Part shown: in pieces, positions 1-64,000 of the stretch
Position numbering within the stretch: position 1 is the first letter of the stretch
Layout of the letters: each line of letters starts with the position of its first letter
Source: Obelidium mucronatum
Lineage: Eukaryota > Chytridiomycota > Chytridiomycetes > Chytridiales > Chytriomycetaceae
Length of the DNA: 64,000 nt
Direction of reading: 5' to 3'
NCBI GenBank assembly: GCA_025765595.1
Contig: JAIVFH010000020.1
Span: 186,001 to 250,000, forward strand
The notes under the pieces: model-generated
Databases searched by the model: none
The model's input: the letters and a program-made list of their open reading frames with translations, nothing else
Told to the model about the DNA's origin: nothing
Made by a program: the position numbers and the translations under genes

Positions 1-50
1 CCATTCTTGTCCTTGTCGTATTGATTGAATGTCTTGCGAATCGCTTCCAT
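1..50 (-). CDS. EF-hand protein, N-terminal fragment (runs off the window)
   Basis: The first 50 bases, read on the minus strand, start with ATG at position 50 and encode 16-17 residues beginning MEAIRKTFNQYDKDKNG. The segment YDKDKNG matches the start of an EF-hand calcium-binding loop (D-x-D-x-N-G) after an amphipathic helix, as in calmodulin, centrin or calcineurin B-type proteins. The rest lies to the left of the window, so the family member cannot be decided. The gene diverges from the methionyl-tRNA synthetase gene across about 190 bp of AT-rich DNA. Confidence 0.55.
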   Translation of the reverse strand, partial: MEAIRKTFNQYDKDKN

Positions 51-236
51 TTTTGTGTATTGGTTGTGGTGAGGGGTTGTTGGTATTTCTGATTTTATTT
101 AAAAAGCTTCTAGAAGCGCGCTGTTTGACGATAATTCAAATAAATATAAAAAAGACAATTAAAAAAAAACAATTATATAATTTGGTATAATAAAATAATG
201 ATAAAATCCAAGAAGAAAAAAAAAGATGGAAAAAAA

Positions 237-2272
237 ATGATAATAATTCAAGCTCTTATCCGTCAAAGTCAGCACCGCATTTCCTCACTACAACGACTAC
301 CGCCCAAATTTACCCGACGTTGCTCGTCAACGAAATCTTTGAAACCACCGATTCAGATTACATCGCCTATTTTCTATGTGAATGCAGTGCCGCACATTGG
401 ACACTTGTACTCTGCCGTGATTGCCGATACACTCAAACGGTGGTACGAATTCAAAGGCCATGATGCAATTTATTCAACTGGAACGGATGAACACGGTCTG
501 AAGGTTTGGGGGGGCTGAATCGAAGCCTTTATGAGTGAAGTTCCATCTAAAAAAAAAAAAAAAAACGGAAAAAAAACCAAACGCTTCGCAAAAGATCCAA
601 GAAGCCGCGAAAAAGGCGAAAAAGAATCCAAAGCTGTTTTGCGATGAAATATCAGACAAGTTTAGGGTGGGTGCGCGGGGGGGTGATGTTTTTTTTTTTT
701 AGAAAGCTGATGATGCAAACCTTTTTTAAGACATTGTTTGATTCTGCAAATATTGGATACACGCGATTCATTCGAACAACTGATTCTGATCATTATGTTG
801 CAGTTGAGGCTATTTGGGTATGGAAGCATTTATTTCTTTCAAGTGAACCGTTGACCAACAATTTTGGACACAGAGAAAACTGGTTGAAAACGGATACATT
901 TACAAAGGAACACACGAGGGATGGTACTCCATCTCAGATGAAACATTCTATCCTGCGACTCAAGTCGAAACTGTGGTGGATCCGAAAACAAACAAGCAAT
1001 CCACGAGATCAAAGGAGACTGGAAAAGCTGTTGAATGGACTGTGGAGGAAAACTATAAATTTCGACTGGGGTTGGTGAAGGAGCGATTAGTGGATTGGTT
1101 GAAGGCGAATCCTGAAGGTAAAATATCACGTGTTCGTGGAATGGGTGATAGGTTTAAAAACACTTTCCAAAAATCAGTCATCATTCCCAAAGCACAATAC
1201 ACGAATATCCTGAGAGCCCTTGAAGCGCCAGAGAGCGAGAGTGATGGCGGTTTATCTGATATTTCAGTCTCACGGCCCGTGTCGCGTCTGGAATGGGGAA
1301 TTCCGGTTCCCGGAGATCCTTCTCATGTAGTCTACGTATGGCTGGATGCATTGACAAACTATTTGACTGTTACGGGATATCCATGGACGAATGATAATGG
1401 GCAAGTTGCTGGGGGTTGGCCTGCCAAGTGGCATATTGTTGGGAAAGATATCGTCAAGTTCCATGCAATTTACTGGCCCGCGTTTTTGATTGCAGCAGAT
1501 CTCCCACTCCCGCAAAAGATTCTATCACATGCTCATTGGTTGCAGGGCAAGACGAAAATGAGTAAATCGTTGGGAAATGTGACGGACCCTCATTTGCTTA
1601 TGGCCGAATTCGGAGTCGATCCTGTGCGTTACTTTTTAATGCGCGATGGAGGAATTGAACATGATGCAGAGTTTTCAAAGGATATTGTCTTGAAGCGGTA
1701 TAGAGAGTTGGCAAATCAATTGGGAAACTTGGCGTTGCGGTGCTCTGGAGCTAAAGTCAATTATAAGCAAGTTATTCCTTTGGGTCCGGGTACAAATGGA
1801 TTTGGACAGGCTGAAGAATCCCTTGTAGGGTTATTACAGACTTTGCGAGGTATATTTTTTTGGTGTACATTTTCGGTCGTATACGTTATTTATCTTTTGA
1901 ATAGACGATGTTACAAATCGTTTCGAGAATGGTCAATTCGGGCGGGGTTTGGAGGCTGTGATTTTTGCAGTTGGTGAGGCCAACCGTTACTGGGATCATC
2001 AGAAACCATGGATCCTTGCTGAGCAAAGCTCAAATGATGTGGAAGCTGCAGAGCAGTTACAAACTGCTCTGTATTTGTGTTTCGAGACAATGCGTCTGGC
2101 GGGGTTACTGTTACAACCTGTGATGCCAGAGAAGATGGGTATTCTTCTCACATGGCTTGGTTTGGAGGAGAAAGAGCGCGCATGGCAGACTGCAGTTTTC
2201 CATCCAAAATCTTCTAGGAGTGAGTTTGTCTGTTTAACTCCTCTTTCTCCGTTATTTCCGAAGCTGAAATAA
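237..2272 (+). CDS. MSM1: mitochondrial methionyl-tRNA synthetase
   Basis: Class I aminoacyl-tRNA synthetase that charges mitochondrial tRNA-Met. The ATG at 237 gives a basic, Ser/Arg-rich leader suited to mitochondrial import; an upstream in-frame ATG at 198 adds only a Lys run. Visible motifs are the HIGH box as HIGH in VPHIGHLYS, then [61 protein letters not shown] and the KMSKS box in [11 protein letters not shown]. The length and order match human MARS2 and yeast Msm1. Introns inferred: 504-594, 667-702, 818-873 and 1850-1904. After the second intron the expected frame meets a stop unless one T is removed from the run at 722-727, so there is a 1-nt frameshift there, most likely an assembly error. 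The anticodon-binding helical domain follows the last intron and ends PLFPKLK. Confidence 0.93.
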
Positions 2273-2299
2273 AAAAAATGGACAAAATAACTTTGAAGA

Positions 2300-4901
2300 A
2301 TGGGGGACAAACCTCCACAACCCCCCTTTCAAAGATCGTCTAGTCCGTACTTCCGACCGCCGCCATACAGCAACAACTCCAACAACTCAAATTTCTACTT
2401 TCAGAATCGCGGACGGGATGGAAGGGGGAGGGGGCAGAGCCATTATCATCAGCAACCACAGCACCACCAGCGACACAACAACAACAACAGCAGCAACAGC
2501 AACAGCCAGAACAACGGCAGCAACTACGGCTTCGCCTTCAACAGCCGCAACAGCACGTACCGCAACAACAGCCGGGACTTCCGGACTCTCCAGGCGCCCG
2601 CCAGCGCCAACGGCCCCTCGAGCGCCCTCGCGGCACCGGCGCGCAGCCCGTCCGCCGCGCACGAGCGGCGCAGCGACTGGAAGGCGGTGTACACAACGGC
2701 GGCGACGGCGTCCGAACGCGAACGCGAAGGCGAACGGCCGCGCGGAACGGCGATCGTGTTTCCGCCCAGCGAAAGCCACAGCCGCGACGTCGTCGATCTG
2801 ACTGCGGCAGGACGCCGGCGTCGCGTCGCCCGCTGTCGTCCGCGGAAAGAAGCAAAAGGCAAAGAAAGCGAGGGAGAAGGGGAAGGAGAAAAGCCGGACG
2901 GCCCTAAAGTCGTGCTGACCTATCGACCTGACGGGCGCCGACGATGCCGAGCAGTGGCAAAACATTGCCCACCCGGCTGAAGCGCAAAATTCAGCTGCCA
3001 GACAACTACCAATCGCAGTCGGCTGAATTGCAAGATAAACGAATGGTACGCCCCAATGCGTCTCCCAAAAGACCCAGGAGCAGAACCCCTTGGACGCTTG
3101 AAGAAAAACAAAAAGTGTTCAAATCAATCAATGGAACTCGCTTGCTTCCCGACGTTCAGCTTTTGGGCGCTCATAACCCGATGGACGTGATGGCTCAGTC
3201 CGTACCTATCGTGTATAATTTTGTATATAGTAAACCCATGGTTCATGAATCTGATAAGAAGGCCGTTTGTTGGGGGCCTTGGCGGCAAAATGATACCATC
3301 GATGATGACGATAATGCAGGTGAATCGCCCAAGGAATGAACTCAGGGGGGCGACAGTATGGGCGCTAGCCTCTAACCCGGCTGGAAGTTTAGTGGGGAAA
3401 TCAGATGTACGCATGTTTCGGCCAACCAGCTTGGAGTGCAGTGAGTCGACCGTGAGATTTGCAGCAGGAGGAGACGATGCGTTGGATTCAAATGTTGGTA
3501 CGCGTACTCTTGTCCTCAACGTGTTCTTACACGTTGTTTCGTATCAAACTAGTACATGTCTCAATTCAAGTCCTCGTTTATTTTAAAAGATCTGGGGCGG
3601 TTTCTCAGGTTTTTCTTTCAAATGTTTTCTAATGATTCCCGGTATTTCTAACTGTCCCAATTAACAGAGCCTTTCGAAAACGTGACATGATGATTACAAG
3701 TAATCATGGAGATACTCACGCAGTTTGGAACCTGGGCGATGAAGCTCCTTTTCGAATACCCGCCTTGCTATTATCGGCGCAATCCACGCCTGCAACAAGT
3801 CTTATTGAAATTTCATCAAACGATGTATTTGTTGCAGTGGCTTATCAAAACGGCAGTACCTATATCTGGAACATGGACAACTCTCGTTTGGGAGGTAATA
3901 TGGGATACTCGTTCTTTTTTTTTTTTTCTTCTGCTTAATTCCCCCTTTAGATGGCCGCCTCATGTCGTCAACCAACATCCTGCACCCTGAAGCTTCCAGC
4001 CTCAAACCAGACCAAAAACAAGTGATTGCAATGAACTTTAATTGTTCTCATTTCTCGAATCCCGTAATCAGTGTGGCATACCCCGATCGAATTACATTTG
4101 TCGATACGCGGATAAAGCGACACGTTTTTTCTCAGGTAACAAACTATACAGTTTTTTGTTGAGTTGTTTTATTTTTCGTGAATTTGTGTGACTGATTGTT
4201 ATATTACAAAAAAGATATACCATAACCACGTGGGCCGGCTAACTGCGATGCATTGGAACGAACTTGACAAGAATATAGTTGCCTCGGGATCAAGTAGTGG
4301 GGAAATCAAAATCTGGGATACTCGCCATATTCAAAGTCGAACTGAAAAGAGGCAACCGATTGCATTCATATCAACATCAACCCATTTCTTTCGAATACTG
4401 CTGCTGCTACTGTTTCTGGTGGGGCATTCAGAAATTAGAGTGGAGTCCGGTTTGTAAAGAGTTGTTTCTCTCGAGTACGACAGATGGAATCGTGACAATG
4501 TATAATTCAACAGTTGAGTTTGCCCCCCACCACATCCACCCCCCCTTCTATTTTTTTGTATTGCTTGTTCAGAATTTAACTTTCGCCTTGCTCTTCTTTG
4601 CAGAAAGAAAACCCATTGTTTATTCATAAGCTGCATTCTCAATCGCATATATTTGGAACGTTTTGGAATACCGACCCTGAGCATGAAGGAACTGTCTTGA
4701 CGGGATATAACAAAACCAAGCAGGCAGATGGTGAAGGCATAATTCAAAGTATGTGGATATCTTGATTACCCATTTTTTTTTTGTATGAGTTTGGATTGTT
4801 TAATATCTTCTTTTTTTATTTCTATTTTAGTTTGGAGAAGTAAATCATACATGAGAGAAAGAGTTTCGCTGCGTGATTCAGGGGAAACTGTGATCCTTTA
4901 G
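2300..4901 (+). CDS. WD40-repeat protein with a disordered N-terminus
   Basis: The first part (2300-2980) is Pro/Asn/Gln/Arg-rich with RGRG and poly-Asn stretches and has much higher GC content than its surroundings. The frame then changes, and from about 2944 a second part continues in several short exons. It contains WALASNPAGSLV, SNHGDTHAVWNLGDE, VAYQNGSTYIWNMD, LTAMHWNELDKN followed by GSSSGEIKIWDTR, and LEWSP followed by LFLSSTTDGIVTMYN. These are WD40 blades, so the product should be a beta-propeller scaffold. Likely introns include about 3319-3345, 3545-3667, 3895-3950, 4136-4214, 4520-4604 and 4749-4832; the stop is the TAG at 4899-4901. The join between the two parts and a frame change near 4380-4430 are unresolved, so this may be two genes. 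I do not recognise the orthologue. Confidence 0.6.
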
Positions 4902-5211
4902 TAAATAAATATTTACGTAAATGTCATAAAATTCAGAAGGAAAAAAAAATCTAGTGTTCCGGATATTTCCGCCGCCAGAGATCGGGAAGGCCTCTGATGA
5001 TGAAACTAAACATAAAGAAAAAACGTGCTGCTTTGGTCCTACGTTGTTCGGAGTGATTCGGAATCTTACCCCAATGTCGCCATCAATTTTTTTTTATTGC
5101 CTTCCGATGATTTTCATTCAGAATACTCATAAAGGTGTTCATTTCACTCACTCATTCCTCTTTCAAAAAACATCCAAACAAAAAAAAGCAAGGTCCAATA
5201 TTGATCATTAA
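4902..5211. other. intergenic, no gene seen
   Basis: AT-rich spacer between the WD40 gene and the mitochondrial carrier gene. One open frame on the plus strand (4954-5211) has no recognisable domain and a composition typical of spacer. The 3' end probably carries the carrier gene's promoter, but no clear TATA or CCAAT element stands out. Confidence 0.5.
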
Positions 5212-6381
5212 ATGAGTGCAGCAGCAATTCAGAAAAGGCACAAGTGAGCACATTCTTTTCCGCTTCGTTTGCACAGCCTTAACAAGCCCTCATTTTTCTT
5301 TTCAACTCAAAAGCGAATTTGATCTAGACAAGGTGAATACTTTACGATACAATATCCCAGATATCATAGGGAAAACCCTGTTTTAAACATTCGGATCGCT
5401 TTCTTTTCTCTAGGCTCTCAAACGTGCACTTGGTGGAGGTGTTTCCGGAGCCGCTGCAATGGTTGTCCAAGTCTTCAGCTTAATGCCTCTAAGAACCGTA
5501 ATGAACTACCAATACAAGAATGGAATGAACACTACAGCTGCAATCAAGATTCTTTACAAGGACGGTGGTTTTGGTAATAACTGTCCCGAAAAAATCCCCC
5601 TGCCCCCTCCCTGAAAAAAGTTATCATTTTTTAACACTACTACGTATTCAAGGCCGATACTACCGCGGTCTAGGACCTGCGTTAATCCAAGGTCCATTGT
5701 CTCGGTTTGGTGATACAGCCTCGAATGCAGGTGCATTGGCTTTATTGGAGTCTTCCGATTTGACGCGAGGTCTTCCGATGGGTGTTAAAACACTTTTTGC
5801 GTCTGCGTTTGCAGCTTCATTCCGTATGGTGTTGACGCCGATTGATACGCTGAAAACTACCATGCAGACAAGTAAGTTCATATTATGTTTTTTGAAAGTT
5901 GCCTCCTAAAAAAATCCAATAATAATAATCACACACAGGTGGAGCCAGCGGAACAGCTTTACTAAGACAACGAGTCCGCGCCCACGGAATCGGAACCTTG
6001 TGGTACGGATCCGTTGCCACGGCCGCAGCCACCTTTGTCGGCCACTACCCATGGTTCGCCACATACAACATGTTGCAGGAATACCTTCCCCAGCAAAAGA
6101 CTACAGGCAGGAAACTTGCGCGGAACGCTGTGATTGGATTCAGTGCGTCGATTGTATCTGATTGTATTTCCAATTCTCTGCGTGTCATCAAGACGTATCG
6201 CCAGACGCATGAAACGAAAGTAACGTATCGCCAGGCGGTTCAGGATGTTGTTGCCAAGGATGGAGTTGTGGGGTTGTTTGGAAGGGGTCTTAAGACGCGT
6301 ATTTTGACGAATGGGTTGCAAGGGATCATGTTTTCGGTTTTGTGGAAGCTCTTTGAAGGTGAGAAGAAGAACATGGCTTGA
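5212..6381 (+). CDS. mitochondrial carrier family protein
   Basis: Inner-membrane solute carrier of the SLC25 family. A five-exon model (5212-5243, 5314-5332, 5414-5573, 5653-5871, 5939-6381) gives a clean 290-aa protein, the normal length for the family. The three roughly 100-residue repeats are visible. The first begins ALKRALGGGVSGAAAM with PLRTVMNYQYKNG in place of the usual Px[D/E]xx[K/R] motif. The second has GRYYRGLGPALIQGPLSRFG and TPIDTLKTTMQTSG. The third has SDCISNSLRVIKTYRQ and GLFGRGLKTRILTNGLQG. The first and third signature Pro-Asp pairs are altered (PLR, SLR), so this is a divergent subfamily with an unknown substrate. Exon 1 has only 11 codons and exon 2 only 19 bases; both are supported by phase and by good GT/AG sites. 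Confidence 0.85.
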
Positions 6382-6537
6382 AAAAAAAAGGTTTTGTGTG
6401 CTTACCCCTTTCAACTGCTCATCTAATAAAGAGAACTTGTTCCCGAAAGAGAAGCCAGTGGAAAAGAAGTAAAGTTAAAAGTAGTGTTCTGTTGTCATGT
6501 TTATTACATAAAAATAAAAAAAAAAGAGTTAAAAAAG

Positions 6538-7474
6538 ATGCACCACGATTCTGTGCCAACCCTGATTGATCTCCCCTTCGAGCTACACACCCAAATAGCC
6601 CAGTACATGCACAATCCAAAGCACCTTGCACGATATAGTAGCGTGAATCGAGTCCTGCGTCCGCTATGGTATGAAGCTGCCGTCTGGAAGCAACTGGTGG
6701 CGTCAAACCCAACAGTGGCTCAAGTAGCCGCTCCACCCGCCACCACATCCCTCTTGGATCACTACCGAGTCTTTTCCTCGACTCTAACAGTTCCATCAAT
6801 GCACATCACCTGGGGCGAAGACAGACGCTACTGGAACTTTACAGAAGTAGTCCCTGGAGTGACTGATATTCCGTCAACGCGGCCAGTCCGAAAGTCAGCA
6901 CAAATTGCCCATTTGATTTCAGTGTGTTTTGTAGATGTTGAAGCGACCCTGACCAATGTCAACACGCACTGCCTCTATGTACCCAAAGTGACCATGTGTG
7001 TTCCACGGCCATTCAGATCGCTGGAGAATATTGTCATTAGTGCTGAAGTCTTGGATGAGGATGGCGATGTTGAGCTTCTTCCTTCGAATACTCCAAACAG
7101 GGTATCAATGACACTGCGAGCTCTTGTGTGAGTGTTGTTTCGTTGAGGCGTACTCAGTTTTTCCGTTTGGAATTCTAACAATCTGAAAGCACCTAATCAC
7201 GCGGAAGTATCTTTCCCTTGGGCTGTTGTCTCGTTGCCAAAGTTGTGGGTTGGGCCATGGGAGGAACCCAAATGAATTCAAGAGTGTACGTTTCCGCTTA
7301 CAAGATCATTCAAACCATTGGAAGCACGGACTAGTGCTTGATTCTTTTGATCTCGTAAAGTATAATGAATTGCCACCTTTGCCACGGGAAGCTGGAGATT
7401 CTTCGGTAGTTGGTCAAGTGTCGCGGGGGTTTTCTTCAGTGTTTTCTACGGCCAGGTCCCTATTCAATCTGTAA
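6538..7474 (+). CDS. F-box protein
   Basis: The N-terminus (residues about 8-55) reads as an F-box: LIDLPFELHTQIAQYM, then NPKHLARYSSVNRVLRPLW and YEAAVWKQLV. This would bind Skp1 and place the protein in an SCF ubiquitin ligase. The rest is a beta-rich region with WGEDRRYWNF and KSVRFRLQDHSNHWKHGLV, likely a substrate-recognition domain that I cannot assign. The first exon ends near 7128 and the second begins near 7185. In the second exon two frames compete: one reads VSFPWAVVSLPKLWVGPWEE and fits upstream, the other carries the C-terminal part. A 1-nt frameshift near 7270-7276 would join them, as in several other genes here. It is the first gene of an F-box/LRR cluster. Confidence 0.6.
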
Positions 7475-7722
7475 ATAAAAAGTAGTGCAGACAGGGAGAT
7501 CATCGTCGAATATATAAAAGAATTTATCCTCCCAATAAGCTCCAATAAGTTGAGAAAATCGTTGTTCTGGAGACATTAAAACAGTTAGTTTTAATTCAAA
7601 GCTGTGATTTGAGGTGGAATTTGCCTTCGTGGTTTGAGTGTTGGAGAAAAAAAACATTCTCGTTTTTCCTTCGATCGATCGAACAACTCAGCCACCATCA
7701 GAAGAACTGCCGTATAAACAGC

Positions 7723-8763
7723 ATGGACCGAGCTATAACCGCCAAATCTCTGTCACAGAGCACAAGCAATATAAGCAGCAGATATGCTTTAGATATGTGT
7801 GCTGATCGACTCAACTTGATGGGAGACTCTTCTTTGCCTCAACTGCCAACAAAACCTCTTCTCAACTGGGATTTACTCAAGGAAATCTTCGCATGGATTC
7901 ACCCACGAAAAGTCTTTCAACTCTGCCGTCTTTCAAAGCAAACCAGCGAGACCTTAATTTCAAAGCACTTTGCTATTTTGAACCTCACTCGCTTTGTTCT
8001 TCGAAAAAGTCCTCCAGAATCACGCAATTATAACGCGCAGGAATTTGATCGCATGTTGTTCCACTGGCCAGAGCCATACCAGCACGTGTATGTAGCGAGG
8101 TTTAAAGCGCATTTGACGCATTTCTGGTGGGGTGAGAATCCATCTCGGACTGGAAGGATTCCAAAAGCGTTTGGACTCATGAATAGTTTAGTATATTTAA
8201 ATCTCGGGATGGGTAAGCTCGTGGGCTCTATTCCTGAGGAACTCATGACGCTTGGAACATTACAAACGTTGGATCTTGGTTACAATTCTCTGGAAGGCGA
8301 AATTCCGCGGTCCATCAAGAATTTGGTGAATGTTCGATTCTTAAAACTCAATGGGAATTGCCTCACGGGTGTGATACCTGAAGAGATTTGCCTGTTGGCA
8401 AATTTGGTGGAGTGTATGCTCTCGAAAAACCGATTGTCCGGGCCTATACCCAAGAACATTGGGAACCTTTCTAATCTAAGGCAGTTGGTGCTTCGGGAAA
8501 ATTATTTGACTGGTCCCATTCCAGATTCGATTGGAAAATTGGTGAACCTTCGAGAACTGTATCTCCAAAACAATCAGTTGTCATCCTCCATTCCACCTGG
8601 CATAGGGAATTTGCTACGTTTGCAGGATTTATATATTCATAATAACAGATTGGAAGGAAAGGTGCCAGAAACTATGTTGAATTTAGTGAGGTTGGACACT
8701 TGTGATTTAAGGAAAAATGCAAGCTTAACTTGCGACTTTGAGTTCCCCAAACTTCAACTTTGA
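7723..8763 (+). CDS. F-box protein with plant-type leucine-rich repeats
   Basis: A single-exon gene of 346 aa, starting at the first good ATG. Residues about 43-90 form an F-box-like segment (NWDLLKEIFAWIHPRKVFQL, followed by LSKQTSETLISKHFAILNLTRF). From about residue 140 there are seven or eight LRRs of the plant-specific type, for example LGTLQTLDLGYNSLEGEIP and LSNLRQLVLRENYLTGPIP. Such repeats are typical of plant receptor kinases but also occur in chytrid genomes. There is no signal peptide or transmembrane helix, so the protein is probably intracellular and selects targets for an SCF ligase. It is paralogous to the genes at 8967-9890 and 12011-13183, which share the F-box, the WPEPYQHVYVARFKAH-like hinge and the repeat type. 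Confidence 0.8.
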   Translation: MDRAITAKSLSQSTSNISSRYALDMCADRLNLMGDSSLPQLPTKPLLNWDLLKEIFAWIHPRKVFQLCRLSKQTSETLISKHFAILNLTRFVLRKSPPESRNYNAQEFDRMLFHWPEPYQHVYVARFKAHLTHFWWGENPSRTGRIPKAFGLMNSLVYLNLGMGKLVGSIPEELMTLGTLQTLDLGYNSLEGEIPRSIKNLVNVRFLKLNGNCLTGVIPEEICLLANLVECMLSKNRLSGPIPKNIGNLSNLRQLVLRENYLTGPIPDSIGKLVNLRELYLQNNQLSSSIPPGIGNLLRLQDLYIHNNRLEGKVPETMLNLVRLDTCDLRKNASLTCDFEFPKLQL

Positions 8764-8966
8764 CATAATTCTTTTCAAATACATTTTTCTTTGTGTATTT
8801 ATTTATTTCGGAATTTCTTCTCACAAGATGGAAAGACTACGTGACATAACTTCCACCATAACTCTGTAAGTGGAGTGTAAACTTTCAATATTGAGAGCGA
8901 CATCTGACGCATTGATCCAGAAATGAGTTGGTCGAAGAGGCCGTTGCGATCGCCCCAAACAAATCC

Positions 8967-9890
8967 ATGCCTGACAAACCCAGAAACAAAGCCTCTCAGC
9001 AACATTTCCCACACGACGTACTCATTAGAATATTAAGCTGGATACATCCAAATCATGTCCTAAAATTCAGAAGACTTTCTCATCTGTTGGATTCCACTTT
9101 GACTTCCACACATTTTGCCCTCCTTGCCACAAATCACTGCGAAATACGCGTTCCTAAAAACAATCGAACAATGAAGCAGAGTTTTGAGCTCGGTTGGTTT
9201 AATTGGCCAAATGCGCTGCAATCAGTATATACGCGATCTTTGACTCACTTGACAAACATCAGTTTGGAATCATGTGGACTCACCGGATCGCTTCCAAAGC
9301 CCCTTTGCTCTATGACTCAATTGACAAGTTTATTTCTATCTCACAATCAGTTGACTGGAAGTATTCCAAAAGAGTTTGGCCAATTGAGGAAACTCGAATT
9401 GTGCGTCATGGCATCGAACCAGCTTTCGGGACCAATTCCAAACGAAATTGGCAATTTGGGTCTCCTTCAGTGCCTCAATCTTTCCGATAACCTGTTGACT
9501 GGTGTCATTCCAACGGAATTCAAAAACCTACAATTTCTGCTTTACATCTACCTACAAAACAATAACCTTTCAGGTGAAATCCCACACGAGCTGGGAACTC
9601 TTGGTTGCCTCAATGAGCTTAATCTCTCAAACAATAATCTGTGCGGCGAGATCCCCGAATCACTGGGAGAGCTGGATTATATTCAGGAGATGGACTTGAG
9701 CAATAATTATCTTGAAGGAGAAATCCCTCTTTCAATATATTTGAAGATGGAGGAAGAAGGGATGAGACTGAATGTTTTGAATTTGTATGGGAATAGGTTG
9801 GATCCTGTTCCACCTGAGCTATCTCATTTTGAAATTGAGAGGGGGTCATTTGAGTTTTCGAATCTGTATACAGGCTCTATGGGGTACTAA
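8967..9890 (+). CDS. F-box protein with plant-type leucine-rich repeats (paralogue)
   Basis: The protein has 307 aa if it starts at the ATG at 8967; the frame is open upstream to about 8928, so an earlier exon is possible. The F-box is clear: FPHDVLIRILSWIHPNHVLK then FRRLSHLLDSTLTSTHFALL. It is followed by FNWPNALQSVYTRSLTHLTN and about six LRRs of the form LxxLxxLxLxxNxLxGxIPxEx, such as LGCLNELNLSNNNLCGEIPE. There is no membrane segment. The gene lies about 200 bp downstream of its paralogue in the same orientation, which points to local tandem duplication. Substrate unknown. Confidence 0.78.
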   Translation: MPDKPRNKASQQHFPHDVLIRILSWIHPNHVLKFRRLSHLLDSTLTSTHFALLATNHCEIRVPKNNRTMKQSFELGWFNWPNALQSVYTRSLTHLTNISLESCGLTGSLPKPLCSMTQLTSLFLSHNQLTGSIPKEFGQLRKLELCVMASNQLSGPIPNEIGNLGLLQCLNLSDNLLTGVIPTEFKNLQFLLYIYLQNNNLSGEIPHELGTLGCLNELNLSNNNLCGEIPESLGELDYIQEMDLSNNYLEGEIPLSIYLKMEEEGMRLNVLNLYGNRLDPVPPELSHFEIERGSFEFSNLYTGSMGY

Positions 9891-9942
9891 TAGAGGCTGA
9901 GTTTTTGAGTGGTGATAAAATTACATCCAAAAAAAAGCAAAC

Positions 9943-11158
9943 ATGTCGATCAGAATAGCAAGAGGATCTGTAGCATTCTATGCACTTTTTATTGTTTTTA
10001 CTGACACATGGATTGGAATAGCAGTGTATCTGGCAACAGGTCGCTTCAATCAGCCATCCAATGTGAATGGGTTGATTTCGACCTGCATTAAGCAGCGTGA
10101 GGCTGGTGTTGTGAAGGAGTCCACCAACAACAAGAGCCAAAGTCGCGCAGCTCGCAAGGAGTCGAACAGGTCAATGGATTACACTTGGCCTCTGTATCGG
10201 CGGCTTTATTGGGGTTATCTATGCCTCAAACAGCTACTTTTATGGCCATGAGCAATTTGCAGATCTGACTGGATGCTATGATGCAAGCGGAAATGCGGAC
10301 ATCATTCTTGTACGGGGGCATGATGTTGACTCGCAGGGGGATCAGTGCAAGGTAAGACTTTGCGCAGTTGCCGGCTGCTGGATATGCAGTTCAACCTCTC
10401 TTTCCCAAAATTACTTAGGCAATTCAAGTCATTCGGATTCGTTTCGGGGCCGACTTGCTCTACCAAATAAGTCATGACCAAAAAACATTCCAACAGACCA
10501 CCATCACGAACCCGAATGATCCTTCTTCCTTCATCACCGCTCAGTTTTGTGATGTCAATTCCGTCTACAGCATTACTGTCCAAAATCCACCAACAACTCT
10601 TGCACAAGTTCCAACATCGTTTGGAATATTGATCAACCTAGAATCAGCACGTTTCCAAAACGCATTTTATGGATCCGAAGTTGTATCTTCTCTATTCGCG
10701 TTGTTGCAAGTGCCGCGGTATTTTAAGGTCTTGAATCTTTCTGGATCGGAATCGAATGCAATGGATTCCAAAAAAGTTTTGAATGGAACGATTCCTGCGC
10801 TGCCGCCCATGTTGACCAAGTTGAACTCATTTTTCCGTGGCTTGGGGCTATCGAATAATAACTTGACTGGCGGGATTCCAGAGAATATGATGACATATAA
10901 TACAGCCATGTCTCAACCAACCCGCGTTTGAGTGGCCCGCTTCCGACGTCAGTTTTTGAAAGCTCCACCAAGAAACCAGATTGGTCCGTAACTCGCCAAT
11001 GCCAGCTCGAAAAGACACAGCTTTGCATTCCACCCTCATGGAATGTCAAACACACCTCGCTGCCAACAAATACCTACCAGCTGCCAACCGTCTCAACCGC
11101 AACTTCTCTTTTCAGCGAAGAATATCATAAGCTGGCGTCGCGTGTCTGGTATGACTGA
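9943..11158 (+). pseudogene. LRR surface protein gene with frame breaks
   Basis: Three frames must be joined to read this gene. The first (from ATG 9943) has a hydrophobic stretch GSVAFYALFIVFTDTWIGIA and a short cytosolic-like segment. From about 10170 a different frame encodes a second membrane segment, GQWITLGLCIGGFIGVIYAS, followed by HEQFADLTGCYDASGNADII. An intron at about 10352-10419 (gtaaga to ttag) leads to an ectodomain with LRR-like parts such as FFRGLGLSNNNLTGGIPENM. Near 10890 the frame shifts again before RLSGPLPTSVFESS. It resembles a type II or polytopic LRR cell-surface protein related to the gene at 50442-52172. The two breaks could be assembly indels or true decay; I lean to a damaged gene because both are far from long homopolymers. 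Confidence 0.5.
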
Positions 11159-12010
11159 GGTTTAAATAGCTGGAATTACACTTGTTTCTCCTGAACTTTA
11201 ACTCAAGTTATTCACAGCACCCTTCGCCGATCCAGCTTAAGTATGAAGTATTAAGTTACTCTCTGCCGGCCTTGAGTCTGGAGTCCTGGACAAGGATAGG
11301 AACCTGCTAAATGAAAAACGCGTTATCTGGACTCCCCGATTTGGTAGGCTTCCATGCAGACATTTTTGTGACCCATAGAACCTTTAGTCCTGGAATGTAG
11401 GGCTTTTTTTTCCTTACTGCCGCCGTTAACGAAATTGTATTTTCAGGGCACGAGATGAATAGCCACTACCCACGCAACTACCGTCAGACTTTGCTTCAGC
11501 TGCAACACGACATGGGGGCGGGTTCTGGACGTCACGCGGCTTGTTTGCTTGTGACTCTGGTTTATTTGCTCCAGCCGCCTCCGGGCCGGGGCGGTATTCC
11601 TCGGATTGCAAGGATTTAGGCAGCCAGGCGTCCCATTCACTAGTGCTTTGGCTCTTTTAAATTGTGGTGAGTTTTTCGGAGGGGTTTCGGCGATGATTTG
11701 ACAGAATTCTTTTTGTTTTTGCAGTCCTGCAATAGTCCCTCACGTCACTACTTATTATTGGTATATAATTTTCGAATAAATAATAATACAACTTTCTACT
11801 TTTAAACATTATCTATTACAGCTAAAAAGATTCCTAATGTTTTTTGTGTGTTCGCATTATAATTCGACAGTGGAATTGTCTAATATATCTCGTCGGGATT
11901 CTTCGATAATTGAATAACTAGAAATAATCACTAAATTCAACCGTTGTGCTCTACAGTCTGAATGATGCAATGCATCTTGTCAAGTAACCCAAAATAATCT
12001 GCAACAAACA
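11159..12010. other. intergenic, no convincing gene
   Basis: About 850 bp between two LRR genes. A GC-richer patch at 11440-11640 holds a 54-codon plus-strand frame (ATG at 11455, stop at 11617-11619) after a possible acceptor site. It contains a hydrophobic run CLLVTLVYLLQPPPG and might be a last exon of the preceding LRR gene, but nothing else supports this. The rest is AT-rich with no domain-like frame. Confidence 0.4.
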
Positions 12011-13183
12011 ATGCTCGCAGAAAACTTGGACGGCCTGCGTAGTCCCACAGCCGATTCCATCGTGATAACAGAGAAATTACAGCTTTCTAATATTCCGAAA
12101 GAGCTTTTGACGCAAATACTATCATGGCTGCCTCCTCCAAACGCTGTCAAACTTCGAAGAATATCCACCGCCTTCAACAGCAACATATCTACTTGCTCAT
12201 TTGCATTCATGAATCTATCCCGCTTTACAGCACCTTCAAAAACTCAAAATCCTCCGACGCCTACATCATCATCATCAAGGACATCTTCGAAAACAACTTG
12301 GTGGCGACCTTCAAGATTTGACATTCTCTTCTTCACTGCCCCAGAGCCATACAAAATCGTATTCGCCCAAAGATTCGCAAGTCATATCGCGTGCATGGAA
12401 TGGGTAATGACGCGTGAAAGGCCCACCAAACTAACCATCCAAATACCACCCTCCATTGGCTTGATGACAAGTCTCGTCCGTCTAACGGCCAGAAACTGTC
12501 TCCTCCGAGGCTCACTCCCTGCAGAAATTGGAAACCTCAGAAACCTCCAGGAACTCAGTCTCTTTGGAAATTTTCTTACGGGCGAGATACCTGTGGAACT
12601 TGGGAACCTGAATCAGCTGCGACACTTGAATCTCGAGCAAAACGAGTTTTACGCGTCTATACGATTCAATGGGGGCTCATTTCTTGGTGTTTCACCGACA
12701 GTGACCAGGGAGGAGGGGTTGGGGGACAGTTGGATAAACAACATGAAGTTCTTGTCAGTCGCGCATAATAGGTTGACAAATGCGATTCCACCTGAAATTG
12801 GCAGGCTGCAAGCGTTAACAATCTTGGATCTCTCGTGCAACGACTTTACCAGTTTACCAGTAGAAATATGGTCCTTGGCAAATCTCGAAGTATTATGTCT
12901 CTCGAGAAATCGCCGCTTGACAGGAGTTCTTCCGCCTGAGATTGGAAACATGGCGAATTTGGTTGTTCTGAATGCATCTGAATGTAATTTTACGGGAGCG
13001 ATTCCTCCTGAAGTTGGCGGGTTGACGAATCTTCAGAATTTGGCGTTGCACGGGAATCAGTTGATGGGGGAGTTGCCCGTTGAAATGCTTAATATGGTTC
13101 GTTTGGAGGAATGCTGGTTGGAAAATAATCGTGGATTGGTTCTCTCTTTTCAGTTTCCTGTTGAAATCGTTGTTCACTTGTAA
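12011..13183 (+). CDS. F-box protein with plant-type leucine-rich repeats (third copy)
   Basis: A single exon of 390 aa. The F-box segment is IPKELLTQILSWLPPPNAVK with LRRISTAFNSNISTCSFAFMNL, followed by a Ser/Thr/Pro linker. The conserved hinge APEPYKIVFAQRFASHI matches the WPEPYQHVYVARFKAH of the copy at 7723. About eight plant-type LRRs follow, for example LRNLQELSLFGNFLTGEIP and LTNLQNLALHGNQLMGELP. One repeat carries a roughly 25-residue insert (FNGGSFLGVSPTVTREEGLG). No signal or membrane segment. It probably acts as a substrate adaptor of an SCF ligase, by family inference only. Confidence 0.8.
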   Translation: MLAENLDGLRSPTADSIVITEKLQLSNIPKELLTQILSWLPPPNAVKLRRISTAFNSNISTCSFAFMNLSRFTAPSKTQNPPTPTSSSSRTSSKTTWWRPSRFDILFFTAPEPYKIVFAQRFASHIACMEWVMTRERPTKLTIQIPPSIGLMTSLVRLTARNCLLRGSLPAEIGNLRNLQELSLFGNFLTGEIPVELGNLNQLRHLNLEQNEFYASIRFNGGSFLGVSPTVTREEGLGDSWINNMKFLSVAHNRLTNAIPPEIGRLQALTILDLSCNDFTSLPVEIWSLANLEVLCLSRNRRLTGVLPPEIGNMANLVVLNASECNFTGAIPPEVGGLTNLQNLALHGNQLMGELPVEMLNMVRLEECWLENNRGLVLSFQFPVEIVVHL

Positions 13184-13341
13184 AAATATTATTCTTTAGT
13201 GAGAGCGCAGATTTAACTTGAAAGAATAATACTTCGCACTCCTCCTTTAGCTAGTATTCAAAAAATCCTTTTTTTGTTTTTTGAGACCTCGCTCATTTTA
13301 TTATCCTCTGAATTTATTAGAATTAATTATTGATGGAATTG

Positions 13342-13534
13342 TCAGTCCTAGAATCGCGTTTCAATATTTGTTCGAAAAGGTATATATATAAAGGACAAAC
13401 AGAGCTTTGTATGGGACAGAGAGTGCGCAAGTAGTGTTCGGCGCACCATGCGATCCTGACTAGGTAGACTTTCTGGCTTCGGTCGGAATGGAAGACGAAG
13501 GAGACGCGAGATCTGTCCCTACCACCCTCTTTTT
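13342..13534. repeat. dispersed direct repeat, copy 1
   Basis: About 193 bp that recur at 15226-15420 in the same orientation with only about four differences (G/A twice, one extra A, one extra T). The unit starts tcagtcctagaatcg, contains a TATA-like tatatatataaagg and ends ctgtcccta(a)ccaccctc. The rim bases tgtcag...tacca of copy 1 would fit the TG...CA ends of a solo LTR, but no target-site duplication is visible and copy 2 does not share the TG. Frames across it on the minus strand are probably not genes. Confidence 0.75.
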
Positions 13535-14439
13535 GTTTGAGTCGGTAGCTGTTCAGTATCTTGATAGCATGCCGTGACGCGTTCATTCTTTTAACCCAAA
13601 GCCATTGACATTCTTTGGTGCGATCACATTCGTGCAACGCCAAAGGCACTAGAGAGTTTAAAAGACTGACCGGAATCCTTCAAGATCAGCTCCGGTTTGT
13701 TTGAAAGAATAAAACTCTGAATCACAGAGATATGCAATTTATTATGATTCTCATGGCTTTATTAATCATTCAGTGTGAGCGTACATTTGCTTCATTGATG
13801 TGGTTCAAAGCGGCCAGTGCTGCTTGACGGCTCGGTATAATCTTCACCAATAAAGTACAATGTACAAGTAAGCGTCGGCAGCAGTGATGGAATCGCTAAC
13901 CCAGTACTATCGTCCATCAGCAAGTTCCACATTGTTGACTAACTTGAGCTTGAAGTCATACTTTTCATGCAAGTTAAAGAGATTGCTGGCACGCTACCTT
14001 TTTTGGGTTGATGGCAAGGTGGCCGGCACCCTTCGTTGGGGCCGGTAGTAACCTTTGTAGATATTGATTGCATAGCGTCGCGTTTTGCGCCAAGAATGTG
14101 AGGGGAAATGAAGTTGGCAGCGCCGCAAGAAGTAGCAATGCATTAGAAAGTTGCTGGTATTACTGCCACTGGTTTCTTTTAGAGCTGTATTACAGCATTT
14201 GATTGGGGAAATGTATGGCTTTTATACTGAAAGCGTTTTGATTTCGATTTGTCATCGCATTCGACCAACAGAGTAATTAATCACAAATACTCTTTCATTT
14301 ATAGAGAGAACCGGAGAGTTAAATAGTAGAAGGAGAAAAAGTTTGAGAAAATCAAACATAGACACAATCGAGGATTCGGATCATCAACTTCACATCCAAC
14401 TTTTTCTTTGACAGATGAATAAAAAAAAACCCAAACGCA
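13535..14439. other. intergenic, no gene seen
   Basis: About 900 bp between repeat copy 1 and the membrane protein gene. No frame of useful length or domain character appears on either strand. Patches of mixed GC content (13980-14070) may be remains of mobile DNA, but I recognise nothing specific. Confidence 0.45.
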
Positions 14440-14997
14440 TTATGAGATTGGAGAAACAGTTGAGATCGCGACAAGAGGTGCTGGAGCAGGCTGCTTCGGT
14501 TCTTTTGGTTCACGCTTATGTTTGGTATACCATTCCTTTCCCTTCTCAACACAGGTGCCGCTCCCAAAAATACAACATCCAGCAATAAAGAAGAAAATTG
14601 CAAGCCAGATTTGAAAGTACATGAGCTGGAACAGCCGTGGAAGTGTCCGCAACCATTCGCCAAAGCCAAACTTGACCACATATTCGCCAAGGTCATAGCC
14701 AGTGTACGCTTGAAAGCAAAACATTCCAACGAAACCGAAGCCCACGTTAACCAGAAGGTGGAACAGTACGAACAAAATTGCCGTTTCAAAATTATTCTCT
14801 TCAAAGGGGAGCGCGGCATGAATGATGATCCATCCAATGTGTTCGATAAGGGATAGTGTAAAATAGATGTATGCTGCGACATTGCTGGGGTCCGTGACGA
14901 GGCCATATATAATGAGGACGCCAACGGCCAAATGGTAGAGTACAGGTAAGGACTTGACAATTAAGATATGTAGGTCTATGCCCCGGTATTGAGGCAT
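14440..14997 (-). CDS. four-helix membrane protein, unknown family
   Basis: Starting at the ATG at 14997 gives 185 aa with four hydrophobic helices: PVLYHLAVGVLIIYGLV, AAYIYFTLSLIEHIGWIIIH, AILFVLFHLLVNVGFGFVGM and FQIWLAIFFFIAGCCIFG. These are followed by a basic, Pro-rich cytosolic tail (KHKREPKEPKQPAPAP). The frame is open to 15051, but the internal Met is the more natural start. I do not recognise the family; four-helix (tetraspan or TMEM-like) topology is all that can be said. It sits between the two copies of the 194-bp direct repeat. Confidence 0.65.
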   Translation of the reverse strand: MPQYRGIDLHILIVKSLPVLYHLAVGVLIIYGLVTDPSNVAAYIYFTLSLIEHIGWIIIHAALPFEENNFETAILFVLFHLLVNVGFGFVGMFCFQAYTGYDLGEYVVKFGFGEWLRTLPRLFQLMYFQIWLAIFFFIAGCCIFGSGTCVEKGKEWYTKHKREPKEPKQPAPAPLVAISTVSPIS

Positions 14998-15225
14998 TAT
15001 GGATTTTGTGGTGATTTCAAGAGAAAAAAATTGCGGACTGTGGTGCTTCACTTAACAACACATTGAGTTTCCTTTGAAAAGTTGTGTTCAACATGTGGGC
15101 CTTCATTTCTGATCCTCGACTGTCAAATGATTCATGAATTGCGATATTTGTAGAAATGTTGTTTGCGTTTATGTTGTATTTTTTTTCTTCAAGAATTTAT
15201 TGACAGGCAGAATTGTCAGCGTTTT

Positions 15226-15420
15226 TCAGTCCTAGAATCGCATTTCAATATTTGTTCGAAAAGGTATATATATAAAGGACAAACAGAGCTTTGTATGGGA
15301 CAGAGAGTGCGCAAGTAGTGTTCGGCGCACCATGCGATCCTGACTAGGTAGACTTTCTGGCTTCGGTCGGAATGGAAGACGAAAGAGACGCGAGATCTGT
15401 CCCTAACCACCCTCTTTTTT
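15226..15420. repeat. dispersed direct repeat, copy 2
   Basis: Second copy of the unit at 13342-13534, about 98% identical and in the same orientation, 1.9 kb away. It keeps the TATA-like tatatatataaagg. Just upstream is tgacaggcagaattgtca, a short inverted repeat. The two copies flank a 1.7-kb segment holding one gene, an arrangement that could reflect LTR-flanked DNA or two independent insertions. Confidence 0.75.
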
Positions 15421-15641
15421 GCTAATTTTATGTTCGAGTTGTTTTTGTTCGGACGCGTCGCTTTGTAACAACAATGCGACGCGACGTGATTACACTTCTT
15501 TACTCGACACCCTGTGGTCACCAAGATTCTGTGCGATACAAATGGATAACTGTTCAGCAACTTTCTTGATCATTTTAACTTTGACCACCCAACAACAATA
15601 CATGGACCGTGATGAAGTACTATATTAATATTTCCCTTAGA

Positions 15642-16153
15642 CTACTTTCGGCCCTTCTTCTTTCCACCACCACCTTGCTGTTGCTGGCGACGAGCTTTCC
15701 CCGGTCTCTGCGCAGATCCCCCCTTTTTACCAACCCCAGACCCCTTTCGCGCACCCAGAGCCTCCCGCTTCATCCGTCTTCCGTTGAAATCACTAATATC
15801 CGCACTCGATTCCGCCGTATTCGATTTGGAATGTCTCTTTTTCCCGCCAAACCCAAACTTGGCATCTTTTCCTTGCCGCTTGTGATTCACTTTGGCCTTC
15901 ACAGCGGATTTCGTCTCGCTTCGACCCGTCCCGCCGTATTCCTTGTCCACAGAGATACCAAATTCATCGCCATCCCCACCGTCGTCATTGTTTTTGCTGG
16001 AGTTTGCTTTTTTACGGAGGAGTTTGACTTTGTCGAGTTCATCTTTTTTGGACTTTTGACGTTCCATGAGTTTCTCGTGTTGTACCTTCTTTCCAAACTG
16101 TTTTTTGTGTGTTTTTTTTAGTTCAGATGTGTATGTGTAAGTGAGTTTTTCCG

Positions 16154-16193
<40 letters not shown>

Positions 16194-17165
16194 AACAGTA
16201 AAAACGACACGAACCTTCTTGGCATCACGAAGTTTCCTCGCCTTCTCAGCAGCAGCAATCGCATTGGCTTCATCCACCAGTTTCTGTCTCACCAAATTCA
16301 TGTGTTCATCCGTCTTGATCATTTCCGCATAATAGTCGTCCGGTCGGTGGATTGGAACTTGTGCCTTCTTGAGCTCCCTGTATCCGACAACAGCGGCTTC
16401 CAGTGCTTGCTTGTAGAATGCCATTTCGCGTTTCAAGTCATTGTCGACTTCGGTGGGGAGGAGGTCCAAGGGTTGGGAGGCGGTGACGCGTTGGAATTCT
16501 ATCCAGGGGAGGATGGTTCCTGGTGTGGCGTCGAGACGGATTTGATCTAGTTTGGCGCGGAGAGCAGTCTAGCAGAGGGGAAAAAAAATATGAATAAATA
16601 CACACATCTAACTAAAAAAAAAATGGAGGTAACAGAGTTCTTGGGATAGTACCTTATCGTTTCTAAAGACTTTTGGCTTGTCATCATCATCCTCGTCCTC
16701 GTCATCTTCATCGTCATCATCTTCATCGTCACCTTCACCGCCACCAGTCAGCAGGCGTTCGATTGCCTTGAGTTCTCTCTCCGCCTTTCTCTTTTCCTTC
16801 TGGATTTGCTGGTATGCCTTCAATTCAGCACGTTCCTCTGCATCCATTTCCTCATCATCATCATCATCGCCATTCTCATCAACTTGTTGATCAGCAGCAG
16901 AATCATCCTCCTCTTTCGCCTCCACCACTGGAACCGCTTTTTGCTTCTGCAGCTTCTTCTTAGACACGGTCCGCAGCGACCCTTGCGTCAACAACTGGTC
17001 AATGTCGTGGGATCCTTGACTGTTTACAAAGGCGTCAATGTCGAGATCCAGATCCATTTTATCATCTTTTTTAGCTGCTGCTGCTGCCTGTTTTTTGGGT
17101 TTCGGCGCGGCTTTGGATTTGCGGACGCCATTACTGACGAGCGTTGTTGTCTTTCCTTTAAACAT
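15642..17165 (-). CDS. EBP2: rRNA-processing protein EBP2
   Basis: Nucleolar factor for 27S pre-rRNA processing and 60S ribosome assembly. Exons 16653-17165, 16215-16568 and 15642-16097 join in phase 0 to give 440 aa. The N-terminal half is Lys/Ala-rich and very acidic (long Asp/Glu runs). The conserved EBP2 core follows: REMAFYKQALEAAVVGYREL, IHRPDDYYAEMIKTDEHMN, ARKLRDAKKFGKKVQHEKL, ERQKSKKDELDKVKLLRKK and KDAKFGFGGKKRHSKSNTAE. The C-terminus is a basic Gly/Lys/Arg/Gln tail. I took ATG 17165 as the start because the frame has no ATG further upstream. Intron 2 (16098-16214) contains a 36-base A run on the plus strand, that is, a poly-T in the transcript sense. Confidence 0.93.
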
Positions 17166-17448
17166 TTTTGTTGGCAAAAAAAAAAAAAGAAAGAAAGAAA
17201 GAAAGAAAAAGATCAGAACAAAAAAAAGACAACGAACCCGTTAAAAACGAGAAAAGGCATGTTATTAGAAAACCGAAAAGAAAAACAAAAAAACTCAACA
17301 CAAGAAACTCTCTCTCACTCACACACACAACCCAAAGAAAACTTGCAACCCCCACACCCCAAACAATCAAGAAGAAATCCCCCCCTTTGTTTTTTTCCTC
17401 CTTCTTTTCTCTCTTTTCTTTCTTCATCTTCTCCACGTTCCACTTCAT

Positions 17449-18034
17449 TCACTTCTTGACATGCCTAAACACATCCACACCCCCATACTTTACACCAATC
17501 TTTTCAAACTCTGGCTTCGGGTACCCTTCGACGCTCCCATCGTTCCACGGCCCGATATCCGAATGCTCGCATCCTTCTTTACAATCGGAACAGGAACCAC
17601 CGAGGAACCGCGGGAGACTGTCTGCGTCTATACAAGCGAGTAGCGAGGGCAAGTAGTTTGATCCCAGAATATTGATTTTCTGGACGGTTGCTTCATCGAG
17701 CATTGGTTTTACGAGTGTCCAGACTGTTTTTTTTTTGTTTTTTTTTGGGAAGAAATAAGAAGAGAAAGAATTAGGGAAAGACATGGAGTGAGAAAAAAAA
17801 GGACAAGAATAATGGGCAAAAACAAAAGTCTTACCACCAGTAAACAACATGGGAGCATTGATTACAAACATTTTACCCAGCATTTCTGGGTAGTAGTCTT
17901 GAGCAATTGAAGAAACTGACTTAACGATTCCATAAACTGAGCTGAAAGTACTCAAAGCAATCCCCTTTTGAATGGAAAATAAAATAAGTATTCATTCAGA
18001 GAGGGGACCCCCAAAAAAAAAAAAAAAAAAAGAA

Positions 18035-18077
<43 letters not shown>

Positions 18078-19101
18078 TTGTAAAAAATACCTTCAAATCC
18101 AAAATAACAAGACTCTGTTCCAAATGTCTGCCCACTTTCTCAGAGCATGCCTTCATTCGGTATCGAATCAACCGTTCGTATTCGTGAACGTGGTTTCGTT
18201 GCATTCGTTCTTCTGAGCTCACAGACATGAGTTGAGTCAGGTTCAAGAGACCGAGTTGTTCAATGTAGACGGGACGGCCTAATTTGTCAGTTTTGTGATA
18301 GAATCTGTGTGTTTTTGTTTTTTTTTTGTTGTTGTTTGTGTTGAGTTCGTAGCCATTAAAAGAAGAAGAAGAGTAAAAAAAATTACCGTGGATAAAACTT
18401 GAGTGCTGGCAAGTATTCTGGGAATTCAAAAGTTTCAAGGATCGTGTCTGCACCGAATTCGGCTCTCCAGATTTCACAATCGATCCACATTTTTTTGGAT
18501 AGAGGCAAGTCAAACTTTCTAGCTCTTAGAAACCTAAAAAGAGTATAGTAAGAATGAGGGTTGCCAGTCAAAAGTAGTGAGTTCAAGGACAGTGAAGATT
18601 GGTAGATTTCCCAGTTGACGCCATCATTTTGCGATCGAAAAAAACGTAACCAACAGACAAGCCTTTGTGTTGAAAGGCAATACGTATATAGCAATAATAG
18701 ACTCTTTGTGTTTTGAAGGAAGGTTCTTCGATTGTTGGCTCCATTGATTCATTGAGTGACGGTTTGAAATGAAAGCACTGCCTCTCTTCTTTGCTCCAAT
18801 TACTCCCAAAATAGCACAGATACATCATTGATCCCCCACCGAGACAAGAGCAAAAGAACGGATCGATGGAAACAGCAGCAACAAGCCGCAAGAAAGACAC
18901 AAACCTCAGAAGGTGGTGGTCCGAGTGTTTCTCAGGGTTGTAATACTTTCCGCCTTCCAACTCAGTCAGATCCTTCTTGAGTTGATCAAGAGCTTCTTGC
19001 TGTTCTGAGGTCAAGTGGCCCACGCGGCCATTGAGGTTTTCCATCAGAGAGAGTTTGCTGCTCGAGTTGCTGAGGCTTTCAGTGGAAGGTCGACTTGCCA
19101 T
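17449..19101 (-). CDS. SEC14: SEC14-like phosphatidylinositol transfer protein
   Basis: CRAL-TRIO lipid exchange protein acting between Golgi and other membranes. Five exons (18905-19101, 18387-18533, 18091-18304, 17835-17964, 17449-17723) join in frame to 320 aa, close to yeast Sec14 (304). The CRAL-TRIO-N part has HLLRFLRARKFDLPLSKKMW and FPEYLPALKFYPRFYHKTD. The lipid-binding lobe has GRPVYIEQLGLLNLTQL, HVHEYERLIRYRMKACSEK, SLVILDLKGIALSTFSSVYG, SSIAQDYYPEMLGKMFVINA, KPMLDEATVQKINILGSNY and LPRFLGGSCSDCKEGC. These match the Sec14 fold residues, including the E..R.K region and the LP.FLGG gate. Intron 3 contains a 42-base G run (plus strand). The Golgi role is inferred from the family. Confidence 0.93.
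18013..18076. repeat. poly(A)19 followed by poly(G)42 in a SEC14 intron
   Basis: On the plus strand 19 A residues (18013-18031) are followed by gaa and then 42 G residues (18035-18076). In the transcript sense this is C42 then T19, directly within the intron between exons 3 and 4. Such a tract could form G-quadruplexes and is hard to sequence, so its true length is uncertain. Confidence 0.85.
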
Positions 19102-19386
19102 ATTTTAGTTTTTTAGAACCTTTATTATTTTTAATTTTTTTTAATTTAATTTAATTTTACATCATATAAATATTGTTCGCAATTAATGAAATGTTATCTG
19201 TGTGAAGAGAACGGAATGGATTCGATGAATAAGTAGTATTTAGTTTTAGGTTGTGGGGCCGACAGCTTTCGAACTTTTTTCGCACACAAAGACACGTTTT
19301 TCTATCAATACTTTCTTTCTTTCTTTCTTTTGTTATTTTATCGAATCACCACCACCACCAACCAGCAGCCCGTCGATCGACATCGA

Positions 19387-22300
19387 ATGATGGCGTCCGA
19401 TCCTCTCTCCACCAGCTCGTCGACGCAGCGCATCTACTACGACTCGGCGGCGGACGTAGTCAGCGAAGCGCCTCAGCGGGCGGTGCGCGCGTCGCAGGCG
19501 TCGTTCGGGCCGGCGTCGTTCGGCGTGAACCGCTTTGGGCGTTTTTCGAGCTCGTCGTCGGCGTCGAGTTCGGGTTCGGGTTCGGGTTCGTCGTCGATAC
19601 CAACCACGACTGCTTCGACTTTGGCTGCTTCGATGACTGCGACTTCGACAGTTTCAACGTCGGTGCCCGCGAAGCGCAGCGGCTTTTCGTCGTTTGGCGG
19701 CGTTGGCGCGGGTGCCAGTGCCAGTCCGAGTGTTGCCAGTCCGAGTGTGCAGCCGGCGGACACGGTTGTGACTTCAACAACGACGACATCAACAGGGACA
19801 ACGACATCAACAACGACTTCAACACCAACCGCAACCTCAACGCCCAACCAGCGCTACAAGGGCTTCAGCGTGTTCAGCGCCGCGTCGTCCGAGGCGCCGT
19901 CGCTGGCGTCGTCGCCAAACACGCCGCGCTTCCACTTCCAAAGCGTCGGCGGCGTCGGCGTCGGCGTCGGCGCCAGAAACAACGCCGCCGCTGCCACGCC
20001 GCTGCACTCGAAAGACTCGTCGCCGAAAGCGGGCGAGGAGGACCCTGAAAAGAGCGCGAGTCCGCAAAACAACAACAACAACAGCGCCTTTTTCATTGCA
20101 AAACTGCCCAGTCCGCCGTCGTCGACCGAGCCGGGCTCGCTGCTCTCATCTGCTGCGGCGAATGCAAAGGCTTCCCTTCATACCCCGCAACAACAGTCCA
20201 ATATCGTTCACAGAAAGTCAGTCGACATGGGCGGCATCAACACGTCACGGAGTTCCACTGCAAGCAACCTGTTCCATACCCAAACTGAACTATCCCCGTC
20301 AAACATTGAACAACACCGTCAACTACAGGCCAATTCATTGAGTTCCCAAATGCAAGCCTTTCTTGCCTCCATCCCTCGTCTCATTGGTTTAAACCACTTG
20401 TTGCCTGAAAAACTGCTTTCAAAATATCAAATGCATTTCCCTCTCGGCGAAGGCGCTACAGGCTTTGTCGCTTATGCGACAAGAAATGAAGATAAAGTTG
20501 ATGTTGCAATCAAGTGTACTTTTAAAGATCGTCTTGTTCCTGGTGGTTGGAAGAGGGATTCTTTATTGGGTATTGTTCCTTCAGAAGTTTTTATCATGAA
20601 GAGGTTGGATCATGAGAATATTGTTCGGTTTTATGAGTTGTATGAAGATGCTTTGGTGGGTTTTCGATATCACCGCCGGAGGCGGTGTTTTAATCGCACC
20701 GCCGTAGGCGGTGTTTCAATCGCCGAAGGCGGTGTCTCGGTCGCCGGAGGCGAAATCGTTCCGCCGAAGGCGGGATCTTACCGCCGGAGGCGGGTCCCTA
20801 CCGCCGGAGGCGGTATATTCTTTTTTTTATCTTTTGATCTTACCGCCGTAGGCGGGTCCCTACCGCCGGAGGCGGTATACTCTTTTTTTTTAATTTTTAA
20901 TCATTCCGCCGTATCCGCATATCCAACCGCCGTAGGCGGTGATCCTTTTTCATTTAGTGATCATACCGCCTTCGGCGGTGTACTACTTTTTACACTATTG
21001 CAATCATTCCATATCTAACACAATCAACTAACCAACTCTTTTTTATCATCCAGTTCGTATACATTGTCATGGAAGCCGTAAAACACATCAGCTTTCCACA
21101 CCACCACCACCACCATCATCACCAGCACCAGCACCAGCACCACCACCATCCACACAACACACCCTCTCCATTCTCATCCCCACAAATCCCATCCCAACCA
21201 GACTTTACAACAATCAACCAACCACAACTCCACCAAACTTCCCCACACCTTCCTCCCACAACGTCAACATCAACATCAACAGCGACAACAGCATACTCCT
21301 CCACCCCACCACTCATTCCTTTAGCATCACTACAACCACCATCAGCAGCAGCAGCAACAGTACCACCAAGCGCAATCCCAGCAGACCTCACAGTCCCACT
21401 CAACATGACAAACCTGACATCCCCAACCTTCGCAGTCCCCCATCCACACGACATATCAAGTCCAAGTTTCCCGTTACTTGTGAAACTGAATTCGAAAGTT
21501 GATTTGACGCGGCTGATTTTGGATAGTAGCAGTAGCAGTAGCAGTGGGTGTGAGAGTGAGGGTGAATGTGGAAGTAGTAGCAGTAGTGGTGACGACGAGA
21601 ACGATAGAGGCGGGGACTCTTTGCGGGCGGTGAATGCTTATGCGCCAGCAGATCCGATGGTGATTGCAACCAACAACAACAACAGCAACAACAGTGACAA
21701 TGAGTTTTTGGAAGGAGGGAGGGGTCGGAAATTCATTGTTGGTGAGAGTAGCGATGGTGAGTTTGATGGGGCGAGTAGTTATGGGAGTAGTCTTGGCGGC
21801 GGCAGCGGTGGTGCTGGTGGTGGCAATACTGTAGCGTTGTTTGGAGGCAGGATGGGGGTTGGTAGTGGTGTGAATAATAGCAGTAGTAGTGATAATTGGA
21901 GTAATAGTAATAGAAAGAATAATGGGGCGGCGGGAGGAGTTGGGTTAGGGTTAAGCTCTTTGAAGGGCACTGGCAGTGGTGACTTCATGAAAGTGAATGC
22001 TTTTGCTGAGAACGGAAATCAAGAAGACGAAGGGGACAATGGGGGTGGTGTTCTTAAAAAAAGTAGGAGTAGTATAAGTGCGACAGGAACGATTGTTGCG
22101 AGTAATTCTGCTTTAGATCGGAGGTATCCAGTATCGTCGTCATTGTTGCATGGCGCAACAGGTCCAAAAGATGGGGAAGCAATGGTTTTGGAACAGCCGC
22201 AACAGCAGCAGCAGCAGCAGCAACAACCGACACAACATCATCAACATCATCATCATCCAAATCATAGAGGCATTCGTAAACGAGCTGTCAGCAAGGACCT

Positions 22301-22970
22301 TTTCAATTACATTGAACAGAAACCAAAAATGGGGGAGGGAATCGCGAAACTGATTTTCAAACAAATTGCAGAAGCTGTAAAGTATTTGCATGGAAAAGGT
22401 TTTGTGCATCGGGATATTAAGGACGAAAATGTATGTCTTTTTTTCTGTTTTTGTTTTTTGTTCCTTGATGCTAATCCCACGCGTTTTTTTTTTTCGTTAC
22501 AGGTTATCATTGACGATAGTATGAGAGTCAAATTAATTGACTTTGGCGCATCCAGTACAATCCCATCGAGTAAATCAGACTGGTTCACTACGTTTGATGG
22601 AACGATTGCATATGCGCCTCCTGAATGCTGTCCTTTGGATGAAATGACTCCGATTGAGCCATACCGTGGTCCTGAGCAAGATGTGTGGAGCTTGGGGATG
22701 CTCTTGTATATTCTTGTGGTTTGTATTTTTTTTTTTTTTTTGTGTTTTTTTTTAATTGAACTTAATTTTTTTCGTTTGTAGGAAACAAAACCACCATTCA
22801 CAAAAACATCGACGCGATTTGAACGGAGTGTGAAACCTGAACTGGGTGCGGGGCGCTCAGAGGGGGTTAAGGACTTGGTTGCGAAAATGATGGACCCTGA
22901 TGTGGAGAAGAGAATCACGATGGTGGACGTTTGTAATCATGAGTGGTTGGCGGATTGTGTAAAGTTGTGA
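19387..22970 (+). CDS. PAS-kinase-type protein kinase with a large insert in the catalytic domain
   Basis: Exons 19387-20655, 21054-22430, 22503-22718 and 22782-22970 join in frame to 1016 aa. The first 340 residues are Ser/Thr/Pro-rich and disordered; no PAS domain is visible. Kinase motifs are all present: LGEGATGFVAYATR, VAIKCTFKDR (Lys), SEVFIMKRLDHENIVRFYEL (Glu of helix C), VHRDIKDENVII, IDFGASS, GTIAYAPPE and PYRGPEQDVWSLGML. The hinge FVYIVMEAVK and the block SKDLFNYIEQKPKMGEGIAK align with PAS kinases (PASK/Psk), which act in glucose and glycogen signalling. Between these two blocks, residues about 437-833, lies an in-frame low-complexity insert with poly-His, poly-Gln and Ser/Gly/Asn runs. 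The first intron carries an array of GC-rich hairpins. All catalytic residues remain, so activity is expected. Confidence 0.85.
20672..20978. repeat. array of about 12 GC-rich mini-hairpins inside the kinase intron
   Basis: The 398-nt intron (20656-21053) is packed with the palindrome ccgccGNAggcgg, a 5-6 bp stem closed by a three-base loop. Copies sit at about 20673, 20699, 20720, 20741, 20761, 20781, 20801, 20843, 20863, 20906 (damaged), 20927 and 20966. The loop is GGA, GTA or GAA, and TTC in the last copy, while the stem stays constant. A double-hairpin block near 20775-20830 is repeated at 20837-20892 with one loop change. Spacers are AT-rich. The rest of the intron, including the gtggg donor, ctaac branch-like site and cag acceptor, looks normal. 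Confidence 0.92.
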
Positions 22971-23335
22971 GAATATCTGGCTTTTGTTGTTTTGTTTTTT
23001 TTTTACCTTCAGGTGGGGTAAAAGGGTGTTGGAGTCGTGGGTGCACCCAAAGTTGCAACTTTTTCTTTGATTATCATTTTTTGGGGGGGTTGGTGTGTTT
23101 TTGCATTCTTTATACTTTTTTGGGAGTGTGGTTTTTGTATTTTTGCGTTAAAAGAATACCTTTTTAATTGATCTTGGAGTGGGCAAAGTTCAAACCCTAT
23201 GGCTCATTTTGACAGCTTTGACATTGTTTTGTTATCATCAGCTGATGTTTTTTTCTTCTGTGGGGAGTGATTCCAAATGCTTTGAATTATTCGTTGTTTT
23301 TTTTTTTTTATTTCCGAAAGTTTAGCCTCCAACAA
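22971..23335. other. intergenic, T-rich, no gene seen
   Basis: About 365 bp after the kinase stop codon. Strongly T-rich on the plus strand, with several runs of 8-11 T that could serve 3'-end formation. The frame at 22943-23167 is low complexity and not convincing. Confidence 0.5.
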
Positions 23336-23788
23336 ATGACAGTTCTTGCCGACGAAACCGGTTCATCTTCTTCTTCGTCAAATTCATCTTCAGTTTCAGC
23401 ATCAACTGCAACCACATCTCAGTCAATGACGCGGTGCTACAGCTCAGTGGGGAAGAAGGAAAGAACTCTGAACAAGATCCCCGAAACCACTGCTGCTCTT
23501 GACAACCAGCAGCAAAAGAAGGCGTTATTCTCTCATAATCAAATACTAAGGAGAAAACGAACGATAAGTTTCAACAACTGCGTCTTGTGTCATGAGACAT
23601 TTTCTCGCCTCGAATGTAAAAAAAATTCTCCGAGCTTGTGCAATTGCTTTCTTTTTTTTTTTTCTAACAGTCTCTTCCCACTTCTTTACAAAGACGACCG
23701 CTCGTCGTGTCCAAAAGCTGAGCTATCAATCAGAGACCAGTGGGAGCTGATGCACTTGAAAATCAACATGCAGAACACACCGCGTTAA
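23336..23788 (+). CDS. small hypothetical protein with a CxxC motif
   Basis: From the ATG at 23336 the frame begins with a Ser-rich segment, then a basic stretch (HNQILRRKRTISFNNC) ending in CVLCHETFSRLE. A likely intron lies at about 23609-23670 (gtaaaa to taacag). After it two frames are possible: one ends quickly (KTTARRVQKLSYQSETSGS), the other runs to 23788 (PLLYKDDRSSCPKAELSIRD). If the intron is not removed, the frame is open throughout. The CxxC could be half of a zinc-binding site, but no known family is visible. Confidence 0.35.
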   Translation: MTVLADETGSSSSSSNSSSVSASTATTSQSMTRCYSSVGKKERTLNKIPETTAALDNQQQKKALFSHNQILRRKRTISFNNCVLCHETFSRLECKKNSPSLCNCFLFFFSNSLFPLLYKDDRSSCPKAELSIRDQWELMHLKINMQNTPR

Positions 23789-23941
23789 AAAAAAAAACGC
23801 CAACACCAACAGCCATACTAATAGGGACTTTTTTTTAATAATTTTGAACCGCATCATTATATATATAGCTAGTATTTTTAGTTAACAACTTAATAAAATA
23901 AAGAAAGATTTTAGTATTTAAAATAATTCAATGTCAAAACG

Positions 23942-25140
23942 ATGATTGGTTGCATCAGGACGTCATTGCGAATAACCACCACATGTTCAAGCAGCATTGA
24001 CAGAATCCGCTGCCATCGAACACTTTCTGATTCAGTAGCTAGGCTGCTCGAGTTGGGACAGACGGGCAAGGTTGAAGCAATGGTGGCTGGATACTACAAA
24101 CTTCCAGACGGTGAAAAGAATGAGAAAACAGTCACGTTGGTTCTTCGAGAACTATCTAGAAAGCAACGGCCAAAACGGCTGTCAGCTGTTATCGGCGGAA
24201 GCTTAAAAGAGCCGCCGATTGACAAATCCTCAAAAACGACACCGAGCCAAGTGTCTCGGATTGCAAATGGAATCGTTGAAGAGTGGCGCGGTTTGAATTA
24301 CGACCAAATACCGGATCTTTGGATGCTCAAGTCTCTGCTTTTAGTGGTGAGTTGGACAGAGTTGACACATTTCAGAAAAAACAAACCCACTTTGTTTTTT
24401 TTAAGCACGCTACTCATTCTTCTCGGAATCATCTCTTCGAAACTCTAAGGCTCATTTTAAAAAATTATCCTCGCCGGTCCAAACAGTTCCCATTGGATGC
24501 CGAAACAATTGGAATTCTAATTCAAGCATGCGCATTGAAAGTTTCAAAACCACATCTCAGGCTCATGAACAAATTATGGGACACACTTCAAAACAACACG
24601 AGACAATATCCATACCTTGATATCCGAATCTTTGAGAATCTGTGTAAAGGCTATTCCCGCGCTCGAGCGCTGGATCAACTGGAGACCTTGGTTGAGCGAA
24701 TGGAATCGCGCCATCACGTGAAACCAAATCATGTTATTTATTCTATAGTCATACACGCTTTTGGAGGAGCCGCAAGACTTGAGGAGATGATGGTGTGGCT
24801 TGTCAAGATGCGAAAGTCGGGTGTTGGTGTTGACCATGCTGTTTATAATACTTGTATAACCGCCTTTGGGAAAGCTGGGGAGATTGTTCGAATGGAGGAG
24901 ATGTACTTTGAATTGATGGAAGGGTTGAGTTCGGGATCTGTTTCCCCATCGTTGACGCGGAGTTCTTTGCTTAACTTGAAGCTTCAAGCGCAGCATAATC
25001 GCAGGCAGCTTGAGATTACTTTCACGACGTTGATAGAGGGGTATTCTCTGGCGGGTTGTTTTGGGAAAGTTGCTTGGGTACATGGTGAAATGAAGCGATT
25101 CGGCATTAACTCGCGAGCGATAAGTGTTGTAAACAGATAA
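23942..25140 (+). CDS. pentatricopeptide-repeat (PPR) protein
   Basis: Two exons (23942-24346 and 24406-25140) join in phase 0 to about 379 aa. The start is Arg/Ser/Thr-rich and fits a mitochondrial presequence. PPR-type helix pairs are seen as HVIYSIVIHAFGGAARLEEM with MVWLVKMRKSGVGVDHAVYN, TCITAFGKAGEIVRMEEMYF and TFTTLIEGYSLAGCFGKVAW. PPR proteins bind organellar RNA and act in its processing or translation. The stop at 25138-25140 is immediately after a gtaaac donor-like site, and the sequence to about 25330 still looks partly coding, so another C-terminal exon may exist. Target RNA unknown. Confidence 0.75.
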
Positions 25141-25325
25141 AAATCATGCTCTTTTTTTATTTTTGCCGAAAACTGTCAAAACCATGCTCCAACTTCCAGC
25201 TGGAAAGCGTCTCTATGGGCAGTCCTTAATGATGAACGCAAATACAATGATATCATTCAAAAGATGGAACAGCGCTTCCAGGGTTCGCTCATTTTAGCGT
25301 GGAAAATATTATCTGATCTACAGCC

Positions 25326-25805
25326 ATGTTTCAACAGGAAGCTCTTGCCAACTCTGTCCAAGTTATCCCAGGCGAAAAAGGAGACTTTACATCACGGCTT
25401 GTTTCAAAGGTATCTCTCAAGCCGGGCCAGATCTTGGCGTCTATGGATGCAATGACGGCAGCTCCCGAGAAGCGATACAGCACTGTTCAAACGGGACCCA
25501 ATTCACACGTGGAATTAAACAGCGATTTGCTCTACATGAACCACTCGTGCGACCCCAATGTTGTTTTGGATGTGGACCACAAGGTTGTCGCTGCAGCCAA
25601 GGACATTTCCCCAGGCGATGCAATCACCTTTTTCTATCCTTCAACCGAGTGGGAGATGAATCAACCGTTTGAGTGTTGGTGTGGAAGTCCTAAGTGCTTG
25701 AAGCATATCAAGGGAGCGAGATATATGAAGACCAATGAGCTTGAGCAATTTGCAATGAGCCGCCATATTCGAGAAATGGTGAAGGAGAGAGATTCGAAAA
25801 ATTGA
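25326..25805 (+). CDS. small SET-domain protein
   Basis: A single exon of 159 aa that is little more than a SET domain plus post-SET. It has GDFTSRLVSKVSLKPGQILA near the start, the catalytic NHSCDPNV block (LLYMNHSCDPNVVLD), the GDAITFFYPSTEWEMN block and a post-SET zinc cluster CWCGSPKC. These are the AdoMet- and lysine-binding signatures of protein lysine methyltransferases. There is no pre-SET or targeting domain, as in many small fungal SET proteins. The substrate could be a histone or a non-histone protein; the sequence does not tell. The start follows an ATG that overlaps a possible acceptor region, so an upstream exon cannot be excluded. Confidence 0.85.
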   Translation: MFQQEALANSVQVIPGEKGDFTSRLVSKVSLKPGQILASMDAMTAAPEKRYSTVQTGPNSHVELNSDLLYMNHSCDPNVVLDVDHKVVAAAKDISPGDAITFFYPSTEWEMNQPFECWCGSPKCLKHIKGARYMKTNELEQFAMSRHIREMVKERDSKN

Positions 25806-25911
25806 TTGGATCAAACGCGTATTGGGGCTTATATTGTTCTCTCTTATTCCCAGCTCCGGTTTTCTTAACTCGTTTAAATATATCAGATTACAAAAGAAAA
25901 CAATGAGGTTT

Positions 25912-28900
25912 TTAATTAGTGGATATGTTTGGTGTTGTTGTCGCTGAAGAACCAGCAGATTTTTCATGGATTGTATCATTTGAAAACATGTGCAAAAGGG
26001 AGGAGAGAGGCTTAGTTGAAGGAGATATCGCTGCTTTTGTGTCCGTGGTGTTGCTTTGATGATCTAGTGAATTCCCGCTACTGGTTACCGTTATTGTATC
26101 AAACGATCGAATCCGCCCGTTTTCAGGAATACTTGAAATGTTCTTATTTTCCGAGCTTTTCACGTGTGTTGTAGTTGGACACGTCGCTGTTTCTTTCAAC
26201 TGTGTGTTGGAGCTGATAGCTGTCTCGTCATTCACCAGTGGCTCGTGGGCTTCAATAATGGCTTCGTCTAACATAACGTTTTCGCCCTTTTCTAAAATTC
26301 GACGGGTTGGCATAGTCTGCCGCCGCATGATTCTGTAGTTTTGTGAGCGTTCGGCAGCAGTTTGGATTGAAGAAGTGGATCGTCGTTGTAAAGTTGCCCC
26401 AGCGGTATAAAGCTCTGAGGCTTGATTTGAATAACTATTGCTAAGAACGGTTTCACAAGTTGGATTGATGTCATTCTCAAGCTGCACATCAACAAGACAT
26501 CTTGCGATCATTTCTTTAGAGACTGGCTTTTCCAAGAATTGAGAAACGCCTGCAAGCTTCAAATGTCGCTTGTCTTTACTATTAATGGTTCGACTTGTAA
26601 TAATAACTATTGTTAGAGAGCCGTTACTGTTGGATTTGAGCTTGGATGCCAACTCCTGAAAATGCAAAGACAGGTAAATGAAAGGCCAAAACAAGGAGTA
26701 ACAACTCACAAACATGACAGGAATAGAAAAATCCATAAAAACTAAAGAATACTGATTGATTGAACTGAATTCAATGGCTTGCAGGTCTGTGGAGGCTTCT
26801 GTTATATTGTGAGACTTCAGAATATTCGACAAGACTTTTCTGAAAACTGAAGAGGAGTCTGCTAATAGAATATTATGCGCAGAAATATTCTCCTCTCTCT
26901 TCGTATGTGAATTAGATGCGATATTGGTAGACTCGTCTGTTTCCCTTGAGAAAGCAAGTTCAGATAATACCGTGCGACTAATTTCCACAGAATGTTCTGA
27001 GTTGCATCGAGTTTCTCCGTAGTGAACTCTCTTCATGGTGCCAATTCCATTCTTAAGAATAGACTTTTGTCCCACAGATAGTGATCGTTTCATCAATAAT
27101 GGTTGAATTGGAACAACTTGATTATCATCTGAGGCGCTGATACAGATACTCGGAGTTTGAATAATCGAGATTGAATTTGCTTCTGCAAACGTTGTCTCCC
27201 GTTGTTTCCCTTGTGACCTCTCAAGTGTCCCAAAGGCAGAATTTCGCTGGCTGGATATAAAACTCATCCCGTCCTTAGGAACGGCTTCCAAAGAGTCATC
27301 AGATTGAGATTTCGATAGTTTTTGAAGGGTGGTCGTTCCAATAGTCCTGTTTTTTCTGACAGCCCTTTGAGCACTACCTGTATCAGAGCTTTCCTCTTGC
27401 ACCAAGATGGATTCATCAATACGAACATGCTTTTTTTTGTAGATTGAAGAGCAGACACTGACACTTCGGCGAAGAACGCTGGATTTTCTGCTCGGAACTC
27501 TAGGAACAAAATTGGAACTGCGAATAAAACAGAGGGCTTCTGGCCTGGCATGGCACGATGGTATCCGATATCCCGATATGTTTAATATATTCTTTTCCTG
27601 CCATAAAATTCGGTGTTCGGTATGTGTCTGCGCCAACGTCTGACGTTTCGGCATTGCATTTTAAAAATACATCAATATCTTGGCGAGATGGGATAACTAG
27701 AGGAATACTAAGGTTCATTTTCAAGCAGTTACTGACATGTTTTTCAATAGTGACAGATCCGTTCATAATGTAAAGCAGATGTTGAACTATCAGGTTGCCC
27801 AGGCTCAATCCGTTTTCGGTACCCGCCTTTTCACCTACAATCGAAATAGATATGTCAAGCTTATGTTCTTGCTTTAGTTGCCCAAGTTCATCAGGCAATG
27901 ATGCTGAATAGGATGTCGCCCGGAGATACACTTCACTCGGTATTTCGATGTTCTATAAACGCAGCGAGTTAATAGAAGGTACAATATTATCAATTGGTCT
28001 TGACTTGACCTTTAATAGTATATTGAGAAGAACTCGCTGCAACTTTACACTATCAAGCGTGGCGAATTCTGGAATATCCTCAATATGATAATGGAATGCG
28101 ACATTGCTTCTGTCAAAGACAGTAGTTGCACATGATATTACAGCCTCAAAAAAATCAGGCAGCTGTGTCATCGTCTGTTGTAATTCTTTGCCACCCATGG
28201 ATTGCAGTTGCGAAAAACAAACTGCGTCATCCATAAATGCCAAAGCACCAGACAATATCTTCTTGTTGGTGCAGATATCTTCCGTTAGATAGGGCTGAAT
28301 AAGGCTTTGCAGGACTGGTATTTTGAATTCGAACCATTCCAATACTCGAGCTATCCGTTCGCCAGCATTATCACAAGTAAACTTCAAGTATTTGAATTGA
28401 ACTGTTTCTTTTGTTTTGTATTTTTGTATTTCTTCGTTGAATTTTATGTGGTCGTTGCTGAGTCTATCATTGTTTTGCTGGATGATTAAATCCGCTTTCG
28501 TGGACTCGCTGGCGCCAATAGCAAATAAACTAACGATTATCAGACCAAAACATTGACCGATTGCAAACAGGTGAAGAGTTGTGAGCTGATTCATAAGAAC
28601 GTCACTCTCGCCAAACCAAATATAAACGGCCGAGATGAGCCCAATGAAATTTGAGCTACACAGACCAAAAATTCCGCCAGAGTATCCACCGAAAGTTGAG
28701 GCAATGATGCATAGGTAGCAGGCCACAAAGGCTGCATCTCGCCCAAACAAATAGCGCATTATTCCTGTTATGGAAGAGTTGAAGACGCAAATCACAAATG
28801 GAATCGCCAGCTCTCGTTTTTTGAAAAGCGCGTCAGGCATTTCCAAAAAGAACTTGTGATCGTGCTGGTTTTGCTTGTGCAATCTGGAGTGGCAGAAAAA

Positions 28901-29378
28901 TCAGCAGCGACGGAATCTGGAATGAATAATCCACCAGAAACATTTGAACAGTCGGTATGCTCATTTGGTCATCGCCCCCCAGATAAAGGAGAACTGCTGC
29001 TCTCAATCCAGCACCAAAAACCGGGCCAACCACCAGCAAGACAATCATCTGAATAACAGACCCGAGCAGTGTGAAAAGATGGTCAATCCGAATAATTTGA
29101 ATTAGAATTGTTGCAAACGCGATGCTTTCGGCAATGTAAATCAGCGATAGTAAAACGGCGAGATGAAGTGCCAACGTCCCGATATAGGCCAGGACCACAA
29201 CCAAAAATGAGAATATTGGCACCACGTATCTTGCTTTCGAAGGCGCGAACAGCAGGAGACCGGTATTGAGGGCTGTGGCAAGCCAGGCCATTGGTTGGGG
29301 AGCCCCAGTCCGAGGTCCCAGCTTTATTGATCCATAGAGCGCGACAGTGTAAGCCAGGTAAACTAAACCTTGCTTCAA
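25912..29378 (-). CDS. hybrid sensor-kinase-like protein, apparently without the phospho-accepting His
   Basis: From ATG 29378 there is a polytopic sensor region resembling MASE1. A second four-helix block follows (CYLCIIASTFGGYSGGIFG), similar to DUF4118 of KdpD-type sensors, then a coiled coil. The dimerisation helix, where FxxxxHExRxPL is expected, reads KETVQFKYLKFTCDNAGERI with no histidine. A degraded ATPase lobe follows (VKLQRVLLNILLKNIEIPSE; VGEKAGTENGLSLGNLIVQH). The C-terminal half has a long disordered linker and a receiver domain: HNILLADSSSVFRKVL, YSLVFMDFSIPVMF (phospho-Asp), IVIITSRTI and FLEKPVSKE (Lys). Introns: 27953-28009 and 26656-26710. Frame changes near 28830 and 27545 have no good splice sites and look like 1-nt indels. 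It could be a receptor-coupled phosphorelay protein that depends on a partner kinase. Confidence 0.7.
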
Positions 29379-29506
29379 TACGTCAAATTTGTGGGCTCTG
29401 GCTCTCAGTTAAGCTCGCAGAGACTGGGAGCAAGACAGTGCTCATTTGTCCCAAGCCTGATTTTAGCGAGGAAAATCATTTTTATTCACACTTATTTCCT
29501 CTTATA

Positions 29507-31302
29507 TCACATCTTTCTTGAGGCCAAAGAATAGCGCGAAGTGCGTGATACCCGGTCCAATAAACGCTCGCTTTCTCTCTTTCTATGTTCACTTTCGCGT
29601 CGTGCCGTCGCTGTTTGCGACAGTAATTGATCCAAGTGATCGTTCTTTTCATGCGTTTCGCTAAAGCTATTTGCAATAGACTTCCGCATCTCACTCTTGA
29701 GTTTCTCCAGAATGAATCTAAGGAGGCATGAATCAACACCGAAAAAAAGTCCAGTGAAACAGTAAAAACAGTTCACATACAGCTTTTCAGGGGATTGTTC
29801 CAAGTTTTCCCGCACAATACAGTTAAAGAAGGGAATTGTCCCAACATAAAACCCAGGCAACACCAAGAAACCCCCACTGCCAAAAACGATCGCAAACTAG
29901 TTTCCCGACTAAAGCCATGGATGATATAGCAAGACAAATCACAGCAAATGAGCATCCAACGAGAGTATGTGTTTGGAATGGTCGGTGAATCTTGATGCTA
30001 AATTTTAGTTTGATGTAAACCAAAGGTTCAACAATATAGGCGATCATTGCAAACATGGAACCAATCGCAAGAAATATCTGCCTCTTGAAAGTTAATATTT
30101 TCATGGGGAAGTCTGCGAAAATGGAATACCTGAGATTCTCCAGTATCTTTGGCGAATGTCAAAACTAACCCGAAAGATATCCAAATTAAGGCAACGAGCA
30201 ACATTGAAATATAAGGGGCCCCATACACATTGGTGCGGGAAAGAATTTGGGGTATATAGCCTGCCCGTGACAAGCCATATGTAAATCGTGATGCAGCATA
30301 GAAGAGCGCCACTTGACTTGAGAATACAGGAATAATATTGATTAAACTAGAAACTTCGTTGCTGATTTGAGGATAAGCTGTGACGAGAATTGTAGAAAAG
30401 GGCATGGGTGCGTTGTGAAGGAATGGCGGTATTCCGGCTGTCAGCGTCAGCGAGATCCAGCTTAAGAAAATTAAAGTAGATACAGCTGCAGTCATTCCTC
30501 GTAGAAGAGTCGAGTTTGAATCTTGAACCTCTTCCACAGACACTGGAAGGCATTCGAAACAGACTATCAAATACAAGGCATACGGAAAGCTTTGGATTAC
30601 TCCCCAAATCCCAAAAGGAAGAAAGTCAGTTGAAATAGCGCCGCTTGGCATGACTGTTTCCCATGATTTCTGAAAGCTGAAATTTGAACTGGTGGCAAAA
30701 ACAACAGCCAATAGAATTACAACAGAAATAAAGCTCAACATAGTGATAGTGTTGAAGAAAACTTTCGGATGAACGTTGATAACAAAGCATATTAATGTGC
30801 CCATTATCCAATAGACGCAGTTGAATGCAGTGTCCGTGTTCAGACTTTGTTGCAGAGCTACAGCGAAAAATTGTGAAGCTTCTGCACCGAAAAACACCAT
30901 GTCAAAAAGATATGCAAGACCAATCGTAAATCCCACTCCTCCTCCGTATGCTGCTTTCGCGAATGTTGCGGATCCGCTGGCAAATGGCAACGTTGTCGTC
31001 AACTCCAAAAGATTCACCGAAACCAGGACCATGAGAAGAGAAGCAAAAACGTGTGCAGTAATCATGGATCCAAGACCGTATTTGTATCCTTGATTGAAAC
31101 CCGCAAACTCCCCAGATATCCTGGGATTTTGTAAGAGTTTCTTCTTTAAAGAAGCCTTTAGAACTCACACTGCACCAACAATTAGACCCCAACTATTTAG
31201 ATTATTTAGATTTTATAAGAGCGCTTCGATGGAAAATGCTTACACATGTACTGATTTAGCATATGGTTCCATCAGCTTTCTGTTGGCTGCAAGCTTCTTC
31301 AT
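29507..31302 (-). CDS. APC-family permease (ethanolamine/amino-acid type)
   Basis: Amino-acid/polyamine/organocation transporter with about 12 helices. Tiny 5' exons (31244-31302, 31169-31192) lead into the main exon 30130-31120. The joined start reads VHVWGLIVGAVISGEFAGFN, the helix-1 signature of ethanolamine-permease-like members, followed by LLMVLVSVNLLELTTTLPFA, ALYLIVCFECLPVSVEEVQD and VALFYAASRFTYGLSRAGYI. Later exons encode IFLAIGSMFAMIAYIVEPLV and GFLVLPGFYVGTIPFFNCIV. A final exon adds a charged coiled-coil tail (EKNDHLDQLLSQTATARRES) that is unusual for the family. A frame change near 29895 lacks splice sites and is probably a 1-nt indel. Introns: 31193-31243, 31121-31168, 30078-30129 and about 29715-29782. 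Substrate inferred only by similarity. Confidence 0.85.
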
Positions 31303-31378
31303 AAATTGGACTGACTACCCAAAACACGAGTTGCACGCGTCTTAAATAAACTTAACTCAAATAAGTCTTGTGTTTCAG
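31303..31378. promoter_or_regulatory. short divergent promoter between the permease and CFAP99-like genes
   Basis: Only about 76 bp separate the permease start codon from the first secure exon of the CFAP99-like gene. The first CFAP99 exon may even overlap the permease's exon 1 on the other strand. The sequence is AT-rich (cttaaataaacttaactcaa), without a classical TATA box. Confidence 0.35.
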
Positions 31379-34300
31379 CTTGACCAGGCTTTTGAACGCG
31401 TCTGCAGCTTCATCAGCCATTCTTGGAAATCTGTTGACAATTATCTTCAGTCGCACATGTACAAGTCCCTGATCGCACACTGCCAGTCTCTGCTGTCACA
31501 GCACCATGCACTTGCGAGGGGTACCTATAAGAACGGAGCGGGTGCAGTGCACGAGACTGGTCTTCATGGCCTCGAAGGAGACGAGTTCGATGGCGATACA
31601 AATGACTTTACCGAGCCGGTTATTATTGTCGATGAGAAAGAGATGCTGGACGCTTACTGGAAAGAAAACAATGTATGAGGCAACTAATTGCTTGGTCTTT
31701 GACGATAGATGTTGAAAGTCTAATTGATTTGAGTAGATTTTATCCACAAATGACAAGGTATTCCTCGAAGAAACGCTCATGGGATGCGTCAGACATGAGA
31801 AAGTCATTGATGCAAGTGCTTCGTTCTTTTTCTTTCCGGGTGTTTTAATAAGTTTTCTCCAGATTACACTCAAACTGTTTTACAAAAAGACTGGAGGTCG
31901 ATATTTGAAAAGCGAATACAACCTTTTTGCCGGTATTTCTTAACAGCATTGCAATTGAAAAAGTATATCCATTGATCTCGTCCGTGGTTTAGTGTTGGTA
32001 TACCTTTGTCTGTATCGACTTCCCACGGACCTTCCATTTGCAACACTGTCGAAATTCTTTAAGTCCTACAATCCAACAAAAATGGCGCGATTTCTTGCCT
32101 TTATCTTTGATTCTGCTCATTTGATTGATGATGGAATACTGTCCAAGGCTTGGGGTGCAGTCTTGGACAGAGACTACATTAAGGTTTTTGGAACTTGGTA
32201 TCGTGTGATTGAGGTGAAGCTAAATCCAGTTGAAGTCGAAAATGCTTCTCCCGCTTTTGACCCACGCCCCCGAAGCCAAAGTGCTGATTGAAGACCTTAT
32301 CACAAGGTCTGAGAAAGGCATGATTCCGAAAAAGTCCACAAAGCCGAATACAGGTAAGTCGCAATTACAGCTTCTTATAAGATGCACTGACATCATTAAA
32401 TATCAGAGGCTGCGCCATTCACTCTAACAGTTCAAACTGCCCGAAAGATTCCTGAGCCACCTTATGTTCATTCCACTTTGACCAAGGTTAACGCAAACAA
32501 TACCAATTATTTTAAGCTTAATTCACACCCTTAGGCACGTCCGATTCCCCAATCGGTTTTTAAAGGAACAGGGGAAAAGGAAGCCATTGAAAAAGCCAAA
32601 ATTGAAAACAGACGGAAACTACAAGTACTGTAAACTCTATCACTAACCACCGATTTTAATGTAAAACTTAAAATTTTTTGACCCGGACATTGCGGGCAAT
32701 CAGCTGGAGCACGAGAAGTATGATCGAAACCAGTTTCAAATTTCTAGAAAAGCAATCGAGCTGTCCAAAAAACCTCCACCAATCACACCAGCCGCATCAA
32801 ATACCTCTCTAGAAAATGAGCACTCAATAATAACGAAGCCTAAACCCGTTCCCGCTAGTCTATATGAACACGTTCCCATCAAAATGACAACGGCCACAAT
32901 TCTGCGGGAAGACGCTCTGGTCAGAAAATCCAAACTTGATGAAGAAAAGCAACTAAGTGAAGTTGAATTCACTTTACGTGATACCACCGAGTTTCAGAAC
33001 TGGCAAGATGAAGTGAAAATGAAAGGTTTCAGAATACTTCAAGCAAAACAAGATCCAATAACCGACTAACTCTCAATTTATCATAGCCGAAGGTGAACGA
33101 AAATTGGAGCTTGAAAAGCTGCGCCTCAAAGTTCAGCTACTGCACGAAGAATCTTTTCTCTCACGCCAAGAGAAAGTCCAGGAGAACAAAGAACTCGTCA
33201 AAGAAGTAAAAGAGGAGAAAGAAACCCTTAAAGTATTGACTGAGATCGCTCGTAAAGAACTGGATGTCGAGAATAAGAAGAAGATTGACGATGTTCACGA
33301 AATCATGGAAGGGGTTGTTAAGGCCAAAGAGAAAGTTATGGTTGAGAAGCAAAAAAAAGGTGAGAGCAAAAGAAATGATTCATTATGAGTGCTCATGCAA
33401 CCCAATAGCCGCCGATATTGCAACTGAGACACAACTCCTTCGAGAAAAAGCACAACGGGAAGCAGAAGAAGAGCTTGCAAGAAAAATTGAGCTCATTCAG
33501 CAAATTAGGCTCTTGGAAAAGGCGATACCACCTGTTGGTGCGCTTGTGAAGAGTCTGGACTTGACAGAAACGTCAAACTTGGGGCTATTAGGAGAGATGT
33601 CAATTGTAGAGGTACCAAATAATGATATTTAGACTATTAATGAATACATTATTATGATCTGTTCTGATGACTTAAATATCTAGCTTCACGAACGTCTCTC
33701 ACAAATGCGGGCACGCGAAGCTGAACGGGCGGACGAAAGGCGACAAGAAATCATCCAGCATAAGGAGCTCCGACTTTCTCAAATATCTGAAAAACTGGAA
33801 GAAATTGACCGAGAGAGGCAAGAAAGAAGGATTCGGCGATTGGAAGCCAACCCCTTGCTAGGAAGCAGGTCCAACTCCTCGATCATGGAGGACGATTCAG
33901 CAAGCATTCGACTATTAGAAAGAGATGCGATATTGAAGAGTGACCCTGGTGTTAAAGAACTCCATGATAAGCTTATCGCCAAGAGAGCATTGCGACTATC
34001 GACAAAGACGGAACTTTCAACCAAAAAAATGAGTGGAACAACAGTTTCCATGAGCGTCAGCAGAGCCTCTGAAAACAATTCAAAAAGACTAGGATCCGGC
34101 TCTAGCATCGGAAAGAATATGGGTGGAGAAAAGATCCCAAGGCTGAGGAAGAACAGCGATACAATTTCTTCCAAAAAAACTACACTTCCAAAGATTCCTA
34201 AGGCCACAAAAATCCATCATAGTCCCAATAATAAGATTGATGAAGAAGAAGATGACGGATTCAGCGCAAAAATAACTAGTCTTCGCTTAAAGCTTGAACA

Positions 34301-34487
34301 GCAGCGACAGCAAATATTGGAGGAGCTAGCGCAGGAAGAAGCCGCTGCCGCAGCTTGCGCAGCAGCGACCATAATTAATATTCCAACCATTTCCCTGATG
34401 AAGTATGGACGACCAGGTTCGGCAGCAACAACGGAGATGAAGGTTGTCACGTTCGCTGAAAATGTTGAGCCCATGTCAAAAGCTTAA
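31379..34487 (+). CDS. CFAP99: CFAP99-like cilia and flagella protein
   Basis: A long coiled-coil protein in many short exons. Secure exons: 31379-31672, 31737-about 31830, about 31863-31933, 31993-32183, 32230-32353, 32407-32486, 32535-32624, 32704-about 33050, 33087-33359, 33409-33611 and 33684-34487. The N-terminal half reads VFLEETLMGCVRHEKVID, KTGGRYLKSEYNLFAG, LPFATLSKFFKSYNPTKMAR and FLAFIFDSAHLIDDGILSKA. Then come APFTLTVQTARKIPEPPYV, MTTATILREDALVRKSKLDE and long Glu/Lys/Arg coiled coils. This order matches animal CFAP99, an axonemal protein, as I recall it. The true start codon is not found and the splice near 33050-33086 lacks a normal donor. The C-terminus is Lys/Ser-rich with an alanine run (QEEAAAAACAAATI). 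Expression is expected only in zoospore-forming stages. Confidence 0.65.
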
Positions 34488-34525
34488 AAAAAAGAGTATA
34501 CAGACGCTCCTTTATTCTTTTTTTT

Positions 34526-36431
34526 TCAGTGTATAGGGTTTGAAAATGACCTTCTGTTCAATAAAACCCCTCTACTTGTATTTCGATACAAGGCACTGTC
34601 AATAAATGTCGGATGGGAGTGTGTATCTGGGTCTGTAATTTGTTGGCTACCCGCTGCCAGGAAGTCGATTCCGTCGGAATATCCAATGAATTTCAAGACG
34701 GGAGGGCTATTATACAGAATTGGATGCAAGGCGATGAAATTGAGAAGCGCTGAAAATGCGGAAATCCGTTGATAAATAATTTCTGGATGAAATCGGCCTA
34801 GAATAATCAATCCTTTAAATTAATTTAATAACTCGGTGGAAGTATGAATATTACCGAAAAGTATGCGTTGTGGGAACTCAGGCCATTTTTTCACATCTTT
34901 TGTGTGCATGGAAACAAGCTCAACGAACAAGGTATGGAACTCGCTATAGCGACGAGTAAGTGTGAGGAGAAGCGGCTCGGAGTTTGAAAATGGTGAGATT
35001 TGCGGTCTCAAGATCTGAAAACATGGTGAGCAATAAGAAAGGAATTCAACGAAAGTGAAACCTTAAGAGTCACAGTGTACGAGGTGTATTCTAATCTGCG
35101 ACCAATAGCTGAGAGTATTGAGGTCGGATCCAATGATTTCGCAGAGTTAACGTGGCTTGTTCCAGTAATGGCCAAGTAAACCCCATTCTTGAAAAAAGAC
35201 AGTGGGACTCCTTCCCAGAATGCAGGAAGAATCTTTCCTCTGGTTTCCGAACGCGATCTTTGTCTTACGATGCCAAAATTGTGCGAAGGAACGATGTTTT
35301 CCGAGAGAGAAACAAGCGGCAAGGATTTTTTGGGTGGGTAAAACTCAAAACCTCGAGGTGAGAGGGACTGTAACCAGCCTTCAAGATTGAAGAGGACAAG
35401 CGGAAGGTTTGTTTCATCGTTTCGAGATCCCACCTCTGGCTCGCTGATGGCACCTGGTAGTAGATTCGGCGCAACGCCAGCGTCGCCCTTTACCCCTCGG
35501 ACAGTATACAAACTCACGCCATCGTTATCAGAAATATTCAAGTCTTCACTCGTCTTTGATTCGGTTTCTGAAATAGACGGCGGAGATTCCACCTCATTTG
35601 GCTGTCCAAGTCTCTCTATACCATTTCGCCACTCGATGAAACTCTTCCAGCCGTCATGGTCGGAATCAAGAACGCCTTGATCATCATCTTCAATGCTTTG
35701 CGTATCATCGGGCATATCGGATTCTGAAGGTGTTCTATCCAGCTCACGATCCCCACCATCAACTTCCGTCCCAGTCGCGATACTCTCCAAATCCAGCTTT
35801 GACTCTGTTTCTGAAAAATTTTCAGCTGCTGCACTAGCATTTTCTTCAGCTCCATAGCGACTTGATCTGACGCTTCTATTGTAGAAAGAAATACGATGGC
35901 TCCGTCGACGATGAGTTGTGTATGAGAGAGAGCCAGGGCGCCTGAGGCCAGTTGGAGACAGTTCCCTAGCGAATGCGCTTGTTTGATCAAAAAAGTCTGA
36001 GCGTTTTATGGCGATAGCGGCTGAAGAACTTGCAGTTGTTGGGGATTCATTTGGTGGCACAGCTGGATCGGCATCGACTGGTTTTCGCCTTGAGCCAGGA
36101 AGTGCGCGAAGAAGATCATTGAAATAATCCAAAAGATTAGAGGAGGCGGGTTGCTTCTTTCGGCTAATGTTTGGCTGTGTGGTCACTCCAAGATGGGCCA
36201 GTTTGGCTTTGCTTGCTGAAGCTCGGAGACTCCGTACATTGGAAGAGCTATTATTTTGGCCGAGTGCTCGTTCCAGATAGAGTATTCGTAGTAAGCAAAG
36301 TCTGATTCGACACTTTGACTTGGTGACAGGTGGCACTCCCTTTCAGACGTCTCAGGCGGATAATCCTCGCTGCTATTTCTGCACGATATGGCTAAATCAT
36401 TGGATACTGGTGTAAGAGGACGGCTGGCCAT
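34526..36431 (-). CDS. PX-domain protein
   Basis: Phosphoinositide-binding protein, probably on endosomal membranes. The long N-terminal part is disordered, acidic and Ser-rich (ETESKLDLESIATGTEVDGG). The PX domain spans the last three exons: RRLEYTSYTVTLK (ends 35062), LTLTRRYSEFHTLFVELVSM and WPEFPQRILFG (34856-35014), then RFHPEIIYQRISAFSALLNF with ALHPILYNSPPVLKFIG (34526-34797). RRYSEFHTL is the phosphoinositide-binding motif. Introns 35015-35061 and 34798-34855 have good GT-AG ends and phase. Between 36240 and 36330 the frame from ATG 36431 (MASRPLTPVSNDLAISC) changes to that of the main exon without a convincing intron, perhaps a 1-nt indel. There are no BAR or RGS domains, so it is not a classical sorting nexin. 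Confidence 0.8.
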
Positions 36432-36544
36432 AGAGACCAGGACGTGGGATGAGGAAGCACGTGTTTTGAAAGGACGATATGGGTTGGGTGGCTTTTATGA
36501 CGAAAATTTATTCAGGTTTTGATTTTCAATTGCGTCATATCAAG

Positions 36545-39500
36545 TTAACGCGACTTTTGAGAATCGGTGCTGCGAAGTCTCTCGTGTCCACCTGATACTT
36601 TTAAGTTTTCATTGCTGCCCTTACCGCCCTTGTTCTTTTCGTTGCTCTCTTCCATCTCAATCTTCGCTCGAATCTTGTCCCAATCCACACTAATCTGAGC
36701 CGACAAAGTTAAATAATAGAGCATGAAAGTATCAGACTTACTCCTTGAGAATACTGAATGTATCCTTTTATAAACTCTTTTCGATTGATTTGTTTCAAGT
36801 ACTTTTCTCTGAAGTAGAGGACAGTATCTACATGAGTTTTATGCTTGACAGCAAGCTCTAGTGCCCTACATTTTTGGAAATTTTAGTCTTAAATTCGACG
36901 GAAGTATAGTGATTTCTCACCTTTCCCATCTGAACAAGTTCACCGAGAGCATAATGGCACGATAGATGAGTCCTGCGGAAATAAGAATAGCTTCTGCCTC
37001 TCGGGGCTGCTTCCTTAAAAGAGCCAACTCTAGCCGCTCGACCCTCTTGAGTTGGAATATCACGGATATAGCAAATATACTGAACTTTTTGAGCTTGTTC
37101 TATCGCAGCATATGATAATTCCGCGGTATTCAGATCTTGACCGCTTACTGACATCGCTGCAAGACAGGCCCAGAGCTCTTTCATCTAAGTTCCTTCAAGT
37201 CAGTATAAAATTATATTGGGAACAATTGACCTTCGCGTATCGACACAATCGAATAGCTTCCTCCCATTGCTTCTTTTTCACAATTTCCTGAAGCATGGCT
37301 GGAAGAGGAGAAATATTGCTAGAGACGACAATTAGAATGAATGGGTTTCGCTTATGTCTTACTTGGCGGTAATCAAGGCACCATCTGCCCTTCTCAAAGT
37401 ACATTGAGTGCCATTGAAACTTATGAACTGCGCATTTTTCCCGAAAACGCTGTTGTTTAATATAAGAATCTGTGTAAAACGATATTGTCCGACCATACCT
37501 GCCGTCCTTCTCAAAACGGGTCATAGGTTCAATGTCGGCGTCAATGAAAACAACGTTTGGATAATACCAAACCATGAATTTCCAATCAACGATAGCCGAA
37601 ATCATGTCTGCTTCGTCGTTCCATGAAAATGTGTCTACCATCGTTCCTGAAAAACAGTTTCCAGGTCAGCCTCGTCTATTTTCAGTTATCTTTTTTTTAC
37701 CAATCTTCTTGAGATCAGGTTTATACACTGGAGTGATGAACATTTCACGGTTTTTGTCGACAATAGCCAATTGGCGACAGCCACTGGGCCCAATCACATG
37801 ATTCAGCGCAATTTCTATAGCTTCGCATGTCAATTTAATGGGCGATCCATCTCCGATAAGCCTTCCGGTGCTTATTTCAAACACGTAAATTACTGGACAA
37901 ATAATCAATTAAAGTTTTAGGGCAAAATAGCGACTTCACATTTTTCATCCGTTCTGTCTTTGATTGCTAGAGTATCGTTCGATAAGCTGATGGCCTGGTT
38001 GGTGATGAAATCGGGTCTAAGTCCAGGGTACTTTGGACTGCAGATTAATCTTCCTTCGTAGCTAAAAACTTGAATTCCAGTTGCATTATCTACGAAGAGG
38101 AAATAGCTTATGTGGACGGGATAACAAATGGTCAGCAGTTCGGAGGACAGATGTCGCAGCCACTCACTCTGGACTTTGCTTGATGCAAATAACACGACCA
38201 TTGTTAGCCATATCGATGATTACAGGTGTGTTCCAGTTCTTGTCGCTATAGACATAGCATTGAGCGTAAGTGGCCACAATCAAATGTCCGAATGACAAAG
38301 AAACTTTCACAACGCGATCACGGAACTCTGTCAGTTTATCGCTGATTAGTTGAGATACCCATCATCCAAGAGTTCGGAATAAGCACCCAAGTTTTCAATA
38401 GCTCCATGAACTACCTCATGGATGCGTATCTTACGATCATCCAGCAAGGTTACTTCGTAATTCTTCCATTCAAGGCGCCTGAAATTACCAAAAATCTCTA
38501 AATAATGAAGAACGCAGGAAGGAAAGTGATGCTATCATCATATCATCACCTATCAATGATATGCCCGAAAACCACAGCCCCGCTTCCTCCGGCACATGCT
38601 ATTTGAGTCCCATCCGGCGTCCACGCAATATTAAATATTGACCCACAATCCGGTTTTTCAACTGCGTATGACCACTGTCAAAATTAAATGTTGAGAAATC
38701 TGAAAAAGAGAAGAAAAAAAAGTGATACAGTACACCCAACTTATCGCACACGCGAAGCGTATTAAAAAGACCAACAGCAAACATTTCTCCTGCAGGATTC
38801 CATGCTAAACTCGTGACTGGATGATCGCAAGGGACACTGGAGTAGATTTGACGACCAAAAGAATCCCAAACCTTGATTGAAAATTCATATCAGCTAATTT
38901 CAGACGAAGAAGGTTCTCACTTTGTATCTACAGTCTTCTCCTCCAGAAACAATGAGATTTGTAGCCATATTCCAGTCAACTTTCAAAATAACCCCGTCAT
39001 GGGCTTTCCACTGAAATACATTAAGGACTGAATATAACTTAAATTTGAAGATTTTGAAGAAAGAGTACCAAAATGGGCTTGCTGGCAGGCTGGATGGGCT
39101 TGATGACAAGGTTTCGACCATTTGTGTATAAGACACTGTCGTTGTCAGGACTCCACGCAACGGAATAAATCGGATAACCTTAATTAAAAGAGTTGCATTA
39201 AAATTTAAGACTTCGTGGAATCAAGCGTGTATATGCACCTGATGAGACAAGCCCTGATCGTAGCATTCCGGTTCGAGACCAAATCTTCAAATTTCCATCT
39301 TCGCCCGCTGATGAAAACCATGCATATAATTTGATTAAAAAATAGATTTAGACCAGTTTATAGCGAACCGGTGACTAAGGCGGATCCTTCATAGTTCCAC
39401 TTTAATGCCAAAACAGCTCCTTTATGCGCTTCAACCATTTTCTCCACGCGTCCAGCTTTTGAGCAGAGATAAAACTTCCCTTTTAAAGATCAGATCGAGG

Positions 39501-39968
39501 TCAATTTTGTGACTATATCGAACCATAAAGAACACAGTCAAACCGTCTGTTCCTGCAGCTGCATACATTTCTGAGGCAGCATTCTGCCCCTTTCCTGGGG
39601 CTTGAGGAAACCACTGAATATCAGTAACGTAAACTGGGGGAAGGTTTAATCCAGGATTCGAGTGTTTTGACGGGACATTATCAAAGATGGCACAACTGGC
39701 TTGTCCAATATAATCTCCATCCCCATTCCATCTGTGCATACGCTGGTCGTCTCTGAATTAAATTACACCATTTAGAATGTCTAGAAGTTGCGGGATCGAT
39801 ATCCTTTACCCGCATGAGTAGAGCTCGTTGTTTCCTGTCCATCCAACACAGGACACAATATCGCTGTCTAGAAACAATCGGATCTTTAGGCCTTCTTTAC
39901 ATTTAGTTCTTTTTGATTTGTGTAAACGTACGACGCGACGTCCCATCTTGATGAGTTTTAAGTCTCAT
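36545..39968 (-). CDS. IFT80: intraflagellar transport protein IFT80
   Basis: Subunit of the IFT-B train that carries cargo along the flagellum. It starts [18 protein letters not shown] at 39968, as other IFT80 proteins start MRLK. The first WD40 blade follows ([17 protein letters not shown]), then [126 protein letters not shown] and [20 protein letters not shown]. The C-terminal helical solenoid contains [40 protein letters not shown] and [20 protein letters not shown], ending in a basic tail. About fifteen short introns break it. A frame change near 37047 (ACTCAAGAGG region) has no intron and is likely a 1-nt indel. Together with the CFAP99-like gene it shows that the organism makes a flagellum. 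Confidence 0.95.
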
Positions 39969-40100
39969 TTTTGTTTTGACGTGTTTAAAATAGAGCAGTT
40001 TGTCACACACTGCCATCTTTATTTAATTACTTCGCAATAGAGGGAGAAACTGTCAGAAGCCCTCGCTGGAAAAAAGTCTCAATATGCAAAGTCCACAAAT

Positions 40101-42176
40101 CTAATGCTGGTGATGACCGTCATGATTATCGCTGTGATTGTCCCTTTGAATATGCTCGTCATGATGATTGTGATGTGGATCATGATGTTCATGGCTATGA
40201 CCGCCATGACTTAAATGCTCCTCCGAGCTACTGCTGCTGCCTCTGTCTTGGTTGATATGAACAGATTCATCCTTTTTCCCGAGTTTGAAAGGAGCAACTT
40301 TTTTAAACCATCCCCCACTCACACTCTCCTGGGGCATAGAGACATCGCTGTTGTTTCTCGACACCAGAAACTCCCCACCTCCTAAAGTAGCAAGAGGAAT
40401 AGCGGGTGACAGGCGCGCCTGATGTCGGGGCTCCAGATATTGGTTTTGGCTGCTCGTCTTCCGGGCAACAGACTTGCTCACTGCAATCCCCCCCTTCACA
40501 CTTCATCAAACAACCATCTTCCTCTTCTTGATCGTCCAAAATGATATCAGATCCTTCGCCAAGTGTGGAGATCCTCCTCATCTTCACAAACTCAGGTTGA
40601 ACTGTTGTGCTGTGGATTCCATACGAGTGCAAAAGTCTCTTAATGTTCACTGCAATCTCTGTGTAACTCTGCTCCGGGTTCGAGGATGGTCCGTGTACAC
40701 GTACATGCACGCTCGCAACGTTTTTGCTGTCGCTAAGACCCCACACGTGGAATTCATGAACATCCAAAACACCCGCAATATCTTCAATTTCTTTTCGCAG
40801 CCTATCTATAGCAATTGTGGAAGGAACTCCTTGCAAGAGAACAAAACTTGCACTACGAACAAGAGGAATTGCAGACGAGATGATAAGGCCAGATATCAGC
40901 AAGGAGATAAGTGGATCCATGTAGAACCGCCATGAGCCATCGCCATACATGATAATCAACGCGGATATGATGACACCAACAGATCCAAGAGCGTCTCCAA
41001 GGACATGAAGAAAAATGCCGTGCATGTCTAAGATAATTTTCCGATTGTTAACGTGAATTAAGGTCAATACATGAACTTACTCATATTCCCGTCTTCGTGG
41101 CCATGCCCGTGACCATGGCCGTGACCATGGCCGTGACCATGGCCGTGTCCATGGTCGTGTTCATGCTGATTGGAATGAGGATGGTTATGAGTACTGTGGG
41201 ACTGTTCCATATCATGTCCATGATGTCCGTGCGAATCGTGATGACCATCATGGCTGTGACCATGAGAATGCTCGTCGTGCTGATGACCGCCCGTCACATC
41301 TTTCACATCAACAACATGGGTAGTTTCAGCCATATCACTAGCTGATGACGACGATGAAGGAGTAGAAGCGGAAGTGTGCCTTCTGATACGATCCGCTGCA
41401 GCCATAATGGTCATCCGAGTTTGAGCCGAATAGTGCAAAATTGGACTTGGCGCAGCAATGGAAGGAGTGATTTCGCTTGTATTATCTGGCTGATTATTTT
41501 CTACTTTGGAAGCCGAAGCCACTTTTCTTCGAGTCAAGAGCGGGGCCGCTGTTTGGGATTCTTTTCCCTTTCCTTTGTGAGAATGTCCACCGTGAGAGTG
41601 TGAGTGACTGTGGCCATGTCCATCGCCGTGGTCGTGGCCAACATGCCCGCCAAATAGAACCAGACCAAGAAGATTCGCTGTTAAACCCGCGCAACCGACA
41701 ATCAGGACCATTTTCGGATCTTCAATCTCTGAATAGGAAAGGCCATCAGTAATGCTTGAAAACAATTGCACCACATCAACAGACCAACAGGTGTCACAAA
41801 TCTCTGGATTGCATCGATTATAATGGTAAAGCAAAGTGCAAGCAAGAAGACTGCGTTGGCAAAGGCGCCGAGAATCTCAGCCCGTTGATAACCGAATGAC
41901 AGATTGGCCCTCTTGGTGCGTTGTTTCGCTAGACGAATTGCATAAAAAGCAATACAGAGTGCAAGAAGATCCGATAGCTGTGCAGGAGCGATGGGGTGAG
42001 TCACAACTCACAACATTGTCAACAAACATGACACGCACCATGTGGAATGAATCGGCAATCAGAGCAATCGAGTCCGTCAAATATCCAACTACTATCTCTA
42101 GCAGAAACAGACTCAGCGTCAAGACTCCGACTACGGTGATTTTGGTCTCGCGAGAGAGCTTGGTGAAAGGTGCCAT
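40101..42176 (-). CDS. ZRC1: vacuolar-type zinc transporter, CDF family (copy 1)
   Basis: Cation diffusion facilitator that moves Zn2+ into the vacuole or out of the cytosol. Exons: 42039-42176, 41785-41977, 41081-41728 and 40101-41027. Transmembrane zinc-site motifs are SIALIADSFHMLSD (HxxxD) and LHVLGDALGSVGVI (HxxxD). Between helices 4 and 5 is a long His loop with HGHGHGHG runs, a zinc sensor in this family. The cytosolic domain has HEFHVWGLSDSKNVASVHVR and GIHSTTVQPEF. The unshifted frame ends at 40303 in CYAPGECEWGMV-like residues. The alternative frame carries GGEFLVSRNNSD, matching DEFLVS of copy 2, and a His-rich tail, and ends at 40101. A 1-nt frameshift near 40390-40440 therefore probably truncates the original C-terminus, in the assembly or in reality. 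Confidence 0.9.
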
Positions 42177-42254
42177 TCAAAATAAAGATGATTTCAGATA
42201 TTACAATTACTTTAGAAGAGGTGGAAAGGTTTAAAGAGGTTTAAAGGCACATGT

Positions 42255-42894
42255 TTATTGAAGAAGAGCTACGGCAATCAGCAGCGTTGCCGTTAACACA
42301 TAATAGTTTGATATCGATCCAGAACGTCCGGCTGGAGCAGTTGTCACACTCTGCGTAGAACTGATATTCTTGGCAAGGCTTCCGCTCAAGATCGGGCTTG
42401 GCACTGGAACACTGATTAAAGCTCCATTGAGAGAAACAGTCGCTTTTGTCGCAGGGACAGTTGGTTGCTGTGGAATGAGAATGGAAATCAGTTCAATTCC
42501 CAACGCTTGGCAGTTTGACACGTACTGCCCCCGGAACACAGAATGGAAGGTAAAAATCATTGCTTGCAGGAGAATCCATATAGACACATGCTGGCCCAGA
42601 GCCTGGCAGCGTTGCATTGGTGAAGCAATCGTTTCTGAATTGAATCTGCCCTAATTTATGTAACATTTGATGATTATAGTCCAGTTATTGAAACTCTGAT
42701 GAAGTGAAGGGAAGAGCATAATTCAAGTTGTGGGTACCTTGAACACACTGCATCACTGCGTCCTGATTCGTTTTGGCATTCCATCCGCATGCATACAATA
42801 AATTGGCGTCAGCTGGACATGGGTCTCCCACATTTAATGCAAGAGGCGGAATGGCTTTGGCCAGAGTGGCTCCATCATGAAGGGCGACAGCCAT
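42255..42894 (-). CDS. Cys-rich surface protein with a GPI-type C-terminus (copy 1)
   Basis: Exons 42738-42894, 42526-42650 and 42255-42467 join in phase to 164 aa. The N-terminal half contains spaced cysteines (DPCPADANLLYACGW, MQCVQGQIQFRNDCF, ACVYMDSPASNDFYLPFC), which look like an extracellular disulphide module. The second half is Ser/Thr/Pro-rich and ends in a hydrophobic tail (YYVLTATLLIAVALLQ) after small residues, as in GPI-anchored proteins. An N-terminal signal peptide is weak or lies in an undetected exon. The gene at 46959-47638 is a paralogue with the same cysteine pattern. Function unknown; a cell-wall or zoospore surface role is inference. Confidence 0.6.
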
Positions 42895-43043
42895 TTTGGA
42901 TATTTAAAATTCAATGACAAAAAAAACTCTTATCAGTATCTATTCCTTGCGCAGGGAGATTTGCACAGAAAAGAACGAAAATAAGAAAGGCGCGAGATTT
43001 ACACACAAGATGGCGAAAAGCTTGCTCGCCCCCACTTCTCAAG

Positions 43044-44779
43044 ATGTTATCCCCACCGGGTGACAAAGATGCAGGCGTCGAATCATCTTCATCATCAGAC
43101 AAACCAGTTCCAAAAACGGTTAAACGTGAAATTATTCCTCCACCAAAAGCGTCCATCTCACTCTATATCAGCATCATGCCTCTGGCATTTTTCATGACAG
43201 CCGCAGTAAGAAATAACGATTTCGCAAATGAGTTTTAATTTTTCTGATGGAATAATTAGCTGGGATCTGCTGTCGCGATCTACTCATTTCTGAACCGTTC
43301 AAACGTCTGTCAACACAATCGCACTTGACCTAAGGGACAGCATTTTTCTAAATTCTCTTCAAGAGACGCAAAGTTTTATTCAAGATGCAGTCCTGGCTTT
43401 GAGTCTGGTTACTAATTCATACAGTCTTGTGCGATTGATTAATTCAGGAAACACATCGGCTCTTAGCTCTCCACAATTGTTGAGTCCCAGTTCAATTTTT
43501 TTCTTTTTTCGAATGTTTATACTTATCTTTATAGAATTCTATTAGAATATGGGAGTTTTATAATGTTGCGTCTCGCTTTCAGTCCATAAGTAATCTTGGA
43601 ATACTGTGCAGCAATGGAGGAGACCAAACGACAGCACTAGCCGTCCATCCACCAAGATTCGGAGGCATTGTACAAATCGTAGATGGTTCCACTGGTGGTG
43701 CCACTATAAATCGACCAATCAAGGACATAAATTGGGACAGCACATTATACCTAGGAGCAACCAGTCCAGGAACTCTACCATCGTATTACGCATTCCCGAC
43801 TGGAAACACAGTACGCGGGCCTCCAGTATGGGGCTCCCCTGTGATTCCAAACACAGAGGAATCAAACATCCTATTCCCACTCATCCAGCAAATATGGAAA
43901 AACTATCCACCGGGATCCGTCGGGTACGGGAATCCCGATGCAGTTTATATTGCAACTCTTTCGATGGCGTCTCTTGGCGCCACATTCAAACTGATTCCAT
44001 CGACGCAGAATGGAGTTGTCTTCCTTGTTGAAGGTGTCTCGGGAAAAGTGCTTGCAGCCTCTGTTGGGAACAGCTCTGTGAATTTAATTGGAAGCAAAGC
44101 CGTAGGAAACGCGGTTCCCATTATTTCGGATGCAGTTTCGTCGATAATCAGTTCATCTCCGTTTAAAACCATCCCGTCGCTACCAAGGAACTATAGAATG
44201 TCTACACAGTATAACAATAGCGCAGGAGATATGTTTTATATTGACGCACAGTATATTGTCGATTTGAGTGGCGGACTGGGCTGGCTATTGGTTGTAGCGA
44301 TTCCAACAAGTGACTTTAACGGCGACACTGCCTCAACATTGAAAACAACAATCATTATTATTGCTGTGATATGTGTTGCTACTTTGGTTCTATCTCTCCT
44401 CTTGACGTGGCGGATAGTATCGCCCATGAAAAAGTTAACCATGCACTTGAACTACCTATCACGTCTAGACTTTGCCGGTGTTAATGATTTGAGAGCTAAA
44501 TCTCATTTTACGGAAATAGGAGAGATGGAGTTTGCATTCAATAAGATGTAAGTAGAGTGTCGAGCACTTTTTTTTTGTAGCACAGGATTATATATTAATA
44601 TCTCACAAACAAACAGGTTCATTAAAATGTTTGATGCTCTTAAAAACGCAGAGACCAACTCGAATCAGTACCCAAGCTACGTTCAGAGAATGTCTTCGAC
44701 TGGGCCAGGAATTTTGCGAACATCAAAAACGACACTTCCCTCCGCATCGTTGCATCGAAGGGAACCGTCGTCTCACTAA
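43044..44779 (+). CDS. Cache-HAMP membrane receptor without an output domain (copy 1)
   Basis: The cytosolic N-terminus is disordered (MLSPPGDKDAGVESSSSS), followed by a membrane helix (LYISIMPLAFFMTAALGSAV). A large extracellular region ends in a dCache-like lobe: WGSPVIPNTEESNILFPLIQ, GNPDAVYIATLSMASLGATF and YIVDLSGGLGWLLVVAIPTS. A second helix (IIIIAVICVATLVLSLLL) and a HAMP linker (WRIVSPMKKLTMHLNYLSRL) follow. It ends 50 residues later with SSTGPGILRTSKTTLP. In other chytrid and bacterial proteins this layout leads to a cyclase or histidine kinase; here nothing follows. Introns: 43206-43259, one at about 43500-43582, and about 44549-44616. A frame change near 43310 has no splice sites. 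Tandem copy follows. Confidence 0.6.
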
Positions 44780-44871
44780 ACTGTCTGCTTTTTTTTTTTG
44801 GCTTCACCCGTTTTGAAAAGATAATTTTATTATTGGATTTCGCTTCCATAATAAATATAAAAGGATTTTCA

Positions 44872-46841
44872 ATGCCCGATTACCTTCAGGTCGATACCGC
44901 CCCGAAAACGCTCAGCCCACAGTCATCGCAAGATTATCTCGATCCTGTTGGTAATAAGGGAGACTCGAACCCGAGCTCAGGTCATGGATCGTCAAAGACG
45001 AAACGAAAGGGGACCAAGAAAACTCCGCCGGAAAGCAGTCATCCACAACTGTCGATTTACATTCCTATCGTATCTATAGCATTTCTTATGACTGCCGGGG
45101 TTAGCGAAGATTGTGTTGTTGGTTTTAGAACGCGTATACTCAAACAAATTTTGACAGTTGGGAGTTGCCTCTTGGAGTTGTGACATTTACAAACACACAA
45201 ACCGCCGTCAACTGACCTTGCGCGGCAAATACGACAGGGGCAGTTTCAAGCATTTTTTCAAGTAACGCAGAAATCTGTTGACGATTGTCTTTCGGCTCTG
45301 AGTTTGGCTGTCAACAATTACAATGCGGTTCAAACAGCAAATGCCGCTACTTCAACTTCTCCCATCGAGAATCCTAACCTGTTTGTAAATCTTTTTTTTC
45401 TTTTTGGTTGGCTTTGGGTCACTGATAGGTATCGGACTATAGGTTTTGGGATTATTACAACATTGGAATCAAGTTTCCCTGGCTCACAAACATTGGCGCG
45501 AGCTACAACAACATTGGCACCCGAGGCTCCTCGCAACCAACCTCGTTTTCAATATTCCTTCCAGCTTCCGGGAACATGATACAGATTTCAGATGCAACAA
45601 CCAAATTCAATCCCATCACTCGAGCAATCACAGGAACGAACCTCAACAGCACTCTATCAATCAGCGAGGAATCAATTCCAGGAACACCCCACCACCATCA
45701 CCCACCACCCCCACAGCCCTTTTCCAACATTTTGCGGATCCAATGTGGCGGTCCCAGGATCTCCCTACTTCACAGCCCCACTCTACTCCAAACCCCAATC
45801 ATCGTTCCTGATCCCAGTCATTCACCATACTTGGAAGAATTTTCCAGCCGGGTCACCGAGCTATGGAACCCCAGACACATGCACATTCGTGACTCTCTCC
45901 TTGACAGCGATTGAAACCTCGCTCAAGGCGATCCCAGTCACCCCGAATTCAATTCTTTCGATTGTAGATGGAAACACGGGGAACATGATTGCTACTTCCG
46001 CGGCGGCGGCGGCTCCTCCGCTCAATGCGTCGTCGTCATTCAACGTGAACAACCAAGGAACACTGTATCCCGCGCTTGCGAACCCAAATAAAATGGTTTC
46101 CGCGTCGGTTTCGTATTTGGTTACGAAATGGTCTTCCTTCAATACAATTCAATCCATCCGGAAACTTGGGCGAACTGAAGGCTCTTTTGTTAGTAGTGAT
46201 GGCGATTGGGGGGAGGTGTTTGTATCTGCTGCGTGGATATCAGATATTAGCTTGGGATTGAACTGGTTGCTTATTCAATCTGTGCCGGCTAGTGATTTCG
46301 AGGGATACTTGGGAAAAAGAATCTGCAATCTGTGGTTATTGTTGTTGTTGTTGTGAGTGTTGTGGCGCTGCTGCTTGGCTTGGTTGTGTCGTGGCGGATT
46401 GTTTCGCCGCTTAGAATGTTGGCGTTTGATATGGAGTATGCTGCCAAGTTGGATTTTGCTGCTTTCACGGACGAGGATTTGAAGCGTAGATCCGATCTTT
46501 TCAGAAATCGCGAGGGCTCAGGCCAGTTTTAACAAACTGTAAGGATGGGGGGGTTGATACTTTTTTTTTTTTGTTTGTAATTATTGTATTTGAACTTTGG
46601 TAAAATGTGGTTTTCCCCACACACCCATTTTAGACTCATCAAGTTATCGGATACAGCCGATAAAAACTTGGAATTGGCAGCGAATGTGAATGCTTCAACA
46701 ACGAGTCTCGCTCCTCCCAATTTGAGGCTTTCTTCAACGGGTCCAGGTATTCTACGAACATCAAAGGCTGCTCTACCTGTTATTTCGAATCGGAGAGATC
46801 CACCGGCTCCACCGGCTCCTGGTAGGTCATTCATCAAATAA
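44872..46841 (+). CDS. Cache-HAMP membrane receptor without an output domain (copy 2, frame breaks)
   Basis: Tandem paralogue of the preceding gene. The N-terminus (ATG 44872) is disordered and basic with TKRKGTKKTPPESSH, then a membrane helix (LSIYIPIVSIAFLMTAG). The dCache-like region includes FLIPVIHHTWKNFPAGSPSY, GTPDTCTFVTLSLTAIETSL and WISDISLGLNWLLIQSVPAS. The second helix (VVIVVVVVSVVALLLGLVVS) and HAMP (WRIVSPLRMLAFDMEYAAKL) follow, and the protein ends with SSTGPGILRTSKAALP, nearly the same tail as copy 1. Two 1-nt shifts are needed: in the A run at about 46314-46318 and near 46500. Other junctions (45110-45240, 45390-45430) are introns or breaks. It could be a decaying copy or suffer from assembly indels. 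Confidence 0.5.
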
Positions 46842-46958
46842 AGCAGAGCACTGATACTACTATCTTTTTGTCTTTTTTTTTTTTTTTGAAATATTTATTC
46901 TTTTCTATACTTGAACATAGGGAGTTCGGTTGGTTTTGTATTGACAGACTTCGTTTTT

Positions 46959-47130
46959 TTAAAGGAACAATGTGGCAAAAACAGAGGTAACCAAAGATCC
47001 AAGGGCGGTTGTAACTCCAGCAGACGTCTTGGATGCGCTTCCAGCGGGGGATCCAGCGGCAAGTGGGGCAATCACAATCTGACCGTTTACGTAAACGTTT
47101 GCAGATGTTGGTTTCGACTGTCGCAGGCCT

Positions 47131-47171
<41 letters not shown>

Positions 47172-47638
47172 CAATAATGTTTCTTCCAAATGCAATGTAA
47201 GAAATTGACTCATTTGCGTTAAGAAAACTCACAGGAATCAGGTTCACACAGTACGGCAAGTACAAATTGGCATTGTTTCCGTTCTTTCCAAAGTCGTAGT
47301 AGACACAGGCACCTCCAGAGTTGACAAGGCTTGGTTGAGCGGCACATGAGTTCACATAGACGATTTGACCGTTCTGGCATTGAACAATCATTTCCTGGGT
47401 ACGGACACCATCCCATCCGCAAGTGTAGACGAGATCTAACCAAAAGAGGGGGGGATGATGTGTTCAGATTTGGGGAGCAGGGGAGTAAGACCTTTGACAC
47501 GCCTGTAACTCAACTGTTTTCTCCTGTGCATGTTCCTCCAATGATGTTTGAGATGGAAGGGATCTGCTTCGTGAGCAAAGCCGGGTTGTTGACTGGGGTT
47601 GTGGAAGTAAGGGTGCCTGGTGGAGGTGCCGCTTGAGA
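46959..47638 (-). CDS. Cys-rich surface protein with a GPI-type C-terminus (copy 2)
   Basis: Paralogue of the gene at 42255-42894. It starts MSQAAPPPGTLTSTTPVNNP at 47638. The shared cysteine module is DLVYTCGWDGVRTQEMIVQC, NGQIVYVNSCAAQPSLVNS and GGACVYYDFGKNGNNANLYL followed by PYCVN. The last exon is Ala/Ser/Thr-rich and ends in a hydrophobic tail (SLVTSVFATLFL). The last intron (from about 47232 to 47132) contains a 40-base T run on the plus strand, directly next to the acceptor. The join between the first two exons, near 47510-47525, needs a frame change. Function unknown. Confidence 0.5.
47132..47171. repeat. poly(T)40 tract in an intron
   Basis: Forty consecutive T on the plus strand, poly(A) in the transcript sense, immediately upstream of the cag acceptor of the surface-protein gene. 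It is odd because acceptors normally follow pyrimidine, not adenine, tracts. Length may be inflated or compressed by sequencing. Confidence 0.8.
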
Positions 47639-47916
47639 CATTTGATTGGTTTTTTTTGTTGGGGGAGATTTAGAAACAAAGATTTTTTGATTGAAAGCAC
47701 ACAACCAATTTGCAGATATCCTATGACTTTTGGGGGGTTTTTTTAAAACTTATTTCGTTACTAATATGTGGCCATCTTTAATTCTATATAAGTTTTCACT
47801 TGCTACTACAAAAAGAGCGTTAAAAAAAAAGCAGAGAAACAAACTGGAAATGAGGTTCTGGGAGTTCACCGACAACTTGATAAAAAGAGAGAAAAAAAAT
47901 CACGCAACAGCCAAAC

Positions 47917-48903
47917 TTATTTCTTGCTCTTGGCAGCAGCAGTACGCTCAGCAATCTTTGATCGGATGAAAGCGCGGTCAATTGGAATCTCGACTTTTGC
48001 CATGAGTGGACCAAAGAATCCAATGTTCTTTCCCTTGATGGCAACAACGTTTCCGTAGTATCCAGCAGTGTCGGCGTGGCCCATCAAATCGCGACGCATA
48101 ATTTCAGTTTCCACAATGGCCCCAATATCAACAAAGTAGTCAACAGCCTTTCCAGCGTAAGGGCCCACGAATTGCAGGTCTGAAGAGTCAGAAACGACGA
48201 CTTTCTTTGACTTTTTGGAAGAGGAGGTGGAGACAGTCAGCTCTGCATTGTGGCTATCGCTGGAAAAGTGCCAGTGACGAGTCGGCTTCACGATTTCCCA
48301 CGCAACCGAGTCAAACTTTTTAGCATTGCGCATTTTGTTGAGTTCGTTGTAGACGATCGCCGTTGGGACCAGTGCGCCGAACGACGACAGCAGCAGCAGT
48401 GGCAGCACGAAGCCCAAGGCCAGGGCGGCAGTGAAGAGCAGCACGGCGCCAACGGTCAGCAGCGTGGCGGCCGGAACCAGGAAGGCCAGCAGCGAGGGGA
48501 ACACGATGCTGACCAGGGCGGGGAACACGAGCAGCGCGGCAAAGACCTTCCCGAGGGTCGCAAAGAACGGCGCGCGCTGCTTCGGCTGCTGCTTCTGCTT
48601 CGGCGGCATGTACGTCGTGGTGGGCGGTGCGGGCGCGGCGGGCGCGGCGGTCGAGGCGGTCGAGGCGAGGCGCACGAGCGATCCGCGCGCGAGCGGCGGC
48701 GGCACTCTGAAGTGCATTTGCGGCAGCGACAGCGACGGCAGCCCGGACGCGGACGCGGCAAACGAGTGCGTGTGTGCAGCGCGCGCCGCCGGAAGAAGCG
48801 GCGGGAAGCGGCTCGCAGCAGCGGCGGCGGCGGCAGTAGTGCGCCCTGCGGCGGGCGACGCCGCAAGAGCCGCCGTGCGGCGCGAAAGAGCGTTGAACAT
48901 CAT
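47917..48903 (-). CDS. probable mitochondrial membrane protein, GC-rich gene
   Basis: A single exon of about 328 aa. The N-terminal 100 residues are Ala/Arg/Ser/Pro-rich without acidic residues (LSRRTAALAASPAAGRTTAA), as in a mitochondrial presequence. Two or three adjacent hydrophobic helices follow (VFAALLVFPALVSIVFPSLL, LAFLVPAATLLTVGAVLLFT, AALALGFVLPLLLLSSFGAL). The C-terminal domain is soluble and conserved-looking (VKPTRHWHFSSDSHNAELTV, VGPYAGKAVDYFVDIGAIVE, VEIPIDRAFIRSKIAERTAA). I do not recognise the family. Local GC is far above that of the neighbours, which creates long spurious frames on both strands. Confidence 0.65.
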   Translation of the reverse strand: MMFNALSRRTAALAASPAAGRTTAAAAAAASRFPPLLPAARAAHTHSFAASASGLPSLSLPQMHFRVPPPLARGSLVRLASTASTAAPAAPAPPTTTYMPPKQKQQPKQRAPFFATLGKVFAALLVFPALVSIVFPSLLAFLVPAATLLTVGAVLLFTAALALGFVLPLLLLSSFGALVPTAIVYNELNKMRNAKKFDSVAWEIVKPTRHWHFSSDSHNAELTVSTSSSKKSKKVVVSDSSDLQFVGPYAGKAVDYFVDIGAIVETEIMRRDLMGHADTAGYYGNVVAIKGKNIGFFGPLMAKVEIPIDRAFIRSKIAERTAAAKSKK

Positions 48904-48965
48904 TCTTATTGGTTGGGTTATGAGGTTTTTCTCTTCTTCGGAAAAACAAAAACAGAAATAATAAA

Positions 48966-49758
48966 ATGCTCAAGCGAATGTTCAGCAGCGCTTCTTCGGC
49001 CAGAGTCCAGTTTCTCCTTGTTGCCAAAGACTTTACGGACGCCGACTCGCTGGCGAGGCGCTTGGCAGTGAGACAGTGTCACTTGGACCGCGCGCTTCAA
49101 AGCAAGAAAGACGGCACCGTTCTGCTAGGAGGTGCTACCCTCAACCAGGCTGGAAACATGGACGGAAGCATGCTTGTGCTTGACTTTCCGTCGGCTGCCG
49201 TTGCGGTTTGTTGTTGGCTTTGAAATCTTTTGTTGGCGGCAACGCGTGACTCACTACAAATGTCCACGACAGGATGCCTATGTTAAAACAGATCCATACA
49301 TTGTTGGCAAAGTATGGCAATCGTATACGTTGACTCCCTTCAAAATGGTTGCTGTCGCTGAAACTGCGCCCGATGCCTCCAAGCCACAATTCCTGTGTAT
49401 TGCAAAGGACCACAAGGACGGTTTCGGAAAAAGAATGGCGGCTTTGGAGGCCCATCGTGCTCACTTTTCCAAAGGATTTGAAAGCGGTCGCGTGGTTGCT
49501 GGTGGACCCACTCTTTCCTCAGCAAAAGATTCCAATTCCGGAAACGGTTCAATGTTTGTGTTCTCGGCAGCTTCAAAGGCTGAAGTGGTTTGTTGTTTGG
49601 GTTGGGTTGGGTTTGGTGTTTTTTTTGACTTTTGGCGTATTCTTTAGGAACAACATGTTCAAGCTGATCCGTTCGCCACTGAAAATGTTTGGGAATCTTA
49701 CGATATTGTTTCCTTCAAGCTGGCGCCACTTGCTGTTGCTGCGCCTTCAAAGTTGTAG
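48966..49758 (+). CDS. protein with duplicated YCII-type domains
   Basis: Exons 48966-49205, 49273-49587 and 49648-49758 join to 221 aa. A short Ser-rich start (MLKRMFSSASSARVQF) suggests mitochondrial import. Two YCII units follow: one with FLLVAKDFTDADSLARRLAV, GSMLVLDFPSAAVADAYVKT and DPYIVGKVWQSYTLTPFKMV; the second with FLCIAKDHKDGFGKRMAALE, GGPTLSSAKDSNSGNGSMFV and VQADPFATENVWESYDIVSF. YCII domains are ferredoxin-like folds related to muconolactone isomerase with a conserved His-Asp pair; substrate unknown. Both introns sit at the same place in each unit (after the AVA/AEV strand) and begin gtttgttg, so the gene arose by internal duplication that included the intron. It diverges from the GC-rich membrane protein gene. 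Confidence 0.8.
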
Positions 49759-49913
49759 TAGTGCTTCGAAACTTTTTGACATGTCCATGGTGGAGAATTC
49801 CCCAACCCCTTCCCTTGTTTATGAATATTGTGCCATATATGATAAAAATAAATAATTGATTTGTATTGCTGATGACCATAAAGACTTGATCATTTCAAGA
49901 AGACTTGATCATT

Positions 49914-50238
49914 TCAAGAACGGTTGAGAACAATCTGCTGAATGTCGCTGACTCGTAACGTTGCTTCATTGTATACTCCAATCGGAGTCTGAAGACTATT
50001 AACATTGCAGTATGTTTGAGTTGCATCTATTCCCGCAAGAGCTCCCGCCACTGTGGTGCTGGCAATCGTTCAGGTAAGTGCAAACACACACATATAGTAA
50101 AGACCAGTCAACACCCTTTGCTTACTTTTTGTAGCAGTGAATCGTTGCTTGTGGCTTCTTTGCCGCAATCTGAAGCCAAAACTTGAGATAATCTTGCCTT
50201 AGTTCCGCTCGCAGTTCGGCTTCTGTTTGTGGAGTCAT
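49914..50238 (-). CDS. Gemin7-like SMN-complex protein
   Basis: A small two-exon gene (50126-50238 and 49914-50058, intron 50059-50125) encoding 85 aa. It reads ELRAELRQDYLKFWLQIAAK, then QATIHCYKNTTVAGALAGID and VNSLQTPIGVYNEATLRVSD with the ending IQQIVLNRS. The block LQTPIGVxxEAxLRxSDI matches Gemin7, the Sm-fold subunit of the SMN complex that helps load Sm rings on spliceosomal snRNAs. Length is shorter than human Gemin7 because the disordered N-terminus is missing. The Sm-like fold is supported by the preceding YKNTTVAGALAGIDATQTYC, which fits strands 1-3. The intron has good gtaagc and ccag ends. A 19-bp near-perfect direct repeat lies at its 3' end, at about 49880-49918. Confidence 0.75.
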
Positions 50239-50441
50239 TTAAATATTTGATAATTAATTTAAATAAGGTTTTTATTCCATCTTAACAGGAATATCCTGAT
50301 TCTACTCATATTATTCTACTGATGCTTTTAGCATGCTTGAATATCAACCACAGCTTGTTCGTTCGAAACAAACGAGAGATTGCCCAAAAAAACAAAAAAA
50401 AAAAAACAAAAAAAAAAAATAACCTAAAAGAGAATAACGCA

Positions 50442-52172
50442 ATGACAACAGGACGAGACTGCGAAATCTTGAAGACGGCGTTCGACTGGCTGACTCTATG
50501 CTGCTCAACCCCAAGTAAAGGAACCACCGGGGATCGCGTCCCTGTGTTTATCGGCTGCGATGGAGACAGAATAGTTTCCATGTATGTATTACCAAAAAAA
50601 AAAAAAAGCATAGATCCCCAACTTGCCCCGTCAAATTTAAAAATTTTTGAATCGCGGAAAAATAGTACTCTCAGTGTTTCAATGTCTGGAACAATATCAT
50701 CCGTGTTGGGACAGTTGGATCAACTGACGAAACTAGATTTAAGCGAGAATCACCTCGAGGGTCGTATTCCTGCATCTCTGGGGAATTTAACGAAGCTGAC
50801 GTATCTGTACGTTTGAAGATGTGTTTTTTTTGTGTTTGGCTGATGAAAAAGAGAGATAACATTATTATCCCATGTTTTAAGGGACTTGTCACACAACGAG
50901 TTATCTGGGCCTATTCCATCCAATCTGGATAACTTGAAGGGCTTAAAATACCTGTAAAAATGCTTCTCATTCGATTTATTTTATTCTCGTCCTTTTTTGC
51001 CTCACCTAAACACACAAACCCCCACAAATTACATAGACGACTGAACAACAACAAACTAAACGGCACCCTATCACCATCCATCACGTCTCTAATCGACTCA
51101 AAAATCGCAGCCGTCCATAACAACTGCTTTCCAAATGCAGGAAGACAAGACCCCACATGTGTCTTTGACAAATTCGCGAAATCCTTACCCTCCATAAACA
51201 ACGACTGCGAAAACCTTTCTCTGGCACTAAAGAAAATGAGCTTCATGTTGCCGATTCCGAAATCCAATTGTTGTGCTTGGAATAGACAGTACATTAAATG
51301 CGAGGCGAATGGGTTTGTTCAGGAGGTTGCGTTTGGATCGAGTGGGGTGAAGGGGCCTTTGCCGGATGAATTGTTTTTGTTGACGCAGTTGAGGACTATG
51401 TGAGATCAAAAGTTTTTTTTAGCCTCGTCTTGTTTTGTTTTTTGTTTTAAAGGTATGGGAGTGGCTGACGATTGAAAAAATATAGCCGGTTCAACAACAA
51501 TGGAATAGTATCACCGATTCCTCCGTCCATCGGCAATGCGACAAACTTGCAAAGAGTTGATTTGGCTTTCAATGAGTTTTTTGGTCCCATTCCAACCGAA
51601 TTGGGTTCCTTGGACCAGTTGGAGGTACTTCTTCTGTAAGTATAGGCTGGTTCCAAAAAAAAGTCTCGAAACTAAAAAGACAACATAATAGAAACTACAA
51701 CAACTTGGACGGAACCATCCCAACTCAATTGTCTAACCTTGGACAACTCGCTGACGTGAATATGGGATACAATCATTTTACGGGACAGATTCCCGTTAAT
51801 CTGATCGTTTTCCAAAGCCAGTTATGTGTATTTGGTTTTTTGTTGGCCTGTCTTTTTTTTTTTTACGCTTTCGCTTTCCTTGTTTTTTGCTTCTCTGCTT
51901 TTCTAACTCCACATTTTAGGTTTGATCACAATTGCCTTTCTGGAACAATTCTTCCCAATCAGCAAGACTGCCTTGAAAGCTACACTTCTTTTATTGGAAG
52001 AGTTGTTGGTGGATTTTTCGCGGGTTTGTTTTGCGTGTCTGCATTGGCGTATTATGTTCGACGCGTTTACATGCGGGCAAAGGAAGCCCAGCGGTCGGCG
52101 GATGCTTTTGAATATGGAAGCACCGAGAAGCTGTCTCCAGCATCTTGGGATAGTACGCCAGCTCCGTATTGA
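50442..52172 (+). CDS. LRR receptor-like membrane protein
   Basis: An ectodomain of plant-type LRRs, one membrane helix and a short cytosolic tail without kinase domain. Exons are short and often end within or next to an LRR. Visible repeats: LDQLTKLDLSENHLEGRIPA, DLSHNELSGPIPSNLDNL, RLNNNKLNGTLSPSITSL, ATNLQRVDLAFNEFFGPIPT and NYNNLDGTIPTQLSNLGQ. Between LRR blocks is a Cys-bearing island (NNCFPNAGRQDPTCVF and KSNCCAWNRQYIKCEANGFV), reminiscent of LRRNT caps of plant receptors. The helix is FIGRVVGGFFAGLFCVSALA with YYVRRVYMRAKEAQR after it. First intron 50582-50665 gives RIVSITLSVSMSGTISSVLG. A frame upstream of ATG 50442 contains another possible start at 50322 with a Lys run. No signal peptide is apparent, so a first exon may be missing. 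Confidence 0.7.
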
Positions 52173-52252
52173 AAACAAAAAAAAAAAAAAAAAAAAAAAA
52201 GGAACTTTCATTTTTACTTTTCTTTTTCTTTTTATTTATTTATTTAATTCTT

Positions 52253-53179
52253 TTATTTTTCTGAAAGAAATACATGTGTTGTACAAGGTACAGTTTTCTC
52301 AAGCACAGTTTGGTTTGCAGTCGTTGCTCCAACTACCACTTGTTGTGCGCATTCCCCAAGCCCTTTAACTTTACAGTTATGCAAATCAATCTTCATGGAA
52401 AACAACAAAACAATAATGAAATTGTATGTAAAGTAAATACAAGTGATTACAACAGCCTGAATCATATCCTTATCCCTTTCCTTACAAAAGAAGGAAGCCA
52501 AACCAAAAACAAGGAAGCAAATGTAACACAGAATACATGACGCGATACCATAAGTGGCTATAATCTTGAACCTTTTGCTTTCCTTGTCTTCTTCGTCAAT
52601 CCTTGTCCGCAACAGAAATCTGTGAAACGTGACAAGAAACATGGTATCCAGAAAAATGAGATACACCCCTTCAAACGAGACAAAAAGGGAAAGAAGTATG
52701 TATGTTGACATGGGGTCTATCCTAGCAATATAGCAAGTCACACCAACAATCGTCTTTAGATTAAGCATCAACGGCGCCGTGTAAACTGCCGCCTTCAACA
52801 ATCCACACAGCTTTGGAAAAACCAAACGCACAATTCCAGAACTACGATTATATGTATAAAATACATAAGCGGTTTCATTTATCCCAAGACATGTGTAATT
52901 GAAGATCCACAACAATGTGGCTTCCACAGTTCGCCGTGTAGCAATCAGACAGAACCCATAAGATGCAAAGAGACCAATCTGAGAAACTACGGCAACCAGT
53001 AGAATCGTGGTCATTGGGGTCAGGACTTTCAAGAGGCTTCCTTCTTGAATGGCTTCCACGCTGATGATAAATCTCACGAATAGGCCCAGTTCGATTACGG
53101 TTGCCATCGCCAGGCCCTCGTTTACGTAAAAGAGAATATTCCCCAACGGTTCTTGAGAGGGTTGAATTGTAGTATTCAT
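52253..53179 (-). CDS. seven-helix membrane protein, GPCR-like
   Basis: An intronless 308-aa protein with seven hydrophobic segments, among them AMATVIELGLFVRFIISV, MTTILLVAVVSQIGLFASYG, YILLSLFVSFEGVYLIFLDT, YGIASCILCYICFLVFGLAS and AVVITCIYFTYNFIIVLLFS. A short glycosylatable N-terminus (MNTTIQPSQEP) precedes the first helix. Loop 5-6 is charged (RTRIDEEDKESKRFK), as in G-protein-coupled receptors. No class-defining motif (DRY, NPxxY) is seen, so assignment to a GPCR family is only topological. It ends next to an LRR receptor-like gene in convergent orientation. Confidence 0.6.
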   Translation of the reverse strand: MNTTIQPSQEPLGNILFYVNEGLAMATVIELGLFVRFIISVEAIQEGSLLKVLTPMTTILLVAVVSQIGLFASYGFCLIATRRTVEATLLWIFNYTCLGINETAYVFYTYNRSSGIVRLVFPKLCGLLKAAVYTAPLMLNLKTIVGVTCYIARIDPMSTYILLSLFVSFEGVYLIFLDTMFLVTFHRFLLRTRIDEEDKESKRFKIIATYGIASCILCYICFLVFGLASFFCKERDKDMIQAVVITCIYFTYNFIIVLLFSMKIDLHNCKVKGLGECAQQVVVGATTANQTVLEKTVPCTTHVFLSEK

Positions 53180-54041
53180 GGAAAAACTGCTTGTTGTTTG
53201 CCCTGAGTTCTGGTTTGTTGGGGAAAAAAAAAAATGTCATAAATCTCATTGTTCCGATTGAACTATTGTAAGGAATAAGACAATGGCGAGAATATTATTT
53301 GATGTAGTCTGGATGATTCTCAATTAATAGGGAATACGCCACTCTCCTTCACCAAACAGCACTGGCTGAGTCCTTTGCCTTCACTCGGGATCTTCTTATC
53401 TCAGTTGCATTGAATGTGTCCAGTTCTTTCTTGTGTGATGGCCGCGTTCGGCGGTAGTGTAGGGTGAGAGTTGAAACCGAATTTGGCGTTGACCACCATC
53501 AGGAGATTGGGGAAATAGAGAAATTTGGATTTGTTTTGAATTAAATGCAATAAAAGGTTTCATATTTTCCAAATGTGGCCATGAGTGACCCCCCCCCTTT
53601 TGGCAGGGAATTGAAATGTTGAAAATCCAAAAATTTGAATTGTATACGCGTTTCAAATGTGATATTTGCAGCTGATATTCGGTGATTGTAGTCCGAACAC
53701 ACCTGAAATGACAGAAATCCTCTTTGCCATTTGATATGCATCTTGAACATTTGAAACACAAATTAATTGTAAGCCCATTACATAATCAACATTTGCCAGG
53801 CATTCAGTAAGCGATTGTAGTACAAACAGTTTCCATTCCGGCTGGATTCATGGTGGGAACAGTTTTTGTTTCATTTCCTTCTGAATCCAACAGAAACCCA
53901 AAGGAATTACCAAAATATTCCTGACAAAAGCTATTTGTTTAAATAAATTTGTGTTGTGATGGCATGCTGTTCCAATTTCTCTCTGGTTTCAACTGCTTTA
54001 TTACAAAAAAACATACTACACAGATTCTCAGATACGCGTAT
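53180..54041. other. intergenic, possible left flank of the transposon
   Basis: About 860 bp without a convincing gene. Two related short motifs, gtgattgtagtccgaac near 53682 and gcgattgtagtacaaac near 53811, lie 130 bp apart in the same orientation and might be subterminal transposase sites. I searched by eye for an inverted match to the 60093-60531 flank and found none longer than about 11 bases, so the element's left end is not located. Confidence 0.4.
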
Positions 54042-55354
54042 TCAGCCCCGAATTTCCCCGTCATCACTGTCCTCGCCACTGTAGTCATTCAGCAGAATAT
54101 CCATTCTGGCATAGAAGCGCGAGCACCCAGTTCGAAGGAAGCCTCTTTGGCGCAAAGAGGACTCGTCATCGCCAACGTAGTTGTAGATATTCATGAATCG
54201 GTAGTATTTTTTAGCAGATTGACAGACACTGGATAAGTCGCTCTTATTAACAATGACAAGTTCAAGCTGGTGTCGGACCTGTGGAAGCCAATTTAATAAA
54301 TCATCAAACGAGGCCAAAAGATATCGAAACATACAAAGCACATGATGCAAGCCAATACATGAAATGACTTCAACTCAAGAAACTTGGAGACAGTGAGCGA
54401 GCGAGTTACTGATGGCATTTTCGCAAAAGCGGCGGCAACTGCTAGAAAATTTGCATTCATGAAGATCTGCTCAGATTGATTTGCTTCAGGATCCGCCGGA
54501 ACTTGAAGATAGAGGAACCTGAATCCAAGTCACTAGGAGCAGATTGGACACAAAAGAATAAGAGCTGGAACTTACTGGTCTTTCTTGAGAAGATCTCTTG
54601 CTTTCTCTTTGTCCCCGTCCAATTTGTACGGATCGTGTTTGAAGACAGCTTTGAATTCGTTAAGAACAGCGCTTCGGTACTGCTGCACCATCTCCTTGTA
54701 CTTTATTACATTAGAGTTTAATTTTAAGAAAACAAACATGACTAACAGTGTGATGCATACGTAGACTTGATACAACCGTCTTGATTTCCACAGGTTCCAA
54801 AACACCAAGAATTTCCTTCAGCGCCAGCCATAAATCATTGATTGTCTTTGGATCGTCAATACGAAAGTCGGGTACAAACAGCTTTAATTGGAGAGTGTGC
54901 CGCTGGCTTATGACTCGTAGTTTTGTCCATTCCCTGTACAATCGAAGAGGTGAGAAGATATAACACAACTGAAACATTCAAAAGAGGTGAGAAGATATAA
55001 CAAAACTGAAAGAACTATGTACCCGCTCCCCCACTTGTTCCAAAGCTGATCACCAGTAGGAACTGCAGATTGTCCTTGCGATCGATTTTGAGAATTGTCC
55101 TCGCTTAAAGGAACAGCTTCGACGCTATCTTCTGTAGTGTCCGCATTCTCATCATTATCATCAGAGTCTGATTCCCTTGGTGGAACAGGGGGGAGACTAT
55201 TGCTTCAAGCCGTTATTAAGACACTACTCCAAACAAGGGATGCTAACCTCTTCCGGACCTTCTTTTTGAGTGTAGTACCAGTTGTATCAGCTCTTTTTTT
55301 GCCTGATCGTTTCCTTTGATGGATTTGTTTGATGCGTAAAATCCGGGGATCCAT
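54042..55354 (-). CDS. DUF6532-like protein, probable transposon-associated gene (one frame break)
   Basis: Six exons: 55248-55354, 55023-55196, 54747-54933, 54576-54700, 54359-54517 and 54042-54278. The N-terminus is basic (RIKQIHQRKRSGKKRADTTG), then acidic (ESDSDDNDENADTTEDSVEA). The helical core includes EWTKLRVISQRHTLQLKLFV, IKTVVSSLRMHHTYKEMVQQ and YRSAVLNEFKAVFKHDPYKL. Then come IFMNANFLAVAAAFAKMPSV and FHVRHQLELVIVNK. This resembles the DUF6532 proteins common in fungi, of unknown role. Exon 5 needs one extra base near 54480 to stay open, so this copy may be inactive or mis-assembled. A 37-bp tandem repeat lies in the intron 54934-55022. Its start codon is 95 bp from that of the transposase, in divergent orientation. 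Confidence 0.5.
54947..55012. repeat. 37-bp tandem repeat inside an intron
   Basis: The unit gaggtgagaagatataacac... begins at 54947 and again at 54984, with one internal change (cacaa/caaaa). It duplicates an acceptor-like ttcag site on the minus strand, so the gene may choose between three acceptors; only the one at 54934 keeps the frame. Confidence 0.75.
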
Positions 55355-55449
55355 CTTCGTTTTGGCAAAGTTTCTAACAATTTGAAATGTGTAAAAAACG
55401 TGTTGAAAGCGTCTTTATATATATAAATTTATTCATTTGAAATTCGAAA
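55355..55449. promoter_or_regulatory. 95-bp divergent promoter, DUF6532-like gene and transposase
   Basis: Shared spacer between two start codons on opposite strands. It contains tatatatataaatttatt about 30 bp before the transposase ATG, a good TATA-type element, and caatttgaaatgtg on the other side. Confidence 0.5.
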
Positions 55450-58414
55450 ATGCGTTGTAATGTGCCTGGCTGCCGTCGCACATTCAAAAGAGCTTCAGAT
55501 CTTACAAGGCATATGAACGCAAAACACTTGCCTGCTGTACAGAATGCACTTGCGGCAGCCACAGGATTTGTTCCAAGTCCACCTGTCGAAAGCAGCAGTC
55601 AGGAATCACTTGAAACCTTCCCGGAAGATAATGGAGACAGTGGCCCAGTTCTTGAACCAAATGAAGATCCCAACCCAGAAGAAAACGTTGAGAACGTTCC
55701 GGATGTCCACGCCCGCTATGGTTGGTGTTTCCATCGTGAACCATATTGACAAGTAAAAGTGACTTATCAGGTTTTCAGGTGTACCTATCAATGATAATGG
55801 CTCCTTGCTACGAAAAAAAGAGCAGCGCATTGCGTCTGATTTGCGTCGGCAGTTTTCGAAGGCTGACATTGATTTCATACAACATGTTATTCTTGAAAAT
55901 CCAATGGGGCAATCTGCAATTACAAGGTGAATTACTGAATATGCATTCCTAGTTTCTTTTATCAGCTATTGTTTTACTCATTTCATTGGCAGGAGGCTTG
56001 TATTCGATAAACCGCGACTTCTTGCTGAACATGTCCCGTCGTTCGAATCGGGCAAACAAGTTCATCAAGCCATTGATGGTATAACATATCTAGGAGTGGT
56101 ATGCAGTATTCAATCTGAAAATGCGATCTAATTTTAAATTAGGACTACAAGCGAATCAAAATTCCACTTACAAAAATCCTTCGTAGTATTCCGCCGCAGT
56201 TTCTCCCAAATGCCCGCGCATATTATCGAGTACGCCCAGCAATCATGTTTGCGCGACCCATCAGCAAGATTATCCGTTCGCAGCTAGAAGACAGCTCTCT
56301 TGATGGCCACTTCGCGTACTGCTTCACGAAACAGTTCAACGCCAATGGAGACCGTCTTTTCGATGAAGCATATTCAGGTGATTATTGCGAAACTCTGCAA
56401 AACAAACTTCCAAATGGCTCCACTCCCCTCCTTCTTTCGTTTTCGTCCGATCAAGCGCAAGCTTCAAAAATTGGTAAAGAGTCGTTTTGGCCAAAAATCC
56501 TGACACTTGGTAGTTGAGAATTTCTTCCCTCTAAAGTATCATTCACATCAATCTTATTCTAGCAAACATAGCCAAGGGGATTCGGAAGAAACTGAATACA
56601 CGAGCCAGCAAATTAGTCACCTTCCTTCCAAACATCAAACCACTCAAGAAAAGCCATTCCAACACTCCGTTCCTCACTGCCTACAAACGGGCTGTAATTC
56701 ACGCCAGTTTGTCTGAGTTGTTTAGTGACATCCTGCCATGGATCAAGAATGGTGTTGACTTAGTTAGCCCCGACGGAAAAGTACGGAAGTACTTCCCATG
56801 TTTGTTCAACTTCAATGGAGACTATCCGGAGCAAACTTTGTACGCAACCGTGAGCCCTCTCTGCAACAGCTCACCAATGCCATGCTGCAATGTGCCCACA
56901 AATTCCCTGAGCCATTGTGGGTTGACCTGTGATGATTACACTCCTCGAACCAATGATAATATGCTTCAAAATTACCGGGCTGCAATGGCTAAACCTACTA
57001 CTGCTCAGAAACTCGAAACTTTTGCCCAAATTGGTCAAGTTCCATTTGTTCAAAACGCGTTTTATGAATTGGGTCCCACATTCTGCATCCACTCAGCCAT
57101 CACTGCAGACCCTTTGCATGTTATTTACATAGGAATATTTGGTTACCATCTGTGGGGAGCTACAAAAAAGCTTATTGAAGATAATCACGGCTCTACTGGT
57201 CTTGACCTTGTGGATTCTCGAATCTGTCGCATCCCAACTTCTCCTGGCTTCAGCCATTTCCCCCATGGAGTCACAACCTTGAGCCGTCTTACCAAGAAAG
57301 ATTATCAAAGTATAATGATTCAACTTTTACCATGCATCATGGACCTTGTTAGTAGCGATGTTGTTACATGTCTTCGGACCCTATTTGATATTGCAATGAT
57401 GATTTCAAACACATCCCACACGGAAGCATCATTGAATACATTGGAACAATATCTCATTCAATTTGATGGCCAACTTGATGTGTTTCGAATGGAAAAAGAC
57501 ATGGATTTTCCAAAGATGCATGCACTGAGTTTACACTTACGGGGAATACGTTGGCATGGAGCAGCAGATTCTTTTGGGACAGAGCATATGGAAGCCATGC
57601 AGCAGTATAACGTTGTCAAGGCTTACGCTGCATCAAATCGGAAGAATGCAGAGGAGCAAATGATACGTCACGTCACTCGTATGGACAAAGTTCACACCAT
57701 TCGTCGACTTCTGAGCAACAATTCTGGTTTCTATTCTGAAGAGACTCAACAACTCAAATCCACCAAACTGATTTCTCGTTATCGCCGGCTTTGCAGTCTC
57801 AACATGTTTTCCCTCCACCCAGACTTTGTTGGATTGGAGATCAAGCTCCAGGAATACTTGACTCGATTGGACACAGATCTTGGAAATATGGTACTGTCAT
57901 CACTACCTTCAATTCTCCTGAATTTAATCAACTTTTTCAATAGCTGACTTTGTATAAGACCATCAGAGTAACTGATTATGATGAGGATAACAACGTGAAC
58001 GTAGATTTCATTCGCGTAAAGACCTCTGAACCCCTCGAAGGATTCTGTCTTTACAGCTCAATGCTTTTGAAGCCATCGCCTATTGAAGTGGGCATTTCGG
58101 CCAGATTGTGGTTAATTGGCAAGGCACTTATGTTTTTTTCTGTTTTTGACGGAACTGCTGAGAGGTCGTTTGCGATATTGCGTCGTTATTCCGCTTTACC
58201 CAGTAATCAGCAAAACGCAACAGGATGCTACATTTTTAATCCAGTACCAGGAACGAGTGAAGGGGTTATTGTTGTGCCAGCCGAAGCAATTGACGCTAGA
58301 GCACATGCTATTCCATATTTTCAAGATGGACAGGAAGGTGGATTAGGAGGAATTTACTTGAATGCTTATGCTCAGAAATATATTTGGGCAACTGTGGGTT
58401 GTAGTCAAGGATGA
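55450..58414 (+). CDS. Plavaka-type (CACTA-related) transposase
   Basis: Six exons (55450-55720, 55779-55926, 55993-56098, 56143-56509, 56563-57890, 57944-58414) join in phase to 896 aa with no stop. A C2H2 zinc finger opens the protein: MRCNVPGCRRTFKRASDLTR then HMNAKH (C-x4-C-x12-H-x4-H). The Plavaka signature region follows: AYYRVRPAIMFARPISKIIR, SFWPKILTLANIAKGIRKKL, SELFSDILPWIKNGVDLVSP, DGKVRKYFPCLFNFNGDYPE and QTLYATVSPLCNSSPMPCCN. Further on are DPLHVIYIGIFGYHLWGATK and LRGIRWHGAADSFGTEHMEA with VKAYAASNRKN. This family uses a DDE-type RNase H fold to cut and paste DNA. I did not pin each catalytic acid; DGKVRK, the D of ADPLHV and the E of FGTEHME are candidates. All splice sites are good, so the gene looks functional. 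Confidence 0.85.
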
Positions 58415-58500
58415 ATTGCTGGGTCCATTTTGATTTTCAATAAACTTGTCAGTGACGTGATTTTCATTGACAATCATATAAACAGACTGTATGATTTCCA

Positions 58501-58677
58501 TAAATAACGCGACCGTGCTAAACGCACTTGCCGCTGCTGATAAATAACGCGACCGTGCTGAACGCACTTGCCGCTGCCAACTCCCATAAATAACGCGACC
58601 GTGCTAAACGCACTTGCCGCTGCCGACTCCCATAAAAACGCGACCGTACTAAACGCACTTGCCGCTGCTGAATCCCA
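58501..58677. repeat. four-copy tandem repeat of about 46 bp
   Basis: Units at 58501-58540, 58541-58586, 58587-58632 and 58633-58677 share taaataacgcgaccgtgct, then aaacgcacttgccgctgc. Differences are small: a shorter first unit, taaaaacg and gtact in the fourth. The array sits between the 3' ends of two convergent genes (transposase and zinc protein), where it could serve as a transposase- or chromatin-protein-binding block or in 3'-end formation. Frames running through it on the min us strand repeat the word ASAFSTV and are not real genes. Confidence 0.9.
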
Positions 58678-58723
58678 TACTACCTGCATTGATTGGAGCT
58701 CATAAACTTGAATAAAAGTGTGT

Positions 58724-59455
58724 TTATTTACCAAGTGTACTCAAAAAAAAAAGGTTGCATGTTGTACACTCATCATCATTGCAGTTCCGATGTTTGCATG
58801 TGAGCGTGCCGTGAGAATTTGTACAGTGAGAACATTGGCGCTCCTCCAGTTTATCCTGATTCCCCTCCAAGCACTGGGGTCGTTGGCATCCCTTGAATTT
58901 GCATTGATTTTGGCAGCGATTCCTTGTGTGAGACAGGCCCTTGTTGACTTTCTTGTTGCAATGTGAACACTTTAAAGACTTTTGAGACTGAGCGCCAAAT
59001 TTTCGACGAGCCAAATACAGATTCCACTGATTGTGCTGTGGGACAGGGCCTTCAAATTGGACAGCAGGTACTATTGAAATACCGAAAAAAAACGATATTA
59101 AATGATATGCATAATGGCAGCTGCGTACTTACAGATATTGAAAGGTTCCTGCCAAAATGAGCGGGCTTGATAGTCCTTGGTATCTTCAAGCTCCTCCAAT
59201 TCCAACTCCCCTTCTTCTCCCATTAAATCCTCTTCATCTCTGCTGCTCTCACTGCAATGATTGCTTGATTCGTCACTGGTACTTTCGAGAAGGACATTTT
59301 CATCTGTGTCTGACTGGCAACTCAAGTAAGATTAACACTGATTTCAGCAATCGACATCCACTTACAAAGATATATGCTTCATTTGAGTCTGGTGTGCATT
59401 CCCAGCGCTCGATTGATTGCGCCCAGCGAATGCGCAGTCGGTCCGTTTGTGGCAT
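58724..59455 (-). CDS. acidic protein with a Cys/His-rich zinc-binding C-terminus (transposon cargo)
   Basis: Exons 59366-59455, 59133-59313 and 58724-59070 join cleanly to 205 aa. It begins MPQTDRLRIRWAQSIERWEC. The middle is very acidic (SSRDEEDLMGEEGELELEEL). The region WNLYLARRKFGAQSQ leads to a dense zinc-ligand cluster: CSHCNKKVNKGLSHTRNRC, CKFKGCQRPQC, RQCSHCTNSHGTLTCKH and CNDDECTTC. At least four Cys/His quartets could be formed. C-terminal zinc ribbons of this sort are common in transposase-related proteins, but I do not recognise this one. An acidic tract plus zinc fingers beside a histone gene suggests a histone- or chromatin-binding role; this is inference. Its start is 61 bp from the H3-like gene. 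Confidence 0.7.
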
Positions 59456-59516
59456 TTTAAGCAAATAAATATTTATTATCAAGATTGATAAATATTGATT
59501 ACATTCAAGACTGCGA
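59456..59516. promoter_or_regulatory. 61-bp divergent promoter, zinc protein and H3-like gene
   Basis: The whole spacer between the two start codons is AT-rich and holds a perfect 14-bp palindrome aataaatatttatt (59464-59477), followed by tcaagattgataaatattg. Paired expression of the two genes is likely, as for host histone gene pairs. Confidence 0.5.
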
Positions 59517-60092
59517 ATGCCCACCAAAAAGCCACGAAAACAAGTGCAACCTCGTAAACGCCGTCACGTCGAAGATAGCGAGGAAGAAACGGAGCGCGAA
59601 GAGAAAGCAATGAAAACGGGCAAGCCGGAGCAACAAGGCAACAAAGCCCGAAAGACCCGAGACAACTTCGCTTGGCACAAGCAGATAATTAAGCTGCAGA
59701 AAGAAACAACTCTGGTGATACCACGAACGCGATTCGCTGCACTGGTATGTCGACTTTGACTGCTGCTTGTCCGCTGCTAATCTTCAACTTAGGTTCGGGA
59801 AGTTCTTTTACATACAACCTATGGCAAATCGTTGGCAGCCACGGGAAATCCCCCCATTCGTGTTACTATATCGGCTATGCAGGCTCTGCATGAATTTTCC
59901 GAATCATACATGGTTACATTCTTTGAAGACGCGGTTCTTTGTTGTGTCCATGCAAAACGGCAAACATTGATGTTGCCGGACATGCGGTTGGTGGGAAAAA
60001 TGCGGCAGTATTTTCTGCCTTCACATTATGTACAAGGCAATGAGTCCGAGAACAAGAGGAGTGAGGCCGTGAAAAATAAAATGAAAGTTTGA
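59517..60092 (+). CDS. highly divergent histone H3 variant (CENP-A-like features)
   Basis: Exons 59517-59744 and 59793-60092 (intron 48 nt with ctaat and ttag) join to 175 aa. The histone fold aligns with H3: helix N to 1 WHKQIIKLQKETTLVIPRTR then FAALVREVLL; helix 2 SAMQALHEFSESYMVTFFED; then VLCCVHAKRQTLMLPDMRLV and GKMRQYFL (H3 has [39 protein letters not shown]). Loop 1 is about nine residues longer (HTTYGKSLAATGNPPIRVT). The tail lacks the ARTK and ARKS sites and instead holds basic blocks around an acidic patch (VEDSEEETEREEK). There is a 29-residue C-terminal extension. A changed tail and long loop 1 are CENP-A hallmarks, but helix 3 is more divergent than usual for host CENP-A. It would form nucleosomes with H4 if the fold holds. 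Confidence 0.8.
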
Positions 60093-60531
60093 ATGATTTG
60101 CAAACGAAAATGGCAATTATATTGCACACGTGTATTTTGGCGATGGTATTGTAAACGATTTCCTATAGAATGCGATTCAATTTTTGTGACAGGCAAGTAA
60201 CTGCGTTATTTTGCATTTCCAGGATGCAAAATGCAATTGGCCCCATTTGAGACGCAATCAGAGAATATCAAATGAAGGAATTGCGATTGCACTTTATTTT
60301 GTATTAATTGAGCGCAGTTCAAACTGAAGGAATACACCCAACTGGATGCATTCCTCGCGGCCAGTTTCCTGATGACGCTATATCGCTCTCTCAATACTTT
60401 GCGTCTGCACAACGCCGACAAGCATCAACGCCAAAACCTCTGCTGCGCATTTCAAAGATGATCTTTATTCATTATTGGTGACACTGGTCATGAACAAACT
60501 CCATTTTATTTTCCAATTCCAAAGCTGGAAG
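60093..60531. other. intergenic, possible right flank of the transposon, with an inverted repeat
   Basis: About 440 bp without a gene. A 9-bp inverted repeat, attttgcat/atgcaaaat (60208-60216 and 60224-60232), flanks a 7-base loop. Near 60190 the text ggcaagtaactgcgttattt partly echoes the reverse complement of the 46-bp tandem repeat (ggcaagtgcg...gcgttattta). No terminal inverted repeat matching the left flank was found by eye. Confidence 0.4.
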
Positions 60532-62094
60532 TTAATGGCGGTGACTGTGCTCTCCTCCATGGTTGTGATGGGTTTCCCCCGCGTCGACGACAGGTTCTGA
60601 GACCAAAAATTCATCTTGACGAGACCGGAATACATCCGGTACATTGTCTGGACAGCATAGCTGGTCGATACAACTATTGTCTTTGCACATCAGCAAGCAT
60701 GTAGTTTCTTCAGAATCTCCAGTATTTACAACACCACGCTTCAGAAATTCAGGTTGAACGGTGGTACTATGGATTCCACCGCCATGCAGAAGCTTCTTAA
60801 TTGAAGAAGCTATATCCATATAGCTGGGACCATCTTCTTGGACGCGTACATGGACGCTGGCAACGGTCTTGTTATCACTTAAGCCCCACACGTGAAATTC
60901 ATGGATTCCCTGAACTCCAGGTAAAGAGAGAATCCCCGCTTCAAGCGTTTTCATGGACACGTGCCTGGGTGCGCCCTGCAGGAGAACGTAACTGGCACTT
61001 CTGACCAGTGGAATCGCAGAAGCAATGATAAGTCCCGAAATGAGAAGCGAAATGATTGGATCCATGTAGAATCGCCAAGATCCGTCGGCATACATGATTA
61101 TCAAAGCTGAAAGAATGACGCCGACGGAGCCCAGGGCGTCACCCAACGCATGGAGAAAGAGACCCTGCATATCTAGGTATGGGTTTTTGATTCTTAAAAA
61201 GTGGAAGGCAAGGTTTTAAGTTTCACTCACTCATATTTCCATGATTGTGTCCTGGATTGTTGCTGGTTTCTTTTGGATGGCCCATGTGGCAATCATCAGA
61301 ATGTTTGCCGCTGTTTTCGTGATCATTTATGTCAACAGCGTGGGATTCGCTTCCACCCGGTGGCTCCCCGGCAACATAATGTACCGAAGGTGAAGAATGA
61401 TGGAGTTTTTCGGCGGCTGCGAGTACATCGTCTCTTGCTTTTGCGCGATAGTTCATGGGAACAGATTCAATGCCAGTATTTTCATGAAGTGAGCGCTCAT
61501 GAGGCTGGGAGTGAGAGTGGTCGTGGTTGGCGTTTCCATGGTCACGATGATTGTGTCCAACATGCCCCCCAAACAGGAACATTCCAAGAACGTTGGAAGT
61601 TAACCCTACACAGCCAGCAATTAAAACTGTTTTAGGGTCTTCGATGTCTTTTGAACCCAATTCGCGGTTAGTTGCAAGTTAATTGAAGCTCAACAAAGGT
61701 TGTCTCGTACCAACTGGGTTGACAAATCGTTGCACTGCCTCAACTGTGATGGTGAAACAGAGGGCTAAGAGGAAGATGGCATTCGCAAAAGCCCCGAGAA
61801 TTTCAGCGCGTTGGTACCCAAATGAGAGATTAGATTGCTTGGTTTTGCGATTTGAAAGTCCAATTGCGTAAAACGCAACGCAAAGCGCAACCAGATCGGA
61901 AAGCTTAGATGAAAATGTTCAATAAAAAAACACAATTCATGATAAATTAAAAATACCATATGGAACGAGTCTGCAATCAGTGCAATGGAATTGGCTGTGT
62001 AGCCAACAATGATTTCCATGAGAAATAGGATCAGAGTGAGACCTCCGACAAGCTTGATTTTGGTCTCTCGACTTGTATTTGAAAACAGCGCCAT
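60532..62094 (-). CDS. ZRC1: vacuolar-type zinc transporter, CDF family (copy 2)
   Basis: Exons 61957-62094, 61711-61903, 61231-61647 and 60532-61172 join to 462 aa with no frame problem. Zinc-site motifs: SIALIADSFHMKLSD and LHALGDALGSVGVI. The His loop is shorter than in copy 1 (HNHRDHGNANHDHSHSQPHE). The cytosolic domain has IHEFHVWGLSDNKTVASVHV and GIHSTTVQPEFLKRG, then a Cys cluster (LLMCKDNSCIDQLCC) and a His-rich end (THHNHGGEHSHRH). All three introns are at the same codons and phases as in copy 1, 20 kb away, and the first two exons have identical lengths (138 and 193 nt). The pair may differ in metal affinity or membrane. Localisation is inferred from fungal Zrc1/Cot1. Confidence 0.92.
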
Positions 62095-62355
62095 GATGAT
62101 TGGTAATTATTCTTTTTTCAAACGGACAGATTGTGCGCTTATTTATGTTCAGGATGCGATGAGTCATCAAATGATTGGAATGATAGGTCATCAACGCCTC
62201 CATGACTTATCCTTTAGCTGCTGAATTTAGCTTCGAACTTTGATTGTTATCAAGTCCACAAGTTATCAATGAGATATTCCTACTTTCAACTGATTTCCTG
62301 AATCCTATTTTGCTTACGCAAGTTGTCCAAGTTCCACGTAATAAAAACGTTAACA

Positions 62356-63474
62356 ATGGAAGCTGAAACTGACCCAATCCCCCTCGACCTTCCCGATGAG
62401 AAGTTCTTCACTCTCTCTGACGGCCGCACTCTTGCCTACACCGAAACAGGGGACTTTACAAGTCGCAAGTTGTTTATTGGCTTCCACGGAGTCTTTGGTG
62501 TGGGTGCCGTGTCACCACACCACAACCAGTTTTATGCCTCGCGCGGCTGGCGCTGTATTTCCCCGTCTGTCCCTGGCTGGGGCCGATCATCGCCGTTTCC
62601 CTCAAACCTGCCGCTTTGCGCGTTTGCCTCTGATATCGCGCAATTGATTCGCCATCTTGTGCCGCCCCCAACTCAATCCCACGCGTTGTACTCTGGGGTT
62701 ACGCATCTGGTGTTTTTTGGAGGCAGTTACGGAAGTCTTTGGGCTTACGCATGTGCGGCCAACATGCCGCCATCCCACATGCAAAGAATCGAGCCAGCTT
62801 CGGCGATCCGCGGGCTACTAGTTATGGGGGGATTCAGCCCCTTTCGTGATCACGAAGGCCACACGGAAGGAATGAGTTGGTTGAATTACCTGACAGTCGG
62901 CCGTCCTGGACAGTACTTCCCACTTTCGTTGATTCACCCGTTTGTAGGAGGAATCATACAATCGAAAATCGCTGGGAAAATGGATGGAAGTCTTGAAATC
63001 CTTCGGCAAATCCTGACTGGCCCGAAAGCAATGAATCCTGAGGAACGAGCTGCAATGGAAACCTGGGTGGCAACCTTTGGGCAAACTTTTGAGGAGTGGG
63101 AGAGATTCATGGCAAGAAATATGGCGCTTAGTGTTCTTCATACGTTGGATGGGTATTCTGCTGTTCCAAGAATCATCAATTCGGATTGGGGGTTTCGCAT
63201 GTCCGAAATCTTGGTTGCAGGTGCAACCGTTGGTAATTCTTCACATCAACGTGACTCAATTTCTATTGTGCCGTCTGTTCTTCCGCCTGTCGTTATTGCT
63301 GGTGCTTTACGCGATCACCTGGCGCCTATTGCAATGCAACGGTGGGTTGCCTCGCAGATTCCAGGTGCCCAGTTTATTGCCTTGGAAGGAAATCATATTA
63401 GCGGAATTATTTCCATGCTTTCAATGGTTTCGGGATTGTTGGCAGGTATTGCTGAGGCTGACGCAAATGCATGA
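62356..63474 (+). CDS. alpha/beta-hydrolase
   Basis: A single exon of 372 aa starting at ATG 62356. The alpha/beta-hydrolase fold is marked by the oxyanion segment LFIGFHGVFGVGAVSPHH, SPSVPGWGRSSPFP (Gly-rich strand), the nucleophile elbow FFGGSYGSLWAYA (Gly-x-Ser-x-Gly), VVIAGALRDHLAPIAMQRWV (catalytic Asp region) and ALEGNHISG (catalytic His). It lacks a signal peptide, so it is cytosolic. Substrates of this broad family range from epoxides to lipid esters; nothing in the sequence decides among them. Confidence 0.8.
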   Translation: MEAETDPIPLDLPDEKFFTLSDGRTLAYTETGDFTSRKLFIGFHGVFGVGAVSPHHNQFYASRGWRCISPSVPGWGRSSPFPSNLPLCAFASDIAQLIRHLVPPPTQSHALYSGVTHLVFFGGSYGSLWAYACAANMPPSHMQRIEPASAIRGLLVMGGFSPFRDHEGHTEGMSWLNYLTVGRPGQYFPLSLIHPFVGGIIQSKIAGKMDGSLEILRQILTGPKAMNPEERAAMETWVATFGQTFEEWERFMARNMALSVLHTLDGYSAVPRIINSDWGFRMSEILVAGATVGNSSHQRDSISIVPSVLPPVVIAGALRDHLAPIAMQRWVASQIPGAQFIALEGNHISGIISMLSMVSGLLAGIAEADANA

Positions 63475-63490
63475 AATATTCGCTTTATTG

Positions 63491-64000
63491 TCATAAAAAT
63501 AGAAAGGGAATAAAACATGGCCATAGTGACATTAAAACAGATCCAGAAGATTTTGTGGTTGTGGCTGTAGCTGTAGTGATCAAACGAGTGGTTGTCAAAG
63601 TAACAACACCAGTTGGCACAGTCATATTGGCAGCGGCACATGCCTGGCTGCGTACATTGAGATTATCAGAGTACTCAGGAAACCAATCGTTTTTGCTGTT
63701 TTCGGCGGAACTACTGCACTGTCGCTCAACTTCGTCTAAATTGGTGATCGAACAGATACATCTGTTCTTTCCCAACTCGTCAGCACGAACCCCTGAGGAG
63801 GCAGAAATACAGCCCTTCTTGGCAGTGTTCCAAGCATACATCGCAGAATAGCAAGCGGATGTAAGCATCAGATTGGGTGGCGGGATCAGTGTTGCGTTAT
63901 TGGGTCGCCCTGCAGCAGCACAATCTTTCTGATTCTGCGCAACAGAGCCAGCATAGCTCTCATACCACTGGCTCAAGTCGTTTGCGGGGGACTTGCAGTG
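63491..64000 (-). CDS. secreted Cys-rich protein with a GPI-type C-terminus, partial
   Basis: The frame is open from the window edge (64000) to the stop at 63491, so the N-terminus lies to the right. The visible 170 residues hold many cysteines (QNQKDCAAAGRPN, TSACYSAMYAWN, KKGCISASSG, NRCICSITNLDEVERQC, VRSQACAAANM), then a Thr-rich stalk (VTLTTTRLITTATATTTK) and a hydrophobic tail (SVLMSLWPCFIPFLFL). This is the layout of fungal GPI-anchored wall or surface proteins. Family not recognised. It converges on the alpha/beta-hydrolase gene with only 16 bp between stop codons. Confidence 0.65.
   Translation of the reverse strand, partial: HCKSPANDLSQWYESYAGSVAQNQKDCAAAGRPNNATLIPPPNLMLTSACYSAMYAWNTAKKGCISASSGVRADELGKNRCICSITNLDEVERQCSSSAENSKNDWFPEYSDNLNVRSQACAAANMTVPTGVVTLTTTRLITTATATTTKSSGSVLMSLWPCFIPFLFL

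Follow-up and report, generated by a model that had tools for sequence, protein, structure and literature searches.

Transposon silencing operates largely through marks on histone H3. In the chytrid Obelidium mucronatum (Chytridiomycota, Chytridiales), the gene of a very divergent histone H3 lies close to that of a Plavaka transposase, which raises the question of whether both belong to one DNA transposon and, if so, whether the histone works for the element or is merely carried along. The locus was analysed in a window of 64,000 nucleotides, the whole stretch C20:186001-250000, to which all positions given without a contig name refer; the fungal genome search covered the window's own genome only (48.3 Mb, 694 contigs).

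Ends, Target Site and Copies of the Element

It had been proposed in an earlier note on this DNA that the genes between 54042 and 60092 make up one compact element rather than a set of scattered host genes. This proposal holds, and the genes do lie inside, but the span was too short, as the element occupies 53497-60374 (6,878 bp, no strand assigned). The alignment of copies, by which the note had advised that terminal inverted repeats (TIRs) and target-site duplications (TSDs) be sought, revealed both. The left TIR, CATCAGGAGATTGG (53497-53510, plus strand), is identical at 12 of 14 positions to the right one, read at the junction and given here as its reverse complement CATCAGGAAACTGG (60361-60374, minus strand), and this pair was the best match in a control scan for inverted ends. 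Junction reading places one copy of the TSD, AC, at 53495-53496 and the other at 60375-60376 (no strand assigned to either); in the empty allele the left copy reads AT, a difference of one SNP.

In the accessible text of PMC12730594, PlavakaB elements are characterized by the termini 5'-CATCA..TGATG-3' and by TSDs of 2-3 bp. The outermost letters of the window element, CATCAGGA..TCCTGATG, fit these termini, and those of a second element on C2 (CATCG..CGATG) are one letter off. The duplications AC (window), TT (C62), TT (C36), TA (C2) and AT (C10:143022-147586) likewise agree with the 2 or 3 bp described. There is hardly room for doubt that a TIR-bounded DNA transposon of the PlavakaB type, with 2-bp TSDs, includes the H3 gene as well as a gene for a zinc-cluster protein.

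A genome search with a 7-kb query recovered a copy on C62 with identical first and last bases, together with two abutting matches on C170, the left flank followed by the right flank. C170 is thus the allelic empty site, and it aligns contiguously across the junction over 3,113 bp (96.1%). The C62 copy (96376-103336, 6,961 bp) has flanks unlike those of the window and shows no mismatch to the window copy, from which it differs by two indels: an 8-bp gap in exon 5 of the transposase gene, breaking the frame in C62, and a tandem repeat that is 91 bp longer. No empty allele of the C62 insertion site was found in the genome search. Both ends are also present in a third copy, on C36, from which most of the transposase gene is missing and which is split by ~7.4 kb of other sequence. 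Elsewhere in the genome, the repeat in which it sits continues across the point of insertion seven times, over all 400 bp queried in six cases (C131, C173, C40, C11, C459 and C1) and over 342 bp at C180. The ends of the window element are common to the C62 and C36 copies, and both of these reach the right terminus beyond the H3 gene; neither ends before 58.7 kb, the outcome that the note had named as damaging. Nor is the histone gene single-copy, another point that it had marked for checking, for H3 is absent from the allelic C170 and present in the element copies and in the second element. Given the mismatch-free second copy and the heterozygous insertion, the element has been mobile recently. 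Gene spacing alone would not exclude that unrelated host genes stand here side by side, with no single element around them, but the empty allele on C170 rules out such a neighbourhood, and the mismatch-free copy elsewhere, amid other flanks, tells against it as well; its probability is practically nil.

The flanks on C20 and C170 show an allelic difference of ~4%, which suggests that the genome is very heterozygous and that both of its haplotypes are present in the assembly. The window copy is neighboured on one side by an ORF without Pfam match and on the other by a cation-efflux transporter gene. The most frequent 6-mer in the non-coding ends of the element, CAAATG (seven occurrences), was considered as a subterminal binding motif and rejected, the best 6-mer of 200 shuffles also having a median of 7.

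Genes Inside the Element

Four genes, modelled by eye from splice signals, sit inside the element and form two divergent pairs that converge on a 46-bp tandem repeat of ~4 units (58498-58679, no strand assigned), found between the convergent gene ends by a repeat scan; gene models and scan agree with the arrangement given in the note. The first pair consists of a DUF6532-like gene on the minus strand (54042-55354; 337 aa, six exons) and the Plavaka transposase gene on the plus strand (55450-58414). The transposase has the 896 aa and six exons previously reported and matches PF18759 with E 2.4e-43 (149 bits, cut-off 26.3). As for the labels DUF6532-like and C2H2 finger, similarity was seen in both cases, but it stays below the Pfam cut-offs (PF20149, E 0.011, 16.1 of 24 bits; finger of the transposase, E 1.8e-4, 22.2 of 25.2 bits). 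Elsewhere in the genome, DNA at C31:229165-230692 is a ~78% relative of these two genes, and the genome searches made returned no H3 or zinc match there.

The second pair, with 61 bp between its start codons, comprises a gene on the minus strand for an acidic protein with a C-terminal Cys/His cluster (58724-59455; three exons that encode 205 aa, without match to any Pfam family), hereafter the zinc protein, and the H3 gene on the plus strand (59517-60092; 175 aa, exons 59517-59744 and 59793-60092). The product of the latter, which has a C-terminal extension, matches PF00125 with E 1.2e-18 and is 33% identical to the canonical H3 of the host, in line with its earlier description as very divergent. 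Both proteins have annotated counterparts, which are gene predictions: a 147-residue 'histone-fold-containing protein, partial [Obelidium mucronatum]' is identical to the window H3, and another protein of this species matches the zinc protein.

The Cys/His cluster of the zinc protein is conserved in an alignment of three groups, and in each of its five annotated relatives there is a stretch of 40 residues of which 14-18 are acidic and 1-5 basic. A protein search with the zinc alignment gave five matches, all of them from O. mucronatum; these protein searches depend on shared 5-residue words and may overlook distant relatives. Judged by its acidity and linkage, the zinc protein would most likely be a dedicated chaperone or a DNA-targeting loader of the element H3.

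Core, Tail and Loop 1 of the Element H3

In the alignment, identity to the window H3 amounts to 90% for the H3 of the C36 copy, 31% for that of C45, 29% for that of C2 and 28% for the likely host CenH3. The canonical H3 of the host was read at eight loci, seven of which hold one identical uninterrupted frame, the eighth (C465) being without the canonical start. The likely host CenH3 (C209, C55) owes its designation to a longer loop 1 and a resemblance to cnp1; in the PDB, H3 chains match it best, by ~3 bits. An AlphaFold model of the window H3, of moderate confidence (pLDDT 72.9, pTM 0.45), has the expected helices and, in loop 1, an additional short one (85-93), and a fold search with this model places nucleosomal H3 chains on top, if weakly (E 2.7e-4 at best; in the first 16 rows, TM by query ~0.4 and rmsd 6.5-11). 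Residues Q55, F67, R72, E97, E105, D106, H113, A114, R116, T118, D123 and L126 are kept in 8/8 alignment rows, and Q68 is replaced in all five element H3s (window, C36, C2, C45 and C15). In the tail, where the alignment is loose, the positions of K4, K14, K27, K36 and K79 are replaced in 5/5 element rows, and K stands at the K9 position in three of them. We take the kept and replaced positions to be contact and mark sites. By its predicted fold and its H3-specific core residues (R72, H113, R116, T118, D123, L126), the window protein qualifies as a core histone H3, and since the core and the H3-H3' contact residues are kept, it could enter nucleosomes together with host H4.

The motif ARKS occurs in none of the five element H3s. 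The window H3 contains ARKT at residues 44-47, where C36 has AQKT; ARKT is absent from C36, C2, C45 and C15. This stretch is similar to the ARKS surroundings of K9 and K27 in the host histone, so the window H3 might still be marked, and it speaks against that protein being fully mark-proof. A core with its contacts kept and a changed tail would also suit a histone that acts as a dominant negative and weakens heterochromatin throughout the host genome instead of on the element, and we know of no means by which an H3 alone stays on its own gene. However, the conserved, dedicated partner gene suggests targeting, and global damage would presumably be costly to an inherited element, so that interference of this kind appears very improbable.

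Several characters recall the centromeric histone CenH3/CENP-A, represented by Cse4, cnp1 and the likely host gene. The element H3 shares with these a longer loop 1, a divergent tail and the replacement of Q68. Loop 1 exceeds that of host H3 by 10 residues in the window and C36 and by three in C2, C45 and C15, the likely host CenH3 having an excess of seven. An intron lies at one and the same codon position in the window, C2, C45 and C35 H3s and in the likely CenH3 gene, whereas the canonical H3 genes read have none. Moreover, among PDB sequence matches, Cse4 and H3/CENP-A chimera chains come first for the C2 H3, by less than 1 bit over H3; the best match of the window H3 is an H3. Unlike CenH3, the element H3 is much more divergent, mobile, multicopy and paired with a zinc gene, and it carries a C-terminal extension with an LPS(N/H) motif that is common to window, C36, C2, C45 and C15 (M replaces L in C2) and absent from host H3 and the likely host CenH3. 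For the element H3, descent from a CenH3-type ancestor is favoured by the position of the intron and by loop 1, but not by percent identity.

The loop, the shared intron, the replacement of Q68 and the matches of the C2 protein would agree with a role in which a CenH3-like H3 and the zinc protein steer the transposition complex to particular chromatin, e.g., centromeres, or shape the element ends during transposition. Against such a targeting or transposition factor, the window H3 is slightly nearer to host H3 than to the likely CenH3 and has an H3 as its best PDB match. In a tree built from 25 H3 rows, most of the branching order lacks resolution, the bootstrap did not settle, and the window branch is very long (4.4 changes per column); neither a clade of the five element H3s (p-AU 0.273) nor one that unites them with the likely host CenH3 (p-AU 0.113) is rejected. 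In addition, the window copy adjoins a transporter gene, the C36 copy lies in a dispersed repeat, and other Plavaka loci are without the pair. Taken together, a role in targeting seems unlikely.

The window H3 alone retrieved a single protein match, from O. mucronatum. With the H3 alignment 123 matches were obtained, the top three from O. mucronatum (227, 218 and 118 bits); below these, among the matches listed (120 of 123), H3-like proteins of many organisms follow from 113 bits down. The same search returned P0078, an unnamed protein of 386 aa (source lgn) with a histone domain and PF02902, the Ulp1 peptidase, which is frequent in CACTA and Mutator elements; the protein is possibly a further transposon-linked H3.

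Linkage of the Zinc and H3 Genes across the Genome

Relatives were sought genome-wide with the window H3, the C2 H3 and the window zinc protein as queries. The zinc search yielded 12 loci (C20, C62, C36, C10:197k, C221, C45, C2, C202, C35, C15, C10:146k and C118). An H3 match lies no more than 1.3 kb from the zinc gene at 11 of them, divergently transcribed in every case, and at the twelfth, C118, the contig edge falls where H3 would be. The 11 linked loci are not independent events and form about four groups: C20, C62 and C36 with C10:197k/C221; C2, C202 and C10:146k; C45 and C15; and C35. On C53, a stretch that matches the zinc part of C35 at 91% is without detected H3, and the H3 relatives on C6, C85, C112, C73 and C678 lack a zinc match. 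Broken or incomplete element H3s were met at C10:197k, C6, C85 and C112. By an eye count from 42 rows, the genome has 31 distinct Plavaka loci; H3 was found within 10 kb at three (C20, C62 and C2:757k), and none was found within this distance at the other 28, from which it follows that transposition as such does not require the pair. These absences are soft, as the genome searches score only the best candidates.

The histone and the zinc gene do travel with a transposase, as the note had asked: the pair is present in the C62 copy and in the element on C2. The latter (C2:755484-764107, 8,624 bp, of which ~200 bp inside resemble a nested insertion) is bounded by a 21-bp TIR, CATCGCAGAAATCTACCCAGC, and a TA duplication, and its empty allele, C465:21-420, aligns contiguously at 99%. 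It contains a transposase (PF18759, E 6.4e-21) paired with a second gene, in reversed order with respect to the window, followed by a repeat, the zinc gene (minus strand) and the H3 gene (plus strand); no homology of the second gene to the DUF6532-like protein was found. The two transposases are ~26% identical over 177 aligned residues, and eight others compared, from loci without detected H3, are 44-66% identical to that of the window over the aligned parts; a tree test did not reject the two H3-bearing transposases as sisters (p 0.347). Distantly related as they are, both Plavaka elements contain the divergently transcribed zinc/H3 pair. A deletion derivative, C10:143022-147586, has lost the transposase and kept zinc and H3 sequence, the latter with stops.

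C45 and C15 represent a third group with the pair; neither transposase nor element ends were seen in the stretches read around them, so that the group is at most a candidate Plavaka. Downstream of the C45 H3 lies a 465-aa ORF without Pfam family (C45:214918-216313), into which the DNA match to C15 extends. At C35:34540-37882, the space of 3.4 kb contains a near-canonical H3 whose frame is broken upstream of the histone fold, together with a gene for a zinc protein and an ORF with a SET domain (PF00856, E 4.8e-9). Element ends were not seen here, and the zinc and the SET part are each repeated at other places; for these reasons C35 is not counted as a further element with H3 and zinc protein. 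Further H3-like stretches were noted at C28:156954-157258, C528:5385-5687, C100:30845-31243, C143:11012-11338, C5:404948-405295 and C5:564326-564667.

Selection on the Pair and Its Origin

Values of dN/dS were obtained by our own Nei-Gojobori count. Between the C2 and C45 H3s, dN/dS is 0.23 (dS 1.66, dN 0.38, 211 codons), and between C2 and C15 it is 0.27; the window H3 gives 0.50 against C2, 0.41 against C45 and 0.43 against C15, near saturation. For the zinc domain of C2 versus C45, pN is 0.16 and pS 0.80 (95 codons). As judged from these codon comparisons, H3 and zinc domain alike show purifying selection between C2 and C45. The young H3 pairs, both at dS ~0.03, have ratios of 1.29 (window/C36) and 0.65 (C45/C15), so young copies drift. 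The pattern as a whole would fit constraint along active lineages combined with drift in single copies.

These data bear on the possibility that the histone is a passenger, that is, a host H3 gene that came to lie between the ends fortuitously (transduplication) and is merely carried, as argued for hAT elements of Dothideomycetes. Such a view has precedents (PMC3538342; PMC6710886, as far as their accessible texts go), and both the drift of young copies and the broken or partial state of several element H3s agree with it. It is opposed by the purifying selection between C2 and C45, by the occurrence of an identical type of pair in elements whose transposases are only ~26% identical, and by H3 frames that are uninterrupted in three groups (175, 224 and 244 aa). 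In addition, the H3 intron is kept, and the gene is thus not a fresh retrocopy. We consider a mere passenger improbable. The best explanation, to which we give an even chance, is that this H3 was retained for a benefit that it brings to the element.

With regard to its origin, identities of 26% for the transposase and 29% for the H3 indicate roughly equal divergence, which makes joint descent of the module, with loss elsewhere, plausible; alternatively, the zinc/H3 module may have passed between Plavaka lineages.

Relation to Known Elements

The earlier note had pointed to KDZ-type transposons with chromatin-related genes (TET/JBP) and knew of no DNA transposon with a histone H3 gene. Plavaka now stands with EnSpm-type elements and not with KDZ (PMC12730594, accessible text), and H3 has been reported in hAT elements of Pyrenophora tritici-repentis (PMC3538342) and Pseudocercospora fijiensis (PMC6710886).

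The first of these, described by Manning et al. 2013 (PMC3538342), carries H3L and has 26 copies and ESTs. According to the accessible text, it resembles the present element as a fungal DNA transposon that is bounded by TIRs and contains a divergent gene of H3-like type, along with a central ORF. Its H3L copies are mostly full-length, and since the 26 copies are very similar, no long-term selection is seen. It belongs to the hAT superfamily; the function of its central ORF is given as unknown, and a zinc-cluster partner is not mentioned in that text. Dhillon et al. 2019 (PMC6710886) described a hAT element with a RIP-mutated H3 in P. fijiensis and relatives. There, too, H3 lies inside a DNA transposon and was amplified along with it, but the accessible description is of an intronless capture of host H3, an 8-bp TSD and copies destroyed by RIP, whereas the H3 of the window element bears an intron, is highly divergent and shows a sign of past selection. 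The window element has a Plavaka transposase and a 2-bp TSD instead of the hAT transposase and 8-bp TSD, and its H3, with one intron and 33% identity to host H3, departs from the intronless, near-canonical gene of the P. fijiensis case.

Another kind of chromatin-related cargo is known from PlavakaB and other fungal DNA transposons, in which TET/JBP genes have been proposed to help escape silencing (PMC12730594, in its accessible part). TET/JBP-carrying PlavakaB elements resemble the window element in termini, TSD and Plavaka transposase; they differ in having dioxygenase cargo and Agaricomycotina hosts, as opposed to H3 and a zinc protein in a chytrid. In the open-access literature searched, including the accessible text of PMC12730594, no H3-carrying Plavaka element was found in print. 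H3 as transposon cargo is thus known; new are its presence in the Plavaka superfamily, the conserved zinc partner, selection across distant groups and the CenH3-like longer loop 1.

A Possible Function in Element Chromatin

If the element H3 is retained because it works for the element, the following course may be envisaged. The acidic Cys/His partner would deposit the element H3 on element DNA; the resulting nucleosomes, having lost the canonical tail, would resist silencing marks; and these element-coded nucleosomes would keep the DNA transcribed or accessible to the transposase. Such a system would be a chromatin-level counterpart of the TET/JBP genes on other fungal DNA transposons. This anti-silencing mechanism with an own loader is a tentative proposal, clearly short of an even chance, and its weight is lowered by the ARKT stretch of the window H3. 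Broader still, and rather unlikely in its full form, is the idea of a class of DNA transposons that build their own chromatin, with a CenH3-descended H3 lacking the canonical tail for silencing marks, delivered by an element-coded acidic zinc-cluster loader, the two genes forming a module older than the split of two Plavaka lineages or passed between them.

The purifying selection between distant groups, unlike the hAT cases as described in the accessible parts of their reports, makes the pair a candidate working part rather than a stowaway. If this is true, an element equipped with an H3 of its own, in which the tail is rebuilt, and with a co-inherited partner would mount a direct attack on silencing by H3 marks, and how a histone stays restricted to the DNA that encodes it would become testable. 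The occurrence of an H3 and partner pair in two distantly related jumping genes suggests that such elements may package or shield their own DNA.
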